A stretch of 64,000 nucleotides of DNA from contig JABAQM010000001.1 of NCBI GenBank assembly GCA_019187105.1, positions 992,001 to 1,056,000 of the forward strand, written 5' to 3'. The position numbers were made by a program, and so were the translations under genes. The notes under the pieces are model-generated. The model was not told the DNA's origin, ran no database searches, and was given only the letters and a program-made list of their open reading frames with translations. The stretch is from Fimbriimonadaceae bacterium (GTDB lineage: Bacteria > Armatimonadota > Fimbriimonadia > Fimbriimonadales > Fimbriimonadaceae). Below, in pieces: positions 1-64,000 of this stretch; within the stretch, counting starts at the first letter, position 1; each line of letters opens with the position of its first letter.

Positions 1-560
1 TTGAAAACGCGAAGGAACAGGCCATCGGCGATCTTCATGATATTGGCCTTGTGGACCCCTACCACCTTCTTGCGACCGTTCTTACGGGCATATTCGAAGG
101 CGGCGCGGATGATTCGCTCGGATCCAAAATCGCTGATGATCTTCACGCTCTGTGCCACATGAGGCGTGCTCATGTACTCGATCTGGGCATAGAGATCCTC
201 GGTGTTCTCACGGAAGATCACCATGTCGAGGCCGTCGAACGGGGTAGGCACGCCCGGCATTGCCTTTACCGGCCGCACGCAGGCATACAAGTCCAGCCGC
301 TTTCGAAGCGTAACGTTCGGACTGACGCTGCCCTTGCCGATCGGCGTTGTCATCGGACCCTTCAGGGCGACCCCGATCTCCTTGATCTTCTGGATCGTTT
401 CCTCGGGAACGATCGACTTGCCGGCTTCAATGCACTTGAGTCCGGCCTCGACCTCGATCCAATCGATCTCGACGCCGGCAGCTTTGATGATCTGTTCGAC
501 GGCGGCCACGAGCTCCGGGCCCGTGCCGTCGCCGCGAATGAGGCACACTTTGGTCGCCAT
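1..560 (-). CDS. icd: isocitrate dehydrogenase, catalytic domain (3' end beyond window)
   Basis: Oxidative decarboxylation of isocitrate to 2-oxoglutarate in the TCA cycle. Only the first 186 codons are inside the window; the gene runs off the left edge. The N-terminal motif RGDGTGPELV, the substrate-loop stretch SPNVTLRKRLDLYACVRPVK, VIFRENTEDLYA and the KANIMKIADG motif are typical of the decarboxylating dehydrogenase family and, from memory, closest to the long Thermus-type enzyme. ATG start at 560, one base after the stop of the preceding gene, so the two are probably translationally coupled. 3-Isopropylmalate dehydrogenase is less likely because of the VRPVK/ENTEDLYA context and the neighbouring domain gene. 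Confidence 0.88.
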   Translation of the reverse strand, partial: MATKVCLIRGDGTGPELVAAVEQIIKAAGVEIDWIEVEAGLKCIEAGKSIVPEETIQKIKEIGVALKGPMTTPIGKGSVSPNVTLRKRLDLYACVRPVKAMPGVPTPFDGLDMVIFRENTEDLYAQIEYMSTPHVAQSVKIISDFGSERIIRAAFEYARKNGRKKVVGVHKANIMKIADGLFLRVF

Positions 561-561
561 A

Positions 562-864
562 TTAGTAGGCCTCCGAATAGAGGTTGTTGCCGTCCTCACG
601 GAAGAGCTTCTGGCACTTCGTCCAGCGGAATCCAAGGCCGGTGAGGTGATTCACCAAGGCATCGATGTCGGCATCCGTTACTTCGGTTTCCGAAACAAAA
701 CGGCACCTCGGCCAGTCGAGAAGATCCATTTCGGGCGCAGGGCCCGGATAGATACGCGTACCGCGGTTGGAAATCAATTTGAGTTCAAAACCGCCGTGGT
801 TCTTGGGGACATCGGGCGTCGTATCGCTCCAGATGTAAACGTCCACTCCATGCAGGGTCATCAT
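562..864 (-). CDS. stand-alone isocitrate dehydrogenase C-terminal domain protein
   Basis: A 100-residue protein immediately upstream of the isocitrate dehydrogenase catalytic gene, separated from it by a single base. The stretch GVDVYI, then FELKLISNRGTRIYP, then a D-hydrophobic-x-RCRF block and GFRWTKCQKL match, as I remember it, the extra C-terminal domain of the roughly 496-residue Thermus thermophilus isocitrate dehydrogenase (GVDVF..., FRLKMISNRGTQVYP, YRCRF, FRWMHLEKL). That domain is normally fused behind the catalytic part; here it is a separate gene placed in front. It probably associates with the catalytic subunit. Start ATG at 864. The match is strong; the partner role is inference. 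Confidence 0.8.
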   Translation of the reverse strand: MMTLHGVDVYIWSDTTPDVPKNHGGFELKLISNRGTRIYPGPAPEMDLLDWPRCRFVSETEVTDADIDALVNHLTGLGFRWTKCQKLFREDGNNLYSEAY

Positions 865-922
865 AAGAAAACTCGTCGCCAGTGGGGATGGCTGTGAGTT
901 GAATTATGGCTTGGAATGGCTG

Positions 923-2020
923 CTAGCCGCTGTGGGCCAGAGCCTTTCGGTAAACGCCCTGAAGACCCGAAATCATCTGCCGCATCGTGAACTTTTCTTC
1001 CACCAGCCGCCGCCCGGAATCGCCCATTTCCTGGCGTCGGATTGGCGAGTCCAACATGGTGTTCATGGCGCCCGCGAGCGCTTCCGGAGTTCGATCGATC
1101 AGCAATCCGGTCTCCTCGTGGAGCACCACCTCCGTCAAACCACCGACACGCGACGCCACCACCGGACGGCTCCGCGCCATCGCTTCGATGGCCGCGAGGC
1201 CGAAGGTTTCCATCTGGGACGGCATGGCCGTAAATTCACACGCGTCGATTAATTGGGCGACATCGGCGCGATTGCCGGTCAGCGTGATGCGGTTTCGAAC
1301 GCCATGGTCGTCGATGGCCTCTTGGAGCTCTTGCTCGAATTCCGGTTCGATCCGCCCCACGAACATCATGTGAGCCTCGGGATGGGCGCTCAAGAGCTTC
1401 GGCATGGCCTCGACGGCCAGCAGCTGCCCCTTCTCTCGGCATACGCGGCCCACGAGGCCGACCAGCCGCCGTTCGGCCGGGATCTGGAGTTCGGAGTAAA
1501 CCGCTGTCTTGTCTCCGGGCGCAAAGTCATGGAAGTCCGTGCCGTTGTAAACCACGTCGATAAACCGATCGGGCACGCCCCGACCGTGGAGAACGCCGCG
1601 TACGAAGCTGCTGACAGCGATCAGGCGATTTCTCCCGCGCGCCATCAGACGGTAGATGTTGTCGTGGTTGGCGACGTGAACCGAGGCGACCACCGGCGTC
1701 TTCGTCATCTGGCCGGCCAGGAATCCGAGATACGTGGCTCGCGTCAGGTGGGTATGCACGACATCGACCTTCTGCTCGCGCATCATTCGTCGCATGAAGG
1801 CGATGGTCTGAAGGTAGCCGTACTTCCGCATTTGGCGCGGATAAGCGCGGACACCGAGTTCCTGAATGTGATCGGCGAAAAAGCCAGACTCCGGGCAGAT
1901 CACTTCAACGTGGTGGCCCTGCTCGCTTAAATACTTGGCTAAGTGTAAGGCGTGTCGCTCAGCACCCGAAGTAGCCGAACTAGACACGACTTGGAGAATT
2001 CGCAATGAATTTTGCGACAC
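923..2020 (-). CDS. glycosyltransferase family 4 protein
   Basis: A 365-residue retaining GT-B glycosyltransferase. The N-terminal acceptor domain begins ILQVVSSSATSGAERHALHL, typical of GT4; the C-terminal donor half has LVGLVGRVCREKGQLLAVEA and the EX7E region ETFGLAAIEAMARSRPVVAS that contacts the nucleotide sugar. Cytoplasmic; likely acts in exopolysaccharide or envelope glycan synthesis, but donor and acceptor cannot be read from sequence. GTG start at 2020 with an AAGAGGG about 13 nt upstream. It is not obviously in an operon with the genes on either side. Confidence 0.88.
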   Translation of the reverse strand: MSQNSLRILQVVSSSATSGAERHALHLAKYLSEQGHHVEVICPESGFFADHIQELGVRAYPRQMRKYGYLQTIAFMRRMMREQKVDVVHTHLTRATYLGFLAGQMTKTPVVASVHVANHDNIYRLMARGRNRLIAVSSFVRGVLHGRGVPDRFIDVVYNGTDFHDFAPGDKTAVYSELQIPAERRLVGLVGRVCREKGQLLAVEAMPKLLSAHPEAHMMFVGRIEPEFEQELQEAIDDHGVRNRITLTGNRADVAQLIDACEFTAMPSQMETFGLAAIEAMARSRPVVASRVGGLTEVVLHEETGLLIDRTPEALAGAMNTMLDSPIRRQEMGDSGRRLVEEKFTMRQMISGLQGVYRKALAHSG

Positions 2021-2139
2021 GATAAGTTGGAGCCCTCTTAAAGTTTAATCTTACCTAGCTAGAACCTTCAAACAGGACAAGAGAACTAGGACGGACCCCC
2101 AAATGTGGAGGTCCGCTCAAATTTGCCCAAAAGGCGCGG

Positions 2140-2505
2140 TTACTTGCCCGCTTCTTCGGTCTTTTCGGCAGCGTCGCCCATCTTGTCGCCACCTTCGGCG
2201 GCCTTGGTGTCTCCACCCTCAGCCATCTTGGTGTCGGTGCCCTCTCCGGCCTTGGTGTCGCCCTCCGCCATCTTCGTGTCGGTACCGTCAGTCTTGGTCT
2301 CTCCGGCGCCCTCATCGGCCTTGCTGCTGCCGGTCTCGCCCATCTTGTCAGCGCCGGTCTCGCCCATCTTGTCGGAACCGGTCGTGGTTGAAGTGGTCGT
2401 GGCATCGCCACCGCCCGTCGTCTCCGCACCCTCTTCAGGCTTCGAACAACCGGCGACTGCTACGAAAAGAATGCCCGCGAAGAGCATTGCCATGTATTTT
2501 TTCAC
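2140..2505 (-). CDS. repetitive low-complexity lipoprotein
   Basis: A 121-residue lipoprotein. The N-terminus VKKYMAMLFAGILFVAVAGC is a type II signal peptide with lipobox VAGC. The rest is low-complexity, hydrophilic and made of imperfect repeats of KMAEG-DTKA-EGG and DKMGETG, very rich in Gly, Thr, Asp, Glu and Lys and almost free of hydrophobic residues, so probably disordered on the cell surface. The GTG at 2505 is preferred over an ATG at 2526 because AGGAGG sits 10 nt before it and the shorter form gives a normal signal peptide. No function can be assigned. Confidence 0.75.
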   Translation of the reverse strand: MKKYMAMLFAGILFVAVAGCSKPEEGAETTGGGDATTTSTTTGSDKMGETGADKMGETGSSKADEGAGETKTDGTDTKMAEGDTKAGEGTDTKMAEGGDTKAAEGGDKMGDAAEKTEEAGK

Positions 2506-2583
2506 TCTTGATTTACCTCCTGACATCGACGGTCACGCAACCGCCGCCCCAATTAAGGGGACCCCCGCATTGTACCAGCGGGG

Positions 2584-3069
2584 CTACTGCGAAAATAAGG
2601 ACGGAATGTCTACGTTTGGAGCGTCCACCGAAACTATTCGCCAAATCTTCGCTGGAAAGAGCAACCACTTTCGGGAGTCTTGGCGTTCCAGGTGAACCCG
2701 CACTTTATCGATTTCGCGGCTAATTTCGCCCATTCCGAAGATCGATGCGGACACCTTCGCCGACGCCGTTACGATGGCCGTACCGGCCGCCTCATCGACC
2801 TCGACGACCCGGTTGTCGAGTTGGACATCCGGCCGGCTTTCGCGAACAAACCTTGAGATGTCGAACCTGGATCCGGAGTATTCGATCTGGTTGACTTTGA
2901 GCGACTTGCTTAAGTATTCGAGCACGCCACCGGGGCGGCCCTCCCTTCCGGCCCGCGTCGATTCCGTGATGGCTTGGTCGATCAGCTCGCGGTCGCTGGG
3001 ACCTCGAAAGCCAAAGAACGTAATGACGGCAGCGACGACGACCGCCACGATCCAACCAGTGCGCTTCAT
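2584..3069 (-). CDS. membrane-anchored hypothetical protein
   Basis: A 161-residue protein with one N-terminal membrane segment (about residues 5-20, WIVAVVVAAVITFFGF) and a soluble extracytoplasmic domain. The domain mixes hydrophobic and charged residues and ends in a strand-rich part, with an NTF2/SnoaL-like flavour (DRELIDQAITESTRAGREG, later VRVHLERQDSRKWLLFPAKIW). I do not recognise a family. It lies 4 bases downstream of ribF on the same strand and has AAGGTGATTAG before the ATG, so is probably cotranscribed with ribF. Confidence 0.7.
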   Translation of the reverse strand: MKRTGWIVAVVVAAVITFFGFRGPSDRELIDQAITESTRAGREGRPGGVLEYLSKSLKVNQIEYSGSRFDISRFVRESRPDVQLDNRVVEVDEAAGTAIVTASAKVSASIFGMGEISREIDKVRVHLERQDSRKWLLFPAKIWRIVSVDAPNVDIPSLFSQ

Positions 3070-3073
3070 CTAA

Positions 3074-4009
3074 TCACCTTGACCTGATGACGCTGGGAAA
3101 CCCAGGGGCGTTCTCGCGGACCAGGGCGACATCTCGCTCCATCTGCGCGGAAAGCGCCTCCAGTGATTCAAAGTGAGCCTCATCCCGGAGGCGCATGCCG
3201 AAGCTAAGCTCCATGTGCCGGCCATAAAGGTCGCCACCGCGGTAGTCCAATAAGTGGGCCTCGATCGTTCGGTGGGAGCCACCGACGGTAGGCCGCATTC
3301 CGATCCCAATGGCGGCAAGGTAGCTTGCGTCGCCAAGAGAAGCCTCGCCAGAGTAAACGCCGTCACCTGGGATGACTTGCTTCGGCTCCACGACGAGGTT
3401 GGCGGTCGGAAAGCCGATGCTGCTGCCAATGCGGTTGCCGCGAACGATGATCCCGGAAAGGGAGAACAAACGACCTAGCTTCGTCGCCGCGTCGGTGACT
3501 CGACCTTCGCTAACCGCCGTTCTGATCGCCGTGCTGCTGATGCGCTCGCCTTCCATAAGGAGCGGGCCAACGACAACCGTCTCAATCCGCGACTTGAGCC
3601 ACTCTCCGGTGCCCTCCCGGCCATGTCCAAATGCGAAGTCATGTCCCATCACCACCGCTTCGGCCCCGAGGGCGCCTCGCATGATGTCTTCAAAGAACGT
3701 CTGGGCAGGGAGTTCGCTGAGTGCCGAGTCGAACGCCAATACCAGCGATATGTCGGCGCCGATGCCCCGGATCTGCTTCAAGTCCGATGAGAGAGATGCG
3801 ATCACCAGAGGCGCGCGGTCCGGTGCCAACGTTTCCATTGGGTGCCGATCGAAAGTCATCACTACCGCCGAAAGGCCGCGCTCCCTCGCCAGTCGTACGG
3901 TGGTGCCGATCACTTCGGCGTGACCGAGATGGACCCCATCGAACGTTCCGATGCAGACCACGCTGCGGATGCCCTCCGGAACCCGAGCCAAGCCGTACAG
4001 AGTCAGCAC
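3074..4009 (-). CDS. ribF: bifunctional riboflavin kinase / FAD synthetase
   Basis: Phosphorylates riboflavin to FMN and adenylylates FMN to FAD in the cytoplasm. The 311-residue length is standard. The N-terminal FAD synthetase half carries the nucleotidyltransferase motif CIGTFDGVHLGHAEVI (about residues 20-35); the C-terminal flavokinase half has GSSIGFPTANL and YSGEASLGDASYLAAIGIG followed by the IEAHLLDY strand. GTG start at 4009; a TAAATT hexamer ends 6 nt before it (4016-4021), suggesting a leaderless transcript that starts inside the end of the neighbouring membrane-protein gene. Followed closely by a membrane-anchored hypothetical gene. Confidence 0.95.
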   Translation of the reverse strand: MLTLYGLARVPEGIRSVVCIGTFDGVHLGHAEVIGTTVRLARERGLSAVVMTFDRHPMETLAPDRAPLVIASLSSDLKQIRGIGADISLVLAFDSALSELPAQTFFEDIMRGALGAEAVVMGHDFAFGHGREGTGEWLKSRIETVVVGPLLMEGERISSTAIRTAVSEGRVTDAATKLGRLFSLSGIIVRGNRIGSSIGFPTANLVVEPKQVIPGDGVYSGEASLGDASYLAAIGIGMRPTVGGSHRTIEAHLLDYRGGDLYGRHMELSFGMRLRDEAHFESLEALSAQMERDVALVRENAPGFPSVIRSR

Positions 4010-4015
4010 GGGGGA

Positions 4016-4021
4016 AATTTA
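4016..4021 (-). promoter_or_regulatory. -10-like hexamer 6 nt before ribF start
   Basis: TAAATT on the minus strand, followed by six bases and the GTG of ribF. The position puts the expected transcription start at the start codon. No Shine-Dalgarno sequence is present in the gap. Confidence 0.5.
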
Positions 4022-4516
4022 CCGCTTTCCCCGATTGGACCAAACCTGAACCATCCAACCAAGAACAATCGAACCCAGCCACCACTGAAACATGAACGTC
4101 GGCTGCTGATAAACGTAATCCAGTCGTGGCTCGAGTCCGAGCGGCGTCACTCTCAGCATCGTATCGTCGCTCAAGACCTCGACCGTGTAGGCCACGGCGA
4201 CCGCAATCGTAGCGTGGCAAGCGATCCCCAGCAATCCAGGTCGAAAGCCGCGCATCGACGCCGGAACAGCTGAGAAGACGATGAAGGCAATCAGAAACCC
4301 GGCCATCGCGCCGGTCCAGGCGACCACAACGTTTAGCCAGAGTTCTTGACGGAAGGTGTTCCTGATCGCAAAAAAGAAGGATGCGCTATGCGCGATAACG
4401 CAGCACGCCGTGAGCACTGCTGCCGCGTTGATCTGGCATCGGTACCGGATAAGCCGACGCCATGCAGTCCGCTTCGCCCCTTCAAAGAGGAGGTTAGTCG
4501 CCAACAAGCGCCGCAT
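4019..4516 (-). CDS. four-helix membrane protein, unknown function
   Basis: A 165-residue integral membrane protein with four hydrophobic segments (about residues 31-50, 60-85, 96-113 and 143-158) and a basic N-terminus (RRLLATNLLFEGAKRTAWRRLIRYR). No family recognised. It is transcribed divergently from coaD across 41 bases containing the inverted repeat described at 4528-4547, and ribF lies directly downstream. ATG start at 4516 with a TACAAG hexamer about 10 nt upstream. Confidence 0.7.
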   Translation of the reverse strand: MRRLLATNLLFEGAKRTAWRRLIRYRCQINAAAVLTACCVIAHSASFFFAIRNTFRQELWLNVVVAWTGAMAGFLIAFIVFSAVPASMRGFRPGLLGIACHATIAVAVAYTVEVLSDDTMLRVTPLGLEPRLDYVYQQPTFMFQWWLGSIVLGWMVQVWSNRGKR

Positions 4517-4527
4517 CTTCGTGAGGC

Positions 4528-4547
4528 TTGTACCCGAACCGGTACAA
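4528..4547. promoter_or_regulatory. inverted repeat in coaD divergent promoter
   Basis: TTGTACC and GGTACAA separated by six bases. Each arm overlaps the -10-like hexamer of one of the two divergent genes: TACAAT for coaD and TACAAG for the membrane-protein gene. The symmetry may simply reflect two back-to-back promoters, or may be an operator. Confidence 0.45.
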
Positions 4548-4557
4548 TCCCGCCGCT

Positions 4558-5046
4558 ATGCGCCGCCTGGCCGTGTATCCGGGTTCCTTTGATCCGCCAA
4601 CCCTTGGGCATCTCGACGTGGTCGAGCGGGCGGCAAGGCTGTTCGATCGCGTCATCATCGCCGTTGGCGTAAACAGCGCCAAATCTCCGCTCCTTTCGGA
4701 GCCGGAACGGATTGCCGCCCTCGAGGCCTGTACGGGTCATCTGGAAAATGTCGGCGTGGACCGTTTCCAAGGGCTGCTGGTCGAGTACGTGCGGTCCGTC
4801 GGGGCGCAAACCATTGTCAGGGGGCTCAGGGCAACCGCCGACTTCGACTACGAGTTCCAGATCGCGATGGCCAACCGTCGCCTGGCCGGCGACATCGAAT
4901 CCGTCTTCCTGATGACCAAATGGGAGCATAGCTTCCTCAGCAGCAGCGTGGTCCGGGAGGTAGCGACGCTTGGCGGCGATTTCGCGCAGTTCGTGCCCGA
5001 AGCGGTCGCAGAAATCGTGAGACAAAAGCTGGCAAACGTACCGTAG
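4558..5046 (+). CDS. coaD: phosphopantetheine adenylyltransferase
   Basis: Transfers AMP from ATP to 4'-phosphopantetheine, giving dephospho-CoA in coenzyme A synthesis. At 162 residues it is the usual length. The N-terminal nucleotidyltransferase signature is YPGSFDPPTLGHLDVVERAA, and the C-terminal ATP-binding block FLSSSVVREVATLGGDF corresponds to the family motif ISSTxVRE. I start at ATG 4558 rather than an in-frame ATG at 4528, because the protein then begins directly with MRRLAVYPGSF. TACAAT at 4543-4548 lies 9 nt upstream. coaBC, the preceding step of the pathway, is at 17120-18319. Confidence 0.96.
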   Translation: MRRLAVYPGSFDPPTLGHLDVVERAARLFDRVIIAVGVNSAKSPLLSEPERIAALEACTGHLENVGVDRFQGLLVEYVRSVGAQTIVRGLRATADFDYEFQIAMANRRLAGDIESVFLMTKWEHSFLSSSVVREVATLGGDFAQFVPEAVAEIVRQKLANVP

Positions 5047-5126
5047 CCACCTATAACCAAGACTTCGGCTTCGTGCCAAAATGGGTTCCAGTGGAGAGCG
5101 CCAGCTTCTCCTGATGGGGGCAATCG

Positions 5127-5690
5127 ATGGCAAACGACGTGCTTCGCATGCTTGAGCATTTACACGAGATCGCGGTGGACCAGCCGCGTCAATTTTTGGG
5201 ACTGACCTGGAAGTACGACCCCGACGGAGTCTCCCAGCAAATCCTGAAAATCCGAGCCAGCCTTCCCCAGGAGATCAAGCAGGCTGCCAATATCTCCCGA
5301 GAGTCCGAGCGTATCGTCGAAACCGCCAGGGACGACGCCAGCGCCACCCTCGAAGGGGCGAGGCGGGAAGCGGATCGCATCATCGAGGAAGCAAAGCAGG
5401 AAGTGCTTCGCATGCTCGAACAAGGCCGCCTCCAACAAGAGCGCCTCGTACTCGACAGCGAAATCCTCAAGCTGGCCAAAGCTCAAAGCGAGGAAATCCG
5501 AAACCAGGCCGAGCGGGACGCCGCAGCAATGCGGCGTGGCGGCGAAAATTATGCATATGACGTTTTGAGCCAATTAGAAGGCGTTGTCGGCAAGGTTATG
5601 TCAACCATCGAGCGCGGAAAAGCGGAAATTCATCGTGAAGACAGCAAGCCCGCATTGGCCGGGCCACGAGAGAAAGCGCGCGTACTATAG
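5127..5690 (+). CDS. coiled-coil protein downstream of coaD
   Basis: A 187-residue soluble protein dominated by a long charged helix (about residues 55-135, rich in ESERIVETARDDA and ADRIIEEAKQEV-type heptads), resembling DivIVA-like proteins and ATP synthase subunit B/H-like coiled coils. The first 50 residues, with the LEHLHEIAVDQPRQFLGLTW stretch, may form a small globular head. A scaffold or cell-division role is possible but unproven. Start ATG at 5127 with GGGGGC upstream. It follows coaD by 80 bases on the same strand. Confidence 0.75.
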   Translation: MANDVLRMLEHLHEIAVDQPRQFLGLTWKYDPDGVSQQILKIRASLPQEIKQAANISRESERIVETARDDASATLEGARREADRIIEEAKQEVLRMLEQGRLQQERLVLDSEILKLAKAQSEEIRNQAERDAAAMRRGGENYAYDVLSQLEGVVGKVMSTIERGKAEIHREDSKPALAGPREKARVL

Positions 5691-5739
5691 GAATCCTATC
5701 AGAAGCGCACCGCGCCTTAATGTTCGTCGGTAAGAATAT

Positions 5740-6657
5740 ATGGGAATGGATCCCCACGTACCCCAGGATGGCCATATCGAGCCGCATGACTACCCAGAGT
5801 CACGCGCACCTTTTGTCAAGCTCTTGCTCAGCACCGCCGTGCAAGTTGCAGCAGCGCTCTTCGTTTTGCGCTGGCTAGCTCCCGACCTTTGGCAGGGCGA
5901 GTGGAAGAACCCTTGGGGAATCGCCATGTGGACCGTTCTGCTGGGCGTCCCGATGAGCTTGTTCGAGTACATCTACCACCGGTACCTGCTTCATTCGGCC
6001 CTTCTTCCTTTTCTCGGTTCGATGCATGATGCCCACCGAACGCACCATGGGCTCACCTCGGTCAAAGCGCCAGTTACGCAGAAGGAGCCTGAAAAGATGG
6101 TGCCTGTCCACAGCGAGTACGCGGTGGAAGAAGAGCATCAGGAAGAGTCGATGACGTTCCCGCTCTACGCGATCTCAATTTTCATCCCGCTCTTCCTCGT
6201 GCTGTTCGCCCTGCCGCTCAAGCTGATCTTCCCCGGGCAGCCGATCGTGGTCGGATGCATTTTCAATACCACGCTTGCCTACCTTGGCTATGAGTTGTGG
6301 CACCAGGTTCTGCACTTGCCGTTCGAGCGCTATTGGGCGCCGCTTTTCAACCGGCCGGGCGTGGGTCCGATTGTTCGGCGAACCTACGGTTTCCATCTGA
6401 TGCACCATTGGCGGCCGACCGCGAACTTGGCGGTGGTCGGGCTCTGGGGTTTCGCGGTCTGGGATCACATCTTTGGAACCTATGCCCTACCCGAGCGCCT
6501 GCCGCTTCACCGGGCAAAGGTCAATTACTACGATGCCGAGTTGCGGAAGCCTCGCTGGCCCATCTCGATGATCGACAAGGTCCAGGGACCCATCTATCGA
6601 GGAAGCCGTTCCATCGAGAATTGGCTCGCCCGTTTGGTCGGACTGCGACGCGACTGA
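5740..6657 (+). CDS. fatty acid hydroxylase / sterol desaturase-like membrane protein
   Basis: A 305-residue integral membrane di-iron enzyme of the fatty acid hydroxylase superfamily, acting on a lipid or carotenoid. Histidine clusters are visible at HRYLLH, HDAHRTHH, a later HQVLH, and HLMHHWRP, the typical spaced metal ligands. Hydrophobic segments lie near residues 27-45, 60-75 and 140-185. The C-terminus is soluble. Start ATG at 5740; no obvious Shine-Dalgarno. It is convergent with the rtcA-like gene, only 4 bases apart. The exact substrate is unknown. Confidence 0.82.
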   Translation: MGMDPHVPQDGHIEPHDYPESRAPFVKLLLSTAVQVAAALFVLRWLAPDLWQGEWKNPWGIAMWTVLLGVPMSLFEYIYHRYLLHSALLPFLGSMHDAHRTHHGLTSVKAPVTQKEPEKMVPVHSEYAVEEEHQEESMTFPLYAISIFIPLFLVLFALPLKLIFPGQPIVVGCIFNTTLAYLGYELWHQVLHLPFERYWAPLFNRPGVGPIVRRTYGFHLMHHWRPTANLAVVGLWGFAVWDHIFGTYALPERLPLHRAKVNYYDAELRKPRWPISMIDKVQGPIYRGSRSIENWLARLVGLRRD

Positions 6658-6661
6658 CGGC

Positions 6662-7735
6662 TCAGGCTTCGTCTTTGTGAATCGTCAGTTCTCCGGGCTG
6701 GCCTTCTTCACCGCGGAGGGTCAGGTGGATCGGCATAAACTGCTTGGCTACCCAGAGCATCGTTTTCAGTCGCCGAGTGACTTCGGAAGTCTTGATTTTT
6801 GTGGAGCCTTCGGCGCAGATGGCGGGCAGCAGCATCTGGTCAACGACAAACGAGTCAACGGTGGCCGGCGTCTGCATCCACTCCATCAACCGATCGAATC
6901 CGGTCTGGACGAGGGTCTCGATACGGACGCCCCGGGCGCCCATGATGGTCGCGCCACCCACCGCGTTTTGGTAACTGGCCCATAGCGTCAGGTGAACTCC
7001 CGACGATCTGGACTCGACGGGAATCGTCTCGGTCTCCAGCTCGATTCCGGCCGATTTTGCCAAGCGGCCCGCGTGATCAAGACCACGCTCGATGATTGGG
7101 GCCCCCAGCCCCGAATAGGCGAACAACGCATGAACCGCCAACAAGGAGCCTCGGTCAGTCCACCGCAGCGGGTGGGTCATACTTGGCTCGATTTCGAGAC
7201 AGACCTCCCCCTGGGCGGCAAAACCAAACCCGGCCATAGGCTGGGTGGAGGAAGCGTACAGACCCTGGCGTCGCCATGCTGCCAACGTCACCCGCTCGAA
7301 ATAGTCATATGTCAGGGCATTGGTATTGTACGTTTCCCCGACGACTGCCACCGACGAGAGGCCGCCCGATCGAGCAAGGATGGGCGCTACCGACGTCGCC
7401 ACGACCAGCGCATTGCCTGGTACTTGGCCCTCCTCGTGGTCGGCGATCCGCAGAGCCAAATGCCTCGGATGGGGCCGGTGGCGTGGCGCGAACTCCACCA
7501 CGACCGCATTGACCTTATCCCCTTCGGTGTCGGCATCCACGATCTGTTGGAGCCCTTTCAGAACGGTGAGGTCTTCGCTGGTGAGCCCAGGTTTTCGGGT
7601 AGCGCCGCGGACCGTCTCAATGCGAACGGGCTGCTGCGTCAGGCAGGACATTTGCAGAGCGGTCCGAACCAAGGCACTGCCACCCTCCCCATAGGATCCA
7701 TTGATCACGACCGGGGAGCTGGTCTTGCTAGCCAC
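6662..7735 (-). CDS. RNA 3'-terminal phosphate cyclase-like protein lacking the catalytic His
   Basis: A 357-residue member of the RtcA/Rcl1 family. The N-terminus INGSYGEGGSALVRTALQMS matches the family signature DGxxGEGGGQxxRxALxLS, and KPGLTSEDLTVLKGL and VVDQMLLPA are further family blocks. RtcA converts RNA 3'-phosphate to 2',3'-cyclic phosphate through a covalent His-AMP (His309 in E. coli). In my hand alignment the residue in that position, about 322, is Arg (TRRLKTMLWVAKQFMP), so adenylylation is doubtful. GTG start at 7735, overlapping by one base (TAGTG) the stop of the upstream membrane-protein gene, so the two are coupled. Enzymatic RtcA with a shifted nucleophile is the alternative. 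Confidence 0.82.
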   Translation of the reverse strand: MASKTSSPVVINGSYGEGGSALVRTALQMSCLTQQPVRIETVRGATRKPGLTSEDLTVLKGLQQIVDADTEGDKVNAVVVEFAPRHRPHPRHLALRIADHEEGQVPGNALVVATSVAPILARSGGLSSVAVVGETYNTNALTYDYFERVTLAAWRRQGLYASSTQPMAGFGFAAQGEVCLEIEPSMTHPLRWTDRGSLLAVHALFAYSGLGAPIIERGLDHAGRLAKSAGIELETETIPVESRSSGVHLTLWASYQNAVGGATIMGARGVRIETLVQTGFDRLMEWMQTPATVDSFVVDQMLLPAICAEGSTKIKTSEVTRRLKTMLWVAKQFMPIHLTLRGEEGQPGELTIHKDEA

Positions 7736-8826
7736 TACACTTTCGCCTTAAAGAACAGGTACTCGAGAAACCGCATCAGGTAGGCGAAGATGATAACGAG
7801 CAAGCAGACGAGGAGAATCTCGTGGAAGGGCAACACGCTGTTTTGGGCTTGCTGCTGCAGTGAGCCACCCTTTTCGCTGTAGGTCGCGGTGCTGAGGACC
7901 TTGTCGACTGCGCCGATCGCGCCGGACAGCCAGGCAAGCAAGGAGGTGCGGCCGACGGCATAGACAGCCACCAGGCTCAGGATGACCAGGGGCAAGGCGA
8001 GCTTGTACTTGTGCTTCTGGTGCTCGTTGTAGATAACGCACACCCGGCACCGCTCCTTCTTCATTTCCTCGGTCAGCTTGTTGTTGCGCGGAATGTACTT
8101 GGCGGCAGCGACCAGGTCGGCGGGGATCACCTTGCCGGACATCGCATTCTGGATAACGGATTCCTCACACATACACCCCACCCGCTCCTTCCAGCAGGTG
8201 CGGCGGGCATGGTAGATCGGGCATTTCTCACGGACGAATTTGCGGCAGAACGGCAACTGCCAGCATTTGCCCATGAAGATGTTGTGGATCTCCTTCTCTT
8301 GCTTGACGCCCTTGCCGTACTTGAGCTGATCGGCCTTGGATCCCTCTTGGACCCTTTCCCTGACCCGTCGAATGAGGTCGATGACGATGACGATGAGGGC
8401 GATCGTCCCCAACACGAGGCCGCAGTTTCTGAGAATCTCGAAGGCTCTTTCGGTAACCGCATTGGTCTGCGAGGAACCGAAGATCGATGGCACGTAGAGT
8501 GACGAGAGGTAGAGAGCGGCGGCGCCCATGAACAGGAGCGCACCGAGGATTTCCTCCTCCCAGAAGAGGAAGCACGCGCCGAGTGCGCAGGCCGCCGAGC
8601 CCGCCATTGCCAGGGTGCTGAACGAGTCGAGATTGGCGAGGGCTCGTTTGTTGTCCGGCTGCATGCCGATGCCGGCGAAGACGTTGTAGTTGTAGAGGAC
8701 AAACCCGATGCCGACGAGAGCTGCCAGCAAGCCGCCGAAGAACAGGAAGCGGGCAACCGTTTCCAAGAACCGCGCGACCGGCTCTTCCGAGTTAGTTATG
8801 GTGTATCGATCCTGCAGCTTGGACAT
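7735..8826 (-). CDS. membrane protein with eight-cysteine cytoplasmic cluster
   Basis: A 363-residue protein with hydrophobic segments near residues 23-50, 70-88, 93-112, 134-151, 278-300 and 334-352. Between the fourth and fifth segments is a soluble region of about 125 residues holding cysteines 188, 194, 202, 211, 218, 220, 260 and 263. The arrangement CW-C-CP-CW-GCMC recalls the small two-CW cysteine motif, and the final CRVC pair could complete two four-cysteine metal sites. It probably binds iron-sulfur or zinc. It lies between efp and the rtcA-like gene, coupled to the latter. No named function. Confidence 0.75.
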   Translation of the reverse strand: MSKLQDRYTITNSEEPVARFLETVARFLFFGGLLAALVGIGFVLYNYNVFAGIGMQPDNKRALANLDSFSTLAMAGSAACALGACFLFWEEEILGALLFMGAAALYLSSLYVPSIFGSSQTNAVTERAFEILRNCGLVLGTIALIVIVIDLIRRVRERVQEGSKADQLKYGKGVKQEKEIHNIFMGKCWQLPFCRKFVREKCPIYHARRTCWKERVGCMCEESVIQNAMSGKVIPADLVAAAKYIPRNNKLTEEMKKERCRVCVIYNEHQKHKYKLALPLVILSLVAVYAVGRTSLLAWLSGAIGAVDKVLSTATYSEKGGSLQQQAQNSVLPFHEILLVCLLVIIFAYLMRFLEYLFFKAKV

Positions 8827-8843
8827 GGAGGGCAGCCCCCGAA

Positions 8844-9413
8844 CTACTTTCTGTTGACGCGCTCGAGGTACGTATCGGTTCGTGTATCAATCTTGATGAC
8901 ATCCCCGACCTTGAGGTGGAACGGCACGAGCACGACTGCGCCAGTCTCCAGTGTCGCCGGCTTGGTGCTTCCGCTTACGGTGTCTCCCTTGAAGCCTGGA
9001 TCAGTTTCCGTGATCTCAAGCTCCACAAACGGTGGCAAGTCGTATCCGAGGACCTCGCCGTTCACGTCGAGTGCGACGACTTCGGCCTCCTCCTTGAGGT
9101 ACTTGGCGCCTTCTCCGAGGTGCGTCGCCGGTACCTGGTTCTGTTCGTACGAGTCCAGATCCATCAGCACGAGTTCGTCGCCTTGGCGATAAAGAAATTG
9201 CATTTTCTTCTTTTCGACAAAGGCGGCATCGAACTTCTCGCCTGATCGGAAGGTTTTTTCCAGGACGGCGCCGGTTTTCATTTTCTTCAGCCTGGTGCGG
9301 ACAAAGGCGCCGCCTTTTCCAGGTTTAACGTGCTGAAATTCTACAATTTGATAGACATCGCCATCAATGAAGATGGCCATTCCATTCTTAAAATCGCTGG
9401 TATCGACTGCCAC
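8844..9413 (-). CDS. efp: translation elongation factor P
   Basis: Relieves ribosome stalling at polyproline stretches by binding between the P and E sites. The length of 189 residues and three-domain layout are standard. The domain I loop HVKPGKGGAFVRTRLKK carries the lysine that is usually modified (tip KPGKGG); domain III ends VGDVIKIDTRTDTYLERVNRK, the family signature. GTG start at 9413, preceded by AGAGGG. A membrane protein and the rtcA-like gene follow on the same strand. Confidence 0.96.
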   Translation of the reverse strand: MAVDTSDFKNGMAIFIDGDVYQIVEFQHVKPGKGGAFVRTRLKKMKTGAVLEKTFRSGEKFDAAFVEKKKMQFLYRQGDELVLMDLDSYEQNQVPATHLGEGAKYLKEEAEVVALDVNGEVLGYDLPPFVELEITETDPGFKGDTVSGSTKPATLETGAVVLVPFHLKVGDVIKIDTRTDTYLERVNRK

Positions 9414-9472
9414 TCGCCCTCTAGCTCCTCCGGTCCGATTCGCCTAGATGGTACCCCTGTGGCGCGGAGATC

Positions 9473-11542
9473 CTAGGCTGCCTGCTGGAGCAGGTCCTCT
9501 TCCAGAGACCTCAGGTTCTGGATGGCGCCGTTATGGTCGGGCTCGATCTTGAGCACCTGCTGGTAGGCCGACCTCGCGGCATCGTGGAGATTCATCTGGA
9601 ACAGCGAGTTTCCGAGCACAAACCATCCCGACGCGCTTTCGCTGTCATGTCGAAGGCCGTTTTGGTACATCAGGGCGGCGTCTGCGTAGCGACCAGACTG
9701 ATACAACACGTCGCCCAAGTTGAACGCCGCGTTAGCGTCATGCGGGCTTCGCCGGACCGCGTCTTGCAGGCATTCGGCCGCCAGGGTGAGGTCCCCAGCT
9801 TCGGCGAGCGCACGGCCCCAATTGATGAGCATTGGCGCATCAATACGGTTGACCCTGCTCAGGGCTTCGTAAGCCATACGAATCTGGTTTGAGTCACCGG
9901 ACTGCTGGCAGGCTTCGACCCAAAACGCGAAGACCTCTTCTCGTTGGTCGCCAAGGAACCAGCATTCTCGAAACCGATTCGCCGATTCTGTGGGACGACC
10001 AAGCTTTAGAAGCGAGAACCCTGACATGAAGCGGGCGATGAGGCCATGGTGCGGATCCTCCCAGCTCGCTTCCAAGAATGGCAGTGCCTCCCCGTAGCGG
10101 CCTTCCTGCGTCAGGACGGCGCCTTTGGAGTAAAGCGCCAAGACATAGTCCGGATTTCCCTTCAGCGATTCCTCAAAGGCGGCAAGCGCCTCGTCGGCTC
10201 GGCCGAGTTGGGCGAGGATTTGACCCCGAATGGCGGCGCGCTTGTGGGTGATGATGCCGTAGTCGCCGGTTTGGTTAACGGACCAGGGCTCGGCATAGCA
10301 GCGGTCCATCGCCGCCAGGGCTTCGTCGAGCCGGTTTAGCTGCATTAGTGCGAAGGCCCGCTCGAACTCGTTGAGTACCCCGTTATAGCCTTGGATCTCG
10401 GCGGCTGCGCATGCTTTCAGCGTCTCCTCGAATTGGCCGAGGTCCGAATACGAGGAAGCCAGCAAATGATAGGCGACCGTGCCGTATGAGGCACGGAGTG
10501 GCAGGTTCGCTACGCAGCGAGTTACCGTCACAACCGCATCTTGAAAACGGCCGGCCACACGATAGGCGTTCGCCAAGTTAAACAAATGGAAGGCGTCGTT
10601 CGGCGATTCCTCGACTTCGCGCTCGAGCATCGAAACCGTCCGATCCAACTTGCCTTTGGCGAGCATTTGCTCCGGAGCGTAGCCGTAGTGGAGCAGCTCA
10701 GCGCCCTCTATCGTCGCCGTAAACAGCCCCAGCCTATCGAGGCTAGGGATAACCTGCTCATGAATCCGGGAGGAAAATTCGACTCCCGGCAGAAGACGGA
10801 AGAGCCGGAGTGGCGTATGGACGTATTCGTCTGCGCCACCGTCATCGGACATCAGGTTTCTTATTCGAACGAAATAACCGCCGAAATGCGGACGCATGAG
10901 GCCTTCGCGCAGCATTTTTGCGCTTCCTGCGGGAAGCTCCTCATCGGCGTCAATCCACAGCGCCCAGTCGCCCGTTGCGAGCGCCAGCGAAGCATTGCGT
11001 GCGGCGGAAAAGTCGTCGCACCATTCAAACCGTCCGATCTTGGCGCCAAAGGACTCGGCGATCGAGACCGTTTCGTCACTCGAACCCGTATCGACGACCA
11101 CGATCTCATCTGCGATTTCACTGAGACTCGCAAGGCAGCGACCGAGATTTGCGGCTTCATTCTTGACGATCAAACATGCGGACAGGTTGATCCCAACCTT
11201 GCTTGGCTTGAGCTTCGAAGTGGCGACAATGCGCCGCTGCCACTCCTGCCCTTCGGCGTCGGCGAGCTTCAGCTTTGCCGCCATCAAGCTGCGGCAATGG
11301 AAGTAGTCGACGAGCATTTGGCCCAGCTCAGCCAGCTCAGAAGAGTAGTCACAGCCAAGAAACATCCGGGCGGCGTCGATCTCCTGCTGGAGGTGGCACA
11401 GCAGAACGCCGTAGTCGTTCGTGAGGCGTGGGTCACTCGGGCACTCCCTTAGGGCAGCCCGGTAGACCTCGGCGGCGTGCTCATAGTTTTGGCTCAGGAT
11501 GCTGGATCGGCCCTCAGAAAGAGCGGATTCGACCGTGCTCAT
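9473..11542 (-). CDS. family 2 glycosyltransferase with TPR repeats
   Basis: A 689-residue cytoplasmic protein. Residues about 1-110 include short TPR-like helices; about 115-330 form a GT2 domain with LSACLIVKNEAANLGRCLASL, DEIVVVDTGSSDET and WALWIDADEELP (the DxD-type metal and sugar-nucleotide site). The remainder, to the C-terminus, is an array of tetratricopeptide repeats (for example AAFNLGDVLYQSGRYADAAL). Such proteins glycosylate peptides or proteins, as in the SunS group, though the target is unknown. The ATG at 11542 is chosen because it overlaps the stop of the MerR gene (ATGA); a longer in-frame reading to 11722 would run across that gene. Confidence 0.85.
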   Translation of the reverse strand: MSTVESALSEGRSSILSQNYEHAAEVYRAALRECPSDPRLTNDYGVLLCHLQQEIDAARMFLGCDYSSELAELGQMLVDYFHCRSLMAAKLKLADAEGQEWQRRIVATSKLKPSKVGINLSACLIVKNEAANLGRCLASLSEIADEIVVVDTGSSDETVSIAESFGAKIGRFEWCDDFSAARNASLALATGDWALWIDADEELPAGSAKMLREGLMRPHFGGYFVRIRNLMSDDGGADEYVHTPLRLFRLLPGVEFSSRIHEQVIPSLDRLGLFTATIEGAELLHYGYAPEQMLAKGKLDRTVSMLEREVEESPNDAFHLFNLANAYRVAGRFQDAVVTVTRCVANLPLRASYGTVAYHLLASSYSDLGQFEETLKACAAAEIQGYNGVLNEFERAFALMQLNRLDEALAAMDRCYAEPWSVNQTGDYGIITHKRAAIRGQILAQLGRADEALAAFEESLKGNPDYVLALYSKGAVLTQEGRYGEALPFLEASWEDPHHGLIARFMSGFSLLKLGRPTESANRFRECWFLGDQREEVFAFWVEACQQSGDSNQIRMAYEALSRVNRIDAPMLINWGRALAEAGDLTLAAECLQDAVRRSPHDANAAFNLGDVLYQSGRYADAALMYQNGLRHDSESASGWFVLGNSLFQMNLHDAARSAYQQVLKIEPDHNGAIQNLRSLEEDLLQQAA

Positions 11543-11817
11543 GCGGCAATCTGATCCTCGAAGTGCTTCTTGATCGCCCTTCGTGCGCCGGCAATGCTGA
11601 ACATCTCGTCGCGGACGAAGCGCTTGATCAGGAATACCGTCTGGATATCGACCGGCCGGTAACGTCGTTGGCCACCCTGCGTCCGATTCGGATTCAGGAA
11701 CTCGCCAAACTCTCGTTCCCAATAGCGGAGCGTGTGGACTTCTATGCCGGTAATCTTCGCGGCGGCACTGATCGTGACGGCCTGTTCCGATTTCCCTCTT
11801 TTCGTGGCCGTTGTCAT
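11539..11817 (-). CDS. MerR-family helix-turn-helix regulator, DNA-binding domain only
   Basis: A 92-residue protein with a MerR-type winged helix (VTISAAAKITGIEVHTLRYW, then GQRRYRPVDIQTVFLIKRFV). It lacks the long dimerisation helix and effector domain of full MerR proteins, as in the short HspR/MlrA-like forms. Its last codons overlap the TPR-glycosyltransferase start (ATGA), so it may regulate or simply be cotranscribed with it. Effector unknown. Confidence 0.85.
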   Translation of the reverse strand: MTTATKRGKSEQAVTISAAAKITGIEVHTLRYWEREFGEFLNPNRTQGGQRRYRPVDIQTVFLIKRFVRDEMFSIAGARRAIKKHFEDQIAA

Positions 11818-11941
11818 CTTGAATTAAATTCCTTCGGCATTCCCCGTAAGGTTATCGGCGCGCCGGGGCCGCTTTTTCAGGCCAAACCTGACAAGGCCCG
11901 GATGGTGGCTGGCCCACCCGATTCGCTCGGATTGAACCTGC

Positions 11942-11947
11942 CATAAT
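11942..11947 (+). promoter_or_regulatory. -10-like hexamer 7 nt before the 11955 gene
   Basis: CATAAT followed by seven bases and ATG. It fits the leaderless pattern seen across the window. Confidence 0.45.
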
Positions 11948-11954
11948 TTCCCAG

Positions 11955-12569
11955 ATGGCCGACCTTCAGCAGATTTGGGCCGAAGAGCTGCCCGAAATAC
12001 GGAAGGCCGTTACTGGCGTTGGCGTTTGGGCTGCCCTCAATGCGGTAAAGCCGATCGCCCTGGAAAATGGGTTCGCCGTCCTCGGCATGCCGCACGAGGA
12101 ATCGGAGTTGGCCGGACACCTACGGATCGCTCATATCAAGCTTCTCATCGAGAAGGCGATCTCCGCACGGCTGTCCGAGGAAGTCACGCTGAGGGTGATC
12201 GACGGCATCACGCCGCAAGACTGGGAGAATGTCAAGCGCAGGGATGCCGAAGCGAAGCGGCTACAGGATCAGGCGGCAGCCCGCATCCGCGCGGAAGTCT
12301 CTGCCAAGAGCAATTGGGAGACCGTCTACGAACAGCTGAATCGCCGCTACGCGGCCATCCAGAACAAAAGCCTGCCTCAGAACCGGGCCCGCTTCTTTTC
12401 CGAAGCGGTGGAGATCATCGCCGAGGCTAGGCGAACCTATCCCGAGATGGACGACCTCGCCGAGCGCAATTACGCCCGTTGCCTAGAGCGCATCAGCCAA
12501 TACACCGAGCTCCCCAGCGTTTATGTCGCAATGACGGTGATGGCGAAAACGGGCGAACTCAAGGCGTGA
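11955..12569 (+). CDS. DnaA domain I-like protein
   Basis: A 204-residue protein not recognised as a whole. Residues 1-95 resemble the N-terminal interaction domain of DnaA or of DNA polymerase III gamma/tau C-terminal parts: an early Trp (IWAEELPEIRKAV), a strand pair ending FAVLGMP, then a helix HIKLLIEKAIS and EVTLRVIDG. Residues about 96-140 are a charged helix and the last 60 residues are helical. No AAA+ or DNA-binding domain follows. It overlaps the start of the next gene by four bases (GTGA), so the two are coupled. A replication-linked adaptor is one possibility, at low confidence. Confidence 0.7.
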   Translation: MADLQQIWAEELPEIRKAVTGVGVWAALNAVKPIALENGFAVLGMPHEESELAGHLRIAHIKLLIEKAISARLSEEVTLRVIDGITPQDWENVKRRDAEAKRLQDQAAARIRAEVSAKSNWETVYEQLNRRYAAIQNKSLPQNRARFFSEAVEIIAEARRTYPEMDDLAERNYARCLERISQYTELPSVYVAMTVMAKTGELKA

Positions 12570-13342
12570 TCGAGGCGATCGTCCTCGGCTCTGGAACCAG
12601 CAACGGAGTACCGAGCCTTGGCATCGAGTACCCGCAGACCTTTCTACGGGACCCACGAAACCACCGGACGCGAACCTCGCTCCTGCTGAGAAGCCCGGAG
12701 GGAACCATTCTCGTGGACTGCGCGCCGGAGATGCGCCTTCAACTGCTTCGCGAGGGTGTGCGGAAGATCGACGGCGTCATCGTCACCCACACGCATGCGG
12801 ATCACATCATGGGTATGGACGACCTTCGTTCATTCTGCCTCCGCAACAAGTCGTCGATGCCGATCTACGCTTGGCCCGAATACCAAGCTGACCTTCGGCG
12901 CGTATTCGCCTACGCGTTCAAGGATTTTCCCGATGGCATCGAGGTTCCCCGATTCGAGCTTCGCGACCTTCCCGAATGCCTCACCACATGCGGGATCGAA
13001 TTCGAGATTCTCCGTTTGGAGCACGGTCCCTGGCCCGTGGCCGGGTTAAGAATTGGAGGGCTTGCGTACCTGACCGACGTCGGACGAATTCCGCCGGCAG
13101 CCATGGAACGGCTTCAAGGGCTCGATTGCCTCATCCTCGACGCCGTCCGCTACAAGCCGCACCCCAACCACTTCAACTTCGAGCAAGCGATGGAGGTTGC
13201 CGCGCAGCTGGCTGCGAGGATCACTTACTTCACCCATCTCAGCCACGACTACGATCATGCGGTCGTTGAAGCCGAACTTCCGCCACAGATCCGCCTGGCC
13301 TTCGATGGTTTGCGTATACGCGTGGCAGCAAAAAGCCCCTGA
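12566..13342 (+). CDS. PhnP-like metallo-beta-lactamase-fold hydrolase
   Basis: A 258-residue metal-dependent phosphodiesterase-like enzyme of the PhnP / beta-lactamase superfamily 2 type. It opens with AIVLGSGTSNGVPSLG, contains the metal motif THTHADHIMGMDDLR (HxHxDH), a later YLTDVGRIP strand with the bridging Asp, DAVRYKPHPNHFNFEQA and the terminal HLSHDYDH. GTG start at 12566 overlaps the stop of the upstream gene. The substrate may be a cyclic phosphodiester, but related proteins are diverse. The hairpin at 13334 begins inside its last codons and serves the opposite strand. Confidence 0.88.
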   Translation: MIEAIVLGSGTSNGVPSLGIEYPQTFLRDPRNHRTRTSLLLRSPEGTILVDCAPEMRLQLLREGVRKIDGVIVTHTHADHIMGMDDLRSFCLRNKSSMPIYAWPEYQADLRRVFAYAFKDFPDGIEVPRFELRDLPECLTTCGIEFEILRLEHGPWPVAGLRIGGLAYLTDVGRIPPAAMERLQGLDCLILDAVRYKPHPNHFNFEQAMEVAAQLAARITYFTHLSHDYDHAVVEAELPPQIRLAFDGLRIRVAAKSP

Positions 13343-13360
13343 GGCGTATCTCAGGGGGCT
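13334..13360 (-). terminator. intrinsic terminator of the 13378-13890 gene
   Basis: Arms AGCCCCTGAG and CTCAGGGGGCT around a short loop. Read on the minus strand, the stem is followed by TTTTT. It overlaps the stop codon of the convergent hydrolase gene. Confidence 0.75.
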
Positions 13361-13377
13361 GGAAAGCGAAAGGGACG

Positions 13378-13890
13378 TTAGAATCGGTAGCCGACGGTCA
13401 GACCGAAGCCGGATCCGCGAGCACCATTGGCCCAGTCGGTAAGGAGCAGCGAGCCTTCGACAAAGATCGTCGGGCTGAATTCATAACCCAATCCTGCGCG
13501 GCCGGCCAGCACGAATTTGGAGTCGAAGACATCGACGAACGCCGCGCCGATCCCGACGAAGAAGTAACCTCGGCGGTCCGACATCTCGTCCTGCCTCGTG
13601 AACCACCGAACGTTGGCCGTAATCGGGATGATGGAGACTCGGCGGCCACTGCCGGCACTCATTTGCCACTCGGCCGAAAGGTACGTCTGCGCATTGGGGA
13701 TAAAGCGAGTACTGAAGTACATATCGGCGCCGATAACGAACAGGGTCTTACTGCGGTCGCTTACGTTGTTATCGAAGGGAAAAGCAACGCCGGTGCGAAG
13801 AGAAACGTCGACGGGAGAGAAATCCGGAGTTTCCTGAGCAAACGTGGTTGCGGCCGTCGCGAGAGCGATAAGGCTCAAAGTCTTTTTCAT
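13378..13890 (-). CDS. exported small beta-barrel-like protein
   Basis: A 170-residue protein with signal peptide MKKTLSLIALATAATTFAQ. The mature part alternates polar and aromatic residues, with glycine-bounded strands (YFFVGIGAAFVDVFDSKFVL, GLGYEFSPTIFVEGSLLLT) and the C-terminal GLTVGYRF, ending in Phe like outer-membrane barrel strands. It is probably an outer-membrane barrel of about eight strands. ATG at 13890 is chosen because AGGAGG lies just upstream and the signal peptide starts there. An intrinsic terminator follows. Confidence 0.78.
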   Translation of the reverse strand: MKKTLSLIALATAATTFAQETPDFSPVDVSLRTGVAFPFDNNVSDRSKTLFVIGADMYFSTRFIPNAQTYLSAEWQMSAGSGRRVSIIPITANVRWFTRQDEMSDRRGYFFVGIGAAFVDVFDSKFVLAGRAGLGYEFSPTIFVEGSLLLTDWANGARGSGFGLTVGYRF

Positions 13891-14004
13891 GTTCGTGTCC
13901 TCCTGTGATTCGATCGGCGCCCAAAAATTCCGTGGCCGCCCAAAAACCTTGACGTTTGATCGTACCCTCAAACGTTCACCCAGGTTCGAATCGGCAGCCA
14001 ATGG

Positions 14005-14010
14005 TAATAT
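14005..14010 (+). promoter_or_regulatory. -10-like hexamer 8 nt before glyS
   Basis: TAATAT, eight bases before the glyS ATG. It fits the leaderless pattern. Confidence 0.45.
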
Positions 14011-14018
14011 TTTCGGGG

Positions 14019-16082
14019 ATGCCCGAGCTACTTTTCGAACTAGGTTGCGAAGAGTTGCCGGCATCGGCTGTAGAGCGCGCATTTTCCCAACTTGCGGACG
14101 AGATCATTCGCCGATTGGAGGAGTGTGGACTCTCGACGGGCGAAGTCCGGCGGATGGGAACGCCGCGCCGCTTGATCATCGGCATTTCCGATGTTCAAGA
14201 CCGACAGCCTGATTCGACAAAGGACTTCCGAGGGCCGGGCATTGCTGCAGCGTTCGATGCGGAAGGAAATCCGACCAAGGCGCTTGAAGGTTTCTGCCGT
14301 GGGAAGGGCGTGGATGTCCGCGAGGTCCGGCGGGAAGGAGACTACGTTTGGGTCACCAAAACGCTGCTGGGCAAGCCCACCGGCGAGCTCCTCGCCCAGA
14401 TTCTGCCCGACGCCGTTCGCAGCCTGACCTTCGATAAGACGATGCGGTGGGGCGCAGCCCGCATGCGGTTTGCCCGGCCCATTCGCTGGATCCTGGCTAC
14501 GTTCGGCGGCGAGCTCGTGCCGTTTGAGATCGAAGGCGTTCAATCGGGGCTGGCGTCCCGCGGACACCGGTTCAATGCCCCTGCAACGTTCGTTGCGAAG
14601 ACCTTTGACGATCTCGTGGCCGGACTCCGGGAACGATCGGTCGAACCCGATCACGAACGACGCCGAACGCGGATTGTGGAGCTGGCAGGCGCGGTGGCGT
14701 CTGGAACTCCCGATCTTACGGAGGCACTCGTCGACGAAAACGTCTTTTTGACCGAGTGGCCCACGGCGATCGAGGGTGAATTCAAGGCCGAGTTTATGGC
14801 CTTGCCTGATGCGGTACTCATCACCGCCATGGCGAAGCACGAGCGGTTCTTCCCCGTCCGAGACGGTTCTGGCAAGCTCACGAACCGGTTCGTTTCGATC
14901 CGAAACGGAGGCGTCGACGATGTCGTCCGCGCGGGCAACGCCTGGGTCCTCAACGCGCGGTTCAACGACGCCAAATTCTTTTTCGACGAGGACAAGGAAA
15001 AGTCGCTCGACGACTTCCTCGCGATGACGGACCGGATGCTGTTCCAGGAGAAGCTTGGCACCGTTCGGCAGCGTGCGGATCGCCTGGCCGAGCTTGCCGC
15101 GCTGGTCGCCCAGCAAATGGGTTCGTCGGCGGACGAAGTCGAGTGGGCGCGTCAAGCCGGTCTTTACGCCAAGGCCGATCTGACCACCGGCTTGGTAAGC
15201 GAGCTGGCCTCGCTGCAAGGGGTGATCGGAGGAGAATACGCACGGCGGGAGGGCTTTCCCGAGCCGGTTTGCCACGCAATCGCGTGCCAATACGACGCCG
15301 ACAAAGCGACCAGCAATATCGACCACGCCCTCATCGTCGCGGATCAGATCGACAAGCTCGTGGGGTACCTCGGTATCGGCCTAGAGCCGAGCGGCTCAAG
15401 CGATCCCTTTGGGCTTCGCCGCGCCGTGACCATCTTGATTGAAGGCGCCTGGCGGCGAACCGGCCATCGTCTTTCTGGCTATTACGGGCTGATTGAGCCT
15501 GCGACCTCGTTTTACGGCGGCCTCCTTCCTGCAGATGCCGCCAAAGACGTTACGGAACGTTTGGTCCGCATCTTCCGGTCTCGCTATGAGGCCATGCTTG
15601 ACGGCGAGCCCTATGACTGTGTCAACGCGGCCATTACGACGCCGGACGCGGCGGTGATCCTCAATCCCCAGGTCGTCCTGTACCGACTTGCGACCATGAA
15701 GCGGATCAAGGACGATGTCTCGGCGGTTCAGACGGCTTCCCGTCCCCTCAATATTCTGGATGCGGCCATTACGAAGGGGCAATACTCTGCCATCGAGGGC
15801 CTTGATGTCGATCGCGGCAGACTGTCTTCCGACGAGGGCTACAAGCTGTTGGACACGTTGATTCATGTTGGTCCGCGGCTGGATAGCGCGGAAGAGGCAC
15901 TCGCCGCGGACCAGGCTCTGCAAGTTCTTCTCGACCTCAAGCAGCCGATCCACGAGTTCTTCGAAAAAACGATGGTGATGGCTGAGGATCCCGATACGCG
16001 GAGGGCCCGCCTGTCGCTGGTCGATATGACCTGTCGGCAGCTTGAGCGGATCGGCAACTTTCGAGAGCTCGTTATCGAATGA
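14019..16082 (+). CDS. glyS: glycyl-tRNA synthetase beta subunit
   Basis: The tRNA-binding subunit of the two-subunit bacterial glycyl-tRNA synthetase, needed with GlyQ to charge tRNA-Gly. At 687 residues it is the normal length. The N-terminal MPELLFELGCEELPA is the family hallmark, and blocks such as TKDFRGPGIAAAFD, MRWGAARMRFARPIRWI and GSSDPFGLRR are conserved. I start at ATG 14019, where that hallmark begins. No alpha-subunit gene lies next to it, so glyQ must be elsewhere. The stop overlaps the next gene's start (ATGA). Confidence 0.95.
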   Translation: MPELLFELGCEELPASAVERAFSQLADEIIRRLEECGLSTGEVRRMGTPRRLIIGISDVQDRQPDSTKDFRGPGIAAAFDAEGNPTKALEGFCRGKGVDVREVRREGDYVWVTKTLLGKPTGELLAQILPDAVRSLTFDKTMRWGAARMRFARPIRWILATFGGELVPFEIEGVQSGLASRGHRFNAPATFVAKTFDDLVAGLRERSVEPDHERRRTRIVELAGAVASGTPDLTEALVDENVFLTEWPTAIEGEFKAEFMALPDAVLITAMAKHERFFPVRDGSGKLTNRFVSIRNGGVDDVVRAGNAWVLNARFNDAKFFFDEDKEKSLDDFLAMTDRMLFQEKLGTVRQRADRLAELAALVAQQMGSSADEVEWARQAGLYAKADLTTGLVSELASLQGVIGGEYARREGFPEPVCHAIACQYDADKATSNIDHALIVADQIDKLVGYLGIGLEPSGSSDPFGLRRAVTILIEGAWRRTGHRLSGYYGLIEPATSFYGGLLPADAAKDVTERLVRIFRSRYEAMLDGEPYDCVNAAITTPDAAVILNPQVVLYRLATMKRIKDDVSAVQTASRPLNILDAAITKGQYSAIEGLDVDRGRLSSDEGYKLLDTLIHVGPRLDSAEEALAADQALQVLLDLKQPIHEFFEKTMVMAEDPDTRRARLSLVDMTCRQLERIGNFRELVIE

Positions 16083-17161
16083 ACTCTGTCCTTGACCGGG
16101 CGATTGACTTTCTGCGAACCGAGATCAGGCCGCGTGCGCTGGCCATCGATGCCTCTCCGGATGAGGTTCGCCGGGCGTTCCACGATATGGGCCGGCATGA
16201 CCTCTTGGCTCTCCGACGGCCGGCGGACTTTGGGGGACCGGCGATGTCTGAGCTGGACTTCAGGAGATTCCAAGTTGAAGCTGCTCGTGCAAGCGGTACC
16301 TTCGCCTTCCTGCAAACCCAGCACCAGACCGCAGTCGGGATGATCGCCAAGGGTGGTGGTGGGGCCGCCAAGGCAAGGCTGCTTCCCAAGATGAGCACCG
16401 GGAACGCCGCGATCGGTATCGGGTTCAGCCAGCTTCGCCGAGGCGGCGACCCAATCTGCCGCGCCACTCCCGACGGGGATGGCTATCGGATCGATGGACA
16501 CGTTCCTTGGGTCACGGGCTGGTCCATTTTCGATTCCTACATCCTGGGTGCGGCGCTGCCCTCCGGAGAATCCGTGTTTGGGATTTGTCCCTTGCCGACC
16601 GAATCCACAGGGACGATGAAGATCAGTGAGCCCATGCGGCTGGCCGCGATGGAATCGGCACAAACCGTCACGATGGACCTCACGGATTGGCGAATGGCAT
16701 CAAGCGAAGTGGTGTTCGTGCAGCCTCCTGGTTGGGCGCAGAAGAACGATGAAGTCAACATCGCCTTGCAGGGATTCTTCGCTCTGGGCTGCGCGCACGC
16801 CGGCGTCGACATCGTCGACAACCAGGCCGCCAAGAAGGCAAATCCTCGGATTGATTCGGCTGCCGAAGGACTGCGAACGGAGGTCCGGGTCTGCCAGGAA
16901 GAAATGGAGCGGCTGGCGGTGGAGGGCGAGGCCGAGACCAAGCTGCGCCTTCGTGCGTGGGCGATCGACCTCGCTGTCCGCTGTGCCCACGCCGCCATTG
17001 CTGCGACAGGCGGCAGTGCCAACTCGATTGCCAACGACGCCCAACGCGTTTATCGGGAAGCGCTCGTGTTCACCGTATCGGCCCAAACGCCTCCTATCAT
17101 GGAAGCGACGCTGGATCGGCTAGTTCGAGACCAAGCCGAATTCATGGAGTTTCTCGAATAG
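16079..17161 (+). CDS. acyl-CoA dehydrogenase-like flavoprotein
   Basis: A 360-residue protein of the acyl-CoA dehydrogenase fold. The N-terminal helical domain ends in ARASGTFAFLQTQHQTAVGM; the middle beta-domain has IGIGFSQLRRGGDPICRATPDG and the HVPWVTGWSIFD strand; the C-terminal helical domain contains ATGGSANSIANDAQRVYREA, where the family places its flavin contacts. The catalytic Glu of true dehydrogenases is not obvious near ALVFTVSAQTPPIMEA, so activity is uncertain. It is coupled to glyS by an ATGA overlap, and its last 42 bases overlap the convergent coaBC gene. Confidence 0.82.
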   Translation: MNSVLDRAIDFLRTEIRPRALAIDASPDEVRRAFHDMGRHDLLALRRPADFGGPAMSELDFRRFQVEAARASGTFAFLQTQHQTAVGMIAKGGGGAAKARLLPKMSTGNAAIGIGFSQLRRGGDPICRATPDGDGYRIDGHVPWVTGWSIFDSYILGAALPSGESVFGICPLPTESTGTMKISEPMRLAAMESAQTVTMDLTDWRMASSEVVFVQPPGWAQKNDEVNIALQGFFALGCAHAGVDIVDNQAAKKANPRIDSAAEGLRTEVRVCQEEMERLAVEGEAETKLRLRAWAIDLAVRCAHAAIAATGGSANSIANDAQRVYREALVFTVSAQTPPIMEATLDRLVRDQAEFMEFLE

Positions 17162-18319
17162 CCAGAGCCCAACGCCAAGCTTGGATCGCAGCCCGGACTC
17201 TGCCTCCCGGCCATCCGTCATCAGGAGCCTGACCTCATTGTTGTCGCTGCCGAAGCCGATGTCGGTGCGGGAGACATTGTTGAGGGCGATACCATCGAGG
17301 CCCTTTGCTGTGACCTTTTCGCGAGCTACGGACGGATCATCGGCAGGCTCGGCCGCGAAACCCAAGGCCCAGGCGCCTGGCTTGCGCTTGGCGGCGAGTT
17401 CGGCAATGATGTCCGGATTAGGAATGAGTTCCAGGCTCCAGGGTTCGTCGGTACGCCTACGCTTTCCGTCGATCGTCTGCGAGGGCCGATAGTCTGCAAC
17501 GGCCGCACACCCGATCACCCCATCGGCAGACGGCAGCACCCGTTGGCACGCCTCCAGCATTTGGACTGCGGTTTGGACCCTCCTTACCTCGACCCCATCC
17601 GGTACGACCACATCGGTCGGCCCCAGCACGAGGGTTACGGAAGCTCCGCAGAGCGTTGCAGCCCGAGCGAGGGCGACTGCCATCTTGCCACTGGATCGGT
17701 TTCCCACGAATCGCACGGCGTCGATCGGTTCGTGGGTGGGTCCACCCGTAATGAGGATGTGGCGACCTGCCAGCCATTGCCCACGGCTTAGAATCTGGGC
17801 TGCTTCCCGCACAATGGTGGAAATCGATGCCAGTTTGCCCTGGCCATTCTCACCACAAGCCACGTCCCCGACCGCCGGTTCGACGATGACCGCCCCGCGA
17901 GACCTTAGGGTGGCGATCGCCGCTTGGGTGGCGGCGTGTTCGAACATTGCCGGGTTCATTGCCGGCGCTACGAGCAGCGGCCCCCGGTAGGCGAGCGCCA
18001 ACGTCGTGAGCATGTCATCGCCTTCCCCATGGGCGAGCTTCGCCATCGTGTTGGCCGACCCGGGCGCGATGATCAGGAGATCGGCCTGTCGGGCCCAATC
18101 GATGTGGGCCATGCGACCGCGGACGGGTTCTTCGAAAGTGTCCTGAAGGCACGGCAGGCCGGTCAGGGCCTCAAAGAGGGCGGCAGTCACGAACTGTTGG
18201 GCAGCATCGGTAAGGCACACTCGAACCTCGCAGTTGCTTCGCATCAGTTCGCGGGCAAGATCGGCGGCGCGATAAGCGGCCACCGAGCCGGAAACCCCAA
18301 GCACAACCCGATACGCCAC
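17120..18319 (-). CDS. coaBC: bifunctional phosphopantothenoylcysteine decarboxylase / phosphopantothenate-cysteine ligase
   Basis: Makes 4'-phosphopantetheine from phosphopantothenate and cysteine (CoaB then CoaC) on the way to coenzyme A. The 399 residues are typical. The CoaC half has LGVSGSVAAYRAADLA, PGSANTMAKLAHGEGDDML and the active-site PAMNPAMFEH; the CoaB half has GGPTHEPIDAVRFVGNRSSG and IGCAAVADYRP. GTG start at 18319, with TACAAC 6 nt upstream. It is divergent from a methyltransferase gene with 33 bases between the two starts, and its 3' end overlaps the convergent acyl-CoA dehydrogenase-like gene by 42 bases. Confidence 0.95.
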   Translation of the reverse strand: MAYRVVLGVSGSVAAYRAADLARELMRSNCEVRVCLTDAAQQFVTAALFEALTGLPCLQDTFEEPVRGRMAHIDWARQADLLIIAPGSANTMAKLAHGEGDDMLTTLALAYRGPLLVAPAMNPAMFEHAATQAAIATLRSRGAVIVEPAVGDVACGENGQGKLASISTIVREAAQILSRGQWLAGRHILITGGPTHEPIDAVRFVGNRSSGKMAVALARAATLCGASVTLVLGPTDVVVPDGVEVRRVQTAVQMLEACQRVLPSADGVIGCAAVADYRPSQTIDGKRRRTDEPWSLELIPNPDIIAELAAKRKPGAWALGFAAEPADDPSVAREKVTAKGLDGIALNNVSRTDIGFGSDNNEVRLLMTDGREAESGLRSKLGVGLWLFEKLHEFGLVSN

Positions 18320-18325
18320 GGTTCG

Positions 18326-18346
18326 GTTGTACCTGCTGGGTACCCT
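18326..18346. promoter_or_regulatory. back-to-back -10 elements between coaBC and methyltransferase
   Basis: Minus-strand TACAAC (18326-18331) lies 6 nt before the coaBC GTG, and plus-strand TACCCT (18341-18346) lies 6 nt before the methyltransferase GTG. With 33 bases between starts, each -35 region must fall in or near the other gene. Confidence 0.5.
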
Positions 18347-18352
18347 CCTTCA

Positions 18353-18925
18353 GTGAGCCAGGACTGGACGGATTACTACCAAGCGACCCTCTCCAAACCG
18401 CTGCATCCGTTCTTTGAAAACCTGGAACCGCATTTGCCGCCGGGAGGTATGGCGATCGATCTGGGCTGCGGTGTGGGGCGAGGAACGCTGCGCCTGCTGG
18501 AGCTCGGGTTTGAGGTCGAAGCCATGGATGCCGACCCACAAGCGATTGAGATCACCCGTTCGCGATTACCATCTGACGCACGATGCCGATTGGTTCAATC
18601 GGATTTCGCAGCCTATCCGATACCACGCCACGATGTGTGCCTGGCCATGTTCAGCCTGTTCTTCCTCCCGCGACAAGCGTTTAACACGTTCTGGTCCAGG
18701 CTCGTCGGCGGCATGGAACCCGGCACCGTCTTTGGCGGACAGCTGCTGGGCGTAAACGACGAATGGAAGGACCGCGGCTATACCCTCCACTCGTCTGAGG
18801 ACGCCAGGGAGACTTTTGGGGACTTCGAAGTCAGGTACTGGGAGGAGGCGGAGCGGGACGGCGAAACCGCTGTTGGCACACCTAAGCACTGGCACGTTTT
18901 CCACGTCGTTGCAGTCAAGAAATAG
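18353..18925 (+). CDS. SAM-dependent class I methyltransferase
   Basis: A 190-residue methyltransferase. Motif I is MAIDLGCGVGRGTLRLLELG, motif II EAMDADPQAIE, and the later FLPRQAFNTFWSRLVGGMEPG is the usual post-motif III strand. Starting Trp-Asp-Tyr-Tyr and ending HWHVFHVVAVKK, it resembles small TehB-like methyltransferases. The GTG at 18353 is chosen over upstream in-frame codons because those lie inside coaBC and TACCCT lies 6 nt before the GTG. Substrate unknown. Two bases separate its stop from the convergent alr. Confidence 0.85.
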   Translation: MSQDWTDYYQATLSKPLHPFFENLEPHLPPGGMAIDLGCGVGRGTLRLLELGFEVEAMDADPQAIEITRSRLPSDARCRLVQSDFAAYPIPRHDVCLAMFSLFFLPRQAFNTFWSRLVGGMEPGTVFGGQLLGVNDEWKDRGYTLHSSEDARETFGDFEVRYWEEAERDGETAVGTPKHWHVFHVVAVKK

Positions 18926-18927
18926 GC

Positions 18928-20037
18928 CTATTCGTAGATATATCGACGCGGCACCCGCGACATCACCCTTGTGACGATTTCGTGGGGGTTGGTGTCGCAA
19001 ATCTCCGCAAGCTGCAGAGCGGTGATGTTTGGGCCCAGTAGTTCCACCTCATCGCCAATCTGAAGCTCTGGCGATTCCGTTGCGTCGACCAGCAGCTGGT
19101 CCATGCAAACAAGGCCGACAACCTTAAGGTTTCTGCCGTTAAACCATACGATTCCTTTGTTTGACAGTGACCGTGGGTAACCATCGCCATAGCCCACGCC
19201 GAGCGACGCGATGCGGGTGGGTTTGGTCGTGAAATACGACCGCGCATAGCCGACCGGTGAGTGTGGCTCCAACTCGCGGAGCGCCATGACCCGCGCCTTC
19301 CAGCTCATCACGGGTCGCGCCACACCGATCGGGGCCAACGAATAGATGTCGATGCCGTAACCGAGGATCCCGATCCTCACGAGGTCGAAGCGGCTTTCCG
19401 GATAGTTGACCGCCCCCGCGCTGTTGGCAGCGTGAACCATGTCGAATGAGACACCTTCCGCACGAAGGCGGTCGAGCGTCTGGTGGAAGATCTGCAGTTG
19501 GGTAAGGGTCCAAGCCCGGTCAAAGCCACTGTTTGAGAAATGGGTGGAGACCCCTTCCAGCCTGGTTCGTGGAAGGTCTCTTATCCTGCGGCCTATACAT
19601 ACGGCGTCATCCGGCCTGCATCCGAAACGTGAGAGCCCGGTGTCGATCTCCAAATGGATGATGGCCTCGGAAGCCTGAGCCTCGGCGGCGGCGGAGAGGG
19701 CCTCGGCGGTCTCCGTGCGCTCCACGAGCACACGCAGTCGATAAAAAACGGCCTGCTCGGCCTCGATCGGAAGAATCGGGGAGATAACCGCTATCGGCGC
19801 CTGGACCCCGGCGTCGCGCAAGGCGATTCCTTCTTGTACGGTGGCAACGGCGGCCCAGTCCGCACCATGCTGAAGGGCAAATCGCGTCACGGGGACGAGA
19901 CCGTGCCCATAGGCGTCCGCCTTTACAACCAGCGCCACTTTGGTATTGGTTCCCTGCAATGCACTGCCGACGATGCCTAGGTTATGGGCAAGATTAGGCA
20001 GGTTGATTTCTACATAGGTTCGGGGGTACGGAATCAT
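18928..20037 (-). CDS. alr: alanine racemase
   Basis: PLP-dependent interconversion of L- and D-alanine for peptidoglycan. The 369 residues are the normal length. The PLP lysine is in VVKADAYGHG (K39); the C-terminal domain carries the catalytic Tyr region VGVGYGDGYPRSL, and GLVCMDQLLVDATESP is another family block. ATG start at 20037, following prfA by 7 bases on the same strand, so probably cotranscribed with it. Confidence 0.96.
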   Translation of the reverse strand: MIPYPRTYVEINLPNLAHNLGIVGSALQGTNTKVALVVKADAYGHGLVPVTRFALQHGADWAAVATVQEGIALRDAGVQAPIAVISPILPIEAEQAVFYRLRVLVERTETAEALSAAAEAQASEAIIHLEIDTGLSRFGCRPDDAVCIGRRIRDLPRTRLEGVSTHFSNSGFDRAWTLTQLQIFHQTLDRLRAEGVSFDMVHAANSAGAVNYPESRFDLVRIGILGYGIDIYSLAPIGVARPVMSWKARVMALRELEPHSPVGYARSYFTTKPTRIASLGVGYGDGYPRSLSNKGIVWFNGRNLKVVGLVCMDQLLVDATESPELQIGDEVELLGPNITALQLAEICDTNPHEIVTRVMSRVPRRYIYE

Positions 20038-20044
20038 GGCGAGG

Positions 20045-21115
20045 TCAGGCCGCCGCTTCTGCCTCTTCCAAGAGCTTGCGTGTCTGCTCCTCTTGCACCA
20101 ACCGATCGATCAGTTCCTGCAGATCGCCATCCATGAATGCGACGGTGTTGTGCATGTCCATTTTCACGCGGTGATCGGTAATCCGGCTCTGCGGAAAATT
20201 GTAAGTTCGAATTTTTTCCGATCGGTCACCGCTGCCGATCTGCCCTTTTCGCAGGTCACCCCGCTCTCGCGCCAGCCTCTCCTGCTCGACCTGGTAGAGC
20301 TTGGAGCGCAAGACCGCCATCGCCTTCAGCTTATTTTGCTGCTGACTTCGTTCGTCCTGACACGTCACCACCGTGCCGGTTGGACGATGCACGATTCGGA
20401 TCGCGGTTTCATTCTTTTGAACGTGCTGGCCGCCCGCCGAGCTGGCCCTGAAGGTCGAGACTTCGAGGTCGTCCTCATCGATATGGATGTCGACGTCCTC
20501 CGCCTCTGGCAGCACCGCCACCGTAACCGTGGAGGTATGGGTTCGTCCGCTGCTTTCGGTGGCAGGCACGCGCTGAACGCGGTGCACTCCGCTTTCGTGC
20601 TTCAGCTGGCTGTATGCCCCTTTTGCGTCGATAGTGAAGACCACCGACGACACGCCTCCGAGACCGTTGTCGTTGTACTCGACCAGTTCCGACTTCCACT
20701 TCCGCCGTTCTGCGTAGCGCGAGTACATCCGATACAGCTCGGCGGCGAAGAGACCGGCTTCATCGCCGCCTGCTGCCGGACGGATTTCGATGATAACGGA
20801 CTTGTCGTCGTTGGGGTCCTTTGGAATCAGCATGAGCTTGAGCCGGTCCTCGTCGCCCCCGATTCCCTCGCGCAGGGACTCGATTTCCATTTGCGCCATG
20901 TCGCGCATGTCGGGATCGGAGAGCATGCTTTGAGCCTCCTCCAACTCCTTCAGCCGTTTGAAGTACGCCCGGATGACCACCACGATGTCCTCGATCTCGG
21001 CTCTTGCCTTGCCGAGGCGCTGAAGCTCGGATGGATTGGTTGCAACCGCCGGGTCCTGCAGCTGCTGATTTATCTGGTCGTATCGCTTTTCAATCTCGCG
21101 CAGCTTCTCCAGCAT
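20045..21115 (-). CDS. prfA: peptide chain release factor 1
   Basis: Recognises UAA and UAG stop codons and triggers peptide release. 356 residues. The codon-recognition PxT motif appears as PAT in RVQRVPATESSGRTHTST, and the peptidyl-tRNA hydrolysis motif GGQ as SSAGGQHVQKNETA. ATG start at 21115 with TAAACT 9 nt upstream, divergent from groES. Followed by alr. Confidence 0.97.
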   Translation of the reverse strand: MLEKLREIEKRYDQINQQLQDPAVATNPSELQRLGKARAEIEDIVVVIRAYFKRLKELEEAQSMLSDPDMRDMAQMEIESLREGIGGDEDRLKLMLIPKDPNDDKSVIIEIRPAAGGDEAGLFAAELYRMYSRYAERRKWKSELVEYNDNGLGGVSSVVFTIDAKGAYSQLKHESGVHRVQRVPATESSGRTHTSTVTVAVLPEAEDVDIHIDEDDLEVSTFRASSAGGQHVQKNETAIRIVHRPTGTVVTCQDERSQQQNKLKAMAVLRSKLYQVEQERLARERGDLRKGQIGSGDRSEKIRTYNFPQSRITDHRVKMDMHNTVAFMDGDLQELIDRLVQEEQTRKLLEEAEAAA

Positions 21116-21187
21116 CCCTTGAGGAGTTTACATCGCCGTTCCCCAGGTCGACCGCGTCGGGGTTGCAATCCTTGGGTCGGGTATGCC

Positions 21188-21219
21188 CATAATTAGCAGT
21201 CAGAAGCCCCGACTGCCAA
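21188..21219 (+). promoter_or_regulatory. groES promoter with CIRCE operator
   Basis: CATAAT (21188-21193) forms the -10 and overlaps an inverted repeat TTAGCAGTC-N9-GACTGCCAA (21193-21219). This matches the HrcA operator consensus TTAGCACTC-N9-GAGTGCTAA with one or two changes per arm. A TTGCAA at 21163-21168 may be the -35. HrcA would repress groES and release it on heat shock. Confidence 0.88.
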
Positions 21220-21256
21220 ACAGCGAGGCTCGAACTACGGAGGATTCAAGACAGAA

Positions 21257-21550
21257 ATGGCATTGCAGCTCAAGCCCCTCGGTGACAAGGTTGTGGTCGA
21301 GGTACTCGACGCCCAAGACAAGACCGCCAGCGGGATTTACCTTCCCGACTCGGCCAAGAAGAAGCCACAAGAGGGCAAGATCGTGGCCGTCGGAAGCGGC
21401 CGCCACCTGGACAACGGCGATCGCAACAAACTAAGCGTCAAGGTCGGCGATCGGGTCCTGTTCAGCAAGTATGGCGGCAACGAGGTCAGCGTCGACGGTA
21501 ACGACTACACCATCCTTGACGAGGACCAGGTTTACGCGGTCCTGAAATAG
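21257..21550 (+). CDS. groES: co-chaperonin GroES
   Basis: The lid of the GroEL folding chamber. 97 residues. The N-terminus [23 protein letters not shown] contains the usual LGDRVVV block and the mobile loop; the C-terminal half has [17 protein letters not shown]. Start ATG at 21257 after an ACGGAGGATTC Shine-Dalgarno. A CIRCE element lies upstream and a terminator directly downstream, so it is a single-gene unit, unlike the usual groESL operon. Confidence 0.97.
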
Positions 21551-21562
21551 CCGAACCCATGA

Positions 21563-21591
21563 GCCTCGCCCTAACCTGGTTGGGGCGAGGC
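21563..21591 (+). terminator. intrinsic terminator after groES
   Basis: Stem GCCTCGCCC / GGGCGAGGC with an eleven-base loop, followed by ATTGTTAT. It separates groES from the convergent sugar-dehydrogenase-like gene. Confidence 0.7.
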
Positions 21592-21595
21592 ATTG

Positions 21596-23287
21596 TTATG
21601 GATTAAGAAATCTGACGATCGCCTGATCGATACCGACTTTCCACGGCAACGAGAATACCGGAGCCGTCGCCCGGTAGCTTATGCGCATCTTCACCACCTT
21701 TGCCGCGTTGATATATCGCGCAGGGTTAGGTATGTTGTTGAGCGTTACTATGGAGTCGGCAACGGAAGCCTGTCGCGTATCCACTGTAACGAACTGACTC
21801 AGTTGATTGTCGAACAGCTCGACTCGCTGCTGGAGTGAAGCCGACGAAGCCCGTGCTTCCAATCCGATGCCTAGATTGCTCGTAGAAGTGCCCGGCACCG
21901 GAACATCCAGTACGATCCTAACCGGCGGAATCTGGTTCGATGGCACGGTGGCCTGTGCGATTTCGAGCCTGGAATCGTCCGAAAACTCGATCGACGAAAG
22001 ACCGCCGCCCAGGACATTGCCCCAGTCCACGGTGAGCGTAGTTGCCCCACAGTCTTCATGCAGGGGCCGGATCCGGAACAGCTTGGCCATATAGAAGGTG
22101 TTGACGTAAAGATATCCGTCCGGACCGACCTGCAGATCGGTCATCGCACCAAAGGAGTTCCCTATCAAGAACGGGTCAGACTCGAGGTCGCCATCCGCCA
22201 CTTTGTCCTGAGTGTCCGGCGTATAAAGTACGGCGTCACGTGCAGCGTTAAGGGGCAATCGAAAGAGGCGACCATAGACGCTGTCGCCGAACAGTACTCC
22301 ATCCCGTTCTGGAGAATTGAGCTTGAGAGTCTTCGGCACAACAATCGAGGTGATGCCTGCCGGTGTCAGCATTGAAAATGGCGGATCCTGATAAGTGGCT
22401 CCGGCCAAATAGATCAGTTGATTGGCGTCGTACGAGACGAAGTCGTTATCGTTGTACTCGGCATCGCGAGCATCGGGGCCACAGATTCTGAGCCATCCAT
22501 AGTTCCCACCCTTCACGCCGATGTTGACCTCGTCGTAGACTTCCGGGCCGTTGTCCGTAAACCATAGCCTCCCGGTTGCGGGGTCGAAACCCATGCCGTA
22601 ACAGTTCCGCACGCCATAAACCCACAGGGCCTTGATCTTTGGATCGGCGTGGCTGATGAAGGGATTATCTGCCGGGATGCTGCCGTCGGTATTGATGCGG
22701 TAGATCCCGCCCGCTCCTGCTGCGGCTGCAGATCCGGTGTTTTGCTCGATTCGCGGGTTGTTGTCGCGCCCCCGACCCATATCGCCCAGTGCGACATACA
22801 GCTTGCCGTCCGGCCCAAACCTCAGGATGCCGCCGTGGTGGATGAAGCTTTCGTTTTGGTTAGGATCCTTCGGCCAGGTCATTAGAATCTGGTCTTCGAC
22901 CATCGTTTGATTGGCCAGGTAGCGGCATCGCACCACACGGTTTTCCTCGAACGGGCCATCGTCGACCAAGGCGTACGAATAGTAAATGTAGGCGAAGCCG
23001 TTGGTGCTGAAGTTGGGGTCCAGTGCGATACCCAGAAGGCCCTCTTCGCCCAGGCTGGCGACCGAGACATCGAGGACGACACCTTTGAAAACCCCGTTCT
23101 CGAACCGAAGGATCCGCCCCGTTTCCTTTTCGAGCATGAGCACGTTATTGGGGGCGACGAAGGTGAAACCCGTGGTGAGGGCTGCCCCGAAGGCGACTTC
23201 CTCGACCTTGTAGCCGGGGACCGTCATGGTCTGCGACATTCCGAAGGCGCCAAGAGCGGACAGAGCCAAGCAAGCCGAGATCTTCAC
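21596..23287 (-). CDS. exported PQQ-type glucose/sorbosone dehydrogenase-like protein
   Basis: A 563-residue secreted beta-propeller of the soluble glucose dehydrogenase / sorbosone dehydrogenase family. After a signal peptide (KISACLALSALGAFG) come GEEGLLGIALDPNFSTNGF, HHGGILRFGPDGKLYVALGD, GVRNCYGMGFDPATGRLWFTD and GGNYGWLRICG, all family blocks. The last 160 residues form an extra domain of unknown role. I prefer GTG 23287 over ATG 23305: TATATT lies 6 nt upstream and the signal peptide is then of normal form. The substrate is probably a sugar or alcohol; the presence of PQQ is not certain. Confidence 0.85.
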   Translation of the reverse strand: MKISACLALSALGAFGMSQTMTVPGYKVEEVAFGAALTTGFTFVAPNNVLMLEKETGRILRFENGVFKGVVLDVSVASLGEEGLLGIALDPNFSTNGFAYIYYSYALVDDGPFEENRVVRCRYLANQTMVEDQILMTWPKDPNQNESFIHHGGILRFGPDGKLYVALGDMGRGRDNNPRIEQNTGSAAAAGAGGIYRINTDGSIPADNPFISHADPKIKALWVYGVRNCYGMGFDPATGRLWFTDNGPEVYDEVNIGVKGGNYGWLRICGPDARDAEYNDNDFVSYDANQLIYLAGATYQDPPFSMLTPAGITSIVVPKTLKLNSPERDGVLFGDSVYGRLFRLPLNAARDAVLYTPDTQDKVADGDLESDPFLIGNSFGAMTDLQVGPDGYLYVNTFYMAKLFRIRPLHEDCGATTLTVDWGNVLGGGLSSIEFSDDSRLEIAQATVPSNQIPPVRIVLDVPVPGTSTSNLGIGLEARASSASLQQRVELFDNQLSQFVTVDTRQASVADSIVTLNNIPNPARYINAAKVVKMRISYRATAPVFSLPWKVGIDQAIVRFLNP

Positions 23288-23293
23288 CTTATC

Positions 23294-23299
23294 AATATA
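23294..23299 (-). promoter_or_regulatory. -10-like hexamer 6 nt before the dehydrogenase start
   Basis: TATATT on the minus strand, followed by six bases and GTG. It supports the 23287 start. Confidence 0.5.
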
Positions 23300-23444
23300 A
23301 GACATTGAGGTCTCGATCGGGAAAAGTATCGGGGCCGACTATCGCCGGCCCCATCCTCTCCTTGTCTCTCCTCGGTTGCCAAAGCCAGCTTTCGTTGCTT
23401 TGCCAGCCGGAGACGAACCTAAGTTTTGAGCGTGGACGTCGCCT

Positions 23445-23757
23445 CCGACTGGACAAGTCCAATGCCGGAGAAACCTCCGACACCGGAAATCGAACCTGGA
23501 ACGCCGGTTCGAAGGAGGGAAACCAGGCGCTCCAGAATCGACAACGTATAGAGAGATCAAGTGGCTTCATGAGCCAGACCGGCGCAGGCAGTGGGATTGG
23601 GTCGGCCGTGGGAAGCGCATTCATGCGCTTGCCTCGCGCCGGTCTGGATCAGCGACGGCACGGTGGTCGCCGTAGCCAGGAACTCTCACGATCAAATTCT
23701 GCAGTTCGCAAAGTCATGAAAGGTATCCTTAACTTTGCGTCCTAATTCCTCAGGACA
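23445..23757 (+). ncRNA. hairpin-rich intergenic region, possible structured RNA
   Basis: About 310 bases without a convincing gene but with a run of local hairpins: TGGAC/GTCCA, CGGAG/CTCCG, GAACC/GGTTC, then a long stem. In that stem CCAGACCGGCGC (23574-23585) pairs perfectly with GCGCCGGTCTGG (23636-23647), extended by AGGC/GCCT past one bulge, and it encloses the hairpin AAGCGCAT-TC-ATGCGCTT (23613-23630). Further down CGCAAAGT pairs with ACTTTGCG (23707-23739) around AAGG/CCTT, and GTCCT with AGGAC (23739-23756). It ends just before a LuxR-PAS gene. I do not recognise it as RNase P RNA, tmRNA, 6S or a known riboswitch, and the strand is unknown. Confidence 0.45.
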
Positions 23758-23762
23758 GGGTA

Positions 23763-24386
23763 ATGGTCGAATCGCTTTCGCCTCAGGAGCAGCGTGTCTT
23801 GGAGCTTGCCGCTCAAGGATTGACCGATAAGGGAATCGGGAGCTCGCTTGGCATTTCTCCGACCACGGTCGTTACGTATTGGTCCCGCATCCGCGCCAAA
23901 TTGGGTCTCCATTCGCGGCCGGAATTGGTCGCCCACTTTATTCGGCACACGGCGGAGACGGACCTAGCTGTCCTGAAGGGACTGGTCCAAGACCACGAGG
24001 AGCAGATTGAACACCTCGCCCAGAGCCTTGAGACGCTTCGGCAGTACATCGATCTCGCGCCGGAGGCGATGCTTATCATCCATCCCGACGGCATCATCCA
24101 GAGCGGAAACGAGGAAGCGGCCCGCATTCTCGGATGCGCGATCTTGGACTTCGAGGCGCTGCCGATCGCGCGCTTCATTCCGCCGGAGTTCCAGCAGGCC
24201 CATCAAAAGCATCGGCTTGATTACCTACAAGACCCCCATCGAATGGAAATGGGCCACGCCGATGGCGTCGAGGTGGTGGATTTTGCGGGACGCAAGTTTC
24301 GGGGGGCGATCACGATCAATTTAGCGCCGACGCCGCTGGGCGATGCGATCGTCGTAAACTTGCGAAAGCTGGGTGTCACGCCATAG
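23763..24386 (+). CDS. LuxR-type HTH protein with C-terminal PAS domain
   Basis: A 207-residue protein. Residues 1-60 form a GerE/LuxR helix-turn-helix (LSPQEQRVLELAAQGLTDKG, then SPTTVVTYWSRIRAKLG); a charged helix of about 30 residues follows; residues about 95-205 are a PAS domain (LAPEAMLIIHPDGIIQSGNE, ending ITINLAPTPLGDAIVVNLRK). In most LuxR regulators the DNA-binding part is C-terminal, so this order is reversed. No receiver domain or cofactor-binding Cys/His is obvious. ATG start at 23763. The hairpin-rich stretch upstream may be its leader. Confidence 0.85.
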   Translation: MVESLSPQEQRVLELAAQGLTDKGIGSSLGISPTTVVTYWSRIRAKLGLHSRPELVAHFIRHTAETDLAVLKGLVQDHEEQIEHLAQSLETLRQYIDLAPEAMLIIHPDGIIQSGNEEAARILGCAILDFEALPIARFIPPEFQQAHQKHRLDYLQDPHRMEMGHADGVEVVDFAGRKFRGAITINLAPTPLGDAIVVNLRKLGVTP

Positions 24387-24483
24387 CCTTTGCGAGAGCC
24401 GATATACCCTGCTTGAGGCTGAAAAGGCACCGGTGGCGTCAGCAAAAAAGTCATCACTCTCACCGTGTGACTGCCAAAACAGC

Positions 24484-24539
24484 TTGAAATCCCGCGTCGC
24501 CAGCGGCCATAATTAGCAGTCAAGAGCTTCGTCTGCTAA
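24484..24539 (+). promoter_or_regulatory. groEL promoter with CIRCE operator
   Basis: TTGAAA (24484-24489), an 18-base spacer and CATAAT (24508-24513), then TTAGCAGTC-N9-GTCTGCTAA (24513-24539) overlapping the -10. The layout is the same as at groES, including the first arm with the G variant, so one HrcA should control both. Confidence 0.9.
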
Positions 24540-26210
<1,671 letters not shown>

Positions 26211-26220
26211 GCGCGAGATT

Positions 26221-26249
26221 GGTCTTATAGGACTTATAGGACCTATAAT
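26221..26249. repeat. 9-bp repeat cluster, copy A
   Basis: Tandem CTTATAGGA units within GGTCTTATAGGACTTATAGG and then ACCTATAATG. Essentially identical to the cluster inside the four-helix-bundle gene at 30357-30384. Confidence 0.8.
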
Positions 26250-26365
26250 GAGGCATCAAAGTGGAGCCCCTGATCCGGTATCAGGGGCTTCAGCCTTCAG
26301 ATGGTGGATATCTAGTCTTTGCGACGGAACGTGCGCTCTTAACCCGCCACTATCTGGCTAAGAAA
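26250..26365 (+). pseudogene. decayed relic of a four-helix-bundle protein gene
   Basis: In one frame this reads EPLIRYQGL, then a degraded stretch, then RHYLAKKSRTV. It corresponds to EPLIRPHGGYQGL and TRLYLDKKSRTV in the intact gene at 29987-30556, and the same 9-bp repeat precedes both. The rest of the gene is missing. The region also forms a perfect hairpin, AGCCCCTGAT/ATCAGGGGCT (26265-26289), created by loss of the bases between the arms in the intact copy. That hairpin could now help end groEL transcription, although no T-run follows. Confidence 0.7.
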
Positions 26366-26396
26366 AGTCGGACCGTCGCGCCCCTTCCTCCTGGCG

Positions 26397-27833
26397 TTAA
26401 GAACTATCAACTATCACATGCGTTTCACGCGAACAACAGCCTTTAGCTCTTTGACGGGCGATGAGAGAGCCCTGTAGATGGTAAAGGCGAAGAGTGTCCC
26501 CCAGATTAAACCGGTAGGCCGTGCAGTGTCCAGGTCCCTCCAGTGGCTTCTTCCGGGCCTCCCATGGACATCCACCCATACAAAGAGGTTGGACCTGACA
26601 TGTCTGGCACTCGGAGTGGACAAAGGGGTCGTAGTCTTGCCAGGCTTTCCTGTTCAACAACATCTGACGTTCTGTATCTCGCAGTTCAGCGGGTCTAAGT
26701 AGATTCTCTCGTCGCTCATGCTTGTGGAGATACCCGGAAGCATGGCTTGCGTCCATCGCTGTCTCGTTCCAACACTTGAAGTTCAGCCCGCCTGGGGCAA
26801 ACACCGCTCCGCTCGGGTTGTCAGCAATACAAAGGTTACCGCGAAGGGGCTTGGGCAAGGACGTCTTCTGATTGAAGCCAAGTCGAAAGAGTGCAAGTCG
26901 CGCTTGCGCCTGTACTGAGGCAAACTCAGCCTTGGTCAGCGCATGCGGCTCCGCATCCGCACTAGCCTCAGTGTATGCAAGCACATGGCCCAAATCTACG
27001 AACACGTGTTCTCTTAAGCCACTCTCTGCTAGTTGCAACAGGAGGTCTGGAATTCGTTCGTAGTTACGCCTGTCAACGTTTACCCTGACAACTAGAGGCA
27101 GTCGTCCGGCCGCCCGCTTAAGGTTACAGAGGATCTTGTCGAAAGTTCCCTGTCCCCCAGCCCGCAACCTGCGCGCGTCATGGATGTCCTTCGGGCCATC
27201 CAAGGTGACTTGTATGCTGGTCAGGTCACCGAACGAGGCAATTAGGCTGATAGCTTCTTCGCGCAGCAAGAGCCCATTGCTGATAAAGTGATGAGAGTAG
27301 CGACATGCCCTATCTCTAGCGAGCTCTCGAAGCTCTCCAGCGAGTTCCATGACTTGAGCCAATTCCAGTAAGGGCTCACCTCCGAACCAGGTTACTCCCA
27401 GATATGTGCCCTTGTGCAGGTTACAATCAACGTGTTTTAGGATATGCATCCTATCTACCTCGGACATACGCCTATCCGGGTGCTCCTGGAAGCAGTACGT
27501 ACATCGTAGGTTGCAGGCGACGGTCGGCGCAATCGTGAGAGCTAGACCCCTCTTCGTTTTCGGAGCCTTCTTCCAATATCGCTTTCGAACCTCCAGGCGC
27601 TCATCGACTGCTTGGTCTACGACAAAGCCGCTTTTTGCCAGAAGCTTAATATTTTCCGATGCTCGCCGGGGTAACTGGCCGGTCCGTTTAACATGCTCTA
27701 ATGCTATTGTTAACTGCTGAAACTCTTCCACTGACATTGCAGCGAACCTACCTGTAAAAGTATTGAACGCCAGGACACTTTCTTGGCAAAAAGAACGCGT
27801 GAAGAAGTTGAATTCTGAGGTCTTCAGTGGCAT
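26397..27833 (-). CDS. radical SAM/SPASM peptide maturase
   Basis: A 478-residue enzyme. The radical SAM cluster motif is CNLRCTYC (Cys107, 111, 114) and WFGGEPLLE follows at about 149-157, contacting SAM. The C-terminus carries a complete SPASM signature for two auxiliary iron-sulfur clusters: Cys335-x13-G-x4-Cys354, then Cys409-x2-Cys412-x5-Cys418-x3-Cys422, then Cys437. The first 95 residues (NTFTGRFAAMSVEEFQQL and the following helices) resemble the N-terminal part of known RiPP maturases. It starts 7 bases after the stop of an eight-cysteine protein gene, its probable substrate; thioether or related cross-links are likely. GC content is near 50 percent, well below the neighbours. Confidence 0.88.
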   Translation of the reverse strand: MPLKTSEFNFFTRSFCQESVLAFNTFTGRFAAMSVEEFQQLTIALEHVKRTGQLPRRASENIKLLAKSGFVVDQAVDERLEVRKRYWKKAPKTKRGLALTIAPTVACNLRCTYCFQEHPDRRMSEVDRMHILKHVDCNLHKGTYLGVTWFGGEPLLELAQVMELAGELRELARDRACRYSHHFISNGLLLREEAISLIASFGDLTSIQVTLDGPKDIHDARRLRAGGQGTFDKILCNLKRAAGRLPLVVRVNVDRRNYERIPDLLLQLAESGLREHVFVDLGHVLAYTEASADAEPHALTKAEFASVQAQARLALFRLGFNQKTSLPKPLRGNLCIADNPSGAVFAPGGLNFKCWNETAMDASHASGYLHKHERRENLLRPAELRDTERQMLLNRKAWQDYDPFVHSECQTCQVQPLCMGGCPWEARKKPLEGPGHCTAYRFNLGDTLRLYHLQGSLIARQRAKGCCSRETHVIVDSS

Positions 27834-27840
27834 GAGCAGT

Positions 27841-28353
27841 CTATTGTTTCCTCATACGAATGCGAATGTCCACAGGTGCCACGGGAACAGTCTGCTGAAG
27901 CGCTTCCAGCACCTCTTGCCGAACGGTCATCCATTCTTCAGTTTCGAATAGCTGAGACTGGTCAATCAGGTTCGCATCCGAAGTGTTGTAGCCGTTGCAG
28001 TGGTGAATGTCGTTGCACTCGTTTGTATCACAGGTCTGCCCCCTACACCCTTCTACATTGCAACTATCTCCATCGTCACCGCTACAATAGTGAGGGTCGC
28101 AGCTTTTATTTGCGCCGCAAACACTGTTGTCCAATTGATCGAGGATATCCGTCAAAGATCCGTCTAAGACCTGCTGCGCCAATTCGGGCATGCGGTCAAT
28201 TAGGACGCCAACAACCTGCTGAACCTGCTCAGGCTCGAGGTTTGTGTGAGTGTCGAGATAGTCGTCAAGCTCCTTAGCGACGTAGACCGATCCTACGCCC
28301 GACATAGACTTTACGAGCGCGGACCGGTCGGTCTTGGGTTTCGAGGTTCGCAT
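27841..28353 (-). CDS. candidate cysteine-rich RiPP precursor
   Basis: A 170-residue protein (from the ATG at 28353). Residues 1-78 form a helical, acidic leader-like part; residues 79-119 hold eight cysteines with spacing C-x5-C-x4-C-x7-C-x4-C-x4-C-x4-C-x5-C, interspersed with Asp, Asn, Gly and Thr; residues 120-170 are a cysteine-free tail ending VDIRIRMRKQ. No zinc or iron-sulfur family fits the near-regular five-residue period. Its position directly before a SPASM radical SAM gene suggests a ranthipeptide- or sactipeptide-like precursor. The start is supported by TATAGT 6 nt upstream; an ATG at 28407 would give 188 residues. A metal-binding protein is the alternative. Confidence 0.72.
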   Translation of the reverse strand: MRTSKPKTDRSALVKSMSGVGSVYVAKELDDYLDTHTNLEPEQVQQVVGVLIDRMPELAQQVLDGSLTDILDQLDNSVCGANKSCDPHYCSGDDGDSCNVEGCRGQTCDTNECNDIHHCNGYNTSDANLIDQSQLFETEEWMTVRQEVLEALQQTVPVAPVDIRIRMRKQ

Positions 28354-28359
28354 GCCGAT

Positions 28360-28388
28360 ACTATACAGCAGATTTGTGAACGTTCTAA
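28360..28388 (-). promoter_or_regulatory. promoter of the RiPP-like operon
   Basis: On the minus strand, TTAGAA (28383-28388), a 17-base spacer and TATAGT (28360-28365), then six bases to the ATG of the precursor. The message would be leaderless and should include the radical SAM gene. Confidence 0.55.
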
Positions 28389-28451
28389 CACTTTTCTTGG
28401 AAATCATTGGTGGTTTGTTCTCCCCACCTCCTTGTAACGGCGGACGGGTGG

Positions 28452-28476
28452 CCCGGGTTCGTGAAGCTAACCCGGG
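28452..28476. terminator. hairpin between zinc-ribbon gene and RiPP-like operon
   Basis: Perfect arms CCCGGGTT and AACCCGGG with a nine-base loop, 41 bases past the stop of the zinc-ribbon gene. No T-run follows on either strand, so termination is only likely. Confidence 0.4.
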
Positions 28477-28516
28477 TGCCGGTGGCGTTACGATTCTAAA
28501 CGCATCGCCTCCTCTT

Positions 28517-28747
28517 TCAAGGCAACTCCCAGCAAATCCACGCCTTGCCGCCGCTTTTGCGACCGCCTTCGACGTATGCTTCCGACTTCCCACACTTCGG
28601 GCACGGTCGTCGCCCGCCGTGCATGTTCGGCGCGCCGCTCACCAGGTAGACCTTGCCACACTCAGGGCATGTGAAAGCAGCATTGTTGCCCTCCCAGTCT
28701 TCATGACTTTCTAAGGAATCAGGATTGACTAGGCGCTCTTTCATCAT
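28517..28747 (-). CDS. small double zinc-ribbon protein
   Basis: A 76-residue protein with two CxxC pairs, CPECGK and CPKCGK, separated by about 22 residues (VYLVSGAPNMHGGRRP), the layout of a treble-clef or ribbon zinc site. The C-terminus is basic, glycine-rich and aromatic (GGRKSGGKAWICWELP). Its start overlaps the end of the two-TM gene (ATGATGA), so the two are translated together. No specific family is recognised; a nucleic-acid-binding or adaptor role is possible. Confidence 0.72.
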   Translation of the reverse strand: MMKERLVNPDSLESHEDWEGNNAAFTCPECGKVYLVSGAPNMHGGRRPCPKCGKSEAYVEGGRKSGGKAWICWELP

Positions 28748-29241
28748 TTTCCTCCACTAGCAGGCTTCGGCTGCTGCCCTTCGGCCAGGGCTTCGGCCAT
28801 GATTTGCGACCACTTGACGTGCAAGTCGTCCAGCGCTTCGGTCAGGCGCACCGCGAGGCGTTTGTCCCGGTCCCCATTGTCGTAAGGCGGACAGCTGGAA
28901 TCATAAAGATTCATTTCCTTTTCGAGCGCACTGGCCGTGGCGCGATACATGATCCAGTTGTCGTGAAACTTGAAAATTCGCTTCAGGCCTTGCGAGACCG
29001 CAATCGCGACACCTAGCAGGGGTACAGCGACCTCCGCCGCCTGCTTACCAAGGAGGATCGGCAGGACGCCCGTAGCCGCCACGATAGCGCCGGCACATAA
29101 GATCGTGATCTCGAAGAAGAAGTACCACCTCCTGTTCCTCTTCGAATATGAAGACATGTTCCAGTAGCTCAGCTGGAGCTTTTGCCGCGGAGGTTTCGGA
29201 TCAATCGGCAAGGCTGCTTCAGGGTGCATGCTTGCCGTCAT
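28744..29241 (-). CDS. SLATT/DUF4231-like two-transmembrane protein
   Basis: A 165-residue protein with two membrane helices (about residues 40-63 and 68-86) flanked by cytoplasmic helices. The start of the first helix, SYSKRNRRWYFFFEI, and the block after the second, FKFHDNWIMYRATASALEKEM, match what I recall of DUF4231 and the SLATT family, where the segment reads roughly W-x2-YR-x-TAEALK-x-E. SLATT proteins are predicted pore-forming effectors in nucleotide-signal conflict systems, but no SMODS, SLOG or nucleotidyltransferase gene is adjacent. It is the first gene of a two-gene unit with the zinc-ribbon protein. Confidence 0.75.
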   Translation of the reverse strand: MTASMHPEAALPIDPKPPRQKLQLSYWNMSSYSKRNRRWYFFFEITILCAGAIVAATGVLPILLGKQAAEVAVPLLGVAIAVSQGLKRIFKFHDNWIMYRATASALEKEMNLYDSSCPPYDNGDRDKRLAVRLTEALDDLHVKWSQIMAEALAEGQQPKPASGGK

Positions 29242-29321
29242 TCTATGACCGAACGCTGTGGCAGGGTGTGATCTTCGTCACACTTATCGAGTCGTTCGGG
29301 TGCCTTCCACCAACTCATCCA

Positions 29322-29327
29322 TACTAA
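29322..29327 (+). promoter_or_regulatory. -10-like hexamer 6 nt before the 29334 gene
   Basis: TACTAA followed by six bases and the GTG start. It fits the leaderless pattern. Confidence 0.45.
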
Positions 29328-29333
29328 TCCTGG

Positions 29334-29960
29334 GTGTCAATCCACAAATCACCCTTTGATCCGGATATCGCCGCTGAGTGGCATGCGATCGTGTTCTCAA
29401 AACCGCCAATGCCGGAGGAAGAGGCAATGCAGCGGTGGGAGGCGCTGTTTGCGCGGACTTATGCTGACGGCAAGTGGACCTGCAACCCGGACTCGGCGGG
29501 CCTCGTGACCAGCCTGGGATGGGACCAGGCGATGCGAGCGGAGCGTTACGCGGATGCCGAGGCCTTGGCCAGGCTATTCCTGGCGTTCGATCGATCTCAG
29601 TGCGACGGCGTCAGCTGGGAGTATCACTGGTTCTTGCTTGGGTCCGCGATCATCATGCAGGGCCGAGTGCGGGAGGCAATTGAGCACTGGGAGTCTTTCG
29701 AACCGGTTGGTACCTTTGGCGCCCGGAGTGCGAGTGTCTCGGCTCGCAACGAACTCTATTCGTGCCTCTGCAGTTCGGATCCGAACCAGTCCGCCGACCC
29801 CAACTTGCTGGCGTTCGTGTCGAGACTGCTGCTTAAGTTCAAAGGCTGCAAGCGCGCAGCGGCGAAGGCGCTCGTCGCCGCAACCAACGCCGAATTGCTG
29901 GTGCAATTGGAACGGACTTACAAGGACGGCACGACCAGGGATAGCGCGGGCAAGGAATAG
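29334..29960 (+). CDS. hypothetical helical protein
   Basis: A 208-residue, mostly helical, soluble protein with the flavour of TPR-like repeats (AMRAERYADAEALARLFLAF, GSAIIMQGRVREAIEHWESF). It carries three isolated Trp-containing segments near the N-terminus. I recognise no family. The GTG start at 29334 is supported by TACTAA 6 nt upstream. Its stop lies in the 9-bp repeat cluster that precedes the four-helix-bundle gene, and its GC content is again high, unlike the RiPP-like pair. Confidence 0.65.
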   Translation: MSIHKSPFDPDIAAEWHAIVFSKPPMPEEEAMQRWEALFARTYADGKWTCNPDSAGLVTSLGWDQAMRAERYADAEALARLFLAFDRSQCDGVSWEYHWFLLGSAIIMQGRVREAIEHWESFEPVGTFGARSASVSARNELYSCLCSSDPNQSADPNLLAFVSRLLLKFKGCKRAAAKALVAATNAELLVQLERTYKDGTTRDSAGKE

Positions 29961-29989
29961 GACCTATAAGTCACAAAGGACCTATAATG
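29958..29989. repeat. 9-bp repeat cluster, copy B
   Basis: GGACCTATAAG then GGACCTATAATG, directly before the four-helix-bundle gene. It corresponds in position to copy A before the relic gene at 26250. Confidence 0.7.
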
Positions 29990-30556
29990 GGGATCATGAA
30001 AGAGGAGCCCTTGATCCGGCCGCATGGCGGGTATCAGGGGCTTCATGCTTTTCAAATGGCGGAGATCGTCTTCGACGGAACTTGCGCTTTCACCCGCCTT
30101 TACCTCGATAAGAAGAGCCGCACGGTTGACCAGATGGTGCAGACAGCGCGCAGCGGCAAACAGAACATCGCCGAAGGCAGCATGGCTTCGGGCACTTCGA
30201 AGAGAATCGAATTAAAATTGGTCGGTGTTGCGCGTGCGAGTCTTGAAGAGTTGAAGGTCGACTTTGAGGACTTTTTAAGGCTCTCCAGCGAAGAACCCTG
30301 GCCCAAGGACCACGAGAAAGCCGTCTTTGTCCGCCGGTTGTGCTACAGGAAGAATAGGTCTTATAGGACTTATAGGACCTATATTGAGGAGAAGGGCTCC
30401 ATCAACGCGGCAAACACGATGCTTTGCCTGGTTCACCAGACTAACTTCCTGCTTGACAAGCTGCTTCGGCAGTTGGATAAGGACTTCATGCAGGAAGGTG
30501 GCTTCACCGAGCGCATGCACCGCATGCGAAGCTCCAATCGAGATCGAGAAGGATAG
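29987..30556 (+). CDS. four-helix-bundle protein (S23/IVS family) with inserted 9-bp repeats
   Basis: A 189-residue protein of the four-helix-bundle family related to the intervening-sequence protein of 23S rRNA and to Avd of diversity-generating retroelements. Family blocks are FTRLYLDKKSRTVDQMVQTA, SGKQNIAEGS and the YRKNR/LLDKLLRQLDKDF region. Residues about 125-133 (SYRTYRTYI) are encoded by a perfect 9-bp repeat cluster, so the repeat is in frame and lengthens the loop before the last helix. Start ATG at 29987 or 29996. Whether it acts on RNA is unknown. A truncated relic of the same gene lies beside groEL. Confidence 0.85.
   Translation: MGIMKEEPLIRPHGGYQGLHAFQMAEIVFDGTCAFTRLYLDKKSRTVDQMVQTARSGKQNIAEGSMASGTSKRIELKLVGVARASLEELKVDFEDFLRLSSEEPWPKDHEKAVFVRRLCYRKNRSYRTYRTYIEEKGSINAANTMLCLVHQTNFLLDKLLRQLDKDFMQEGGFTERMHRMRSSNRDREG
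30357..30384. repeat. 9-bp repeat cluster, copy C, inside the four-helix-bundle gene
   Basis: GGTCTTATAGGACTTATAGG followed by ACCTATA, the same as copy A, encoding tandem Tyr-Arg-Thr units. Confidence 0.85.
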
Positions 30557-30591
30557 GTCCCATAAGACCCATAGAACTTATAGACCTATAG
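30554..30591. repeat. 9-bp repeat cluster, copy D, degenerate
   Basis: GGTCCCATAAGACCCATAG then AACTTATAGACCTATAG, overlapping the stop of the four-helix-bundle gene. A degenerate version of the same repeat. Confidence 0.7.
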
Positions 30592-30593
30592 CC

Positions 30594-30772
30594 CTAAGGC
30601 TCGGGACCGATCGGCGTCACCGACAGCGTCGATTCCCAGGCTCGCGACCCTGCGTGGCGGCCACCATCCGCTTTCTGGGAATGTCCAGCCGGATATCGAT
30701 CACCGCCGTACGTGGCAAGCCGCTGCCAAAGCGCGTCCAATGAGCCCCGTCATCCATCGTCCGGTACGGCCC
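30594..30772 (-). pseudogene. duplicated 3' fragment of the BNR-repeat protein gene
   Basis: About 180 bases matching the 3' end of the BNR gene at 31911-32090 at roughly 90 percent identity by eye, same orientation and same stop codon. Two blocks are exact for about 57 and 41 bases. A one-base difference in a C/G run shifts the frame. It has no start or signal peptide and directly abuts repeat copy D. It is a non-functional fragment, useful as evidence of duplication in this island. Confidence 0.8.
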
Positions 30773-31045
30773 TCAAGTTAGTACCTGCAGCTTGGGATGA
30801 ACGTGGATCGTCCCGGTAAGGGAGACTCCAAGGTTTGATTCAGCTCGAAGGCCAAGGATTCGTGTTTCGACGAGGAACGGCCCGACGGAGGCCGATCTGT
30901 CGCGCCGTGCGGAGTGGAGAAGCAACAAACGGTACCCGCGGGGTGCGCAACACCCGCCATACAGCCAAACACCATCTTGGGAAGTCAACGCAAAGTTCCA
31001 AGCGAGGATTGGAACCTCAAAAGGTGCCTACACTCGCCGACCGAA
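30773..31045. other. intergenic stretch without recognisable gene
   Basis: About 270 bases between the BNR fragment and a PEP-CTERM gene. Open frames here are short and lack credible starts or composition. I see no hairpin or repeat beyond the flanking copies. Confidence 0.5.
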
Positions 31046-31744
31046 CTATCGTCGGCGCCTCAAAAGAACCATCGCCCCAAGAGATATGGCGGCCATGGTT
31101 GCCGGCTCCGGAACCGGTGAAAACGCGACGTGGTCGAACATGTAGCCATCGCCTAGTCCAAAAGCGTCCTGTATCGCAAGCGACTGTATGACGTCGCCTT
31201 CGCTAGCATCGATCCGCAAGTATCCTTGCCGGCCATTGTCTACGAAAAATCCGCTCGTTAGCGTTTGGACAGTACCTATGCTGGAGCCGTTTACCACGAT
31301 GTACGCATCCCGGTCCATCTGCTGGACGCTGAAGCCGGCGCTCAACGCGCCGTCAGTGAAGTAGAACGTCAAAGTTCCCCAGCTTCCCGACTCGAAATAC
31401 GAAAACGTTTGATTCGTACGCGTATTGATAATCCCATGGTCGCCATCCCACACACCGCCGCCGCCCAGGGTGAAGGCGTTACCGAACGCGTCGTCCGACG
31501 GCTTGAATGTGTTGGGAAGGACTCCTGTTCGGACAAGGTCGCCATTTGGCGAAGTCACGCCGACCTCAAGGCCAGATACCAGGTTCACATCTTCAAAACC
31601 CTCGATTGTGAATCCCGAAACTCCGATCACCGCGTCAGAGGCGGCCCATGAAGAAGCCGAATACGTGGTGACCGAAAAGGCAGCCTGCGAAACGGATGCG
31701 ACAGACAAGAACGTCAGCAGCATTCCAGAGTGGCTTAATTCCAT
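31046..31744 (-). CDS. PEP-CTERM exported protein
   Basis: A 232-residue secreted protein. After a signal peptide (LLTFLSVASVSQA) comes a strand-rich, glycine and serine-rich mature domain without recognised family. The C-terminus ends PVPEPATMAAISLGAMVLLRRRR, a PEP-CTERM sorting tail with PEP motif, hydrophobic segment and arginine cluster, processed by an exosortase. AAAGGAGATTC precedes the ATG. No exosortase gene is in this window. Confidence 0.88.
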   Translation of the reverse strand: MELSHSGMLLTFLSVASVSQAAFSVTTYSASSWAASDAVIGVSGFTIEGFEDVNLVSGLEVGVTSPNGDLVRTGVLPNTFKPSDDAFGNAFTLGGGGVWDGDHGIINTRTNQTFSYFESGSWGTLTFYFTDGALSAGFSVQQMDRDAYIVVNGSSIGTVQTLTSGFFVDNGRQGYLRIDASEGDVIQSLAIQDAFGLGDGYMFDHVAFSPVPEPATMAAISLGAMVLLRRRR

Positions 31745-31910
31745 CTGAATCTCCTTTATCGAGCGAACAGTTCCGCCCGGATGACTCTATGGTACTCGGG
31801 GCCCCTCAAAGCGCAATGTCGTCATTTCGTGCTCTACGCGCCGCGAGGGCGTGGTCTAGAAGGGGCTGCACACGCTCAAAGAATCTCACGCCCTTGAGAC
31901 CGACGAAAGC

Positions 31911-34000
31911 CTAAGGCTCCGGCCCGATGGACACCAGCGACAGCGTCGATTCCCAGGCCCCGCGACCCTGCGTGGCGGCCACCATCCGCTTTCTGGGAAT
32001 GTCCAGCCGGATATCGATTACCGCCGTACGTGGCAAGCCGCTGCCAAAGCGCGTCCAATGCAGCCCATCGTCCATCGTCCGATACACCCCATCGTCCGTG
32101 CCGGCGAAGATCATCTGCTTTCCACCGACCTTGGCGACTGCGATGACGTTCACCGGGATGTCCGGCAGGTTTCCGTCCAACGTCGTCCACGACGAGCCAC
32201 CGTTCTTGGTTCGGCGGATCTGGTTGACGCCAAAGTTTGAAACCGCCACGTAGACGATCTGGTCGTTGCTCGGGTCGATCGTGATCTCGCGGGTGACGCG
32301 CGGCCAGCCAGGAATGCCGGTGAGCACTTTCGTGAAGGTGGCGCCGCCGTCGGTCGAGCGCGAGATGTTCCCGTCGTTGGTGGCCAGCCAGACGACATTC
32401 GGGTTGGTTTTCGCGATGGCAAGCGCCCGGATCGACCCGCCGCCATTGGAGACGTCGCCACTGATCGCGGTCCAAGACGAGCCCCCGTTCAGCGACCGGT
32501 AAACGCGGTAGGTACCGAGGAGGACGCGGCTCGAGTTCGTTGGGTCAACCTCGATCGGGGAGAAGAATGCGTTCCGATCGCCCCCGTTGATCCCGGAGCT
32601 CGAGCTGTTCCACGTGCTTCCGCTATTGGTGGACCGGTAGATGTTGCCTGAGCCTTGGAACTGGGCAAACCGGACGGCAGGGTTTAGCTGGTCGATGTGG
32701 GTGTAGCCGCCGTCGCCGCCGATATGGTTCGACCAGTTCAGGGTGTTGCCGTTCCTTTGGACGGTTCCGTTGTCCTGCAATCCGCCGAGAACGGTCGTGC
32801 CGTCGGCGGGGCTGATGGATACGCCTGCGTAGAACTGGGTCGTCCCCAGTCCCGTGTTCTGGTTCAGCCACGTTGAGCCGTTGTTCGTAGACCGGTAAAC
32901 GCCCCCGTCGCAGCCAATCCAAAGCCTGCCGCTTGCGTCCCAGGCGATGGCGTGGTTGTCCACGTGCTGCGTCGTGATCGTGGAGAACGAGGAGCCTCCA
33001 TTGGTCGTTCTCAAGAGGTCGAGGCCGGCAAAGAGGGCCGTGTCGGCGTTTGTTGGATGGACCCCGACCGCGCAGAGAAACCAGCCGTAGGTGGACTGGA
33101 AGCTACCAACCGGGAGCGATGTCCACGACGTCCCGCCATTCGTCGACTTGAATCCGCCGAGAGTCGTTCCATTGTTGCCGCTTGCGGAGCACTGGTTGAC
33201 AAAGAGGGCGTAGACTCGGCTCGCGTTGGAAGGAGCCGTTGCGACCGAGATTCGCCCGACGTTCGAGGTCGGCAGACCGCCACCAAGCTTGACCCACGAG
33301 GCGCCGGAGTCTGTGGATTTGTAGATGCCGTTCGAGGTCGAGCCAAACGGACGGCCGATGGCGGCGAAGAGGGTGCTCGGACTGGTGGTCACCATGGCGA
33401 TATCGGTCGCCGCTTCGCTAGGCAGACCGTTGGTTAGCTGCGTCCAGCTCACGCCGCCGTCGGTCGACTTGAAGACACCGTACGGGCCACCCTTTTGGGG
33501 ATGTCCCTTGGCCGCAGCGAGTTCGGGAAAGCCACCGGCGGCGGCGATCGAAGCGTAGAGGACCTGTGTGTCCTGGGGGTTGATGACGATTTTGGAAAAG
33601 GTTCGGCCGGCGAAGGTGTTCTGGCCAAGCAAGCTCCAAGTCGCCCCGCTGTCGGTGGACTTCAACAGGCCCACACCGTACCGGCTGTGGTTCGCATAGT
33701 TGGCCTCGCCGGTTCCCACATACACCACGCTGTCGTTGGTGGGGTCCACGGCAATCGCGCCACCGCGCTGGTCGGCGCCGCGTCGGTGAGAACGGTCCAC
33801 GTGGCGCCGCCGTCCGTCGTCCGCCACACTCCGCCGTCAGCCCCTCCGACATAGACCTTGTTCGCGTCTGTCGCGCTGCACGCGACCGCAGAGACCCGGC
33901 CGTTGAATCCGCCCGAAATCGGGGACGGTCCCAGTTCCTTCCAGGTCTGGGCCAAGGCAAAGGACGGGACCAGCAACAAGGCGAAGGCAAAGCGCTTCAT
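31911..34000 (-). pseudogene. exported BNR-repeat (sortilin/GH74-like) propeller protein, frameshifted
   Basis: A secreted beta-propeller of about 695 residues with BNR or Asp-box repeats (SxDxGxTW type: STDSGATWSLLG, STNNGSTWLNQN, SLNGGSSWTAIS). The N-terminal reading (from ATG 34000) begins MKRFAFALLLVPSFALAQ, a signal peptide, and runs into TDAAPTSAVARLPWTPP; the continuing frame reads GGAIAVDPTNDSVVYVG about 33760-33790, so one base appears lost between them. Either a real frameshift or a sequencing error. It resembles sortilin Vps10 and GH74-type propellers without clear catalytic residues. Its 3' end is duplicated at 30594. Its start overlaps the stop of the upstream gene. Confidence 0.8.
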
Positions 34001-34791
34001 CGAATTGCCTCCTTCTGGGCGGGGATGGAGAAGGTGAGCGTCGTGGAGAAGAAGTCGAAGTCAGCCTCAGGGTCGTCGGGGACGGGTAGCACGTATTGGA
34101 ACTTGAACTCGTACGTTCCGGGGGCGTCGGGGGTGAACTTGCAGAGACCACCTTGGGCCTTGAGTACCCAGGTCTTGCCGCTCGTGAGGTTGACAACGAA
34201 GACTTCGGCTTCTTCCACCTCCTGTCCTCGGACGACCAGTTCGAGGGCCATGTCGCTACCCATCCTGAACTTTGTCGGATCCATCAGTGGATGGATGCTG
34301 GACGCGAGGGACGTCTTGGCGGTCGCCACTCCCGAATCCGGCGATTGCTCGCCCGGCCAGTCGGTTTGGAAGACCGTGAGGGCCGAGCGGAAATGGCGAA
34401 TTTTGGTTTCGCGGCGCGGCAGAGACGGTTGCCTGGCGATACGAGAGACGGTCGTAGAATCGACGGTTTGTAGCTGGGGGGCAAAATCGACGCCGACGAC
34501 CACCGGGCCGGGGCCGGGAATGGCGAACCTGACGCTTCCGTCCTGTTGAAGCCACTCATCAAAGGCGTCGCGGTTTTCCTGAACGAGGCCGGTCCTGATG
34601 AAGACCCATCTCGCGGGGAATCTGGTCCAATCCTTAATCGCGGGGCCTGTCGACTTGGTTTCGCTGAGCAGCAACCGGCTTTCGCGGCTGGCCGTCACGA
34701 AGGTGTCCGGCGTTAAGAACAGGGCTTCCTGCGCCTGCGACCCTGACACCGCAGCCAGCAAGAGTGAAAAGAAACCGAATCTAACATGCAT
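33997..34791 (-). CDS. exported hypothetical protein, strand-rich
   Basis: A 264-residue protein with signal peptide MHVRFGFFSLLLAAVSGSQA. The body has a long middle stretch around FVTASRESRLLL, WVFIRTGLVQENRD, and a C-terminal immunoglobulin-like half (VFVVNLTSGKTWVLKAQGGL, PGTYEFKFQYVLPVP), similar in feel to DUF4198-type proteins. ATG at 34791 is chosen as the signal-peptide start; 34824 also reads. Its stop overlaps the start of the BNR-repeat gene (ATGA), so they form an operon and both products are exported. Confidence 0.7.
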   Translation of the reverse strand: MHVRFGFFSLLLAAVSGSQAQEALFLTPDTFVTASRESRLLLSETKSTGPAIKDWTRFPARWVFIRTGLVQENRDAFDEWLQQDGSVRFAIPGPGPVVVGVDFAPQLQTVDSTTVSRIARQPSLPRRETKIRHFRSALTVFQTDWPGEQSPDSGVATAKTSLASSIHPLMDPTKFRMGSDMALELVVRGQEVEEAEVFVVNLTSGKTWVLKAQGGLCKFTPDAPGTYEFKFQYVLPVPDDPEADFDFFSTTLTFSIPAQKEAIR

Positions 34792-34895
34792 CGACACGCC
34801 CATTCTCTTCCAGTTTACAGGCACGCTCCGGGCAAACCATGCGATTGCACCAAAGCCTGGTAACGCCCAACCTTTAACGTGTTAGACCGGATCGG

Positions 34896-35654
34896 TTAGA
34901 CGCGGATCATGCTGACCGTCTCCTTTTTAAACCCGAGGCGATCGTAGAAACCATGCTGGTAGGTGAACAGGTGCACGTTGGCGCCGGGGGAGGCCTCGCG
35001 GATCATGGCAAGGGCGGCTTTCATCATTTCCGAGCCAATCCTCCTGGCTTGCCACTCCGGCAGCACCGCGACGTCCCATATGCTGAACCAACCGGGAGCA
35101 TCACGCACGATGCGCACGACACCGACGGTTTCCCCGCCCGGTGCGATGGCGACCACTCCACCCCAGGTCGTTTGAAGGATCTCTGGCTGAAGCTCCTTGT
35201 AGGAGAACGCCCGCCCCGCGATGTCGGCATATTCCTCCACCGTGGGCAACCGGCGTTCGATGGTGACGCCTTCGGGAAAGGGTTGCGATCGTGCCGGTTC
35301 GTTTACCGGTGGCCCGGCAAACCGCAGGTGGTAGCCCGCCGGATCTTCCACCACATATTCCCGCGACCCCCACGGCATGTTGTCGATTGCCGAGACGATG
35401 GTCGCGCCCGCGGCGCGGTGACGATCGTACAGAGTATCGGCATCATCCACCTTGATCCAGTGCTGGTGGCCGCCCACCTTCGCCGCAAGCTCCGGTTGCA
35501 AGCAGAACATGATGGTGACTCCACCGACCGATGCGGAACCAAACGTCGGCGGCTCCCCGATTTGCCACGAAGACTCGAATCCGAGCACGTCCTTGTAGAA
35601 GGCGAGGGTGGCTGCAACATCGGCGGAGGCGAAGATGGCCGTGGAGCTGATCAC
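34896..35654 (-). CDS. VOC (glyoxalase-like) and GNAT acetyltransferase fusion
   Basis: A 252-residue two-domain protein. Residues about 1-125 form a glyoxalase/bleomycin-resistance VOC domain (ADVAATLAFYKDVLGFES, HWIKVDDADTLYDRH, DPAGYHLRFAGPP). Residues about 135-252 form a GNAT fold with WDVAVLPEWQARRIGSEMM and LFTYQHGFYDRLGF (the acetyl-CoA-binding Q/R-x-x-G-x-G region). The GTG at 35654 is preferred because TATCCT lies 7 nt upstream; an in-frame ATG at 35732 adds 26 odd residues. A resistance or detoxifying function is likely; the substrate is unknown. Confidence 0.8.
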   Translation of the reverse strand: MISSTAIFASADVAATLAFYKDVLGFESSWQIGEPPTFGSASVGGVTIMFCLQPELAAKVGGHQHWIKVDDADTLYDRHRAAGATIVSAIDNMPWGSREYVVEDPAGYHLRFAGPPVNEPARSQPFPEGVTIERRLPTVEEYADIAGRAFSYKELQPEILQTTWGGVVAIAPGGETVGVVRIVRDAPGWFSIWDVAVLPEWQARRIGSEMMKAALAMIREASPGANVHLFTYQHGFYDRLGFKKETVSMIRV

Positions 35655-35661
35655 GAGGCAC

Positions 35662-35667
35662 AGGATA
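35662..35667 (-). promoter_or_regulatory. -10-like hexamer 7 nt before the VOC-GNAT start
   Basis: TATCCT on the minus strand, then seven bases to the GTG. It supports the 35654 start. Confidence 0.45.
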
Positions 35668-35732
35668 CGCCACGATAGGTTGCGATCATCTCGCAGTGGA
35701 AAGCAATAGCACAACTTGCTCAGCGTCGGCAA

Positions 35733-36270
35733 GCGGGCTCATCACACCATCGTCTCCTTTCTGGCCTCTGATCCTCAGGACCGTCCTACATTTGTTCAGG
35801 GTTGTGCGCCGCACCTAAGTCCGACCCGAACTTTCGCGCATCATCAAGGCATGTCAGAAGATCAGTAATCGCTCACGAACTGGAAGGCACGATTCGAAGA
35901 TATGCAAAGCGAAGCCCACGACTATGGCATCACGAGTATGGTGATCCTGTCAAGTGAAGACCCCCTATCCAGACAGGAGGCAATTCACCTTTCCCACCGT
36001 GGAAGCGTGATCCGCCTCCTCGGGATGATGACCCACTCTTGGCGGACTTTCAACGCCAAGCTTTTCGGCTCCTGAAACGACCCCTGCGGGTGCTTGGCCA
36101 GATCGAGAAGACGACGCGGGCAGCCACCGAATCACGCCATTTTGAAGGGTCAAGGGAAGGTTCGAATGAACAGATTCTGAACCAGCCAGGTATTCAAACC
36201 TGAATTTGGCACTACGGTCGAACTTGGCACGCCCTATGCCGTATCCTCTACCTGAGGATTTTCTATTGAT
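35733..36270. other. gene-poor intergenic region
   Basis: About 540 bases. The longest plus-strand frame from an ATG is about 57 codons (35902-36075), and a minus-strand frame of 62 codons is unsupported. No recognised motif, terminator or repeat was seen. Confidence 0.5.
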
Positions 36271-36885
36271 ATGAATGTGCGTTACTTGAGTGCCCTAGGT
36301 TTTGTTGCGTTTGCTGCCTCCTCGCAAGCAGCCGTCATTATGAATTTTGATACGCTCGTCACCGGATTCGTTCCTGGTGGCCCTGCGCCATGGGCGACCC
36401 TTACGATCGCCGATGTTGCTGCCGATACTGTTGAACTGACTTTGACCCACAATGCGACGTCGGCCTCCGGTCAATTCATTACGTCCCTACTTTTGAACAT
36501 GGATCCGGTCCCCGGCACCATCACGGCAAGCAACCAGACGCCGATCAACAAGTTCGACGGTCCGTTTACCTATGGAACCGACTCGATCAATGATGCCGGA
36601 GTACTTTTCGACGCCAAGCAGGGCTTTGAAACGAGCAACTCGGGCGGCGGCGCCAACCGCCTGAAGCCGGGTGAAAGCGTGACGTTCCGGCTCACGGGTA
36701 CGGGTTTGAACGAAACCGATTTTCTCGCTAAGTCTCCTGGCACCGATATTCTTGCAATGGTCCACATTCAAGGCATCGATGGTGCCAATTCAGGCAAGAT
36801 CGCGGCAGTTCCGGAACCCGCAACCATGGTTGCGTTGGCCAGTGGCCTTGCCATTGTGGCTCGACGGCGCAAGCGAAACGCATAA
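36271..36885 (+). CDS. PEP-CTERM exported protein
   Basis: A 204-residue protein with signal peptide (YLSALGFVAFAASSQA), a strand-rich mature domain with NFDTLVTGFVPGG and VELTLTHNATSASGQFITSL, and the C-terminal sorting tail VPEPATMVALASGLAIVARRR. Start ATG at 36271 with GAGGATTTT upstream. A strong terminator follows. It is probably exported and exosortase-processed. Confidence 0.88.
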   Translation: MNVRYLSALGFVAFAASSQAAVIMNFDTLVTGFVPGGPAPWATLTIADVAADTVELTLTHNATSASGQFITSLLLNMDPVPGTITASNQTPINKFDGPFTYGTDSINDAGVLFDAKQGFETSNSGGGANRLKPGESVTFRLTGTGLNETDFLAKSPGTDILAMVHIQGIDGANSGKIAAVPEPATMVALASGLAIVARRRKRNA

Positions 36886-36908
36886 GCAATTAGGCTCAGA
36901 TAACGTTT

Positions 36909-36937
36909 ACAGCCGCCCCTCCTGGAAGGGCGGCTGT
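36909..36937 (+). terminator. intrinsic terminator after PEP-CTERM gene
   Basis: Arms ACAGCCGCCC and GGGCGGCTGT with a nine-base loop, followed by TTATCGTTG. Confidence 0.8.
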
Positions 36938-36983
36938 TTATCGTTGTTAGGGACGCAACCCGATTCATCAAGCCGGCGTCAAG

Positions 36984-36989
36984 TATGGT
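36984..36989 (+). promoter_or_regulatory. -10-like hexamer 6 nt before the 36996 gene
   Basis: TATGGT, then six bases to the ATG. It fits the leaderless pattern. Confidence 0.45.
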
Positions 36990-36995
36990 GACCTA

Positions 36996-37787
36996 ATGAG
37001 CAGGCTCACGCTTCTTCGAATTGCCCGCTGGGCAAAGGGCAAGAAAGCTGATACCGAGCATCCCAACCTTGAAACGCTGATCGACGAGGAATCGGTCAAG
37101 GTCAGCGACGGCTACCACTATGCGCGGTGGATCACGCCTCTGGTCGGGCTGACCTTGGCCGCCGGTTGCTTTCTGCCGCTTGCGCTAACGGTACACCCTT
37201 TGTTCTGGATCGGCGTCGCCGGCATGGCGTTGATCGGTGGCGCCCTTGGGGCCGTGTTCCATGCCTTTGCGACTCGGATCTCGCCATCCCAATTGGCTCT
37301 CCGCAAGCGTTGCGTCGGGCTCGCGAACAAGCTCACTTCGGCCCGCCACCTGCTGGGCGTGACGCCGGTGATTTCCCCCAAGGTGGCTGCCGTGCTCGAT
37401 GACGCGGCAAAGATCTATCTGCAGGTGCGCCCCAACGGCGAGCGTGATCTACGGATCCGGGCAACCGATGCCTGGACGGATGCATCCCAGAAAGCACTTC
37501 GCGCGATGGACGAGGCGATGGCGCAATTGTTGACCCTAACCGAGCCGGCTTCACCGCAGGCGCAAGAAGCGGCTCTGGCGCAGGGATGGGCGGAGCCCTT
37601 GCTGGCGGAGATGCGCGCCACGGCTGCCGCTATCTGCAACCAGAGAATCGCCTCCCAAATCTCCGGCGCCAGCCTCCATCCGGCTGCATCCTCCCTTTCG
37701 GAGCTGACCGACGCCAGGGCTCACCTTGAGCGACTGGATTCTGCCCTGCAAGAGCTCAACGAGGAAACGGTTCGGGAGCAGGCATAG
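36996..37787 (+). CDS. two-TM hypothetical protein with helical cytoplasmic domain
   Basis: A 263-residue protein. Two membrane helices (about residues 46-65 and 70-92, the second glycine-rich, VAGMALIGGALGAVFHAF) follow a charged 45-residue N-terminus. The C-terminal 160 residues are helical, with a long AQEAALAQGWAEPLLAEMRA segment and coiled-coil-like end. No family recognised. TATGGT ends 6 nt before the ATG. Confidence 0.65.
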   Translation: MSRLTLLRIARWAKGKKADTEHPNLETLIDEESVKVSDGYHYARWITPLVGLTLAAGCFLPLALTVHPLFWIGVAGMALIGGALGAVFHAFATRISPSQLALRKRCVGLANKLTSARHLLGVTPVISPKVAAVLDDAAKIYLQVRPNGERDLRIRATDAWTDASQKALRAMDEAMAQLLTLTEPASPQAQEAALAQGWAEPLLAEMRATAAAICNQRIASQISGASLHPAASSLSELTDARAHLERLDSALQELNEETVREQA

Positions 37788-37864
37788 ATAGGTCCGCAGC
37801 CACCCAACCGTTGTTCGAGCAGAAACGGCACTTCGCCAAACCTTGCGGCACAATGACGGGGAAT

Positions 37865-38437
37865 ATGCCGGCTGAGCTGCAAATTCTGGAATTCTCGGAC
37901 GCAGGCGATTGGCGACGGTGGCTCGAACAGAACCACGCGGACGACGCCGGCGTCTGGCTTCGGCTGTTCAAGAAGGGTTCCGGCAAGGACACCTTCACGT
38001 ACGCCGAAGCGCTCGACGAGGCCCTCTGCTACGGCTGGATCGACGCCATCATGAAGAGTGAGGGCAAGGATTCCTACATTCAAAGATTCACACCTCGGCG
38101 GGCAAAGAGCATGTGGTCGAAGCGGAATCGCGAGCACATCGACCGCCTGACCGCGGCGGGTCGCATGCACCCCGCAGGTCTTGCCCAGGTTGAAGCAGCG
38201 AAGCGTGACGGAAGATGGGATGAAGCCTACGATCCGCCGAGCACGACCACCGTTCCCGAAGACTTCCTGGAATTGCTGAAGAAAAACCGGGCTGCCTTCG
38301 GTTTCTTCCAGACGCTCGACAAGGCCAATGTCTACGCGATCACGTGGAGGCTCCAGACCGCCAAACGCCCGGAAACTCGCGAAAAGCGTATGCGGCAGTT
38401 TGTCGATATGCTCGCGAGGGGCGAGAAGCTGCACTAA
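37865..38437 (+). CDS. YdeI/OmdA family protein
   Basis: A 190-residue protein of the YdeI/OmpD-associated family. The recognition block is WRRWLEQNHADDAGVWLRLF, followed by AEALDEALCYGWIDAIMKS and FTPRRAKSMWSKRNREHIDR, then the terminal EKRMRQFVDMLARGEKLH. The biochemical role is unknown; the family is often found beside SRPBCC-domain genes, as here. ATG at 37865 is used; a second ATG 12 bases upstream would add four residues. Confidence 0.82.
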   Translation: MPAELQILEFSDAGDWRRWLEQNHADDAGVWLRLFKKGSGKDTFTYAEALDEALCYGWIDAIMKSEGKDSYIQRFTPRRAKSMWSKRNREHIDRLTAAGRMHPAGLAQVEAAKRDGRWDEAYDPPSTTTVPEDFLELLKKNRAAFGFFQTLDKANVYAITWRLQTAKRPETREKRMRQFVDMLARGEKLH

Positions 38438-38492
38438 GCCCGGTGCCAGAATGCGTAGGCACGTCTACGGGCAACCGTCCGAAGGAGAAGCT

Positions 38493-38978
38493 ATGGAAAC
38501 ACAAACCGCACCGTCCCCGACCGGCCAACCAGCTACCGGCACCGTTCGGCTTCATCGTGTTCTGAAGGCGCCGCCGGAGCGCATTTACCGGGCGATTCTC
38601 GATCCCGCCGCCAACTGCAAATGGCTCCCACCTAACGGATTCACGTGCACCGTCCACCACCTTGATGCCACGGTCGGCGGCAGCTATCGGATGACGTTCA
38701 CCAACTTCTCGACCGGGCAAAGCCACTCTTTTGGCGGCAAGTATCTTGAGCTCGAGCCCGGAGCCCGCATCGTCGCAACCGATGTCTTCGACGATCCAAG
38801 CCTTCCGGGACAGATGCGGACGACCTATACGTTCTCGGCCGTATCCGTCGGCACCGAGGTGACCATCGTCCAGGAGGGCATTCCTCCCGCCATTCCGGCG
38901 GAGGCTTGCTATCTGGGGTGGCAGGAATCCCTCGAGAATCTTGCCAGGCTCGTCGAGCCAGAGATTCCAGAAATGTGA
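38493..38978 (+). CDS. SRPBCC (AHSA1-like) protein
   Basis: A 161-residue START-like domain protein of the AHSA1/CalC group, a hydrophobic pocket for a ligand. It has VRLHRVLKAPPERIYRAILD, VGGSYRMTFTNFSTGQSHSF and a late TIVQEGIPPAIP and GWQESLENLARL helix, all family features. Start ATG at 38493 after an AAGGAGAAG Shine-Dalgarno. The neighbours are the YdeI/OmdA gene upstream and a Mop-domain gene downstream. Confidence 0.85.
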   Translation: METQTAPSPTGQPATGTVRLHRVLKAPPERIYRAILDPAANCKWLPPNGFTCTVHHLDATVGGSYRMTFTNFSTGQSHSFGGKYLELEPGARIVATDVFDDPSLPGQMRTTYTFSAVSVGTEVTIVQEGIPPAIPAEACYLGWQESLENLARLVEPEIPEM

Positions 38979-39003
38979 TGGTCGACAGACAGGAGGAGGA
39001 ACC

Positions 39004-39219
39004 ATGAAATTCGGCGCACGAAACAAGCTCATCGGCGAAGTTACGGAGATTAAGAACGGAACGGTCATGTGCCAGGTGAAGGTCCGCCTGACGGCCAGCG
39101 AAGGACTGGAGATGAGCTCCGTCATGACGCTGGACTCGGTCGAGGACTTGGGCCTGAAGGTGGGCGACACGGTGGAAGTCGTTGTAAAGGCGGTGAATGT
39201 CTTGCTGGCAAAACCGTAA
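39004..39219 (+). CDS. Mop-domain (molbindin) protein
   Basis: A 71-residue single TOBE/Mop domain of the kind that binds molybdate or tungstate oxyanions. It reads GARNKLIGEVTEIKNGTVMC, VKVRLTASEGLEMSSVMTLD and LGLKVGDTVEVVVKAVNVLL, matching the family repeat. It is preceded by an AGGAGGAGG Shine-Dalgarno. No modABC or other molybdenum genes are nearby. Confidence 0.85.
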   Translation: MKFGARNKLIGEVTEIKNGTVMCQVKVRLTASEGLEMSSVMTLDSVEDLGLKVGDTVEVVVKAVNVLLAKP

Positions 39220-39269
39220 AGCAAAAGTCGGGATGCTGGGGCAAGCGTTTCTTAGATTGGAGGTCAGCA

Positions 39270-39833
39270 ATGAAATCTGATCACAAATGGAATGCTTTCG
39301 CTATCGCAGCCGTCGTTGCGATGGCAGTCGTTACTCCCCTCGAGGCTTCCGCCCAGAGCAAAACCAAAAAGGGCAAGGCTGTAAGCGCGCAACGCGCCAC
39401 GGTAAGGGCTCCCAAAGCGGGTGTCCAAAACAGGGGTAGCTTTGTGCCGAGGTCGGTACAAGTCAACATCACGCCGGCCCAACCACCCCGGACACTCGCC
39501 GATCTATCCGCGGCCGCAGCCCGTCGGACGGTCTTTACCAATCGCACCGTGATTCCATCAGCCCGCACGCTTCCCCAGCTCACGTCGCGAAACATCCTGT
39601 CAACGGGGCTCGTCTTCCCTCGAACCGGCACCGGCTGGTGGGGCGCTGACGGACCGACGGTCACCACGTATTTCGACCCTGTGTATGGCCGGATCACGAT
39701 CGTCGACTATGATTGGGGTTCGGTCATGTACACCTACGGCTATCAGGTCGTGAACTTCTGGACCGATAACGGCTACGTTTGGTACGCCTACCCGGGAATG
39801 GCAAACGTCGCCTACCCGGTGCTGTACCGTTAG
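39270..39833 (+). CDS. exported hypothetical protein
   Basis: A 187-residue protein with signal peptide (FAIAAVVAMAVVTPLEASA), a basic disordered part (QSKTKKGKAVSAQRATVRAP), and a C-terminal 80 residues rich in Tyr, Trp and Gly (DPVYGRITIVDYDWGSVMYT, GYVWYAYPGMANVAYPVLYR). No family recognised. ATG at 39270 follows TTGGAGGTCAGCA. The function is unknown, but it is likely periplasmic or surface. Confidence 0.72.
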   Translation: MKSDHKWNAFAIAAVVAMAVVTPLEASAQSKTKKGKAVSAQRATVRAPKAGVQNRGSFVPRSVQVNITPAQPPRTLADLSAAAARRTVFTNRTVIPSARTLPQLTSRNILSTGLVFPRTGTGWWGADGPTVTTYFDPVYGRITIVDYDWGSVMYTYGYQVVNFWTDNGYVWYAYPGMANVAYPVLYR

Positions 39834-39856
39834 CCAAACACTTGCACCGGATTAGC

Positions 39857-39884
39857 CACCCTGTCGGTGCCGGCCGGCAGGGTG
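39857..39884. terminator. hairpin between convergent genes
   Basis: CACCCTGTCGG pairs with CCGGCAGGGTG (one G-U pair), with a six-base loop. It lies between two convergent genes and may terminate both; no T-run is visible. Confidence 0.4.
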
Positions 39885-39920
39885 CACCCCGTTATCCGGA
39901 CCAAGGTTCGGGCGTGGGGC

Positions 39921-40364
39921 TTACTTCACTCGCTTGAACGTGATTTCCGACTCCGAGTCCTTGATCACGACGGTGTTGTTATCCTTCCATGTCAGCGTGG
40001 AATCCGGCTCGGTGTTGGCCTGCTTGATCATGTTCGCCTTTTCCGCGTTGAGCATTTTCTCGGCCTGCTCGGTCTGCTTGGCATCCAGGCCCTCCACCGA
40101 CCATACCAAGTCCTCCACGGTCGAGGTCATCTTGTTGCCGGCGAGCTTCCACTTGCCGGAGTCTGTCGCAATGAGGGTTCCCTGCGCTCCGGTCAGCTTG
40201 GCGACATTGGTATAGGTGCCATTGGCATTGACCGTCAACGTCATATGGGCTGGCTGACCCATGATTTGGGTGTCGCCTGCCCACTGGCCAACGATCTTTT
40301 CGCCACGGGAGCAACCGATGACCCCAATGAGGAGACAGGCAAGCAGTATTGGCAAGTTGCGCAT
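39921..40364 (-). CDS. lipoprotein, unknown function
   Basis: A 147-residue lipoprotein with type II signal MRNLPILLACLLIGVIGC, lipobox IGC at about residue 18. The mature part starts with IVGQWAGDTQIMGQPAHMTL and contains ANGTYTNVAKLTG and SGKWKLAGNKM, resembling small lipocalin-like or DUF-type sensors, with a charged helix in the middle. ATG at 40364; the upstream in-frame codons run into the region before the ABC1-kinase gene's end. Function unknown. Confidence 0.72.
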   Translation of the reverse strand: MRNLPILLACLLIGVIGCSRGEKIVGQWAGDTQIMGQPAHMTLTVNANGTYTNVAKLTGAQGTLIATDSGKWKLAGNKMTSTVEDLVWSVEGLDAKQTEQAEKMLNAEKANMIKQANTEPDSTLTWKDNNTVVIKDSESEITFKRVK

Positions 40365-40417
40365 GGCGCAGTTTAGCTGCACCGGGGAAGATTTAGGCAC
40401 CCACAGCAGACGTGCGA

Positions 40418-42091
40418 TTAGTCTCTTGGCACGGTCTTTCCGGAGCTTCGCACCGCCCGATACAGGACCCATCCCAAGATGGCTGCCGACAGAAAGAACA
40501 CGAGTCCCATTACGGAAACCTCACCGATAAGCGGAGGCGCCTTCATGCTCCACAACAAGGAGGAGCCAAGCACCATTGACGCGGTGAGGATGCCGAGAAC
40601 CAAACGATTGACGACCGTGTCCAGATGACGATGGTCGAGCGCAACACGAAAGTCGCCGGACTGCACCCGCCTCATCACGTTGGCCAGTTCCACGGGGAGG
40701 GCCTGGAAGAATTTGTCCCATTCCACAATGCTCCGCTGGAAGCGCTGCATCAACCTGCTCGGATTGAGTCGCCGCTTGATGGCTTCATCGCGGTATGGCT
40801 CCAGCAAAGCTTGGATGCTGAACTCGGGGCTCAGCTTCTCTGACGTGCCATTTAGAAGCACGAGCATCCGCAGCAGCTGGGTCATGCCGGGGCGAGGACG
40901 AATGCGATATTTCGCAAACACATCGAGGAGGCCTCTGATGACATTGGCGATGTCCATCTGGTCGATTGACCGATGCGACTCGGAGAGGAGGTCGGCCAGG
41001 TCGTCGCGCAGTTTCCCGCGCGCGGAATCGGGTTGGCCGTTGGACATTCCCCAGAGCGTGCCGGCAAGTCCATCCACATCGCCATCGGTCAGGGCCACGA
41101 CGAGGGATTCGAGCTCATCGCGCAGCCCCTCATCGATCACGCCGACCATTCCACAGTCGACAATCCCAACAACTCCGCCGGGTAGCAGCATGAAGTTTCC
41201 CGGGTGGGGGTCGGCATGGTAGAAGCCGTCGCGAAAGACCATTTCCAGGTACACCTGCGCTCCGTTTCTGGAGAATTCGTTGAGGTCGACGCCGCTGTTG
41301 CGGAGGGCATCCTCATCCGTTCCCGGAATTCCCACGAGGAGTTCCAAGGTCAAGACGCGAGTGGTGGAAAGCTCCGGCCAGGTCCGGGGGAATCGGACCG
41401 ATTCATCCTCCTCGAAGTTGTGCCGGAACCGGTCGGTATTCTCGAGCTCTCGGTGAAAGTCGAGCTCGGCGGTGATGGAACGTCGGAATTCGCGGACCAG
41501 CCGGACCGGCTCCCAGGACCTTAGGTTCTGCGAGTGCTTGTCGGCAAGCTCGGCGAGCGACTCGAGGACGGAAAGGTCTGACTCGATCGTGGCCTGAATG
41601 CCGCTTTTCTGAACCTTGACGGCGACCTGCTCCCCGGAGAACAGCCGTGCCAGGTGTACCTGGGCAATCGATGCCGAGGCCAATGGCTCTGGGTCGAACT
41701 CCGCGAAGATATCGGTTTGGGGTACTCCGAATTCGGCTTCGAGCGTCCGCCTCACAACTTCTGGCGGATCCGGTGGCGTGGCTGACTGGAGTTTGGCGAG
41801 CTCTTCGGCCAGCTCGATACCGATGAGATCGGGTCGTGTCGACAGCATTTGCCCAATCTTAATGAAGGTCGGACCGAGCTCAGTGAGCGCCTCCCGGAGC
41901 CGAACCTCTCGGGGCAGATCTGACAATTCTTTGTCCCGAGCCGTCTCCAACACCGCCTTGGCCCCTGGAATAGGCAGTGACGAGACGTAGTCGGTTAGGC
42001 CGTAACGAACCGCGACGCCAAGGATTTCCCGCATTCGGGGGCCGTCGCGCTCCAAGCGTTGGATGGTTGTCGGGTTGTCAGCAGTATGCAT
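40418..42091 (-). CDS. ABC1/UbiB family kinase-like protein
   Basis: A 557-residue ABC1 (AarF/UbiB/ADCK) protein. It has PTFIKIGQMLSTRPDL (KxGQ motif), VAVKVQKSG, the catalytic-loop HADPHPGNFMLL and the metal-binding VGIVDCGMVG. Two C-terminal helices (about residues 498-518 and 529-548) anchor it in the membrane, as in UbiB proteins. Such proteins support isoprenoid-quinone synthesis, but no ubi or men genes are adjacent. The ATG at 42091 is chosen over 42130, which adds a cysteine-rich stretch with no family match. Confidence 0.88.
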   Translation of the reverse strand: MHTADNPTTIQRLERDGPRMREILGVAVRYGLTDYVSSLPIPGAKAVLETARDKELSDLPREVRLREALTELGPTFIKIGQMLSTRPDLIGIELAEELAKLQSATPPDPPEVVRRTLEAEFGVPQTDIFAEFDPEPLASASIAQVHLARLFSGEQVAVKVQKSGIQATIESDLSVLESLAELADKHSQNLRSWEPVRLVREFRRSITAELDFHRELENTDRFRHNFEEDESVRFPRTWPELSTTRVLTLELLVGIPGTDEDALRNSGVDLNEFSRNGAQVYLEMVFRDGFYHADPHPGNFMLLPGGVVGIVDCGMVGVIDEGLRDELESLVVALTDGDVDGLAGTLWGMSNGQPDSARGKLRDDLADLLSESHRSIDQMDIANVIRGLLDVFAKYRIRPRPGMTQLLRMLVLLNGTSEKLSPEFSIQALLEPYRDEAIKRRLNPSRLMQRFQRSIVEWDKFFQALPVELANVMRRVQSGDFRVALDHRHLDTVVNRLVLGILTASMVLGSSLLWSMKAPPLIGEVSVMGLVFFLSAAILGWVLYRAVRSSGKTVPRD

Positions 42092-42166
42092 ATCGCACTC
42101 ACCGCTGCAAGATAAATCGCTTTGCTGCATTTGAACGGCGCAAGAATCGGCGCTGCTCTTGGCGGA

Positions 42167-42172
42167 TATCCT
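42167..42172 (+). promoter_or_regulatory. -10-like hexamer 6 nt before the 42179 gene
   Basis: TATCCT, then six bases to GTG. It supports the chosen start. Confidence 0.45.
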
Positions 42173-42178
42173 GATCCC

Positions 42179-42709
42179 GTGGCTGGAAAGGTTCGCCCGC
42201 TCTTGGCTATCGTGACGGGTCGGCCCGGTTCCGGCAAGTCGACGCTTGCGGCGGAGTTATCTGCTCGAATCCGCTGCCCGCTGGTCAGCCGAGACCGGCT
42301 CAAGGAAGGCATGCTCAGAACGACCAGTCTTCATCTCGCGGGGGATCCGGACTTGTCGTTACGGGTCTTCGACACGTTCTTTGAGCAGGTCGCCACGCTG
42401 GTTGAAAGGCAAATCAGCCTTGTGGCCGAGGCGGCGTTCCAGCACCACGTATGGGAACCTCGTCTGAAGCCGCTGATCGACGTGGTTGATATGCGCATCG
42501 TCGTTTGCGAGCTGCCGACTAGCCTGGCGGTCGAACGAAGGCGCGCGCGGATGCTGGAGGATCGGCGTTGGAGCCAGTATCACCCCAGTTCGGAGGGATG
42601 GGAAAGCGAAACCTACGACCCACCCCGGCTTCCGGTTCCGCTGTTACGCGTGGACACGACGGAAGGCTACGTCCCGGACCTTGAGGCTATTGTCGCGTTT
42701 CTGAGCTAG
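42179..42709 (+). CDS. P-loop kinase-like protein
   Basis: A 176-residue nucleoside-triphosphate-binding protein. The Walker A motif is TGRPGSGKS near residue 15; a lid-like region with VERRRARMLEDRRWSQYH follows. It resembles small AAA_33-type kinases and zeta-toxin-like phosphotransferases that phosphorylate small molecules. The GTG at 42179 is chosen because TATCCT ends 6 nt before it; an ATG at 42122 also reads. Divergent from the ABC1-kinase gene. Confidence 0.78.
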   Translation: MAGKVRPLLAIVTGRPGSGKSTLAAELSARIRCPLVSRDRLKEGMLRTTSLHLAGDPDLSLRVFDTFFEQVATLVERQISLVAEAAFQHHVWEPRLKPLIDVVDMRIVVCELPTSLAVERRRARMLEDRRWSQYHPSSEGWESETYDPPRLPVPLLRVDTTEGYVPDLEAIVAFLS

Positions 42710-42848
42710 GCCCGGTTACCACGCGATTCGTGCAGGCTTGACTCCTGTTGTTAGCCTGAAGGGACGAGCCAGTGGGACCAAGCCAGGCAATCCTATGAGG
42801 ATTTCTAGCATGTCAAGTTGACGAGGCTGGGGTCGGCGAACCCTGCCT

Positions 42849-42854
42849 TATAAT
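42849..42854 (+). promoter_or_regulatory. -10-like hexamer upstream of first fibre-like gene
   Basis: TATAAT 31 nt before the ATG at 42886, with GGAAAGAGAG just before the start. Unlike most promoters in the window this leaves a leader and a Shine-Dalgarno site. Confidence 0.5.
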
Positions 42855-42885
42855 CATCCTGAGCCCGTTGGCTCTGGAAAGAGAG

Positions 42886-44547
42886 ATGAAAAGAAACGTA
42901 GCCTACTTCCTGCTATTGTTTGTGAGCGTTGCTGTCGTAACCTTGGCGAGAGTCTCTCCCCAGGATGCCGTTGCGCTGGCCTACGTCCGCCTGCAGTCTT
43001 CGACACCAGGAACCCAGCAAACCGGACACCTCAACGTCTCGGGGGCGATCATCGGAGGCGAGCATGTCGGCAATGGCGCCGGTTTGACCGGGGTGAACGC
43101 CAATCTCCTCGACGGTCTCGACTCCACCTCATTTCTCCAATCGGTACCGTTGCCCCTGGTGCTAACCGGGAACGCTGCTCCGGCCCTGCTCCAAGTGACG
43201 AACACCCACTCATCGGCTCCCGCGATATCGGCGAAAGGGGCTCTTTACGGCATGCTCGCAGACGGTCTCATTGGGATCCGCAGCCAGAGCGATGTTGTGG
43301 GAGGTAGTGGAATCCAGGGGTTGGCCACCGCTTCCACGGGTCTCGGCGTCGGAGGGTATTTCGTGGCGAATTCGTCAAACGGTACGGCCGTGCATGGTTC
43401 CGTCATTGCGGGTACGGGCACCGGCCTTGCAGGCGACTTCTATGTCGATGGCGAGAATCAAAAAGCGATCTTCGCTCGGAACGGCACGACCAGTGGATCG
43501 GCGGTTGCGATCCATGGACGATCCAGCGCTTTTTCTGGAATCGGTGTTTTTGGGGAAGTCAACAGCACGGCGAGTGGAACGTCCAGTGGTGGCTACTTTT
43601 CCAGTCGAAGCACGAATGGGCGAGGTGTCTATGGAGCCGCGCTGGCGGCAACGGGCGCCGCCACGGGCGGTCGATTCGAATCCATGAGCTCGACCGGCAT
43701 CGGCGTGTACGGTGAAACGCTGGCAACGACCGGCGTGAATTACGGCGGGTACTTCGAGGGCGCCAGCAACATGTCGCGAGCCGCGGTTGGTTGGGCAACG
43801 GCAACCACCGGAACGACTTATGGAATGCTGGGTCAGGCTGACAGCACGAACGGACGTGGCGTGGCCGGCTTCGCGACCGCATCCACCGGTATCGCCTATG
43901 GTGGCCGCTTTGAGAGTGACAGCACGTCCGGGCGGGGCATCTACGCACTCGCCACTTCGACAACGGGAACCAACTACGGTGTGCGGGGAGCCACCAACAG
44001 CGGTTCTGGCTACGGGATCTTTGCGGACGGTGACCTCGGGGCTTCGGGCAGCAAGTCTTTTCGCATCGACCACCCCCTTGATCCGGAGAACAGGTATCTC
44101 CTCCACTACGCTTCCGAGAGCCCCTATCCCCAGAACTTCTACAGCGGCAACGTTGTCACGGATTCGCGCGGCTATGCCTGGGTCGAGCTTCCATCCTACT
44201 TTTCCAGTATCAACGCGAATTTCAAATATCAGCTAACGGTTCTGGACGATTCGGACTCCACCGACTTTGTCATGGCGAAGGTGAGCAAGGAGATTCGTGG
44301 CAACAGGTTTCAAGTTCGCACCAGTGCGCCTAACACCAAGGTTTCCTGGCGAATCGAAGCCGACCGAAGCGACCTATATATGCGTAGGAAGAAACCGGCA
44401 GCCGAAGTGGAGAAACTGGGGGAGGAGCGGGGCCGATACCAGCAGCCCGAGTTGTACGGCCAGCCCGGTAGCTCAAGCCTTGATCACTCTGGTTCGGACG
44501 GTTCGATGGGTGCAGCGAGCTCGAAAGCCGGATCGCCTCGACACTGA
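42886..44547 (+). CDS. tail-fibre-like exported protein, paralog 1
   Basis: A 553-residue exported protein. After a hydrophobic start (AYFLLLFVSVAVVTLA) comes the conserved block YVRLQSSTPGTQQTGHLNVS and GLTGVNANLLDGLDSTSF, then an array of glycine-rich repeats of the form tG-YGG-F-S-ST-GRGVYG, and a conserved C-terminal domain FRIDHPLDPENRYLLHYASE through WRIEADRSDLY. Such repeats form elongated beta-structures as in phage tail fibres and surface appendages. Two homologues follow, at 44607 and on the opposite strand at 46416. The role is probably adhesion or surface layer. Confidence 0.8.
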   Translation: MKRNVAYFLLLFVSVAVVTLARVSPQDAVALAYVRLQSSTPGTQQTGHLNVSGAIIGGEHVGNGAGLTGVNANLLDGLDSTSFLQSVPLPLVLTGNAAPALLQVTNTHSSAPAISAKGALYGMLADGLIGIRSQSDVVGGSGIQGLATASTGLGVGGYFVANSSNGTAVHGSVIAGTGTGLAGDFYVDGENQKAIFARNGTTSGSAVAIHGRSSAFSGIGVFGEVNSTASGTSSGGYFSSRSTNGRGVYGAALAATGAATGGRFESMSSTGIGVYGETLATTGVNYGGYFEGASNMSRAAVGWATATTGTTYGMLGQADSTNGRGVAGFATASTGIAYGGRFESDSTSGRGIYALATSTTGTNYGVRGATNSGSGYGIFADGDLGASGSKSFRIDHPLDPENRYLLHYASESPYPQNFYSGNVVTDSRGYAWVELPSYFSSINANFKYQLTVLDDSDSTDFVMAKVSKEIRGNRFQVRTSAPNTKVSWRIEADRSDLYMRRKKPAAEVEKLGEERGRYQQPELYGQPGSSSLDHSGSDGSMGAASSKAGSPRH

Positions 44548-44591
44548 CAGGTCTCGCAAAGCTGCGGGGCTGAGCCGCCGAATACGTATGT

Positions 44592-44597
44592 TATAAC
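44592..44597 (+). promoter_or_regulatory. -10-like hexamer 9 nt before second fibre-like gene
   Basis: TATAAC, nine bases before the ATG at 44607. It fits the short-leader pattern. Confidence 0.4.
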
Positions 44598-44606
44598 GAA
44601 AGGGCT

Positions 44607-46193
44607 ATGAGCCCTAATGCCAAGTCTGCAGGCTTTGGTTTTCTTGGTGCGGCCGCGTTTTGGTGCGTCGCCCATTCCGGACCCGCTGTTGCCCAGAACG
44701 TCAAGGAGTTCGTCGTTCGACTCCAGGATGCGACCCCCGGCACCTCCCAGACGGGGCACTCCAATATCAGCGGAACAGCTAGAGCGGGCCAATTCCAGGG
44801 GGGAGGCGGCGGCCTGACGGGAGTGAATGCGGACCTCCTAGACGGTTTCAACTCCACGGCGTTCCTGCAATCGATACCTATTCCATTGGAAGTCGTTGGT
44901 TCTCAGCCGCTGCACATGATTCGGGCCGAGAATTCCTATGGCGGCACCGCCTTTGGTTCTGCGGCTCTGGCCGGCTATATGACGGCTGCGAGCACGCAGA
45001 ATCCCACCTACGGAGTGTTGGGCGTCAACGCATCCACCCAGGGACGTGGCGTCCTGGGCTTTGCGTCCAGCAGCACTGGCTCTAACTACGGCTTATACGG
45101 TGAGACTTTAAGCAATGCCGGCACGGCAATCTTTGGCATCAGCAGCCATTCCACCGGAGCGGGCATCGGCGTCCACGGACGGGTTAGCGGCTCGAGCGGC
45201 CGGGCTGTCCAAGGGGTGGCGTCGAACATCAACGGCTCGTCGATCGGCGGCTACTTCGAGAGCTTCGGGAATGTGGGTTGGGGCGTCGTGGCCCGCGCCC
45301 CACGTTACGGAGTCGACGCGGTAGCAACGGGAGAACTCGGTCGCGCGGTGAACGGCTGGGCAACCTCCATAACTGGTGCGGCAATCGGTGGCCTGTTTAC
45401 GAGCGACAGCACGGAGGGCACAGGCGCATATGGCCACGCTGCAGCAAGCTCAGGGGTGACCTATGGCGTTTACGGTCGTACCGACAGCACGTCCGGCAGG
45501 GCAGTTTACGGGACGTCGACTGCGAACACGGGCACGAACTACGGCGGTCGGTTTGAGAACGACAGCACTTCGGGGCGGGGCATCTATGCCCTTGCTTCGG
45601 CGACGACGGGGACGACATATGGCGTGCGCGGCGAAGCGGTCAGCAATAGTGGCTATGGCGTTTATGCGGTAGGTGACCTCGGCGCTTCCGGTACCAAGAC
45701 CTTCCGCATCGACCACCCGCTTGACCCAGAGAATCGTTACTTGGTTCACTACTCCGCCGAGAGTCCATACCCACAAAACTTTTACGTCGGCACGGTCGTA
45801 ACGGACGGGAAGGGCTATGCATGGGTCGATCTCCCATCCTATTTCTCAGAGATCAACGCCAACTTCAAGTACCAGCTGACCGTTGTCGACGACGCCGATG
45901 CCTCACTGTTCGTGATGGCCAAGGTGAGCAAGAAGATTCGAGGAAACCGATTCCAGATCCGCACGAGTGCGCCCAATACCGAGGTTTCGTGGGAGGTCAA
46001 GGCAGACAGGAATGACCTCTATGTCCGAACCCGAAAGCTTAAGGATGTTGTCGACAAAACGGACGCTGAGCAAGGAAAGGTGCAGCATCCGGAACACTAT
46101 GGGAAGGCGCGTTCTGAAGGACTGGACAACGGCACAACCGAACAGACGAAGCGGCCCGAGCGCGGCCGATTTTCCGTGCCAAGGACCGACTAG
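44607..46193 (+). CDS. tail-fibre-like exported protein, paralog 2
   Basis: A 528-residue paralog of the 42886 protein. The signal-like N-terminus ends VAQ, followed by NVKEFVVRLQDATPGTSQTG and GLTGVNADLLDGFNSTAF, repeats such as GRGVLGFASSSTGSNYGLYG and TSGRGIYALASATTGTTYGV, and the same C-terminal domain (KTFRIDHPLDPENRYLVHYS to SWEVKADRNDLYVR). Same strand as the first paralog, 59 bases downstream, so tandem duplication is likely. Confidence 0.82.
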   Translation: MSPNAKSAGFGFLGAAAFWCVAHSGPAVAQNVKEFVVRLQDATPGTSQTGHSNISGTARAGQFQGGGGGLTGVNADLLDGFNSTAFLQSIPIPLEVVGSQPLHMIRAENSYGGTAFGSAALAGYMTAASTQNPTYGVLGVNASTQGRGVLGFASSSTGSNYGLYGETLSNAGTAIFGISSHSTGAGIGVHGRVSGSSGRAVQGVASNINGSSIGGYFESFGNVGWGVVARAPRYGVDAVATGELGRAVNGWATSITGAAIGGLFTSDSTEGTGAYGHAAASSGVTYGVYGRTDSTSGRAVYGTSTANTGTNYGGRFENDSTSGRGIYALASATTGTTYGVRGEAVSNSGYGVYAVGDLGASGTKTFRIDHPLDPENRYLVHYSAESPYPQNFYVGTVVTDGKGYAWVDLPSYFSEINANFKYQLTVVDDADASLFVMAKVSKKIRGNRFQIRTSAPNTEVSWEVKADRNDLYVRTRKLKDVVDKTDAEQGKVQHPEHYGKARSEGLDNGTTEQTKRPERGRFSVPRTD

Positions 46194-46368
46194 GACCGGC
46201 AACCCTGCCGGGCTGAGTTGCGGATTTTGTACTTCTCAAACCCGAGCGTACATTGTCCGCTCCGCTTGGAAGCATCATCCATCTGTCCTGCTGCACAATA
46301 ACCATGTCTGCCGGCCCGAACGCTCGCGTGAGCCAACTTCCAACTTTGCCCGTGATCAACTCAGCAGA

Positions 46369-46388
46369 CGGGGAGGATGTCCTCCCCC
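46369..46388. terminator. bidirectional-like hairpin between convergent paralogs
   Basis: CGGGGAGGA-TG-TCCTCCCCC forms a nearly perfect stem between paralogs 2 and 3. It is likely a shared terminator, but without a T-run. Confidence 0.5.
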
Positions 46389-46415
46389 GACGTACCGGTC
46401 GCTAGCGAGCGTCGA

Positions 46416-47903
46416 TCAGTTTTGGCCGGCGGCATGAAGCCGGTGGTGATGCTCGCCTCGCTCCTCCGGCATTCCGTAGAGCTCGGGCCGCTGGTAGGTG
46501 CCGCGCAAGTGCTTTGGCTTTTCGCGCTCGGTCGGGGCACCGTGCTTCCGAACCCAAAGGTCGTTGCGGTCGGCTTCGATCCGCCACGACACCTTGGTCC
46601 CGGGCGCGCTCGTCATGATCAGAAATCGGTTGCCACGCACCTCTCGTCCGACTTTTGCCTGGACGAAGTTAGCGGTTTCGGCGTCGTCGACCACCGTCAG
46701 CTGGTACTTCACGTTCTTGTTGATCGCATCGAAGTAGTCCGGGAGCACGACCCATGCTTTCCCATCGGTTCCGGTCACGGCCATGCCGCTGTACGTGTTC
46801 TGCGGAGTAGGCGACTCCGTGCAGTAGTGTCGCAAATAGCGGTTCTCCGGGTCCAGGGGGTGGTCGATCTGGAACGACTTGTTACCGAGGGCCACGAAAT
46901 CGCCCGAGCTGTACACGCCATACCCGTCACCGCCGCCATCGCGGCCGTACACACCGTAGGACTCGTTGCCACCTTCGGCCCCCCCATAAAGGCCAAAGCC
47001 GGCAGGAGCGAAGGTTCGGGCATAGACGCCGACAATGGAGTTGGTGCCGGCCTCGGCTTGCAGGGTGTGTAGGGGTGTGGTGGTTCCCAGGCCAACCTTT
47101 CCGGTCGGCGTGACGGTGACCTGCGTCCCCGCGCCGACCGAGAGCTTCCACTTGCCCTGGTCCTGTCCATCGACAAAGTGGAAGGCGGAGATCTCGCCGG
47201 CGAGCGAATAGCCGTAGAAGGGCTGGCCGGTGGCGGCCGTGCGGATGTAGGTGCCGTCGAACGTCGTCGAGTTGTTCCCGATTCCGAACGACTCGTTGCC
47301 GGTGACACGAACGCTCCGATCGACTCCGACGAAGCCCCCGGGGGTGACGAACAGGCGATCTCCGGAGACGTTCAGCTTCCACTTGCCCCCGTCGTTGCCG
47401 TCCACATAGCTGTAGGCCGACGCGGCTCCGTTGATGGAGTATCCGTAGAAGGGCATTCCGGATGAGCCCGTGCGAATATACATGCCGTTGAAGCCTGCTC
47501 CCGTGTTGCCCAGACCGAAGAGCTCGGCACCCGTCACCTGGGTGCTCCGACCGACACCCAGGAAACCATTGAACTGGTTGGGTCCGACAGAAAACAGGTT
47601 CGTCTGATCGCGACGAGCCACGTTGCCGCTCAACCTTGCATCCGGCAAGGTGCCGGAGGCCAGATTCGATGCGTTGAGGCCGGTAACCGCGGCACCGTCA
47701 CCCTGCAGCTGTCCGGCAATCATCTTGCCGCTGATGTTGGCGTTGCCGGTCTGTTGGACGCCGGGCGTTGTATCCTGCAGTCTGACGATGAACTCCTTTA
47801 CGTTCTGGGCGACCGCCGGACCGCCATGGAAAATCGCGGCAAACAGGGCGGCGCCGATAAATCCAAATGCCGCCGAACGGGCAGCGTCTTGTCGAATACT
47901 CAT
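46416..47903 (-). CDS. tail-fibre-like exported protein, paralog 3
   Basis: A 495-residue paralog transcribed towards the other two. It starts MSIRQDAARSAAFGFIGAAL and shares NVKEFIVRLQDTTPGVQQTG, while its middle repeats are of a different type (FYGYSINGAASAYSYVDGND, FDGTYIRTAATGQPFYGYSL). The C-terminal domain is again FQIDHPLDPENRYLRHYCTE to SWRIEADRNDLWVR. ATG at 47903 is preferred to 47945. Confidence 0.8.
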   Translation of the reverse strand: MSIRQDAARSAAFGFIGAALFAAIFHGGPAVAQNVKEFIVRLQDTTPGVQQTGNANISGKMIAGQLQGDGAAVTGLNASNLASGTLPDARLSGNVARRDQTNLFSVGPNQFNGFLGVGRSTQVTGAELFGLGNTGAGFNGMYIRTGSSGMPFYGYSINGAASAYSYVDGNDGGKWKLNVSGDRLFVTPGGFVGVDRSVRVTGNESFGIGNNSTTFDGTYIRTAATGQPFYGYSLAGEISAFHFVDGQDQGKWKLSVGAGTQVTVTPTGKVGLGTTTPLHTLQAEAGTNSIVGVYARTFAPAGFGLYGGAEGGNESYGVYGRDGGGDGYGVYSSGDFVALGNKSFQIDHPLDPENRYLRHYCTESPTPQNTYSGMAVTGTDGKAWVVLPDYFDAINKNVKYQLTVVDDAETANFVQAKVGREVRGNRFLIMTSAPGTKVSWRIEADRNDLWVRKHGAPTEREKPKHLRGTYQRPELYGMPEERGEHHHRLHAAGQN

Positions 47904-48126
47904 GACCTGATTCGACAGTATAAGACCGTTGACTTCCGATTCCAACTGGCTTCTGCGATTTTTTGCGTTCCCTTCCTTCTCGATAAGACATCGGGTACCG
48001 AACTCTCAATGACCGGTCCGGGCGAGAACGCCCGTTGGCGGCCAGGCGAGTTGAGCCGCCGGGTCCGCCATGACCGCTGCTAACTTGACCATTTAGCTCG
48101 GCCTGAGTCGGCAACTCTCTGATCGA

Positions 48127-49536
48127 CTACGGCTTCTCAATGAAGGATCCAGTTCGCACGGCATAAAGATAAGTGTGGGTGTCGGTTGCGTAGTTGTTCC
48201 AGGTCATCCCTTGATACACCACGCGGGCATCCGGGCTGAACGTCATAACCGACATCGGCGCGATTGCCACCCCGCCCTCGAACGGCAGATACATGCGCCA
48301 GCGCACCGTGCCATCTTGTCGATATGACACGATTTGGCGCGGATCCGGGAGGTTTGTCGTGCCATTGACGATCACTTCCTGGTTGTTCGGCGTAACGGTC
48401 GGATATTGCATGGAAAAGCCGGGATAGGTCCGCTTATACGCGATCGTGCCATCCGGGGCAAACCGGGCAAGTCCGGTACCACCATACACCTGGTACACCG
48501 AACCGTCTAGGCCCTTATTGGGAAAGAACTGAGGCACGCCAAGCGTGTTAAAGGGGTGCTCCCACTTCACGTTGCCGTTTGCGTCGTACGCGCCATAGTT
48601 ATTGCCTTCGTTCGCTCGTTGGACATAGATGTTCCCGTTGACCAAGGCCAGGGATTGACCCTGCCCCGTCCGAATCCAGTCGATCGAGCCGGAGTAGTCC
48701 ATGGCATGCAGTTCGCCGTATCCGCCACCCACGTTCGGGGGCGGAAGACAGAAATACCAGTGGTCCGCATCAAACTCGATTCGAGTGGGATAGGACACAC
48801 CGTTCACGTTCGTGCGAAGCGATGCGACGCTGTCAAGATTGCCATTCTGATCGAGCACAAACGCTCCGATCCCGCCATACCACGGATTAGCGACACCGTA
48901 GACGCGCCCGTCCGGTCCCACGGTTGGACCACATGAGAACTCGGTTCCAAGACCATAACGGCTCCACCGCAAGGTACCGTTCGGCCAGATTGCGATCACC
49001 GCATTGGCACCGCCGATCACGATCGTGCCGTCCTGCATCAAGGACATGTCGCCAGGAGCAGTCTGGCCATCGTTGAAGACCCACTTCAGCCCACCATCGG
49101 CGCCTAGTGCATAAGTATGTCCGTTGATTCCTTTGGCGTAAACGGTGCCGTCCGGGGCCACGGCCGGGCGAGTCATAATGTACAGGTCGTCCGCCTCGAA
49201 CCGCCATGCCAATCTCCCCAGCGAGCGTGCCCGGTTGCGGATGGTTACCGGCATCGAGTTGCTAGATTCGCCATTCGTGTGAACCGTAACGTCACCGATC
49301 CCGACGCGAGTGGACTCTCGTACGAACGCCACGATCCGCGTGCTCGTCCAGGTGGTTATCCAAGCTTCCTCTCCCCCGATGGTAACTCGCGAAGTGCCAT
49401 TGAACGCGCCAAACCCCGATCCGAGGATTGCCAGCCGTCCAGAGCGCGGCAAGGATGACTTGTTGAGTGAAGTGATGGTGGCTGCCTCAGAAGCAAGCGC
49501 TGCTGCCAGCACAAGGACTGCAATCGCGGTTCTCAT
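48127..49536 (-). CDS. exported IPT/TIG and PQQ-like beta-propeller protein
   Basis: A 469-residue secreted protein. The signal peptide AIAVLVLAAALASEAA is followed by an immunoglobulin-like IPT/TIG domain (about residues 20-100, with SGRLAILGSGFGAFNGTSRV and IGDVTVHTNGESSNSMPVTI), and then a PQQ-like propeller of repeated blades (PDGTVYAKGINGHTYALGAD, QDGTIVIGGANAVIAIWPNG, DGSVYQVYGGTGLARFAPDG). ATG 49536 begins the signal peptide. A surface binding or scaffold protein; no catalytic site is evident. Confidence 0.8.
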   Translation of the reverse strand: MRTAIAVLVLAAALASEAATITSLNKSSLPRSGRLAILGSGFGAFNGTSRVTIGGEEAWITTWTSTRIVAFVRESTRVGIGDVTVHTNGESSNSMPVTIRNRARSLGRLAWRFEADDLYIMTRPAVAPDGTVYAKGINGHTYALGADGGLKWVFNDGQTAPGDMSLMQDGTIVIGGANAVIAIWPNGTLRWSRYGLGTEFSCGPTVGPDGRVYGVANPWYGGIGAFVLDQNGNLDSVASLRTNVNGVSYPTRIEFDADHWYFCLPPPNVGGGYGELHAMDYSGSIDWIRTGQGQSLALVNGNIYVQRANEGNNYGAYDANGNVKWEHPFNTLGVPQFFPNKGLDGSVYQVYGGTGLARFAPDGTIAYKRTYPGFSMQYPTVTPNNQEVIVNGTTNLPDPRQIVSYRQDGTVRWRMYLPFEGGVAIAPMSVMTFSPDARVVYQGMTWNNYATDTHTYLYAVRTGSFIEKP

Positions 49537-49638
49537 GACCAAGAGGTACGCGACCCATGGGCGTTGATACAACTAGCCAACGGCTTCCTTACGGTCTAAG
49601 AACGTACGCGGCCGAAACGTCCGGTTAGGATGCCAGGA

Positions 49639-50277
49639 TCAAGGCTCTGCCAGGACCTTCTCCAGAAGGGGCACCCACAGGGCGTACCCCTTGTCGTTAA
49701 CATGCAGCATGTCGTCGACGAAGATCTCCGGTTTCGGCTTGCCATCCGATCCCAACATCACCGGCCATAGGTCGACGAAGGCGGCGTCCTTCTGCTGGGC
49801 GAGGAACCGCTGAATTGCTGCATTCGCTTCCCGGAACTTCGGTGCGAGATGCCACCGGCTCGGGCTGGGTTTCATCGAGACATATACAAACCCGACATGA
49901 GGCATTCGCTTGCGAACGCGACTGAAAAGGTCCTTGAAACGATCCACAACCGCCGGTGCCTCCAATTGTTCGTTGACGGCGAAGTCGTTCTCCCCACAAT
50001 AGAGCACCACCTGGCGTGGCTCGTACGGAAACACGACATCTTCGAGTCGCGCGATCACGTCCGTCAAGGTCGACCCACCGAAGGCCCGGTTGAGGATCTT
50101 TCGTCCCGGGAATGCCTCGCCCACCTTGGTCCACCTCGTGAACGACGAACTGCCGATGAAGAGGATCTGCCCCTTTGCAGGTGGTGCTTGGGCGTCCAGC
50201 CGTTTGAACTCGGCGATCTCCTTGGCGTACGGCAGTTCTTGGAGAAGGCTCAGGAGCAGAAGGACGATGCATTTCAT
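49639..50277 (-). CDS. SGNH/GDSL-like lipase or esterase
   Basis: A 212-residue SGNH hydrolase. The catalytic Ser block is ILFIGSSSFTRW, then GGSTLTDVIARL, the Asn block YCGENDFAV, and the Asp-His block DDMLHVNDKGY. The N-terminus (CIVLLLLSLL) is a weak signal sequence, so it is probably exported and acts on ester or acetyl groups of carbohydrates. ATG at 50277 avoids a long improbable upstream extension. Substrate unknown. Confidence 0.85.
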   Translation of the reverse strand: MKCIVLLLLSLLQELPYAKEIAEFKRLDAQAPPAKGQILFIGSSSFTRWTKVGEAFPGRKILNRAFGGSTLTDVIARLEDVVFPYEPRQVVLYCGENDFAVNEQLEAPAVVDRFKDLFSRVRKRMPHVGFVYVSMKPSPSRWHLAPKFREANAAIQRFLAQQKDAAFVDLWPVMLGSDGKPKPEIFVDDMLHVNDKGYALWVPLLEKVLAEP

Positions 50278-50318
50278 CGGCGAGGTGACTCTACCCAACC
50301 CGGTGCCCAATCTCGTCT

Positions 50319-50630
50319 CTAGACATACTGAACGGGAAGGATCAACCACCAGCCCAGCAGGAAGGCAGCCACGGCGGTGATCCATGCGGGAACGGCGACC
50401 GGCTTCCGACCCCAGATGAGCAGGATCAGAAAGCCGATGCCGGTCAGCCACCATGCGAGCGGCACCATGGTTTCATCGATCGTCCGCAGCGCAACTATGC
50501 CTACTGTGCCGTGATCGAACGGCTCCAAATATGCGATAGCCCGCAGGGCCTCCGCGGCGACTACCAGCAGCGTCCCCAACCAGAAAATCGGGGTTCTGGT
50601 TTGTGGATGGCTATCGCGGTTCGGCTCCAA
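50319..50630 (-). CDS. small integral membrane protein
   Basis: A 103-residue protein with three to four hydrophobic stretches (about residues 15-33, 44-52, 55-73, 79-98). The start appears to be TTG at 50630 with GGAGG just upstream, overlapping the end of the upstream gene by 20 bases. No family recognised. Unusual starts of this kind make the N-terminus uncertain. Confidence 0.6.
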   Translation of the reverse strand: MEPNRDSHPQTRTPIFWLGTLLVVAAEALRAIAYLEPFDHGTVGIVALRTIDETMVPLAWWLTGIGFLILLIWGRKPVAVPAWITAVAAFLLGWWLILPVQYV

Positions 50631-51021
50631 GGACCTCCGGTCGAAGGAACAGGATTCGGATAGAGCTGGAAGGCGGGGGAGTGTCAGCCTCGCCTCGCGT
50701 GTTTCGCCAGTCTAGGTCGGCAACCTTTGGAATGATAAGCCCGGCGGAATCGACGCACGCCATGGCCCGGGGCAGCGGCGCAACTCGCTTGTCCGAATCA
50801 CTGTAACCCGTCGAGGTCAGATGGGTGACCACGAACGGCCGATCGGACGTGGTGTTGACGTAAAGATCCTCACCACGACTCTCGACGGTGAGCGAGCCCC
50901 GCGATTCGTCCAAGTATCGGGCAATGCGATCGACCGCCAGCCATAGGAACAGGGCAAAGATCGCCATGCCCTGTGCGGTGACCATTCGGCGTAACTTCCG
51001 AACTTCCACTTCCAACTCCAT
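50611..51021 (-). CDS. membrane-anchored hypothetical protein
   Basis: A 136-residue protein with one N-terminal membrane helix (about residues 17-32, GMAIFALFLWLAVDRI) after a charged start, and a soluble domain with SLTVESRGEDLYVNTTSDRP and a proline-rich end. No family recognised. It overlaps the next gene by 20 bases and is divergent from the cupin gene. Confidence 0.6.
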   Translation of the reverse strand: MELEVEVRKLRRMVTAQGMAIFALFLWLAVDRIARYLDESRGSLTVESRGEDLYVNTTSDRPFVVTHLTSTGYSDSDKRVAPLPRAMACVDSAGLIIPKVADLDWRNTRGEADTPPPSSSIRILFLRPEVLGAEPR

Positions 51022-51058
51022 GCTGCATTTTAACGTTGAATGAGATGCGAAGTTGGGG

Positions 51059-51064
51059 TATCGT
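51059..51064 (+). promoter_or_regulatory. -10-like hexamer 7 nt before the cupin gene
   Basis: TATCGT, seven bases before the ATG at 51072. It fits the leaderless pattern. Confidence 0.4.
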
Positions 51065-51071
51065 CACCGCC

Positions 51072-51548
51072 ATGATCGCTACACCGGCCAAGGCCTGCAT
51101 GCTCTCACCCACCGAGGGCGAGTCGTTCAATATCATCGGTGGCGGCGTCCGCATCCTCATCGACGGCGAATCCAGCGGTGGCCAGATCTTCGTGATTGAG
51201 GCGCCCATCCCGCCGGGCGAAGGCCCCCCGCTGCACAGCCACCAACGCGAAGACGAGATGTTCTACGTGCTGGAGGGGCGGATCAAATTCTCGGTCGATG
51301 GCCAAGAGTTCATCGGTGAAAAGGGCGCCTTTGCCTGCGCGCCGAGGGGCTCGATCCACGCCTTCAAGAACATCGGCACGGAGACCGCGAGGATGATTGT
51401 GACCTGCACGCCGTCAGGGCTCGAAGGTCCATTCCGGGCGGTACGGCTGCCCGAGCCAGGAAGCGGAGTGGAGCCACCGACGGTCGAGCAGGTTATGGCC
51501 GAATTCGCCAAGCACGGCATCACATTCCACGGGCCGCCCCTGGACTGA
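51072..51548 (+). CDS. cupin-domain protein
   Basis: A 158-residue single-domain cupin. The metal motifs are GPPLHSHQREDEMFYVLEG and APRGSIHAFKNIG, the G(X)5HXH(X)3-4E(X)6G and G(X)5PXGXXH(X)2N patterns in slightly modified form. It could be a dioxygenase, isomerase or storage protein; unassigned. The ATG at 51072 is preferred over 51036 because TATCGT lies 7 nt upstream. A GNAT gene follows by 11 bases. Confidence 0.85.
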   Translation: MIATPAKACMLSPTEGESFNIIGGGVRILIDGESSGGQIFVIEAPIPPGEGPPLHSHQREDEMFYVLEGRIKFSVDGQEFIGEKGAFACAPRGSIHAFKNIGTETARMIVTCTPSGLEGPFRAVRLPEPGSGVEPPTVEQVMAEFAKHGITFHGPPLD

Positions 51549-51559
51549 CGCAGGGGACG

Positions 51560-52102
51560 ATGGACCCGAGCAGGCTTCGGCTCGTCCAGCTAAGCCCGGA
51601 GTGGAAGGACGCCTACCGCGATTTCGCTGACGAGATCATTCAGAACGGCGACGAACGCTGGTACCAGGCGCTTAGGGAGCTCAGCATCGAAGATCTGATC
51701 GCCAAACGCGAGCGAGAGCATCGCGGGCTGGAGCTGCCAGAGGGGATTGTGCCGCAAACCATTTTTTGGTTGGTCAACGAAACCGGGAGCATCCTGGCCG
51801 AGCTGCGCCTGCGTCACCGGCTGAATGCCGCTCTCCTTAAGGAAGGCGGGCACATCGGCTACATCGTGCGGCCGACCGCTCGCCAACAAGGGGTTGGAAC
51901 CGAAATGCTGAGACGTGGACTTCAGCAGGCGAGAAGGCTCGGCCTAGAGCGGGTGTTGATCACTTGCGACGATGCCAACCTCGGTTCGATCGGCGTCATC
52001 GAGGCGAACGGCGGTTCCGAATATGAAACGGGCGTTTCGCCTCATACGGGCGGGCCGACTCGCCTTTACTGGATCCAAACGCCGGTCCTGCCACTCCAGT
52101 AA
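51560..52102 (+). CDS. GNAT-family N-acetyltransferase
   Basis: A 180-residue acetyltransferase. The acetyl-CoA site is GYIVRPTARQQGVGTEMLRR (R/QxxGxG), preceded by RLRHRLNAALLKEGGHIGY and followed by the ITCDDANLGSIGVIEANGG block. It resembles acetyltransferases acting on small amines or amino acids. It closely follows the cupin gene and precedes an AlkD-like gene on the same strand. Confidence 0.86.
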   Translation: MDPSRLRLVQLSPEWKDAYRDFADEIIQNGDERWYQALRELSIEDLIAKREREHRGLELPEGIVPQTIFWLVNETGSILAELRLRHRLNAALLKEGGHIGYIVRPTARQQGVGTEMLRRGLQQARRLGLERVLITCDDANLGSIGVIEANGGSEYETGVSPHTGGPTRLYWIQTPVLPLQ

Positions 52103-52135
52103 ATAGAGAAGCGAATCGCGGCCTCATGGGATAGC

Positions 52136-52852
52136 ATGATGGGCATGACCGCTCAGGAGATCATCAGCCAGCTCGAGCCGCTCGGCAGCGAGGGATACCG
52201 GCGCATTCTGCGCAACCACGGCGTGCCCAATCCCATGTTCGGGGTCAAGATCGAGGAGCTGAAGAAGTTCCAAAAGGCGATCAAGAAGGACTACCGGCTC
52301 GCGCTCGACCTCTACGACACCGGGATTTACGACGCGATGTACCTGGCCGGGCTTATCGCCGACGAGTCCAAGATGACCAAGGACGATCTTCGACGCTGGC
52401 TCCACCAGGCGCCGAATAAGGAAGCGGCAGAGTTTGCGGTAGCCTGGGTCGCCGCGGACGGGCCCCATGGTTGGGATCTAGCCCTTGAGTGGATCGACTC
52501 ACCGAATGAGAAAGATGAGGCGGTGGGCTGGGGGACCCTTTCCGGCTGGGTTACCGTTACCGACGACGATGCGCTGGATCTAAACGCGCTACGCCAGCTC
52601 TTGCATCGGGTCGAGGCAACCATCCATGGCCGGTCTGATGACGTGCGTTACAAGATGAACGGCTTCGTGATCGCGCTCGGATGTTCGGTGGCCGGGCTCA
52701 TGGAAGAGGCCTTGCGGACCGCACAACGAATCGGCCCGGTAAGTGTGGATATGGGCAAAACGGGATGCAAGGTGCCCTTCGCTCCGGACTATATCACGAA
52801 GGTGAGCTCGATGGGTCGAACGGGCAAGAAGCGCAAGACGGCCCGGTGTTGA
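52136..52852 (+). CDS. AlkD-like DNA alkylation repair protein
   Basis: A 238-residue HEAT-repeat protein of the AlkD/AlkC DNA glycosylase family (DNA alkylation repair). The helices EIISQLEPLGSEGYRRILRN and KEAAEFAVAWVAADGPHGWD repeat through the sequence. It may excise alkylated bases, but the family also has non-catalytic members. Start ATG at 52136; an ATG at 52145 with TAGCAT seven nt before it is the alternative. Confidence 0.8.
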   Translation: MMGMTAQEIISQLEPLGSEGYRRILRNHGVPNPMFGVKIEELKKFQKAIKKDYRLALDLYDTGIYDAMYLAGLIADESKMTKDDLRRWLHQAPNKEAAEFAVAWVAADGPHGWDLALEWIDSPNEKDEAVGWGTLSGWVTVTDDDALDLNALRQLLHRVEATIHGRSDDVRYKMNGFVIALGCSVAGLMEEALRTAQRIGPVSVDMGKTGCKVPFAPDYITKVSSMGRTGKKRKTARC

Positions 52853-52879
52853 CCAGGCGCCCCATCGCGGCGACGCCCC

Positions 52880-54127
52880 TTAGCGGTCGATCCGAAAGAT
52901 CTCGGCATTGGCACGGCCCTTTCCACGAATCACGTCAACAAGGATCGACGAGAGCATGGCGCTGCTGGCGATGCCATTGCCACCGTAGCCGAGGAGGAAG
53001 TGAGCCCGAGGCAGGCCCGGCGTGTGGCCCAGGAAAGGCAAGGAATCCTTGGACTTAGCGAAGGTACCGGCCCACCGGCGGTCGATCTCGATCTTTGCTT
53101 CCGGCAAGAACTCCTGCGCGCGTCTCAAGAGCGTTGTGGCTCGGCTTCGAAGAAGGCCGGACCTCCTCTTTGGCGGACTGAAGGTTGGATCTTCCCTTCC
53201 CACCATCAGCCGATCGCCAAACGTACTCATGTACAGATAGTTTTCGGCATGCTCCACGACGTGGCAACGGCTGAGCTTTGCCAGGTCCGGCGTTGGCGTG
53301 CTCACGAAACAAAAGTCCGTATTCGTCCGGGCCAGATGTCGTCCTATGAATTTGTCGGACTCGTATCCTGTCGCAAAAACCACTTCCCGGCAACGGATCT
53401 TCGCTCCGTTGGCCGCCTTCAGCAGCACGCCATGCTTTCCGCTTTCGTAAACCGTAATCCGCGTGTGTTCATAGGCTTGAAGGCCCTCTCGCTCTGCGGA
53501 CTCGATGAGGGTCAAGGTGAGATCGACCGGGTTGAGTTGCGCAGCATTTGGTTGCAGCAGTCCGACAGCTGCCCTGATCCCGAAGCGGCGTTCAAGTTCC
53601 GGCCCATCCATGCATTGGGTAGGAAGCGAATGGCGGTTCCGCAGGCGACTCTCGGCTTCGAATTGCCGCGCATCATCAGCGTTGCTTGATATCCGGATCG
53701 CGACCTTCGATTCATGGCCGCACGGGTTCTGAATCGCCTCGACGATAGTGGACAGTTCAGTCACTGCCTCGAAGCAGAGTTCGTAGGCCCGAAGCGCCTT
53801 GCGCTCCCCCATCTTTCGTATCAGCGGGCCAAGGAGCTCGTCATATTCGTAGCTTAGGAGGGCCGTACTCGCGAGCGTGCTACCCATGCCGAAGCGCGCC
53901 TTGTCGACGAGGACGACGTTCAGGCCGGCATCGGCGAGGCGGAAGGCCGCAAGGGCCCCGCTGATCCCGCCTCCGATAACCGCTATGTCGGCCACCGCGT
54001 CGCGCTCGAGGGTCGGGAAGCGACGAGGCTGGCGTCGGAAGGAACCCCAGAACGGAGTTCCGGACAGCAGTTTGCTATCGGAGCTACTTAATGTCGCTTT
54101 CACTGATTCCAAGTCGTGAAGCCTCAA
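52880..54127 (-). CDS. FAD-dependent oxidoreductase (DAO family)
   Basis: A 415-residue flavoprotein with N-terminal ADP-binding IAVIGGGISGALAAFRLAD and the later DKARFGMGSTLASTALLSYE contact. The C-terminal part HFLLGYGGNGIASSAMLSS is a typical GxGxxG substrate-domain end. It belongs to the DadA/GlpD-like amine or hydroxyacid oxidoreductase group, with substrate unknown. The start is not clear: TTG 54127 gives MRLHDLESVKA, and a GTG inside is possible. Cytoplasmic. Confidence 0.82.
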   Translation of the reverse strand: MRLHDLESVKATLSSSDSKLLSGTPFWGSFRRQPRRFPTLERDAVADIAVIGGGISGALAAFRLADAGLNVVLVDKARFGMGSTLASTALLSYEYDELLGPLIRKMGERKALRAYELCFEAVTELSTIVEAIQNPCGHESKVAIRISSNADDARQFEAESRLRNRHSLPTQCMDGPELERRFGIRAAVGLLQPNAAQLNPVDLTLTLIESAEREGLQAYEHTRITVYESGKHGVLLKAANGAKIRCREVVFATGYESDKFIGRHLARTNTDFCFVSTPTPDLAKLSRCHVVEHAENYLYMSTFGDRLMVGREDPTFSPPKRRSGLLRSRATTLLRRAQEFLPEAKIEIDRRWAGTFAKSKDSLPFLGHTPGLPRAHFLLGYGGNGIASSAMLSSILVDVIRGKGRANAEIFRIDR

Positions 54128-54204
54128 TTTGGTGTAACGACCCGGATGGCGTTCAGCGTGCAGGTTACGGGCGGGCCTTGGACTTCGGATCGAGCAAGGT
54201 GCCG

Positions 54205-54210
54205 TATTAT
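54205..54210 (+). promoter_or_regulatory. -10-like hexamer 6 nt before the 54217 gene
   Basis: TATTAT, then six bases to GTG. It supports this start. Confidence 0.45.
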
Positions 54211-54216
54211 GAAGGT

Positions 54217-54621
54217 GTGAGGCGGTTACTCTGGCTGATACCCGGTGTGGTCCTCATCGGAGGGTTCCGGCTTCACGGCTTCGATGTTGGGGGCGTCAAA
54301 CCGGCCTTGCCGTCCATAGGCGGTCCTCCAGGGCCAGGTTGCGGTACTGGGACGACGGCAACCTGGGTTTCTGTCGTATCTTCAAAGCCGCTTCCATTCA
54401 CGGCTGCGGAGGCTAGGGCGCGGTTGGCAAGGGACTTGCGAGGCACCAGCTATCGAAAGCGGAATGGGGACAAACGATCGGGTTATGTTCGACGCCTGAA
54501 CGGTGGTGGCAGTATCTCGATTTTCGTCCGCGAAGATGCGAGTGATGGCGCCTGTACCCTGTGCTGCTCCGTTCAAGCCCCCCGATTGACTTGGTACGGC
54601 ATGAGGGTTCCCAGCCCCTGA
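54217..54621 (+). CDS. exported hypothetical protein
   Basis: A 134-residue protein. The start RRLLWLIPGVVLIGGFRLHG is a signal-like membrane segment; a glycine/proline stretch (GGPPGPGCGTGTTATW) is followed by a compact domain ending GACTLCCSVQAPRLTWYG with three cysteines. No family recognised. GTG at 54217 is supported by TATTAT 6 nt upstream. Confidence 0.55.
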   Translation: MRRLLWLIPGVVLIGGFRLHGFDVGGVKPALPSIGGPPGPGCGTGTTATWVSVVSSKPLPFTAAEARARLARDLRGTSYRKRNGDKRSGYVRRLNGGGSISIFVREDASDGACTLCCSVQAPRLTWYGMRVPSP

Positions 54622-54630
54622 AAGCGGCAT

Positions 54631-55674
54631 CTAGATCGTGACTGCATCGAGCCAGGCTCCGAAGACACCGTCGGTAGCATCGATCGTATTGCCGAGCATC
54701 ATCAAACTTATGCCTGCCTCCGGATAGCGAAACGCTCGGGCGCTGTAACCGGGATCGGCCCCTACACCCCCGAAGCTCTGACCAAGCCCTGATTCGTGCA
54801 GCCATAGCCCATAACCGTACGGGACTCCCTCGACACGCACATGCGGTGTCCGCATCGCGGCCAAGACGCCGGGTCCAAAGAACGTGCCATTTTCGAGCGC
54901 ATAGAGAAACTTGGCGAGGTCTTGGACGGTTGTGAAGGCGCCGCCATCCGGTCCTCCGACGGCAGGTATCGCGTAATGGTTTGTGCGGGTGCCACGCTCA
55001 TCCTCGATGTAGCCGATGGCAACCCGCTCATGCACCTCGTCCATCGCTAGGAATCCACTATCGGTCATTCCGGCTGGGCGGAAAATGTCGCGCTCCACGA
55101 AGTCTGCGTAGTCTCCCTCCGATAGCTCTTCCACGATCAGGCCAAGCAGGATAAATCCGGCACTGCAGTACGAGCCCTCGATCCCCCCGGGTTGCGCGCG
55201 GGGCGGAAGATGGGCAAACAGCGGCAGAAAATCGGCAGGCTTGCGGAAGAGGTAAGCCGGGTGCTCCCTCCAGATGTCTTCGAACGCGGCGGGGCCGAGC
55301 GCGACTTCGTCATAGTAGTCGGCGATTCCCGACGTGTGGGTCAGCAGATGGTGAAGGGTTACGTCGCGGGAAAGGGTCGCCGGACGCCGTTCTTCCGGCA
55401 AGAGGTCGACAACTTTCGTGGCAAAGGAGGTCCGACCCCTCTCCACGAGCCGTCCGATCGCCGCCGCTGTGAAAGATTTCGTCCACGAGGCGGTTCCGAA
55501 CCGCGTATCGATCTGGTTCGGGACGCTATCGGCACGGTTGGCGAGCCCGGAGGCATGGTCCAGGAGCAGCCCCTCGTGCGAGGCGATGCGAATCGCCCCG
55601 CTGAACTTGTGGACCCTCAGATAGTCGTCAACTGCCGCGAGCCCTCGTCGGACTCGATCCCCAATAACCATCAC
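54631..55674 (-). CDS. serine hydrolase of class C beta-lactamase type
   Basis: A 347-residue protein with the Ser-x-x-Lys motif in FGTASWTKSFTAAAIGRLVE, and the Tyr block seen as GSYCSAGFILLGLIVE. A late GGVGADPGYSARAF replaces the usual HxG/KTG. It could be an esterase, DD-peptidase or beta-lactamase-like enzyme. Its GTG start overlaps the stop of the PhnB-like gene (GTGA). No clear signal peptide. Confidence 0.82.
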   Translation of the reverse strand: MMVIGDRVRRGLAAVDDYLRVHKFSGAIRIASHEGLLLDHASGLANRADSVPNQIDTRFGTASWTKSFTAAAIGRLVERGRTSFATKVVDLLPEERRPATLSRDVTLHHLLTHTSGIADYYDEVALGPAAFEDIWREHPAYLFRKPADFLPLFAHLPPRAQPGGIEGSYCSAGFILLGLIVEELSEGDYADFVERDIFRPAGMTDSGFLAMDEVHERVAIGYIEDERGTRTNHYAIPAVGGPDGGAFTTVQDLAKFLYALENGTFFGPGVLAAMRTPHVRVEGVPYGYGLWLHESGLGQSFGGVGADPGYSARAFRYPEAGISLMMLGNTIDATDGVFGAWLDAVTI

Positions 55675-56156
55675 CCCCGGCGAGCGGCTTCAACGGCGGC
55701 GACGTCAATCTTTCGCATATCCATCATCGCCTCGAACACCCGCTTGGAGGTGGCGCGGTCTGGATCGGCGAGGGCCTCACTCAGGATCCTGGGCGTGATC
55801 TGCCACGACACACCCCACTTATCCTTGCACCAGCCGCACATGCTCTCCTCGCCGCCGTTGCCGACGATCGCATTCCAGTAACGGTCCGTCTCCTCTTGGT
55901 CCTCGGTCTCGACCTGGAAGGAGAACGCTTCACTGTGCTTGAAGGTCGGTCCACCGTTGAGGCCCATGCAGGGGAGACCCATGACGGTGAACCAAACGAC
56001 GATGACGTCGCCCTCCTTACCCGAAGGATAGTCGGCCGGAGCGTAATCGATCTGATCGACGCTGGAGTCGGGGAAGGTTTTGGCATAGAAGTTGGCCGCT
56101 TCTTCGGCGTCGCCGTCGTACCAAAGGCAAATCGTGTTCTTGGCCTGCTTTCTCAT
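55671..56156 (-). CDS. PhnB-like VOC protein
   Basis: A 161-residue protein of the VOC superfamily (PhnB / 3-demethylubiquinone methyltransferase-like group). It begins NTICLWYDGDAEEAANFYAK and has GGPTFKHSEAFSFQVETEDQ, CGWCKDKWGVSWQITPRIL. Probably a ligand-binding or isomerase-like enzyme of unknown substrate. It overlaps the class C hydrolase gene by four bases. Confidence 0.85.
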   Translation of the reverse strand: MRKQAKNTICLWYDGDAEEAANFYAKTFPDSSVDQIDYAPADYPSGKEGDVIVVWFTVMGLPCMGLNGGPTFKHSEAFSFQVETEDQEETDRYWNAIVGNGGEESMCGWCKDKWGVSWQITPRILSEALADPDRATSKRVFEAMMDMRKIDVAAVEAARRG

Positions 56157-56334
56157 TTCTCAGTTCTCCTTGTGCGCGAAGCGTTCCTCCCATAATGACG
56201 CCAATCGGTCCAGACCAACCCGCTCGGTTCTGGCGGCGGCCAAGGGGTTGGGGTCCTCACATTGTGCGACAGGTCGCTCACGGTCCAGTTCAGGACGCCA
56301 GGCGCGGACGGTAGCTTAGAGCCAGGAGTCAAGC

Positions 56335-57210
56335 GTGAAGAACATCGCCATGCGGCACCCGGTCGCCGGCTACTTCGCCCTCACGTTCCTCATCTCTTGG
56401 GGACTCGTCTTCCTCACCGTTGGGCCGGGCGGATTTCCTGGGACGGAAGCAGACTTTTACGCCAAGATCGTGCCGGTAGTCGCCGCCATGCTGCTCGGTC
56501 CGAGTATCGCCGGGCTCAGTGCAACCGTTCTGGCCGGCGGAGGCGAGGCGCTCAAGGCTTATGCCGCGAGGCTCAGAATTTGGCGGGTTGGATGGGAGTG
56601 GTACGCGTACGCCCTGCTCATTGCACCCGCCACGCTTCTCACCGTCCTGCTGTTCCTGACAAGGATTTCGGACGTGTATCTGCCAGGCCTGGCGACAGCG
56701 CCCAATACGGTCCAGCATGTGGTGCTCGGTCTCCTGACCGGTGCCGCTGCCGGTGTCTTCGAGGAACTGGGTTGGACGGGATTCGCAACGCCGTACCTGC
56801 GGAAACGCCTGTCGACCTATGCCACCGGAGTCGTGCTTGGCGTGATTTGGGGCGCATGGCATCTACTCACGTCCTGGTGGGGCAGCGGTCCGACCGCGGG
56901 AGGCGTTTCGATGCCCATTTACCTGATTGCAGTGTGCTTCTCGTTTCTGCCGCCTTACCGGATCCTCATGGTGCGCATGCATGAGCGCGTCCCAAGCATT
57001 CCCCTCGCTATGCTAATGCATGCTTCGCTGACGGCCAGCGTTCGACTTTTCGACCCCATCGGACTGTCCGGCACCGACATGCTGGTGTACACGCTTTCGG
57101 TCGGTGGTGCGCTTTGGCTTGTGGTGGGCGCGATGGCAATCGTGGGCCACCGTCCGCAGCAGTCCAAGTCCGCCGAGAGGGCAGTGGACGACGGACGGAT
57201 TCCGGCTTAG
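56335..57210 (+). CDS. CPBP family intramembrane metalloprotease
   Basis: A 291-residue, multi-helix membrane protein with the CPBP (Abi) signature VFEELGWTGFATPYLRKR and GVIWGAWHLLTSWW, which provide Glu and His metal ligands. Hydrophobic helices run near residues 12-32, 46-60, 84-105 and onward. The substrate is unknown; some relatives protect bacteriocin producers. GTG start at 56335 preceded by AGGAG. Confidence 0.85.
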   Translation: MKNIAMRHPVAGYFALTFLISWGLVFLTVGPGGFPGTEADFYAKIVPVVAAMLLGPSIAGLSATVLAGGGEALKAYAARLRIWRVGWEWYAYALLIAPATLLTVLLFLTRISDVYLPGLATAPNTVQHVVLGLLTGAAAGVFEELGWTGFATPYLRKRLSTYATGVVLGVIWGAWHLLTSWWGSGPTAGGVSMPIYLIAVCFSFLPPYRILMVRMHERVPSIPLAMLMHASLTASVRLFDPIGLSGTDMLVYTLSVGGALWLVVGAMAIVGHRPQQSKSAERAVDDGRIPA

Positions 57211-57277
57211 GCTTGACTCAACAAGGTCCGTTGGCGCTCCACGGTCTGGTGGGCAACGAACGATTGCCACCCCAGGT

Positions 57278-58471
57278 CTAGGCGAACGTCGGCGCGGCGC
57301 AGGCTGCCTTGAGGATTTCGACGTCCCCCTCGAAGCTATCCGCTTTGAGCGGCCCAAAAGAGAACCGCACGAAGTTGGCGAGCGGCGAAGTCGAGCCGCG
57401 ACGATACATGTCGCAAAGGGTGCCTGGCAAGATGGCCGCGTTATGGGCGAAGAGCCTTTCGTTGAACGCATCGGCGGACAGGCCTCCGGGCAGCCGTCCC
57501 CAGTGATAGAAGCCGCCATCGCCGGTGAACAGCTCGAAACCCAGGTCGGCCAAAGCAGCGCCATACCGCTCGCGCTGGGAGCCATAGAACCGCCCGATCG
57601 CCTCACGGGCGTGGCTCACGCGATCGAGCGCCAGCAAGCCTGCCGTGCAGATCTGCGAGGGCCGCGCCACGCCACCCATCGCGATGCTGGAGAAGTTGCG
57701 AAACAGCAGAATGTTCTCCTTGGATGCGACGACCCAGCCAACCCGAAGCCCCGGCGCCTGAAGGCCTTTCGTCGCCGCGCTGACGACGAACACATTGGTT
57801 TGGTCGATATCGCCGACATAGCGCATCGCGCTATCCGGCTCACCCGTCTGAAACAGCTCATAGGCTTCGTCAAAGAGCCCGGCCCTCCCGTCTTCCTTGC
57901 AGAAGTCGACCATCGCTCGCAGGGTTTCGCCCCGCCATGTGACGCCGGTCGGATTGCACGGATTGCTCTTGACCACGAATGATGGCGCTTGGTGGCGTCG
58001 GTAGTCCTCGAGCGTCGGTCTGAACCGGTTTTCGGTTCCGCTCGGAATGATCGTATGATCTCGACCGAGGATTCGGAGGGCATCCCAATAAGGCGTGTAT
58101 TCGGTCTCCTCGATGAGAACTCGGTACTCCGGCTTCAGGAACGCAAGCGTGGCATAGATGCCTGGCCGGCCCCCCGCGAAGATCGCGATGTTATCGGTGG
58201 TGATTCGGCTGCCATAGAAATGGTTGTAGTAATCGCGGATGGCCTCAAGTAGCTCGGCGCCTCCGGTTGCGGGCGGGTATTTGAGGTCTGCGTGGGTGAA
58301 GCTGATCGACGTGGGAATGTCCGGCCCACCCGGCACCGGCGTGGTCAGGGGGAAGCCCTGAGCCCACGGGTGGGTGCCTTCCGTTCCCATGTACTTTCCC
58401 GTACTGTCCAGGAACTTGAAGAGGGTCTCGTAGACGCCCATTGGGGGGAAATGAATCAGAGCGGATGCCAT
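57278..58471 (-). CDS. class I/II PLP-dependent aminotransferase
   Basis: A 397-residue aminotransferase. The PLP lysine is in VVSAATKGLQAPGLRVGWVV (SxxTKG), and the NPCNPTGVTWRGETL block is typical. The substrate is probably an amino acid. ATG at 58471. No biosynthetic partner lies next to it. Confidence 0.88.
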   Translation of the reverse strand: MASALIHFPPMGVYETLFKFLDSTGKYMGTEGTHPWAQGFPLTTPVPGGPDIPTSISFTHADLKYPPATGGAELLEAIRDYYNHFYGSRITTDNIAIFAGGRPGIYATLAFLKPEYRVLIEETEYTPYWDALRILGRDHTIIPSGTENRFRPTLEDYRRHQAPSFVVKSNPCNPTGVTWRGETLRAMVDFCKEDGRAGLFDEAYELFQTGEPDSAMRYVGDIDQTNVFVVSAATKGLQAPGLRVGWVVASKENILLFRNFSSIAMGGVARPSQICTAGLLALDRVSHAREAIGRFYGSQRERYGAALADLGFELFTGDGGFYHWGRLPGGLSADAFNERLFAHNAAILPGTLCDMYRRGSTSPLANFVRFSFGPLKADSFEGDVEILKAACAAPTFA

Positions 58472-58574
58472 CGGTCAGGGGTTATCGTGGCATATTCTGA
58501 CTGGCCCGTTCCCATCTGGAGGCAGTGCCGGACAGTGGATTGTGAAACGGCCGAGAAATCTGGCAGAACTGCCT

Positions 58575-58580
58575 TATAAT
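58575..58580 (+). promoter_or_regulatory. -10 TATAAT 6 nt before the 58587 gene
   Basis: A perfect TATAAT, then six bases to the ATG. The clearest example of a leaderless promoter in the window. Confidence 0.6.
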
Positions 58581-58586
58581 GAAGCC

Positions 58587-59387
58587 ATGAACTGCTTTGC
58601 TTTGCTGTTGTTAGGAGTAATCGGTGGCCATGCTGGGCCGAATCAGGTGGACGTCAAACACGAGATGTTCGGTTTGGCTGCCAACTATAGCGGTAGCGCC
58701 GGCCTTGCCTGGATCAATGTCGGCTCCGGCCATGCGAAAGTGATTTTCACTTTCAGCTTGCCCGACCAGGGCCGCGGCGTCTCTGGTCTTGCCTACCATC
58801 CGGGTACCAAGAAGTTCTACACGACGCTCGACGGTCCCGGGGGCTCCTACCTCGGAATTCTGGAAATCGATCCAAAATCGCAGCAGGTAAGGCGCTTCGT
58901 TCCGCCCGTTTTCTTTTCGGAAGGTATCGAATATCTGCCTCAACTTGGCAGTCTTGTTATCTCTTGTACGGACAACGGCTACTCAACGAACAGCATCGCC
59001 AAGCTCGGTCTTGACGGCACGCTGACGGATAGGTACACGATCCCGGTCGAAGACGCCGACAATCTCGGCATCGAACCAGAAACGCTTCGTCTTCTGACCT
59101 TCGATACCAACAATCAGACTGACGGATATTCGCTAAACGGAATCTTTGATCTCCTCGGCTTCCCCCAGCGCGTAGGACTCTACAACGGGCCGGTAAACGG
59201 ATTCGATAACGATCTGGCCACCATGGCAGGACGAGTGTATCTATCGCGGCGAGACCGCCTAGCCCGATTCGATAACAATTTCGGGACCATTACGGACATT
59301 GGCAGCTTCAACCTTTCCTCCGATGTTTATCTGATTGGGCTGGCTGCTGCTCCGCGATCGGTTTTCACCGCTCTGCCAAAGAACTAA
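58587..59387 (+). CDS. exported hypothetical protein, propeller-like
   Basis: A 266-residue protein with signal peptide FALLLLGVIGGHAG. Repeated strands such as GLAYHPGTKKFYTTLDGPGG, GSLVISCTDNGYSTNSIAKL and NNFGTITDIGSFNLSSDVYL suggest a beta-propeller. No family is assigned, and it has no PEP-CTERM. ATG at 58587 with TATAAT six nt upstream. A PEP-CTERM gene follows by 35 bases. Confidence 0.72.
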   Translation: MNCFALLLLGVIGGHAGPNQVDVKHEMFGLAANYSGSAGLAWINVGSGHAKVIFTFSLPDQGRGVSGLAYHPGTKKFYTTLDGPGGSYLGILEIDPKSQQVRRFVPPVFFSEGIEYLPQLGSLVISCTDNGYSTNSIAKLGLDGTLTDRYTIPVEDADNLGIEPETLRLLTFDTNNQTDGYSLNGIFDLLGFPQRVGLYNGPVNGFDNDLATMAGRVYLSRRDRLARFDNNFGTITDIGSFNLSSDVYLIGLAAAPRSVFTALPKN

Positions 59388-59422
59388 GCCCCTAGGGGGC
59401 CCACCATCAAGGAGGAACTCTG

Positions 59423-60379
59423 ATGCGTTTCCAAAGTTCGGTTCGATTGTTGGCCTGCATCGTAGCCGGAGGATCGGCTGCGGTGGCATCCGCCCAACTG
59501 TACTTCACGGACGTCTTTCTTCCAGACCACGAACATGGCTACATCAGACGAGTAGAGACCGACGGCAGCGGTCTTACTGAAATCAAGAGTACGGGAGGAG
59601 GCATACGCGGGCTGGATATCGACCGCCAGGGCGGCAAGATGTACTGGGCCGACGTCAACGATCTTCGCATCCGGCGTGCCAACCTGGATGGCACCGGCCA
59701 GGAGGACCTCATCGAACTTCCTGGCGGCGAAGAGCCGGCTTTCCCTTCCGCGCTCGCTGTCCACGGTGGCAAGCTCTATTGGGGGGACCAAACCCTCGGC
59801 ACCATGAACCGCTCCAACCTCGATGGCAGCGGGCAAGAGGTTCTCTTCTCCACGCCATTCCATCGCGGACTCGAGATCGACGCGGTTAACGGCAAGCTCT
59901 ATTGGAGCACGACGAACACCGAGCTTAAAGGGGAGGTTTGGCGATCCAACCTGGATGGGACCGGTCGGGAGGTGGTGCTGACCAGCCAAGATGCAAGGTT
60001 CAAGCCCAACAAGCTGGCCCTCGATATTGCCGGCGGCAAGATTTACTGGACCGATTATGTGGTCGATATCGTGCGGAGAGCCAACCTGGATGGAACCCAG
60101 ATGGAGACCATCTACACTCCGCCGTTCAATCGAAATCCGCAAGGCATCACCTTGGACCTCCAAGCCGGAATGGTCTATTGGGGCCAGGATATCGAGATCG
60201 AGGGCCACACCGGCAAAATCATGGCGGCAAGGTTGGATGGCTCCAACCCCTATGACTTCCTGACCGGCTTTGGCCACGTCACGGAAATGCACTACGTCGT
60301 GCCGGAACCGATGACGATGCTGGGGCTGGCCGGCGCATGTTCTTGGCTCCTGTTGCGGCGGCGTCGCGATTGCCGTTAA
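59423..60379 (+). CDS. PEP-CTERM protein with YWTD (LDL-receptor class B) repeats
   Basis: A 318-residue protein. The signal peptide (LLACIVAGGSAAVASA) leads into a beta-propeller of repeated blades with the pattern GGKMYWADV...ANLDGTGQE, GKLYWGDQ...SNLDGSGQE, GKLYWSTT and GGKIYWTDY, close to the LDL-receptor YWTD class. The end VPEPMTMLGLAGACSWLLL followed by RRRR is a PEP-CTERM tail. A strong AAGGAGGAACTC precedes the ATG. It is exported and probably binds a surface partner. Confidence 0.88.
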   Translation: MRFQSSVRLLACIVAGGSAAVASAQLYFTDVFLPDHEHGYIRRVETDGSGLTEIKSTGGGIRGLDIDRQGGKMYWADVNDLRIRRANLDGTGQEDLIELPGGEEPAFPSALAVHGGKLYWGDQTLGTMNRSNLDGSGQEVLFSTPFHRGLEIDAVNGKLYWSTTNTELKGEVWRSNLDGTGREVVLTSQDARFKPNKLALDIAGGKIYWTDYVVDIVRRANLDGTQMETIYTPPFNRNPQGITLDLQAGMVYWGQDIEIEGHTGKIMAARLDGSNPYDFLTGFGHVTEMHYVVPEPMTMLGLAGACSWLLLRRRRDCR

Positions 60380-60395
60380 CGCTACCTTGGCGTTA
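60377..60395 (+). terminator. weak intrinsic terminator after PEP-CTERM gene
   Basis: TAACGC pairs with GCGTTA across a seven-base loop, then TTGTTC. It overlaps the stop codon. Confidence 0.4.
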
Positions 60396-60450
60396 TTGTT
60401 CAGCATGCGTTAAGGGACGGCCACCCACCGCCCGGGTATGGTTCAAGGCT

Positions 60451-60789
60451 ATGGTAGAAAACGCATTCTTTGTCCCACTCCTGCCGGGCAAGACCGACGC
60501 GGCCAGGGCATTCGCGGAAACTTTATCCGGACCTCGCCGCGGTGACTTGGATCAGGCACAAACCACGGTCACCAAGGAGAGCTGGTTTCTGCAGGAGACG
60601 CCACACGGCGACTTTATGATCGTCTACTACGTGTCTCCCAACCCCGACATGGTCCATGAGGCGCTGGCGGCTTCCGAGGAGCCGTTCGACATCTGGTTTC
60701 GCGAGCAGATTCTCGACCTGACCGGAATCGACATTTCCACGCCACTCGGCAACCTGCCCAAACAGATCCTCGCCTGGTCCCGGAACTGA
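60451..60789 (+). CDS. small hypothetical protein (DUF6176-like)
   Basis: A 112-residue protein opening MVENAFFVPLLPGKTDAARA and containing ESWFLQETPHGDFMIVYYVS and EEPFDIWFREQILDLTGID, a pattern I connect with DUF6176 proteins, whose function is unknown. ATG at 60451, with TATGGT eight nt before, is used rather than a longer frame that starts inside the preceding gene. Confidence 0.7.
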   Translation: MVENAFFVPLLPGKTDAARAFAETLSGPRRGDLDQAQTTVTKESWFLQETPHGDFMIVYYVSPNPDMVHEALAASEEPFDIWFREQILDLTGIDISTPLGNLPKQILAWSRN

Positions 60790-60803
60790 GGGGCGCGTTC
60801 CAA

Positions 60804-61097
60804 TCAGTCGAACTGCGAGATCTCCATCTTCGCCGTGATCGTATCGCCCTCTTCAAGGCCTTCCGCCTTGCGCACCGCGTCCTTAAGGGGCAAGACATAG
60901 CGCCCGTCCTTCGGCCAGAGGGCGGTCTTGAATTCGGTGTTTCCCACGCGGGCGATCACCGGCACCATCCCCCAACCGTAGGTAACCAGACTGACGATCT
61001 CTTTGATCGACGCGGATTCCCTTTCCGGAACCGTCACGAAATAGAACGGCGCGGGGCCACGCCAATACCAAATCTCACCACTGAACTCGATCGTCAT
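60804..61097 (-). CDS. DUF1905 domain protein
   Basis: A 97-residue single-domain protein. It begins MTIEFSGEIWYWRGPAPFYF and contains YGWGMVPVIARVGNTEFKTA and LPLKDAVRKAEGLEEGDTIT, the signature of DUF1905. Biochemical role unknown; its homologues are often next to DinB or YdeI genes. Divergent from DinB with only 33 bases between starts. Confidence 0.85.
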   Translation of the reverse strand: MTIEFSGEIWYWRGPAPFYFVTVPERESASIKEIVSLVTYGWGMVPVIARVGNTEFKTALWPKDGRYVLPLKDAVRKAEGLEEGDTITAKMEISQFD

Positions 61098-61130
61098 GCC
61101 ATCCAAGCCTGCGGTTAAACTACCGCTACG

Positions 61131-61664
61131 ATGTTGAGTGACGCTGCCCCGCTTCCCGGCTATCCGCAACCCTACGACCTCTTGTGCGCCATTTTGCAGG
61201 ATGGCACCAACGAGTGGCGATGGGAGCTTGATCCGGACCTGCCGGACGAGGCCGTGGTCTGGCAGCCCGAGCCTCGGCTTCATAGCATCGGGGGTTGTAT
61301 TCTCCACATCGCGGCGGTGGAGGTGTATTGGTTCGAGCGATTTGTCCTGGGTCGCGAACCGGATCTGGAAGAGCGCAAGCTGCTCCTCACCGAGGAGACC
61401 GATGTCGATGAATGGTCATGGCCGGAACCACCGCGCCAGCCGATCAAGTGGTATCTCGACCTCCACGACCGCATCCGGTCCAGAATCTTGGAAGGGGTCA
61501 AAGAGTGGCCGGCCCCAGAGACTCTTATTACCCGCGGGCAACGCCAAGCCACGGCGCGATGGGTGTTCGGCCATGTCATCCAGCACGAGGCGTACCACGG
61601 CGGTCAGGCCGTGCTGCTGATGCGGCTCTGGCAGCTGGCAAAGTCCTCGCGAGCGGAGACGTGA
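61131..61664 (+). CDS. DinB-family protein
   Basis: A 177-residue four-helix DinB fold. The metal-binding histidines fit HIAAVEVYWFERFVLG and GHVIQHEAYHGGQAVLLMRL near the C-terminus. Members include thiol S-transferases, but the substrate is unknown. ATG at 61131, with TAAACT nine nt upstream. Confidence 0.86.
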   Translation: MLSDAAPLPGYPQPYDLLCAILQDGTNEWRWELDPDLPDEAVVWQPEPRLHSIGGCILHIAAVEVYWFERFVLGREPDLEERKLLLTEETDVDEWSWPEPPRQPIKWYLDLHDRIRSRILEGVKEWPAPETLITRGQRQATARWVFGHVIQHEAYHGGQAVLLMRLWQLAKSSRAET

Positions 61665-61676
61665 CACACTGAAGCC

Positions 61677-62570
61677 ATGCGCGCCTTCTTGCTGGCGATC
61701 GCCGTCGCACTTGGCCAATTGGCCACGGCCTGCTCCGTGTTCACGGTCTTCGACGGCAAGCTCGCGCTGGCCGGCGACAGCGAGGACTGGTTCGATCCGA
61801 ACACCCAGCTGTGGACGATACCGAAGACCGACAAGCTCCACGGCGTCGTCTATCTCGGCTTCGGCAAGGGCGAATACCCGGCCGGCGGCATTCGGACCAC
61901 CGGGCCGAAGAAGCTACCGAAAAACGGCGTGATCGGTATCGAGCCGAGTGACGCCTATGGGTTTCCGCAGGCCGGGATGAACGACCAGGGACTGTTCTTC
62001 GGCGGTGCGGCAACCGACATGCTCCAGGACCGAAAGGGCAATGGCAAGCCCCTTTTTCCCGGCTTCTTCGTTCACCACGTGCTGCGCAACTGCGCGACGG
62101 TTCCCGAAGCGCTCGCGGTCATACGTCGTTACGACATCGGCATGCCGCAGGGCCAGATTCTGCTCGGCGATCGCCACGGCGCCTCCGCCATCGTCGAAGC
62201 GGGCAACGTGATCATCGAAAAGTCCGGGCGCTTCCAGATCATCACCAACTTCCGGTTGTCGACGGTCGAGAGCGGCAACGTCACGTGTGCCCGCTACCAG
62301 AAGCTCGAGTCGATCCTCGCGCCGTCGCGGCCGCTGTCGGTGGACTTCGCGCGCGATGCGATCGCCGCCGTATCGGTGAAGCCGATTCCCGACTCGCTGG
62401 CGAAGCGGCAGCCGGGCACGCAGTATTCGGTCGTCTTCGACATGACCCACGCCGTCGCCCACCTCTATAACCGCGCGACGTTCGAGCGAGCGGTCGCCGT
62501 CGACGTCAAAGCGGAAACCGGCAAGGCTGCTTACGTCAAGACGCTGGCGGCGCTGTTTAGCCGGCAATAA
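61677..62570 (+). CDS. exported choloylglycine-hydrolase-like Ntn amidase
   Basis: A 297-residue protein with signal peptide FLLAIAVALGQLATA and then CSVFTVFDGKLALAGDSEDW. The Cys directly after the signal would be the N-terminal nucleophile of a penicillin V acylase / linear-amide hydrolase. Further blocks are GMNDQGLFFGGAATDMLQ and ILLGDRHGASAIVEAG. It probably cleaves an amide outside the cytoplasm. ATG at 61677 with CACACT six nt upstream. Confidence 0.82.
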   Translation: MRAFLLAIAVALGQLATACSVFTVFDGKLALAGDSEDWFDPNTQLWTIPKTDKLHGVVYLGFGKGEYPAGGIRTTGPKKLPKNGVIGIEPSDAYGFPQAGMNDQGLFFGGAATDMLQDRKGNGKPLFPGFFVHHVLRNCATVPEALAVIRRYDIGMPQGQILLGDRHGASAIVEAGNVIIEKSGRFQIITNFRLSTVESGNVTCARYQKLESILAPSRPLSVDFARDAIAAVSVKPIPDSLAKRQPGTQYSVVFDMTHAVAHLYNRATFERAVAVDVKAETGKAAYVKTLAALFSRQ

Positions 62571-62732
62571 TGCGGCCACCTGAAAAAGTTCCCCCAATGT
62601 GGAAAGTCTCGTAGTTATGCTGGGGCTTACCTGGTAAAACTGGCATATAGTAGCGATACCGGTGCAAGACGCAAGCCGAAAAACGTTCGCGAGCTAGCGC
62701 CATGCGCTGAGTGCCAAAAGAGGAGGGGAAAC

Positions 62733-63479
62733 TTGACAAACAGGCTCGTCCTGAAACTCGTAACGCTTGCTGGTGCAGCCACCGCGGTGACGCAAGCAGG
62801 AGCCGTGACGCTCTGGGACACCGGAGCACCTCACACGGTTATCTTCAACGGTTCGGAAACGTACCTTGGCTACTCATCCGGAAATCTGGACGCCAACAAC
62901 CAGCAACGGTGGGCGGCGGTGCCCTTCCGGATCGGAGCCGGTGGCGCCGTCATCAAGCAGGTGAACGTCGACTGGTTTGTCGTTGCCGGCTCTGAAGCTG
63001 ACGCCGTCAACTACATCATCTGGAAACGGAGCGGTCTCGCGGCACCGGTCGATGGCGACCAAGTGTCATCCGGCGTACTTGGCAAGTTCGGAGTCGGCAT
63101 CGACGATCCGCGCACGAGCAACGTTGACGACTGGCTACACCAATACACCGGCCTGAACATTGGATTGGCCGCAGGTGACTATTACCTTTCCATTTATGGA
63201 GATGGCGGAACGGCGCCCAACAACTGCGCCTGGCTGACCGGTGGCGACCTGCAAGACGAATCCCTTGAACAGGCGTTCATGTGGCGTTCGGCTCTGTTCC
63301 CGAACCCCGGGTTCGTTCAGTATGCTCCCGGCACGATCTTGCCCGGAACGGGCATGTCCGACGCCGACGACCGATGGAACCCATCGTTCTCGTTGGAAGG
63401 CGACATCGTTCCCGAGCCAATGACGATGGCAGCCCTCGCGAGCGGATTCGTCGCCCTTGCCTGGCGACGCCGCAAGTAG
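62733..63479 (+). CDS. PEP-CTERM exported protein
   Basis: A 248-residue protein. Signal peptide (LVLKLVTLAGAATAVTQAGA), then a strand-rich domain with AVPFRIGAGGAVIKQVNVDW and the C-terminal VPEPMTMAALASGFVALAWR tail. The start is TTG at 62733 with AGGAGGGGAAAC directly before it. A strong terminator follows. Confidence 0.88.
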   Translation: MTNRLVLKLVTLAGAATAVTQAGAVTLWDTGAPHTVIFNGSETYLGYSSGNLDANNQQRWAAVPFRIGAGGAVIKQVNVDWFVVAGSEADAVNYIIWKRSGLAAPVDGDQVSSGVLGKFGVGIDDPRTSNVDDWLHQYTGLNIGLAAGDYYLSIYGDGGTAPNNCAWLTGGDLQDESLEQAFMWRSALFPNPGFVQYAPGTILPGTGMSDADDRWNPSFSLEGDIVPEPMTMAALASGFVALAWRRRK

Positions 63480-63494
63480 GGGAACTGCACATAT

Positions 63495-63525
63495 GGAGCC
63501 GAGCGGCAGTTCGCCGCTCGGCTCC
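63495..63525 (+). terminator. intrinsic terminator after PEP-CTERM gene
   Basis: Arms GGAGCCGAGCGGC and GCCGCTCGGCTCC with a five-base loop, then TTAGTTTTCTC. Confidence 0.88.
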
Positions 63526-63673
63526 TTAGTTTTCTCGCCCACGAAGAAATCCGATAACGGCTTAATCTGCGGTTTGCGAGCAACATTCAGCCGAGGAGTT
63601 TGCCCTCAACGTCAAGGGTTAGACCAATAAAGGCCCGGCGGCCAAAGGAATCGCCGACCGATTCCAGCAGCGT

Positions 63674-64000
63674 TCAGTCGGTCGGCGGCGATGTCTCGCC
63701 ATCGGCAAAGAAGACGTGGAAGCTCATGCCGAAGGGATCGGTGACGTGGAACCCCTCCGTCGATTCGTCGAAGATCCGGCAGCCCATCGCCTCGAACCGC
63801 GCTCTGGCGCCGGCTCGCGTCGGCGAAACGAATTCTTGCACCACGACCGGATGGTCGTGCGACACCACATAGATCAAAAAGTTCTCCCCAGAAAGCTCGA
63901 CGTGGCCATCATCTCTGCCCGTCTCCCGCACGCCAAGAAGGGAGACATAGTGGGCCACTGCCGCCTCGACCTGGTCGGGCCGAACCTTTACCGCGATATG
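63674..64000 (-). CDS. VOC (glyoxalase-like) protein, 5' end beyond window
   Basis: The last 108 codons of a VOC-domain protein that enters from the right edge. The window sequence reads HIAVKVRPDQVEAAVAHYVS, LLGVRETGRDDGHVELSGEN, RARFEAMGCRIFDESTEGFH and DPFGMSFHVFFADGE. The single-domain repeat fits glyoxalase or dioxygenase-like enzymes. Its own start lies outside the window. Confidence 0.8.
   Translation of the reverse strand, partial: HIAVKVRPDQVEAAVAHYVSLLGVRETGRDDGHVELSGENFLIYVVSHDHPVVVQEFVSPTRAGARARFEAMGCRIFDESTEGFHVTDPFGMSFHVFFADGETSPPTD

Follow-up and report, generated by a model that had tools for sequence, protein, structure and literature searches.

The gap between a dehydrogenase gene and a LuxR-PAS regulator gene in this Fimbriimonadaceae genome is almost certainly a relic of a divergent respiratory operon, and the strong fold of one of its gene fragments is a derived state of this genome. 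By comparison with relatives, an internal deletion runs from codon ~24 in the first gene of the operon to codon ~54 in the fourth, and neither of the two fused fragments can any longer give rise to its protein. The best explanation that we can offer, as likely to be wrong as right, is that the old sense transcript of this wreck was remodelled and kept as a folded RNA. Coordinates refer to the window, i.e., the whole 64-kb stretch of DNA that was analyzed, and are collected in the table.

In relatives, the operon encodes, in order, a membrane protein, a Rieske protein, a cytochrome b, and a CydA-type domain protein (gene 4), and diverges from the LuxR-PAS gene. The membrane protein (gene 1; 369 aa in G023) belongs to no Pfam family and is present in 20 of 85 family genomes; a LuxR-PAS homolog adjoins the operon at 6 of these 20 loci, with one locus having too little upstream sequence to judge. 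In G023, G003, G048, and G010, LuxR-PAS orthologs with 47 to 61% identity stand next to intact operons, and the divergent gene directly upstream of each has first codons that match the minus strand of the window. The intact operon at L091 (3632-7655, minus strand) is an unusual gene set, its CydA-like protein showing a weak cytochrome c match at the C-terminal end. A search of the window's genome for the operon cytochrome b returned nothing beyond a 39% paralog; of the seven relatives searched, four likewise had paralogs, with 34 to 36% identity.

Both neighbors of the gap named in the original prediction, a dehydrogenase and a LuxR-PAS gene, were borne out by their Pfam domains. The closest relatives of the dehydrogenase are 44% identical. 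The LuxR-PAS protein matched eight loci from other organisms in GTDB contigs, the match being confined to the helix-turn-helix region. G011 (L026, G011:C8) retains a LuxR-PAS ortholog (46%) and has no match to gene 1, another instance of the regulator lacking the operon. In the window, groES (21257-21550) and groEL (24582-26210), which are ~0.6 kb apart in G010, are separated by the dehydrogenase gene, the remnant, and luxR.

Two pieces of the operon are recognizable in the gap, in the same strand and order as in the operons of relatives. Compared with the 20 intact copies over 15 codons, the gene-1 stub differs at 7 to 12 third positions, 1 to 4 first positions, and 0 to 1 second positions; these differences, mostly at third codon positions, fit a sequence that lost its coding role only when it was cut. 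For gene 4, positions 23517-23428 of the minus strand read LLRTGVPGSISGVGGFSGIGLVQSEATSTL against LVLTGVFGAVSGVGIWFAIGLVQPEATSTL in G023 (20 of 30 residues identical). The G023 protein matched the fragment with an E value of 1.9e-5 when compared with the whole 64 kb, and all 20 gene-4 orthologs did so with E values of 2e-9 to 6e-6 when compared with a 467-base stretch. Homology to gene 4 stops at ~23400, leaving 23306-23399 outside both aligned pieces, and no further operon remnant was found in the 64-kb window. The length missing between stub and fragment is ~2.75 kb, and the presence of the two gene pieces without the 2746-2864 bp that separate them in intact operons identifies the gap as a deletion scar. 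The gap therefore lacks a convincing gene today, as originally predicted, although what had been read as intergenic is, by homology to relatives, two gene fragments of a deleted operon. Neither the 110-aa minus-strand ORF nor the 146-aa plus-strand ORF had a Pfam match, and the open minus frame past the stub had a non-coding-like codon score. Homology in operon order and strand, broken frames, no intact copy elsewhere, and a LuxR-PAS neighbor placed as in relatives all mark the stretch as a remnant.

The luxR-proximal end of the gap (23738-23757) is probably an operator common to luxR and the lost operon. Perfect TGTC-N12-GACA dyads occurred within 250 nt upstream of gene 1 at 11 of 19 loci, with one mismatch at three and no dyad at five (the twentieth gene-1 locus, with just 76 nt upstream, was set aside), compared with a mean of 0.055 loci and a maximum of one in shuffles. 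The inner bases of the dyad show no consistent pairing, which favors a protein-binding site over an RNA stem. Since the dyad also occurs at loci where no LuxR-PAS gene adjoins, its cognate protein need not be LuxR-PAS. A perfect TGTCC-N10-GGACA dyad also lies at L145 1849-1868 (G000:C1:983848-983867), ~90 bases upstream of a gene that we take to encode an alanine dehydrogenase/transhydrogenase alpha subunit, and two further perfect copies are present on the same contig, at 713301 and 2769387.

Features of the remnant and its neighbors in the 64-kb window
Feature	Position	Strand	Basis or remark
Glucose/sorbosone dehydrogenase (GSDH family)	21596..23305	-	PF07995; downstream of remnant, same strand
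Whole remnant, from the operator/promoter side through the gene-1 stub and the gene-4 fragment to the terminal hairpin	23306..23757	-	Fold z, homology
Terminator-like hairpin with weak T tract	23320..23361	-	Ends 14 bases before dehydrogenase start
Predicted four-way junction	23393..23546	-	Closing stem 23546-23541/23398-23393
Junction arms (predicted)	23540-23520/23510-23491, 23487-23475/23470-23458, 23456-23439/23416-23400	-	
Gene-4 (CydA-like) fragment, codons ~54-103	23400..23544	-	Frame broken, with stop; protein match, orthologs, DNA alignment
Approximate deletion junction	23545..23552	-	2746-2864 bp between joined points in 20/20 intact operons
Gene-1 stub, codons 1-24	23553..23624	-	18/24 residues identical; sole match in whole genome
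Largest stem, 23651-23630/23590-23570	23570..23651	-	One arm stub codons, other a near-perfect inverted copy
Hairpin CGCAAAGTTA / TGACTTTGCG	23707..23739	-	Predicted fold
Candidate operator CGTCCTAATTCCTCAGGACA beside luxR	23738..23757		Dyad, one mismatch from TGTC-N12-GACA
LuxR-PAS regulator, intact, adjoining dead operon	23763..24386	+	Pfam GerE and PAS_8

The hairpins of this stretch are real, far above chance, and chiefly a property of the minus strand. The individual stems described in the original prediction were all present: a 12-bp stem CCAGACCGGCGC / GCGCCGGTCTGG (23574-23585/23636-23647), continued past one bulge by four further pairs (AGGC/GCCT) and enclosing the 8-bp hairpin AAGCGCAT-TC-ATGCGCTT at 23613-23630. 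The extent of the structure had been placed too narrowly, at 23445-23757; it reaches left to ~23306 and is stronger on the minus strand. Relative to shuffles, the narrower span gave fold z scores of -4.1 (plus) and -7.4 (minus) and the whole gap (23306-23757) -4.5 and -8.0, against a mean of -0.38 (sd 1.19, lowest -5.4) in 128 control tile-strands, and the minus strand folded better in each sub-region tested. The sole control tile below -3.5 was 26001-26313 on the plus strand (z -5.4), covering the end of groEL and the following bases. Under a strict, strand-neutral stem definition, the region contained 86 Watson-Crick pairs, with no shuffle (n = 400) exceeding 76 and no tile (n = 139) exceeding 77, whereas a looser definition gave 121 pairs against a mean of 111 (sd 10, 38 tiles) and did not set the region apart. 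The 16-nt inverted repeat (15 matches, loop of up to 60) is one of just two such repeats in the 64 kb; the other with at least 15 of 16 matches lies at 63492-63528 and has a loop of 5.

On the minus strand, the predicted fold is a four-way junction flanked by hairpins, with helix probabilities of 0.63 to 0.87 for the closing stem and 0.70 to 0.99 for the main arm helices. The largest stem contains neither G-U nor A-C pairs. A terminator scan returned one terminator-like match with the tail ATACTTTTCC, with 2 matches in the region compared with 1.4 in shuffles. Scanning the gap for promoter consensus sequences gave no promoter-like site, and no tRNA or tmRNA was found in the stretch.

Among the genomes compared, this fold appears only in that of the window. 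The 153-nt gene-4 coding stretch that matches the junction had sense-strand z scores of -2.83 to +0.73 in the 20 orthologs, compared with -8.27 for the minus strand here (plus strand, -4.12); because the orthologs fold ordinarily, the fold must have been acquired in this lineage. When orthologs were given random substitutions up to the observed divergence, none of 4000 neutral simulations was as stable (minimum -74.0 vs -81.1). Of the 56 pairs in the fold, 30 could already be formed by the bases that predominate in the family. In the alignment, the arm 23456-23439/23416-23400 derives partly from complementarity already in the coding sequence, and much of the remaining fold is new.

The non-Watson-Crick pairs of the strict stems show a bias that depends on strand. 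Read on the minus strand, G-U pairs outnumber A-C pairs to an extent that varies with the stem definition: 11 to 0 (strict), 6 to 1 (gapless), or 13 to 7 (lenient, p 0.13). Strict stems in controls contained 347 G-U to 371 A-C pairs pooled over 139 tiles and 1069 to 988 over 400 shuffles, and no tile or shuffle attained a G-U minus A-C difference of 11. As G-U pairs are stable in minus-strand RNA and A-C pairs are not, the bias may point to a constraint at the RNA level, in the old sense direction. Changes at conserved columns (n = 22) included one C>T, one G>A, and five T>C, so that C>T mutation, not being in excess, does not account for the G-U pairs. Bases unique to this genome were not clearly concentrated at paired positions (24/111, vs 6/40 at other positions). 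Selection and mutation may both have been at work on the hairpins.

Searches for RNA relatives returned no folded family. Infernal comparison with Rfam, by which the original prediction was to be checked, gave no match at gathering or relaxed thresholds. No folded relative was found in 51 genomes beyond the locus itself. In 291 genomes, a covariance model of the 23391-23549 fold detected itself and one place in G078, inside the intact gene-4 coding sequence; with an E value of 0.022 per genome across 291 genomes, that match is worthless alone, and the gene-4 assignment rests on the later protein comparisons. DNA searches of 41 genomes yielded, beyond the locus, just scraps of up to 57 bases (E 0.006 or worse), and phage and plasmid collections gave no match to the stretch. 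Matches elsewhere in its own genome were 24 to 25 bases long. A dispersed palindromic repeat was ruled out, the stretch having one copy in the genome. The fold was also rejected as a leader common to the GSDH family, since 15 of 16 GSDH homologs had ordinary upstream folds and one had a z of -6.8. Upstream of gene 1 in relatives, z was below -3.5 on the gene-1 sense strand at 5 of 19 loci, at least three of which contain, as judged by eye, terminator hairpins of neighboring genes.

These data were weighed against four accounts of the remnant. The strict-stem figures suggest that this lineage has retained the old sense transcript as a folded RNA, serving as a dehydrogenase leader or as an independent RNA; we rate the chance that such an RNA is made and kept as about one half or somewhat less. 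Here, the old leftward promoter would still be active and would read through the wreck toward the dehydrogenase gene, its transcript having been reshaped into the four-way junction and flanking hairpins. The RNA could then act as a structured 5' leader of the dehydrogenase, or terminate at the hairpin 23361-23320 as a molecule of its own, and would still be controlled by the operator that formerly ran the operon. The original suggestion of a regulatory leader or independent RNA thereby gains indirect support on the minus strand, from the derived fold and from strict non-Watson-Crick pairs that are G-U and never A-C. Close behind stands the explanation that the stretch is a pseudogene without function whose hairpins were made and perfected by template switching during replication, between inverted repeats that were imperfect, the fold being a by-product of mutation with no role for RNA; this is a serious possibility though short of an even chance. 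In the largest stem, 20 pairs without any G-U join stub codons to an inverted copy of themselves, the pattern that one template switch would leave, and several changes convert G-U to G-C or a mismatch to a pair, as homogenization of arms would; the minus frame past the stub also scores as non-coding. Mutation of this kind is reported as established in Escherichia coli (PMC7202029). Homogenization, however, acts on DNA and would leave G-T and A-C equally expected, against the 11 to 0 of the strict stems, and the 13-bp arm 23487-23458 has three non-Watson-Crick pairs, each of them G-U, and retains ancestral bases in its right arm.

It is improbable that the operator beside luxR is the sole functional element and the remaining stretch inert spacer, folded by accident and awaiting deletion. 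Conservation of the operator upstream of gene 1 at 11 of 19 loci is compatible with this, as is the finding that the upstream regions of relatives and 15 of 16 GSDH ones have own-strand z scores above -2 or no consistent structure, but the neutral simulations (0/4000) and the shuffles and tiles (0 of 400 and 139, respectively) rule out an accidental origin of the fold. Least probable by far is an old, independent structured RNA family lying in the gap, such as a riboswitch, ornate RNA, integron attC, or repeat element. The compact predicted junction and the terminator-like hairpin before a gene would suit such a family, but the sequence aligns to protein-coding genes 1 and 4, which refutes it for those parts. 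Against it also stand the lack of an Rfam match, of a structural relative in the 51- and 291-genome sets save the coding copy, of own-genome DNA matches longer than 24 to 25 bases, and of any counterpart in phages or plasmids. Returning to the kept transcript, it is possible, if doubtful, that the remnant represents an RNA soon after birth, with selection on a leftover transcript having built a multi-arm fold from protein-coding sequence. Promoter, operator, and regulator would then have outlived the operon, and the RNA would be the leader of, or a regulator near, the replacement dehydrogenase gene.

In leaders of the riboswitch and attenuator type, a junction fold and a terminator-like hairpin immediately precede a same-strand gene. 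The remnant resembles them in having both, as predicted, before the dehydrogenase, and differs in belonging to no known family, in its weak T tract, and in not being conserved upstream of GSDH homologs. Elsewhere, Xist has been described as descending in part from Lnx3, a protein-coding gene (PMC2430539), and some lncRNAs as fossils of protein-coding genes (PMC5577775). In the cases so described, as here, fragments of dead genes lie at the site of a noncoding RNA (a possible one in this genome) with the old gene order recognizable; unlike them, the remnant is bacterial, short, and known from sequence alone, and its gain of fold relative to orthologs was measured here. Pseudogenes of Sodalis glossinidius have been proposed as a possible source of small or antisense RNAs, in a study that rests on transcription (PMC7067036), whereas the case made here rests on structure read from the genome. 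Quasipalindrome template-switch mutation, as described in PMC7202029 and PMC8604942, yields or perfects hairpins without selection; it fits the largest stem and gives no reason to expect more G-U than A-C on one strand. No case of a dead bacterial operon shown to gain an RNA fold was found in the open-access literature searched.

As a pseudogene, the remnant is ordinary; its gain of structure relative to 20 intact orthologs is not. Structured RNAs that newly arise in bacteria seldom have a precursor that can still be recognized, which makes their origin difficult to study. Here, the precursor is known gene by gene and 20 intact orthologs preserve the ancestral unfolded state, allowing a base-by-base measure of the structure gained. 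If no RNA is made, the remnant would show cleanly that mutation by itself can build hairpins in dead DNA, and would warn against RNA calls from single-genome folding scores. If the RNA is made, it would be a direct case of protein-coding sequence turning into folded RNA.

What the first reader, a model, noticed from the sequence alone, without database searches (positions are those of the whole stretch)
26397..28388. Candidate RiPP system: eight-cysteine precursor with SPASM radical SAM maturase
A 170-residue protein with eight cysteines in 41 residues (positions 79-119, near-regular C-x4-C spacing) is followed after 7 bases by a radical SAM enzyme with a complete CxxxCxxC motif and a full seven-Cys SPASM signature. 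Family knowledge: such pairs make sactipeptides or ranthipeptides. The precursor is unusually long, with a 78-residue leader-like part and a 50-residue cysteine-free tail after the core, which fits no class I recognise. The pair is about 50 percent GC in a 60 percent background. No protease or transporter is visible next to it.
Basis: partly seen in the sequence, partly recalled or inferred. Interest (0 to 1): 0.85.

Follow-up and report, generated by a model that had tools for sequence, protein, structure and literature searches.

The report
Long-precursor cysteine-repeat peptide and maturase
A bacterium carries a two-gene cassette encoding a protein with a belt of regularly spaced cysteines and the iron-sulfur enzyme that most likely staples those cysteines; it resembles a named but, as far as I could find, chemically uncharacterised peptide family, except that here the cysteine belt sits in the middle of a long protein.

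Summary
On the minus strand, 27841-28353 (170 aa; 188 aa if translation starts at the better-supported ATG at 28407) encodes eight Cys in 41 residues. Seven bases downstream lies a 478-aa radical SAM/SPASM enzyme (26397-27833) with intact CxxxCxxC, all seven SPASM cysteines and a predicted N-terminal RRE-like fold. Its best structural match is CteB, a thioether-forming maturase.

The pair is best read as a RiPP-type cassette in the Clo7bot/TIGR04463/Cef ("Cys-every-fifth") maturase group. It passes no family cut-off there. The core shares the C-x-x-[DENQH] register of genuine CefA peptides. "Fits no class" is only partly right: three maturases about 31-33% identical, from unrelated genomes, also sit beside long precursors (209-258 aa) whose Cys core is followed by a 53-54 aa Cys-free tail (51 aa here). 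None of the four has the short M-x-[FWY]-[IL]-x-x-P leader of ordinary relatives.

I propose that the enzyme makes several Cys thioethers in the core, guided by the tail or helical leader. Absence from 84 relatives, lower GC and a truncated neighbouring gene suggest lateral acquisition. Thioether chemistry and product processing are inferred, not shown.

The parts
27841..28407 (-). Precursor protein, probable full ORF (188 aa plus stop); the 170-aa reading starts at the ATG ending at 28353
   Evidence: ORF and start context; weak NF038108 CefA match, 14.9-15.2 bits against a cut-off of 30
27997..28119 (-). Cys core: 8 Cys in 41 residues, gaps 5,4,7,4,4,4,5; C-x-x-[DENQH] in 6 of 7 gaps
27844..27996 (-). 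51-aa Cys-free C-terminal tail, candidate follower; long helix predicted at low confidence
   Evidence: tail length 51 against 54, 53 and 54 in three related loci; low-confidence AF2 model
28120..28407 (-). Leader-like N-terminal part (96 aa in the 188-aa reading), mostly helical in a low-confidence model; lacks the canonical M-x-[FWY]-[IL]-x-x-P leader and a Tat motif
26397..27833 (-). Radical SAM/SPASM maturase, 478 aa: RRE-like residues 1-90, CxxxCxxC at 107-114, seven SPASM Cys at 335-437
28493..28520 (-). Sigma-70-like promoter TTGAAA-16-TAGAAT upstream of the precursor (10 of 12 matches; consensus scan only, two sites found against 1.3 expected)
26238..26376 (+). Truncated copy of the four-helix-bundle-like gene at 29987-30556, ending about 20 bp from the maturase stop: probable recombination scar at the cassette edge
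   Evidence: 74% identity to 29977-30126

Best explanation
The two genes form a laterally acquired RiPP-type modification cassette. P0002 is a radical SAM/SPASM peptide maturase of the Clo7bot/TIGR04463/Cef group. It binds the long precursor P0001 through its N-terminal RRE-like domain, uses the SAM-bound 4Fe-4S cluster to make a 5'-deoxyadenosyl radical, and with its auxiliary clusters joins core Cys thiols to nearby residues as thioethers; the residue three positions after each Cys (D/E/N/Q/H) is the best candidate acceptor. Recognition most likely uses the C-terminal tail or the helical leader, because the short canonical leader of ordinary relatives is missing. Shown by computation: the pair, intact motifs, the RRE-like fold, partnership conserved in related maturases, and the periodic core register. 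Inferred: thioether chemistry, acceptor position, recognition element, processing and biological role.
For: Intact motifs invariant in relatives. P0002 model pLDDT 85.7 with N-terminal b-b-b-b-a-a-b-a order; top PDB matches CteB 5WHY/5WGG aligned along nearly the whole chain. Best NCBIfam profiles are all Cys-rich-peptide maturases: Clo7bot 224 bits, TIGR04463 224, CefB 171. The tree puts P0002 among maturases paired with Cys-rich peptides. Precursor genes lie beside homologous maturases: P0003/P0006 overlapping by 4 nt, L199 15 nt, L185 130 nt. C-x-x-[DENQH]: P0001 6/7 (p 0.038), P0003 6/8 (p 0.019), true CefA P0005 9/10 (p 4e-6), Clo7bot 11/19 (p 0.008). An annotated CefA/TIGR04463 pair shows that a long CefA protein (679 aa) is accepted by annotators as such.
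Against: P0001 is under the CefA cut-off (15 against 30 bits) and P0002 is under every maturase cut-off. The P0001 leader does not align with those of P0003, L199 or L185 (shuffle p 0.58-0.83); its tail is at best marginal (p 0.06 with L185). Tree support around P0002 is weak (39/89 and 86/65). Close maturases in a small phylum (L002, L183, L184) lie between ATP-grasp genes with no Cys peptide found, so this maturase group is not tied to Cys peptides alone. The C-x-x-[DENQH] p-values are post hoc.
Confidence: 0.68

Rival explanations
1. The product is not a cleaved small peptide but a stable full-length protein: the Cys belt is an internal loop stapled by thioethers, as QhpD staples the gamma subunit of quinohemoprotein amine dehydrogenase.
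For: Long helical flanks (low confidence). Relatives L185, L136 and L199 carry Tat-like RR motifs near the N-terminus, which would suit export of an already folded product; Tat profile matches for L185 and L136 are below cut-off. CefA of Methylomagnum is fused to ricin-type lectin and beta/gamma-crystallin domains. No protease or transporter gene in the immediate neighbours scanned.
Against: P0001 itself has no Tat motif; the model of P0001 is unreliable (pLDDT 44.5); proteases may be encoded elsewhere in the genome.
Confidence: 0.25
2. Sactipeptide-type chemistry: Cys sulfur joined to backbone alpha-carbons.
For: Same enzyme superfamily; SkfB is among the matches.
Against: Best sequence and fold matches are CteB (a Cys-Thr gamma-carbon ranthipeptide maturase according to the review PMC8172795) rather than SkfB; polar residues at i+3 are more in keeping with side-chain acceptors such as PapB's Asp/Glu (PMC9413430).
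Confidence: 0.1
3. P0001 is an ordinary metal-binding Cys protein, and the radical SAM gene is an unrelated neighbour.
For: Eight Cys with several Asp and His could bind metal. Cys density alone occurs by chance. The upstream 76-aa gene resembles zinc ribbons.
Against: Cys spacing is not CxxC-like; no PDB or Pfam metal-binding match; related maturases have analogous Cys partners directly adjacent.
Confidence: 0.08
4. The 170/188-aa ORF is not a real gene and the true substrate is elsewhere.
For: No detectable full-length homologue; single-sequence fold is poor.
Against: Seven-base spacing to the maturase on the same strand, long open frame with a plausible start, and analogous gene order in relatives. 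A scan of 23-33 kb for a canonical leader with a Cys core found none.
Confidence: 0.04

Closest known systems
Cys-every-fifth RiPP CefA (NF038108) with CefB (NF038107) or TIGR04463 maturases
   Same: Five-residue Cys period for much of the core, C-x-x-[DENQH] register, adjacent SPASM maturase of the same superfamily; some CefA proteins are also long (679 aa in Methylomagnum)
   Different: Below all cut-offs; no M-x-[FWY]-[IL]-x-x-P leader; core central with a 51-aa tail instead of C-terminal; spacing less regular and residues between Cys more charged
Clo7bot peptides with ctpM maturase (TIGR04334)
   Same: Top NCBIfam profile for P0002 (224 bits); same enzyme layout; shared KGCC near the C-terminus with the Paraclostridium enzyme
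   Different: Clo7bot peptides are 41-53 aa with MKFIKKP-type leaders, often several per locus, mostly C-x3-C
SCIFF/thermocellin ranthipeptides (CteA/CteB)
   Same: CteB is the top fold match, with an RRE and SPASM
   Different: SCIFF core is in a short conserved C-terminal stretch; P0002 scores 69 bits against a cut-off of 425
Freyrasin PapA/PapB
   Same: Several Cys-to-side-chain thioethers in one repeated core are the model for the proposed chemistry (PMC9413430)
   Different: PapA uses CX3D/E; here D/E stands at i+4 in only 2 of 7 gaps; P0002 scores 98 bits against 340
Long-precursor pairs in L135 (Geobacteraceae MAG), L185 (G350) and L199 (G918)
   Same: Maturases 31-33% identical to P0002, precursors 209-258 aa, Cys core followed by a 53-54 aa Cys-free tail, no canonical leader
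   Different: Precursor flanks do not align convincingly with P0001; Tat-like RR motif in L185 and L199; different Cys spacing

Membership tests
Radical SAM/SPASM RiPP maturase | CxxxCxxC cluster motif | tested here: met
   C107, C111 and C114 invariant in 24 sequences
Radical SAM/SPASM RiPP maturase | Seven-Cys SPASM pattern | tested here: met
   C335, C354, C409, C412, C418, C422, C437; the Pfam SPASM profile itself did not match
Radical SAM/SPASM RiPP maturase | N-terminal RRE | tested here: met
   Predicted b-b-b-b-a-a-b-a at residues 1-90 with good pLDDT, aligned with CteB along nearly the whole chain; peptide binding not tested
CefA NF038108 | Curated score of at least 30 bits | tested here: not met
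   14.9-15.2 bits
CefA NF038108 | Cys at every fifth position | tested here: inconclusive
   4 of 7 gaps are exactly 4; the others are 5, 7 and 5
CefA / Clo7bot group | N-terminal M-x-[FWY]-[IL]-x-x-P leader (motif derived here from 19 relatives) | tested here: not met
   Present in all 19 (the pattern was written from them), absent from P0001 and from 23-33 kb of the window in combination with a Cys core
CefB NF038107 | Curated score of at least 600 bits | tested here: not met
   170.6 bits; note that P0004, next to a CefA over cut-off, scores only 235
TIGR04463 maturase | Curated score of at least 525 bits | tested here: not met
   223.9 bits
Clo7bot maturase TIGR04334 | Curated score of at least 600 bits | tested here: not met
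   224.3 bits
PapB-type ranthipeptide | CX3D/E core motifs and at least 340 bits | tested here: not met
   D/E at i+4 in 2 of 7 gaps; 98 bits
SCIFF ranthipeptide | TIGR03974 score of at least 425 bits | tested here: not met
   69 bits
Ranthipeptide (chemical class) | Cys sulfur to beta- or gamma-carbon thioether | not testable with these tools
   Needs MS/MS and NMR
Sactipeptide (chemical class) | Cys sulfur to alpha-carbon thioether | not testable with these tools
   Needs MS/MS and NMR

The most novel reading that the evidence does not exclude
A distinct subgroup of Cys-repeat radical SAM systems in which the maturase recognises a C-terminal follower of about 50 residues and the product is a full-length protein with an internal, multiply thioether-stapled belt, in some relatives exported by Tat after modification, rather than a cleaved small peptide.
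Probability: 0.2. Interest if true: 0.75.

Novelty: new variant of a known kind. Interest (0 to 1): 0.5.

Why it matters
The Clo7bot/TIGR04463/Cef maturases are known mainly as curated profiles; I found no biochemical study of them in the paper library, which does not cover subscription journals. A compact two-gene example with a testable C-x-x-polar register and a candidate C-terminal recognition element makes two questions directly testable: which residue accepts the Cys sulfur in this group, and whether a SPASM maturase can be directed by a follower instead of a leader. It also gives a search rule (SPASM maturase beside a 170-260 aa ORF with a Cys core about 50 residues from its end) for precursors that tools tuned to short peptides may miss.

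Tried and rejected
Homologues of P0001 by sequence: none in 84 family genomes or in plasmids. PDB and Pfam for P0001: nothing significant. AF2 of P0001 alone: pLDDT 44.5, so no fold search was made with it. Hairpin upstream of the precursor as a riboswitch or regulator: rejected; no Rfam match, fold z-score only -1.5, and the palindrome is a dispersed repeat of the genome. Cys density as evidence by itself: rejected. Leader homology between P0001 and other long precursors: not significant. DUF4231 gene or 76-aa zinc-ribbon gene as RiPP parts: no evidence; the DUF4231 gene is also found in this genome only within the family. L002-type systems as precursor-bearing relatives: no Cys peptide found, though contigs are short. 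Viral contigs: related radical SAM genes, none a close relative.

Full report
What is there. The window lies in a 3.3-Mb genome (G000). On its minus strand, 27841-28353 encodes the 170-aa Cys-rich protein P0001, and 26397-27833 the 478-aa enzyme P0002, with 7 bases between them. An upstream ATG at 28407 has the better Shine-Dalgarno context and would give 188 aa. A promoter-like site lies at 28520-28493, but the scan finds about as many sites as chance would give. Upstream on the same strand are a 76-aa zinc-ribbon-like gene (28517-28747) and a DUF4231 gene (28744-29241); downstream, groEL on the other strand ends at 26210.

Is the Cys pattern more than chance? Density alone is not: two other six-frame segments of the window also reach 8 Cys in 41 residues. 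Regular spacing is, with the caveat that the tests were chosen after seeing the data: random placement gives at least four gaps of exactly 4 with P 0.0015 and all gaps between 4 and 7 with P 0.00017. The setting next to a maturase is the stronger argument.

The enzyme. P0002 has CxxxCxxC at 107-114 and seven SPASM Cys at 335-437, invariant or nearly so in relatives. The AF2 model with 24 sequences reaches pLDDT 85.7 and shows an RRE-like N-terminus. The best PDB fold matches are CteB 5WHY and 5WGG, aligned along nearly the whole chain, ahead of anSMEcpe, ChlB, SuiB, TigE and SkfB; by sequence too CteB leads. Among NCBIfam profiles the best are Clo7bot (224 bits), TIGR04463 (224) and CefB (171), all far below cut-off.

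Relatives and partners. The nearest maturases found are only about 30-33% identical. P0006 (L135, Geobacteraceae MAG; 33%, 221 bits) overlaps by 4 nt a 258-aa protein whose core is C-x4-C seven times over, followed by 54 Cys-free residues. L138/L185 (G350) has a 225-aa protein with five Cys and a 53-aa tail. L199 (G918) has a 209-aa protein with two Cys clusters and a 54-aa tail, 15 nt from the maturase. P0001's tail is 51 aa. Pairwise tail comparisons give shuffle p of 0.0125 (P0003-L199), 0.0275 (L199-L185) and 0.06 (P0001-L185); leaders show nothing. So the layout is shared, while sequence homology of P0001 to the others is unproven. Trees place P0002 among maturases of Clo7bot, TIGR04463 and CefA systems, with weak local support.

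Ordinary members differ. Clo7bot peptides, Thermococcus CefA P0005, and many Acidobacteriota-phylum peptides begin with M-x-[FWY]-[IL]-x-x-P or a close variant; the pattern written from 19 of them is absent from P0001 and from P0003, L185 and L199. CefA of Methylomagnum keeps that leader yet is 679 aa, with ricin-lectin and crystallin domains before the repeats, and sits beside a TIGR04463 maturase.

A shared core register. The third residue after each Cys is D, E, N, Q or H in 6 of 7 gaps of P0001 (p 0.038), 6 of 8 of P0003 (p 0.019), 9 of 10 of P0005 (p 4e-6), 4 of 5 of the second Thermococcus peptide (p 0.006) and 11 of 19 distinct Clo7bot gaps (p 0.008). In Clo7bot, where gap length varies, the register holds counted from the preceding Cys and not from the next one (4 of 19). 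The residue set was chosen after inspection. I read this as the likely acceptor position. PapB, the characterised comparison, joins Cys to Asp or Glu in CX3D/E (PMC9413430), that is at i+4, so the proposed register is different.

Origin. No relative of the pair was found in the other 84 genomes of the family beyond generic radical SAM matches; the DUF4231 gene is likewise found only here. GC is 52-53% against 59.5%. A truncated copy of the four-helix-bundle-like gene at 29987-30556 ends about 20 bp from the maturase stop. Together these suggest lateral acquisition; they do not prove it.

Mechanism and confidence. Most likely (0.68) P0002 installs several thioethers in the P0001 core after RRE-guided recognition. 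Motifs, RRE-like fold, gene pairing and core register are computed results; thioether chemistry, the i+3 acceptor, the recognising segment and the fate of the product are inference. The absence of a protease or transporter in the immediate neighbours may mean that they are encoded elsewhere, or that the product stays a full-length protein. The second is favoured by Tat-like motifs in three relatives (L185, L199 and the more distant L136), weakly, since two score below the Tat profile cut-off and P0001 has none.

Verdict. A real pair and a new variant of a known kind: it works like the Cef/Clo7bot systems but meets no family cut-off and lacks their leader. Interest 0.5.

Noticed in passing
L161:1380-2315 and L161:4803-6212 (same in L162): IMG/VR phage contig: a Tail_P2_I tail protein carries a C-terminal Cys-rich extension of about 75 residues, about 2.5 kb from a radical SAM gene; possible radical SAM modification of a phage tail protein.
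   Followed up: partly
L158:7171-8481 and 8488-9201 (same in L160): Phage contig with a radical SAM/SPASM gene directly followed by a 237-aa CxxxC-repeat protein (phrog_6085, unknown function).
   Followed up: partly
L136:4885-5499 and 6131-8410: Same phylum as the window: a 204-aa protein with a Tat-like motif and 20 Cys, then a pilin-like gene, then a 759-aa radical SAM/SPASM protein with a long C-terminal part of unknown family.
   Followed up: partly
L183:2140-5352; L184:665-3877; L002: Small phylum with an ATP-grasp, radical SAM/SPASM, ATP-grasp operon whose maturase is Clo7bot-like but with no Cys-rich peptide found nearby.
   Followed up: partly
window 28405-28500 and about a dozen other places in G000: Dispersed palindromic repeat (ACCCGGGTTAGCTTCACGAACCCGGG), REP-like, also near both ends of contig C1.
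   Followed up: partly
window 26238-26376 and 29977-30126: Truncated duplicate of a four-helix-bundle-like gene beside the maturase; a further short shared stretch at 26218-26253 and 30354-30389.
   Followed up: partly
window 30593-30767 and 31910-32085: A 176-bp direct repeat at 91% identity; the 31910-32085 copy overlaps the 3' end of a BNR-like ORF.
   Followed up: no
L163:822-6335: Methylomagnum plasmid: 679-aa CefA with lectin and crystallin domains, TIGR04463 maturase and an annotated radical SAM C-methyltransferase in a row.
   Followed up: partly
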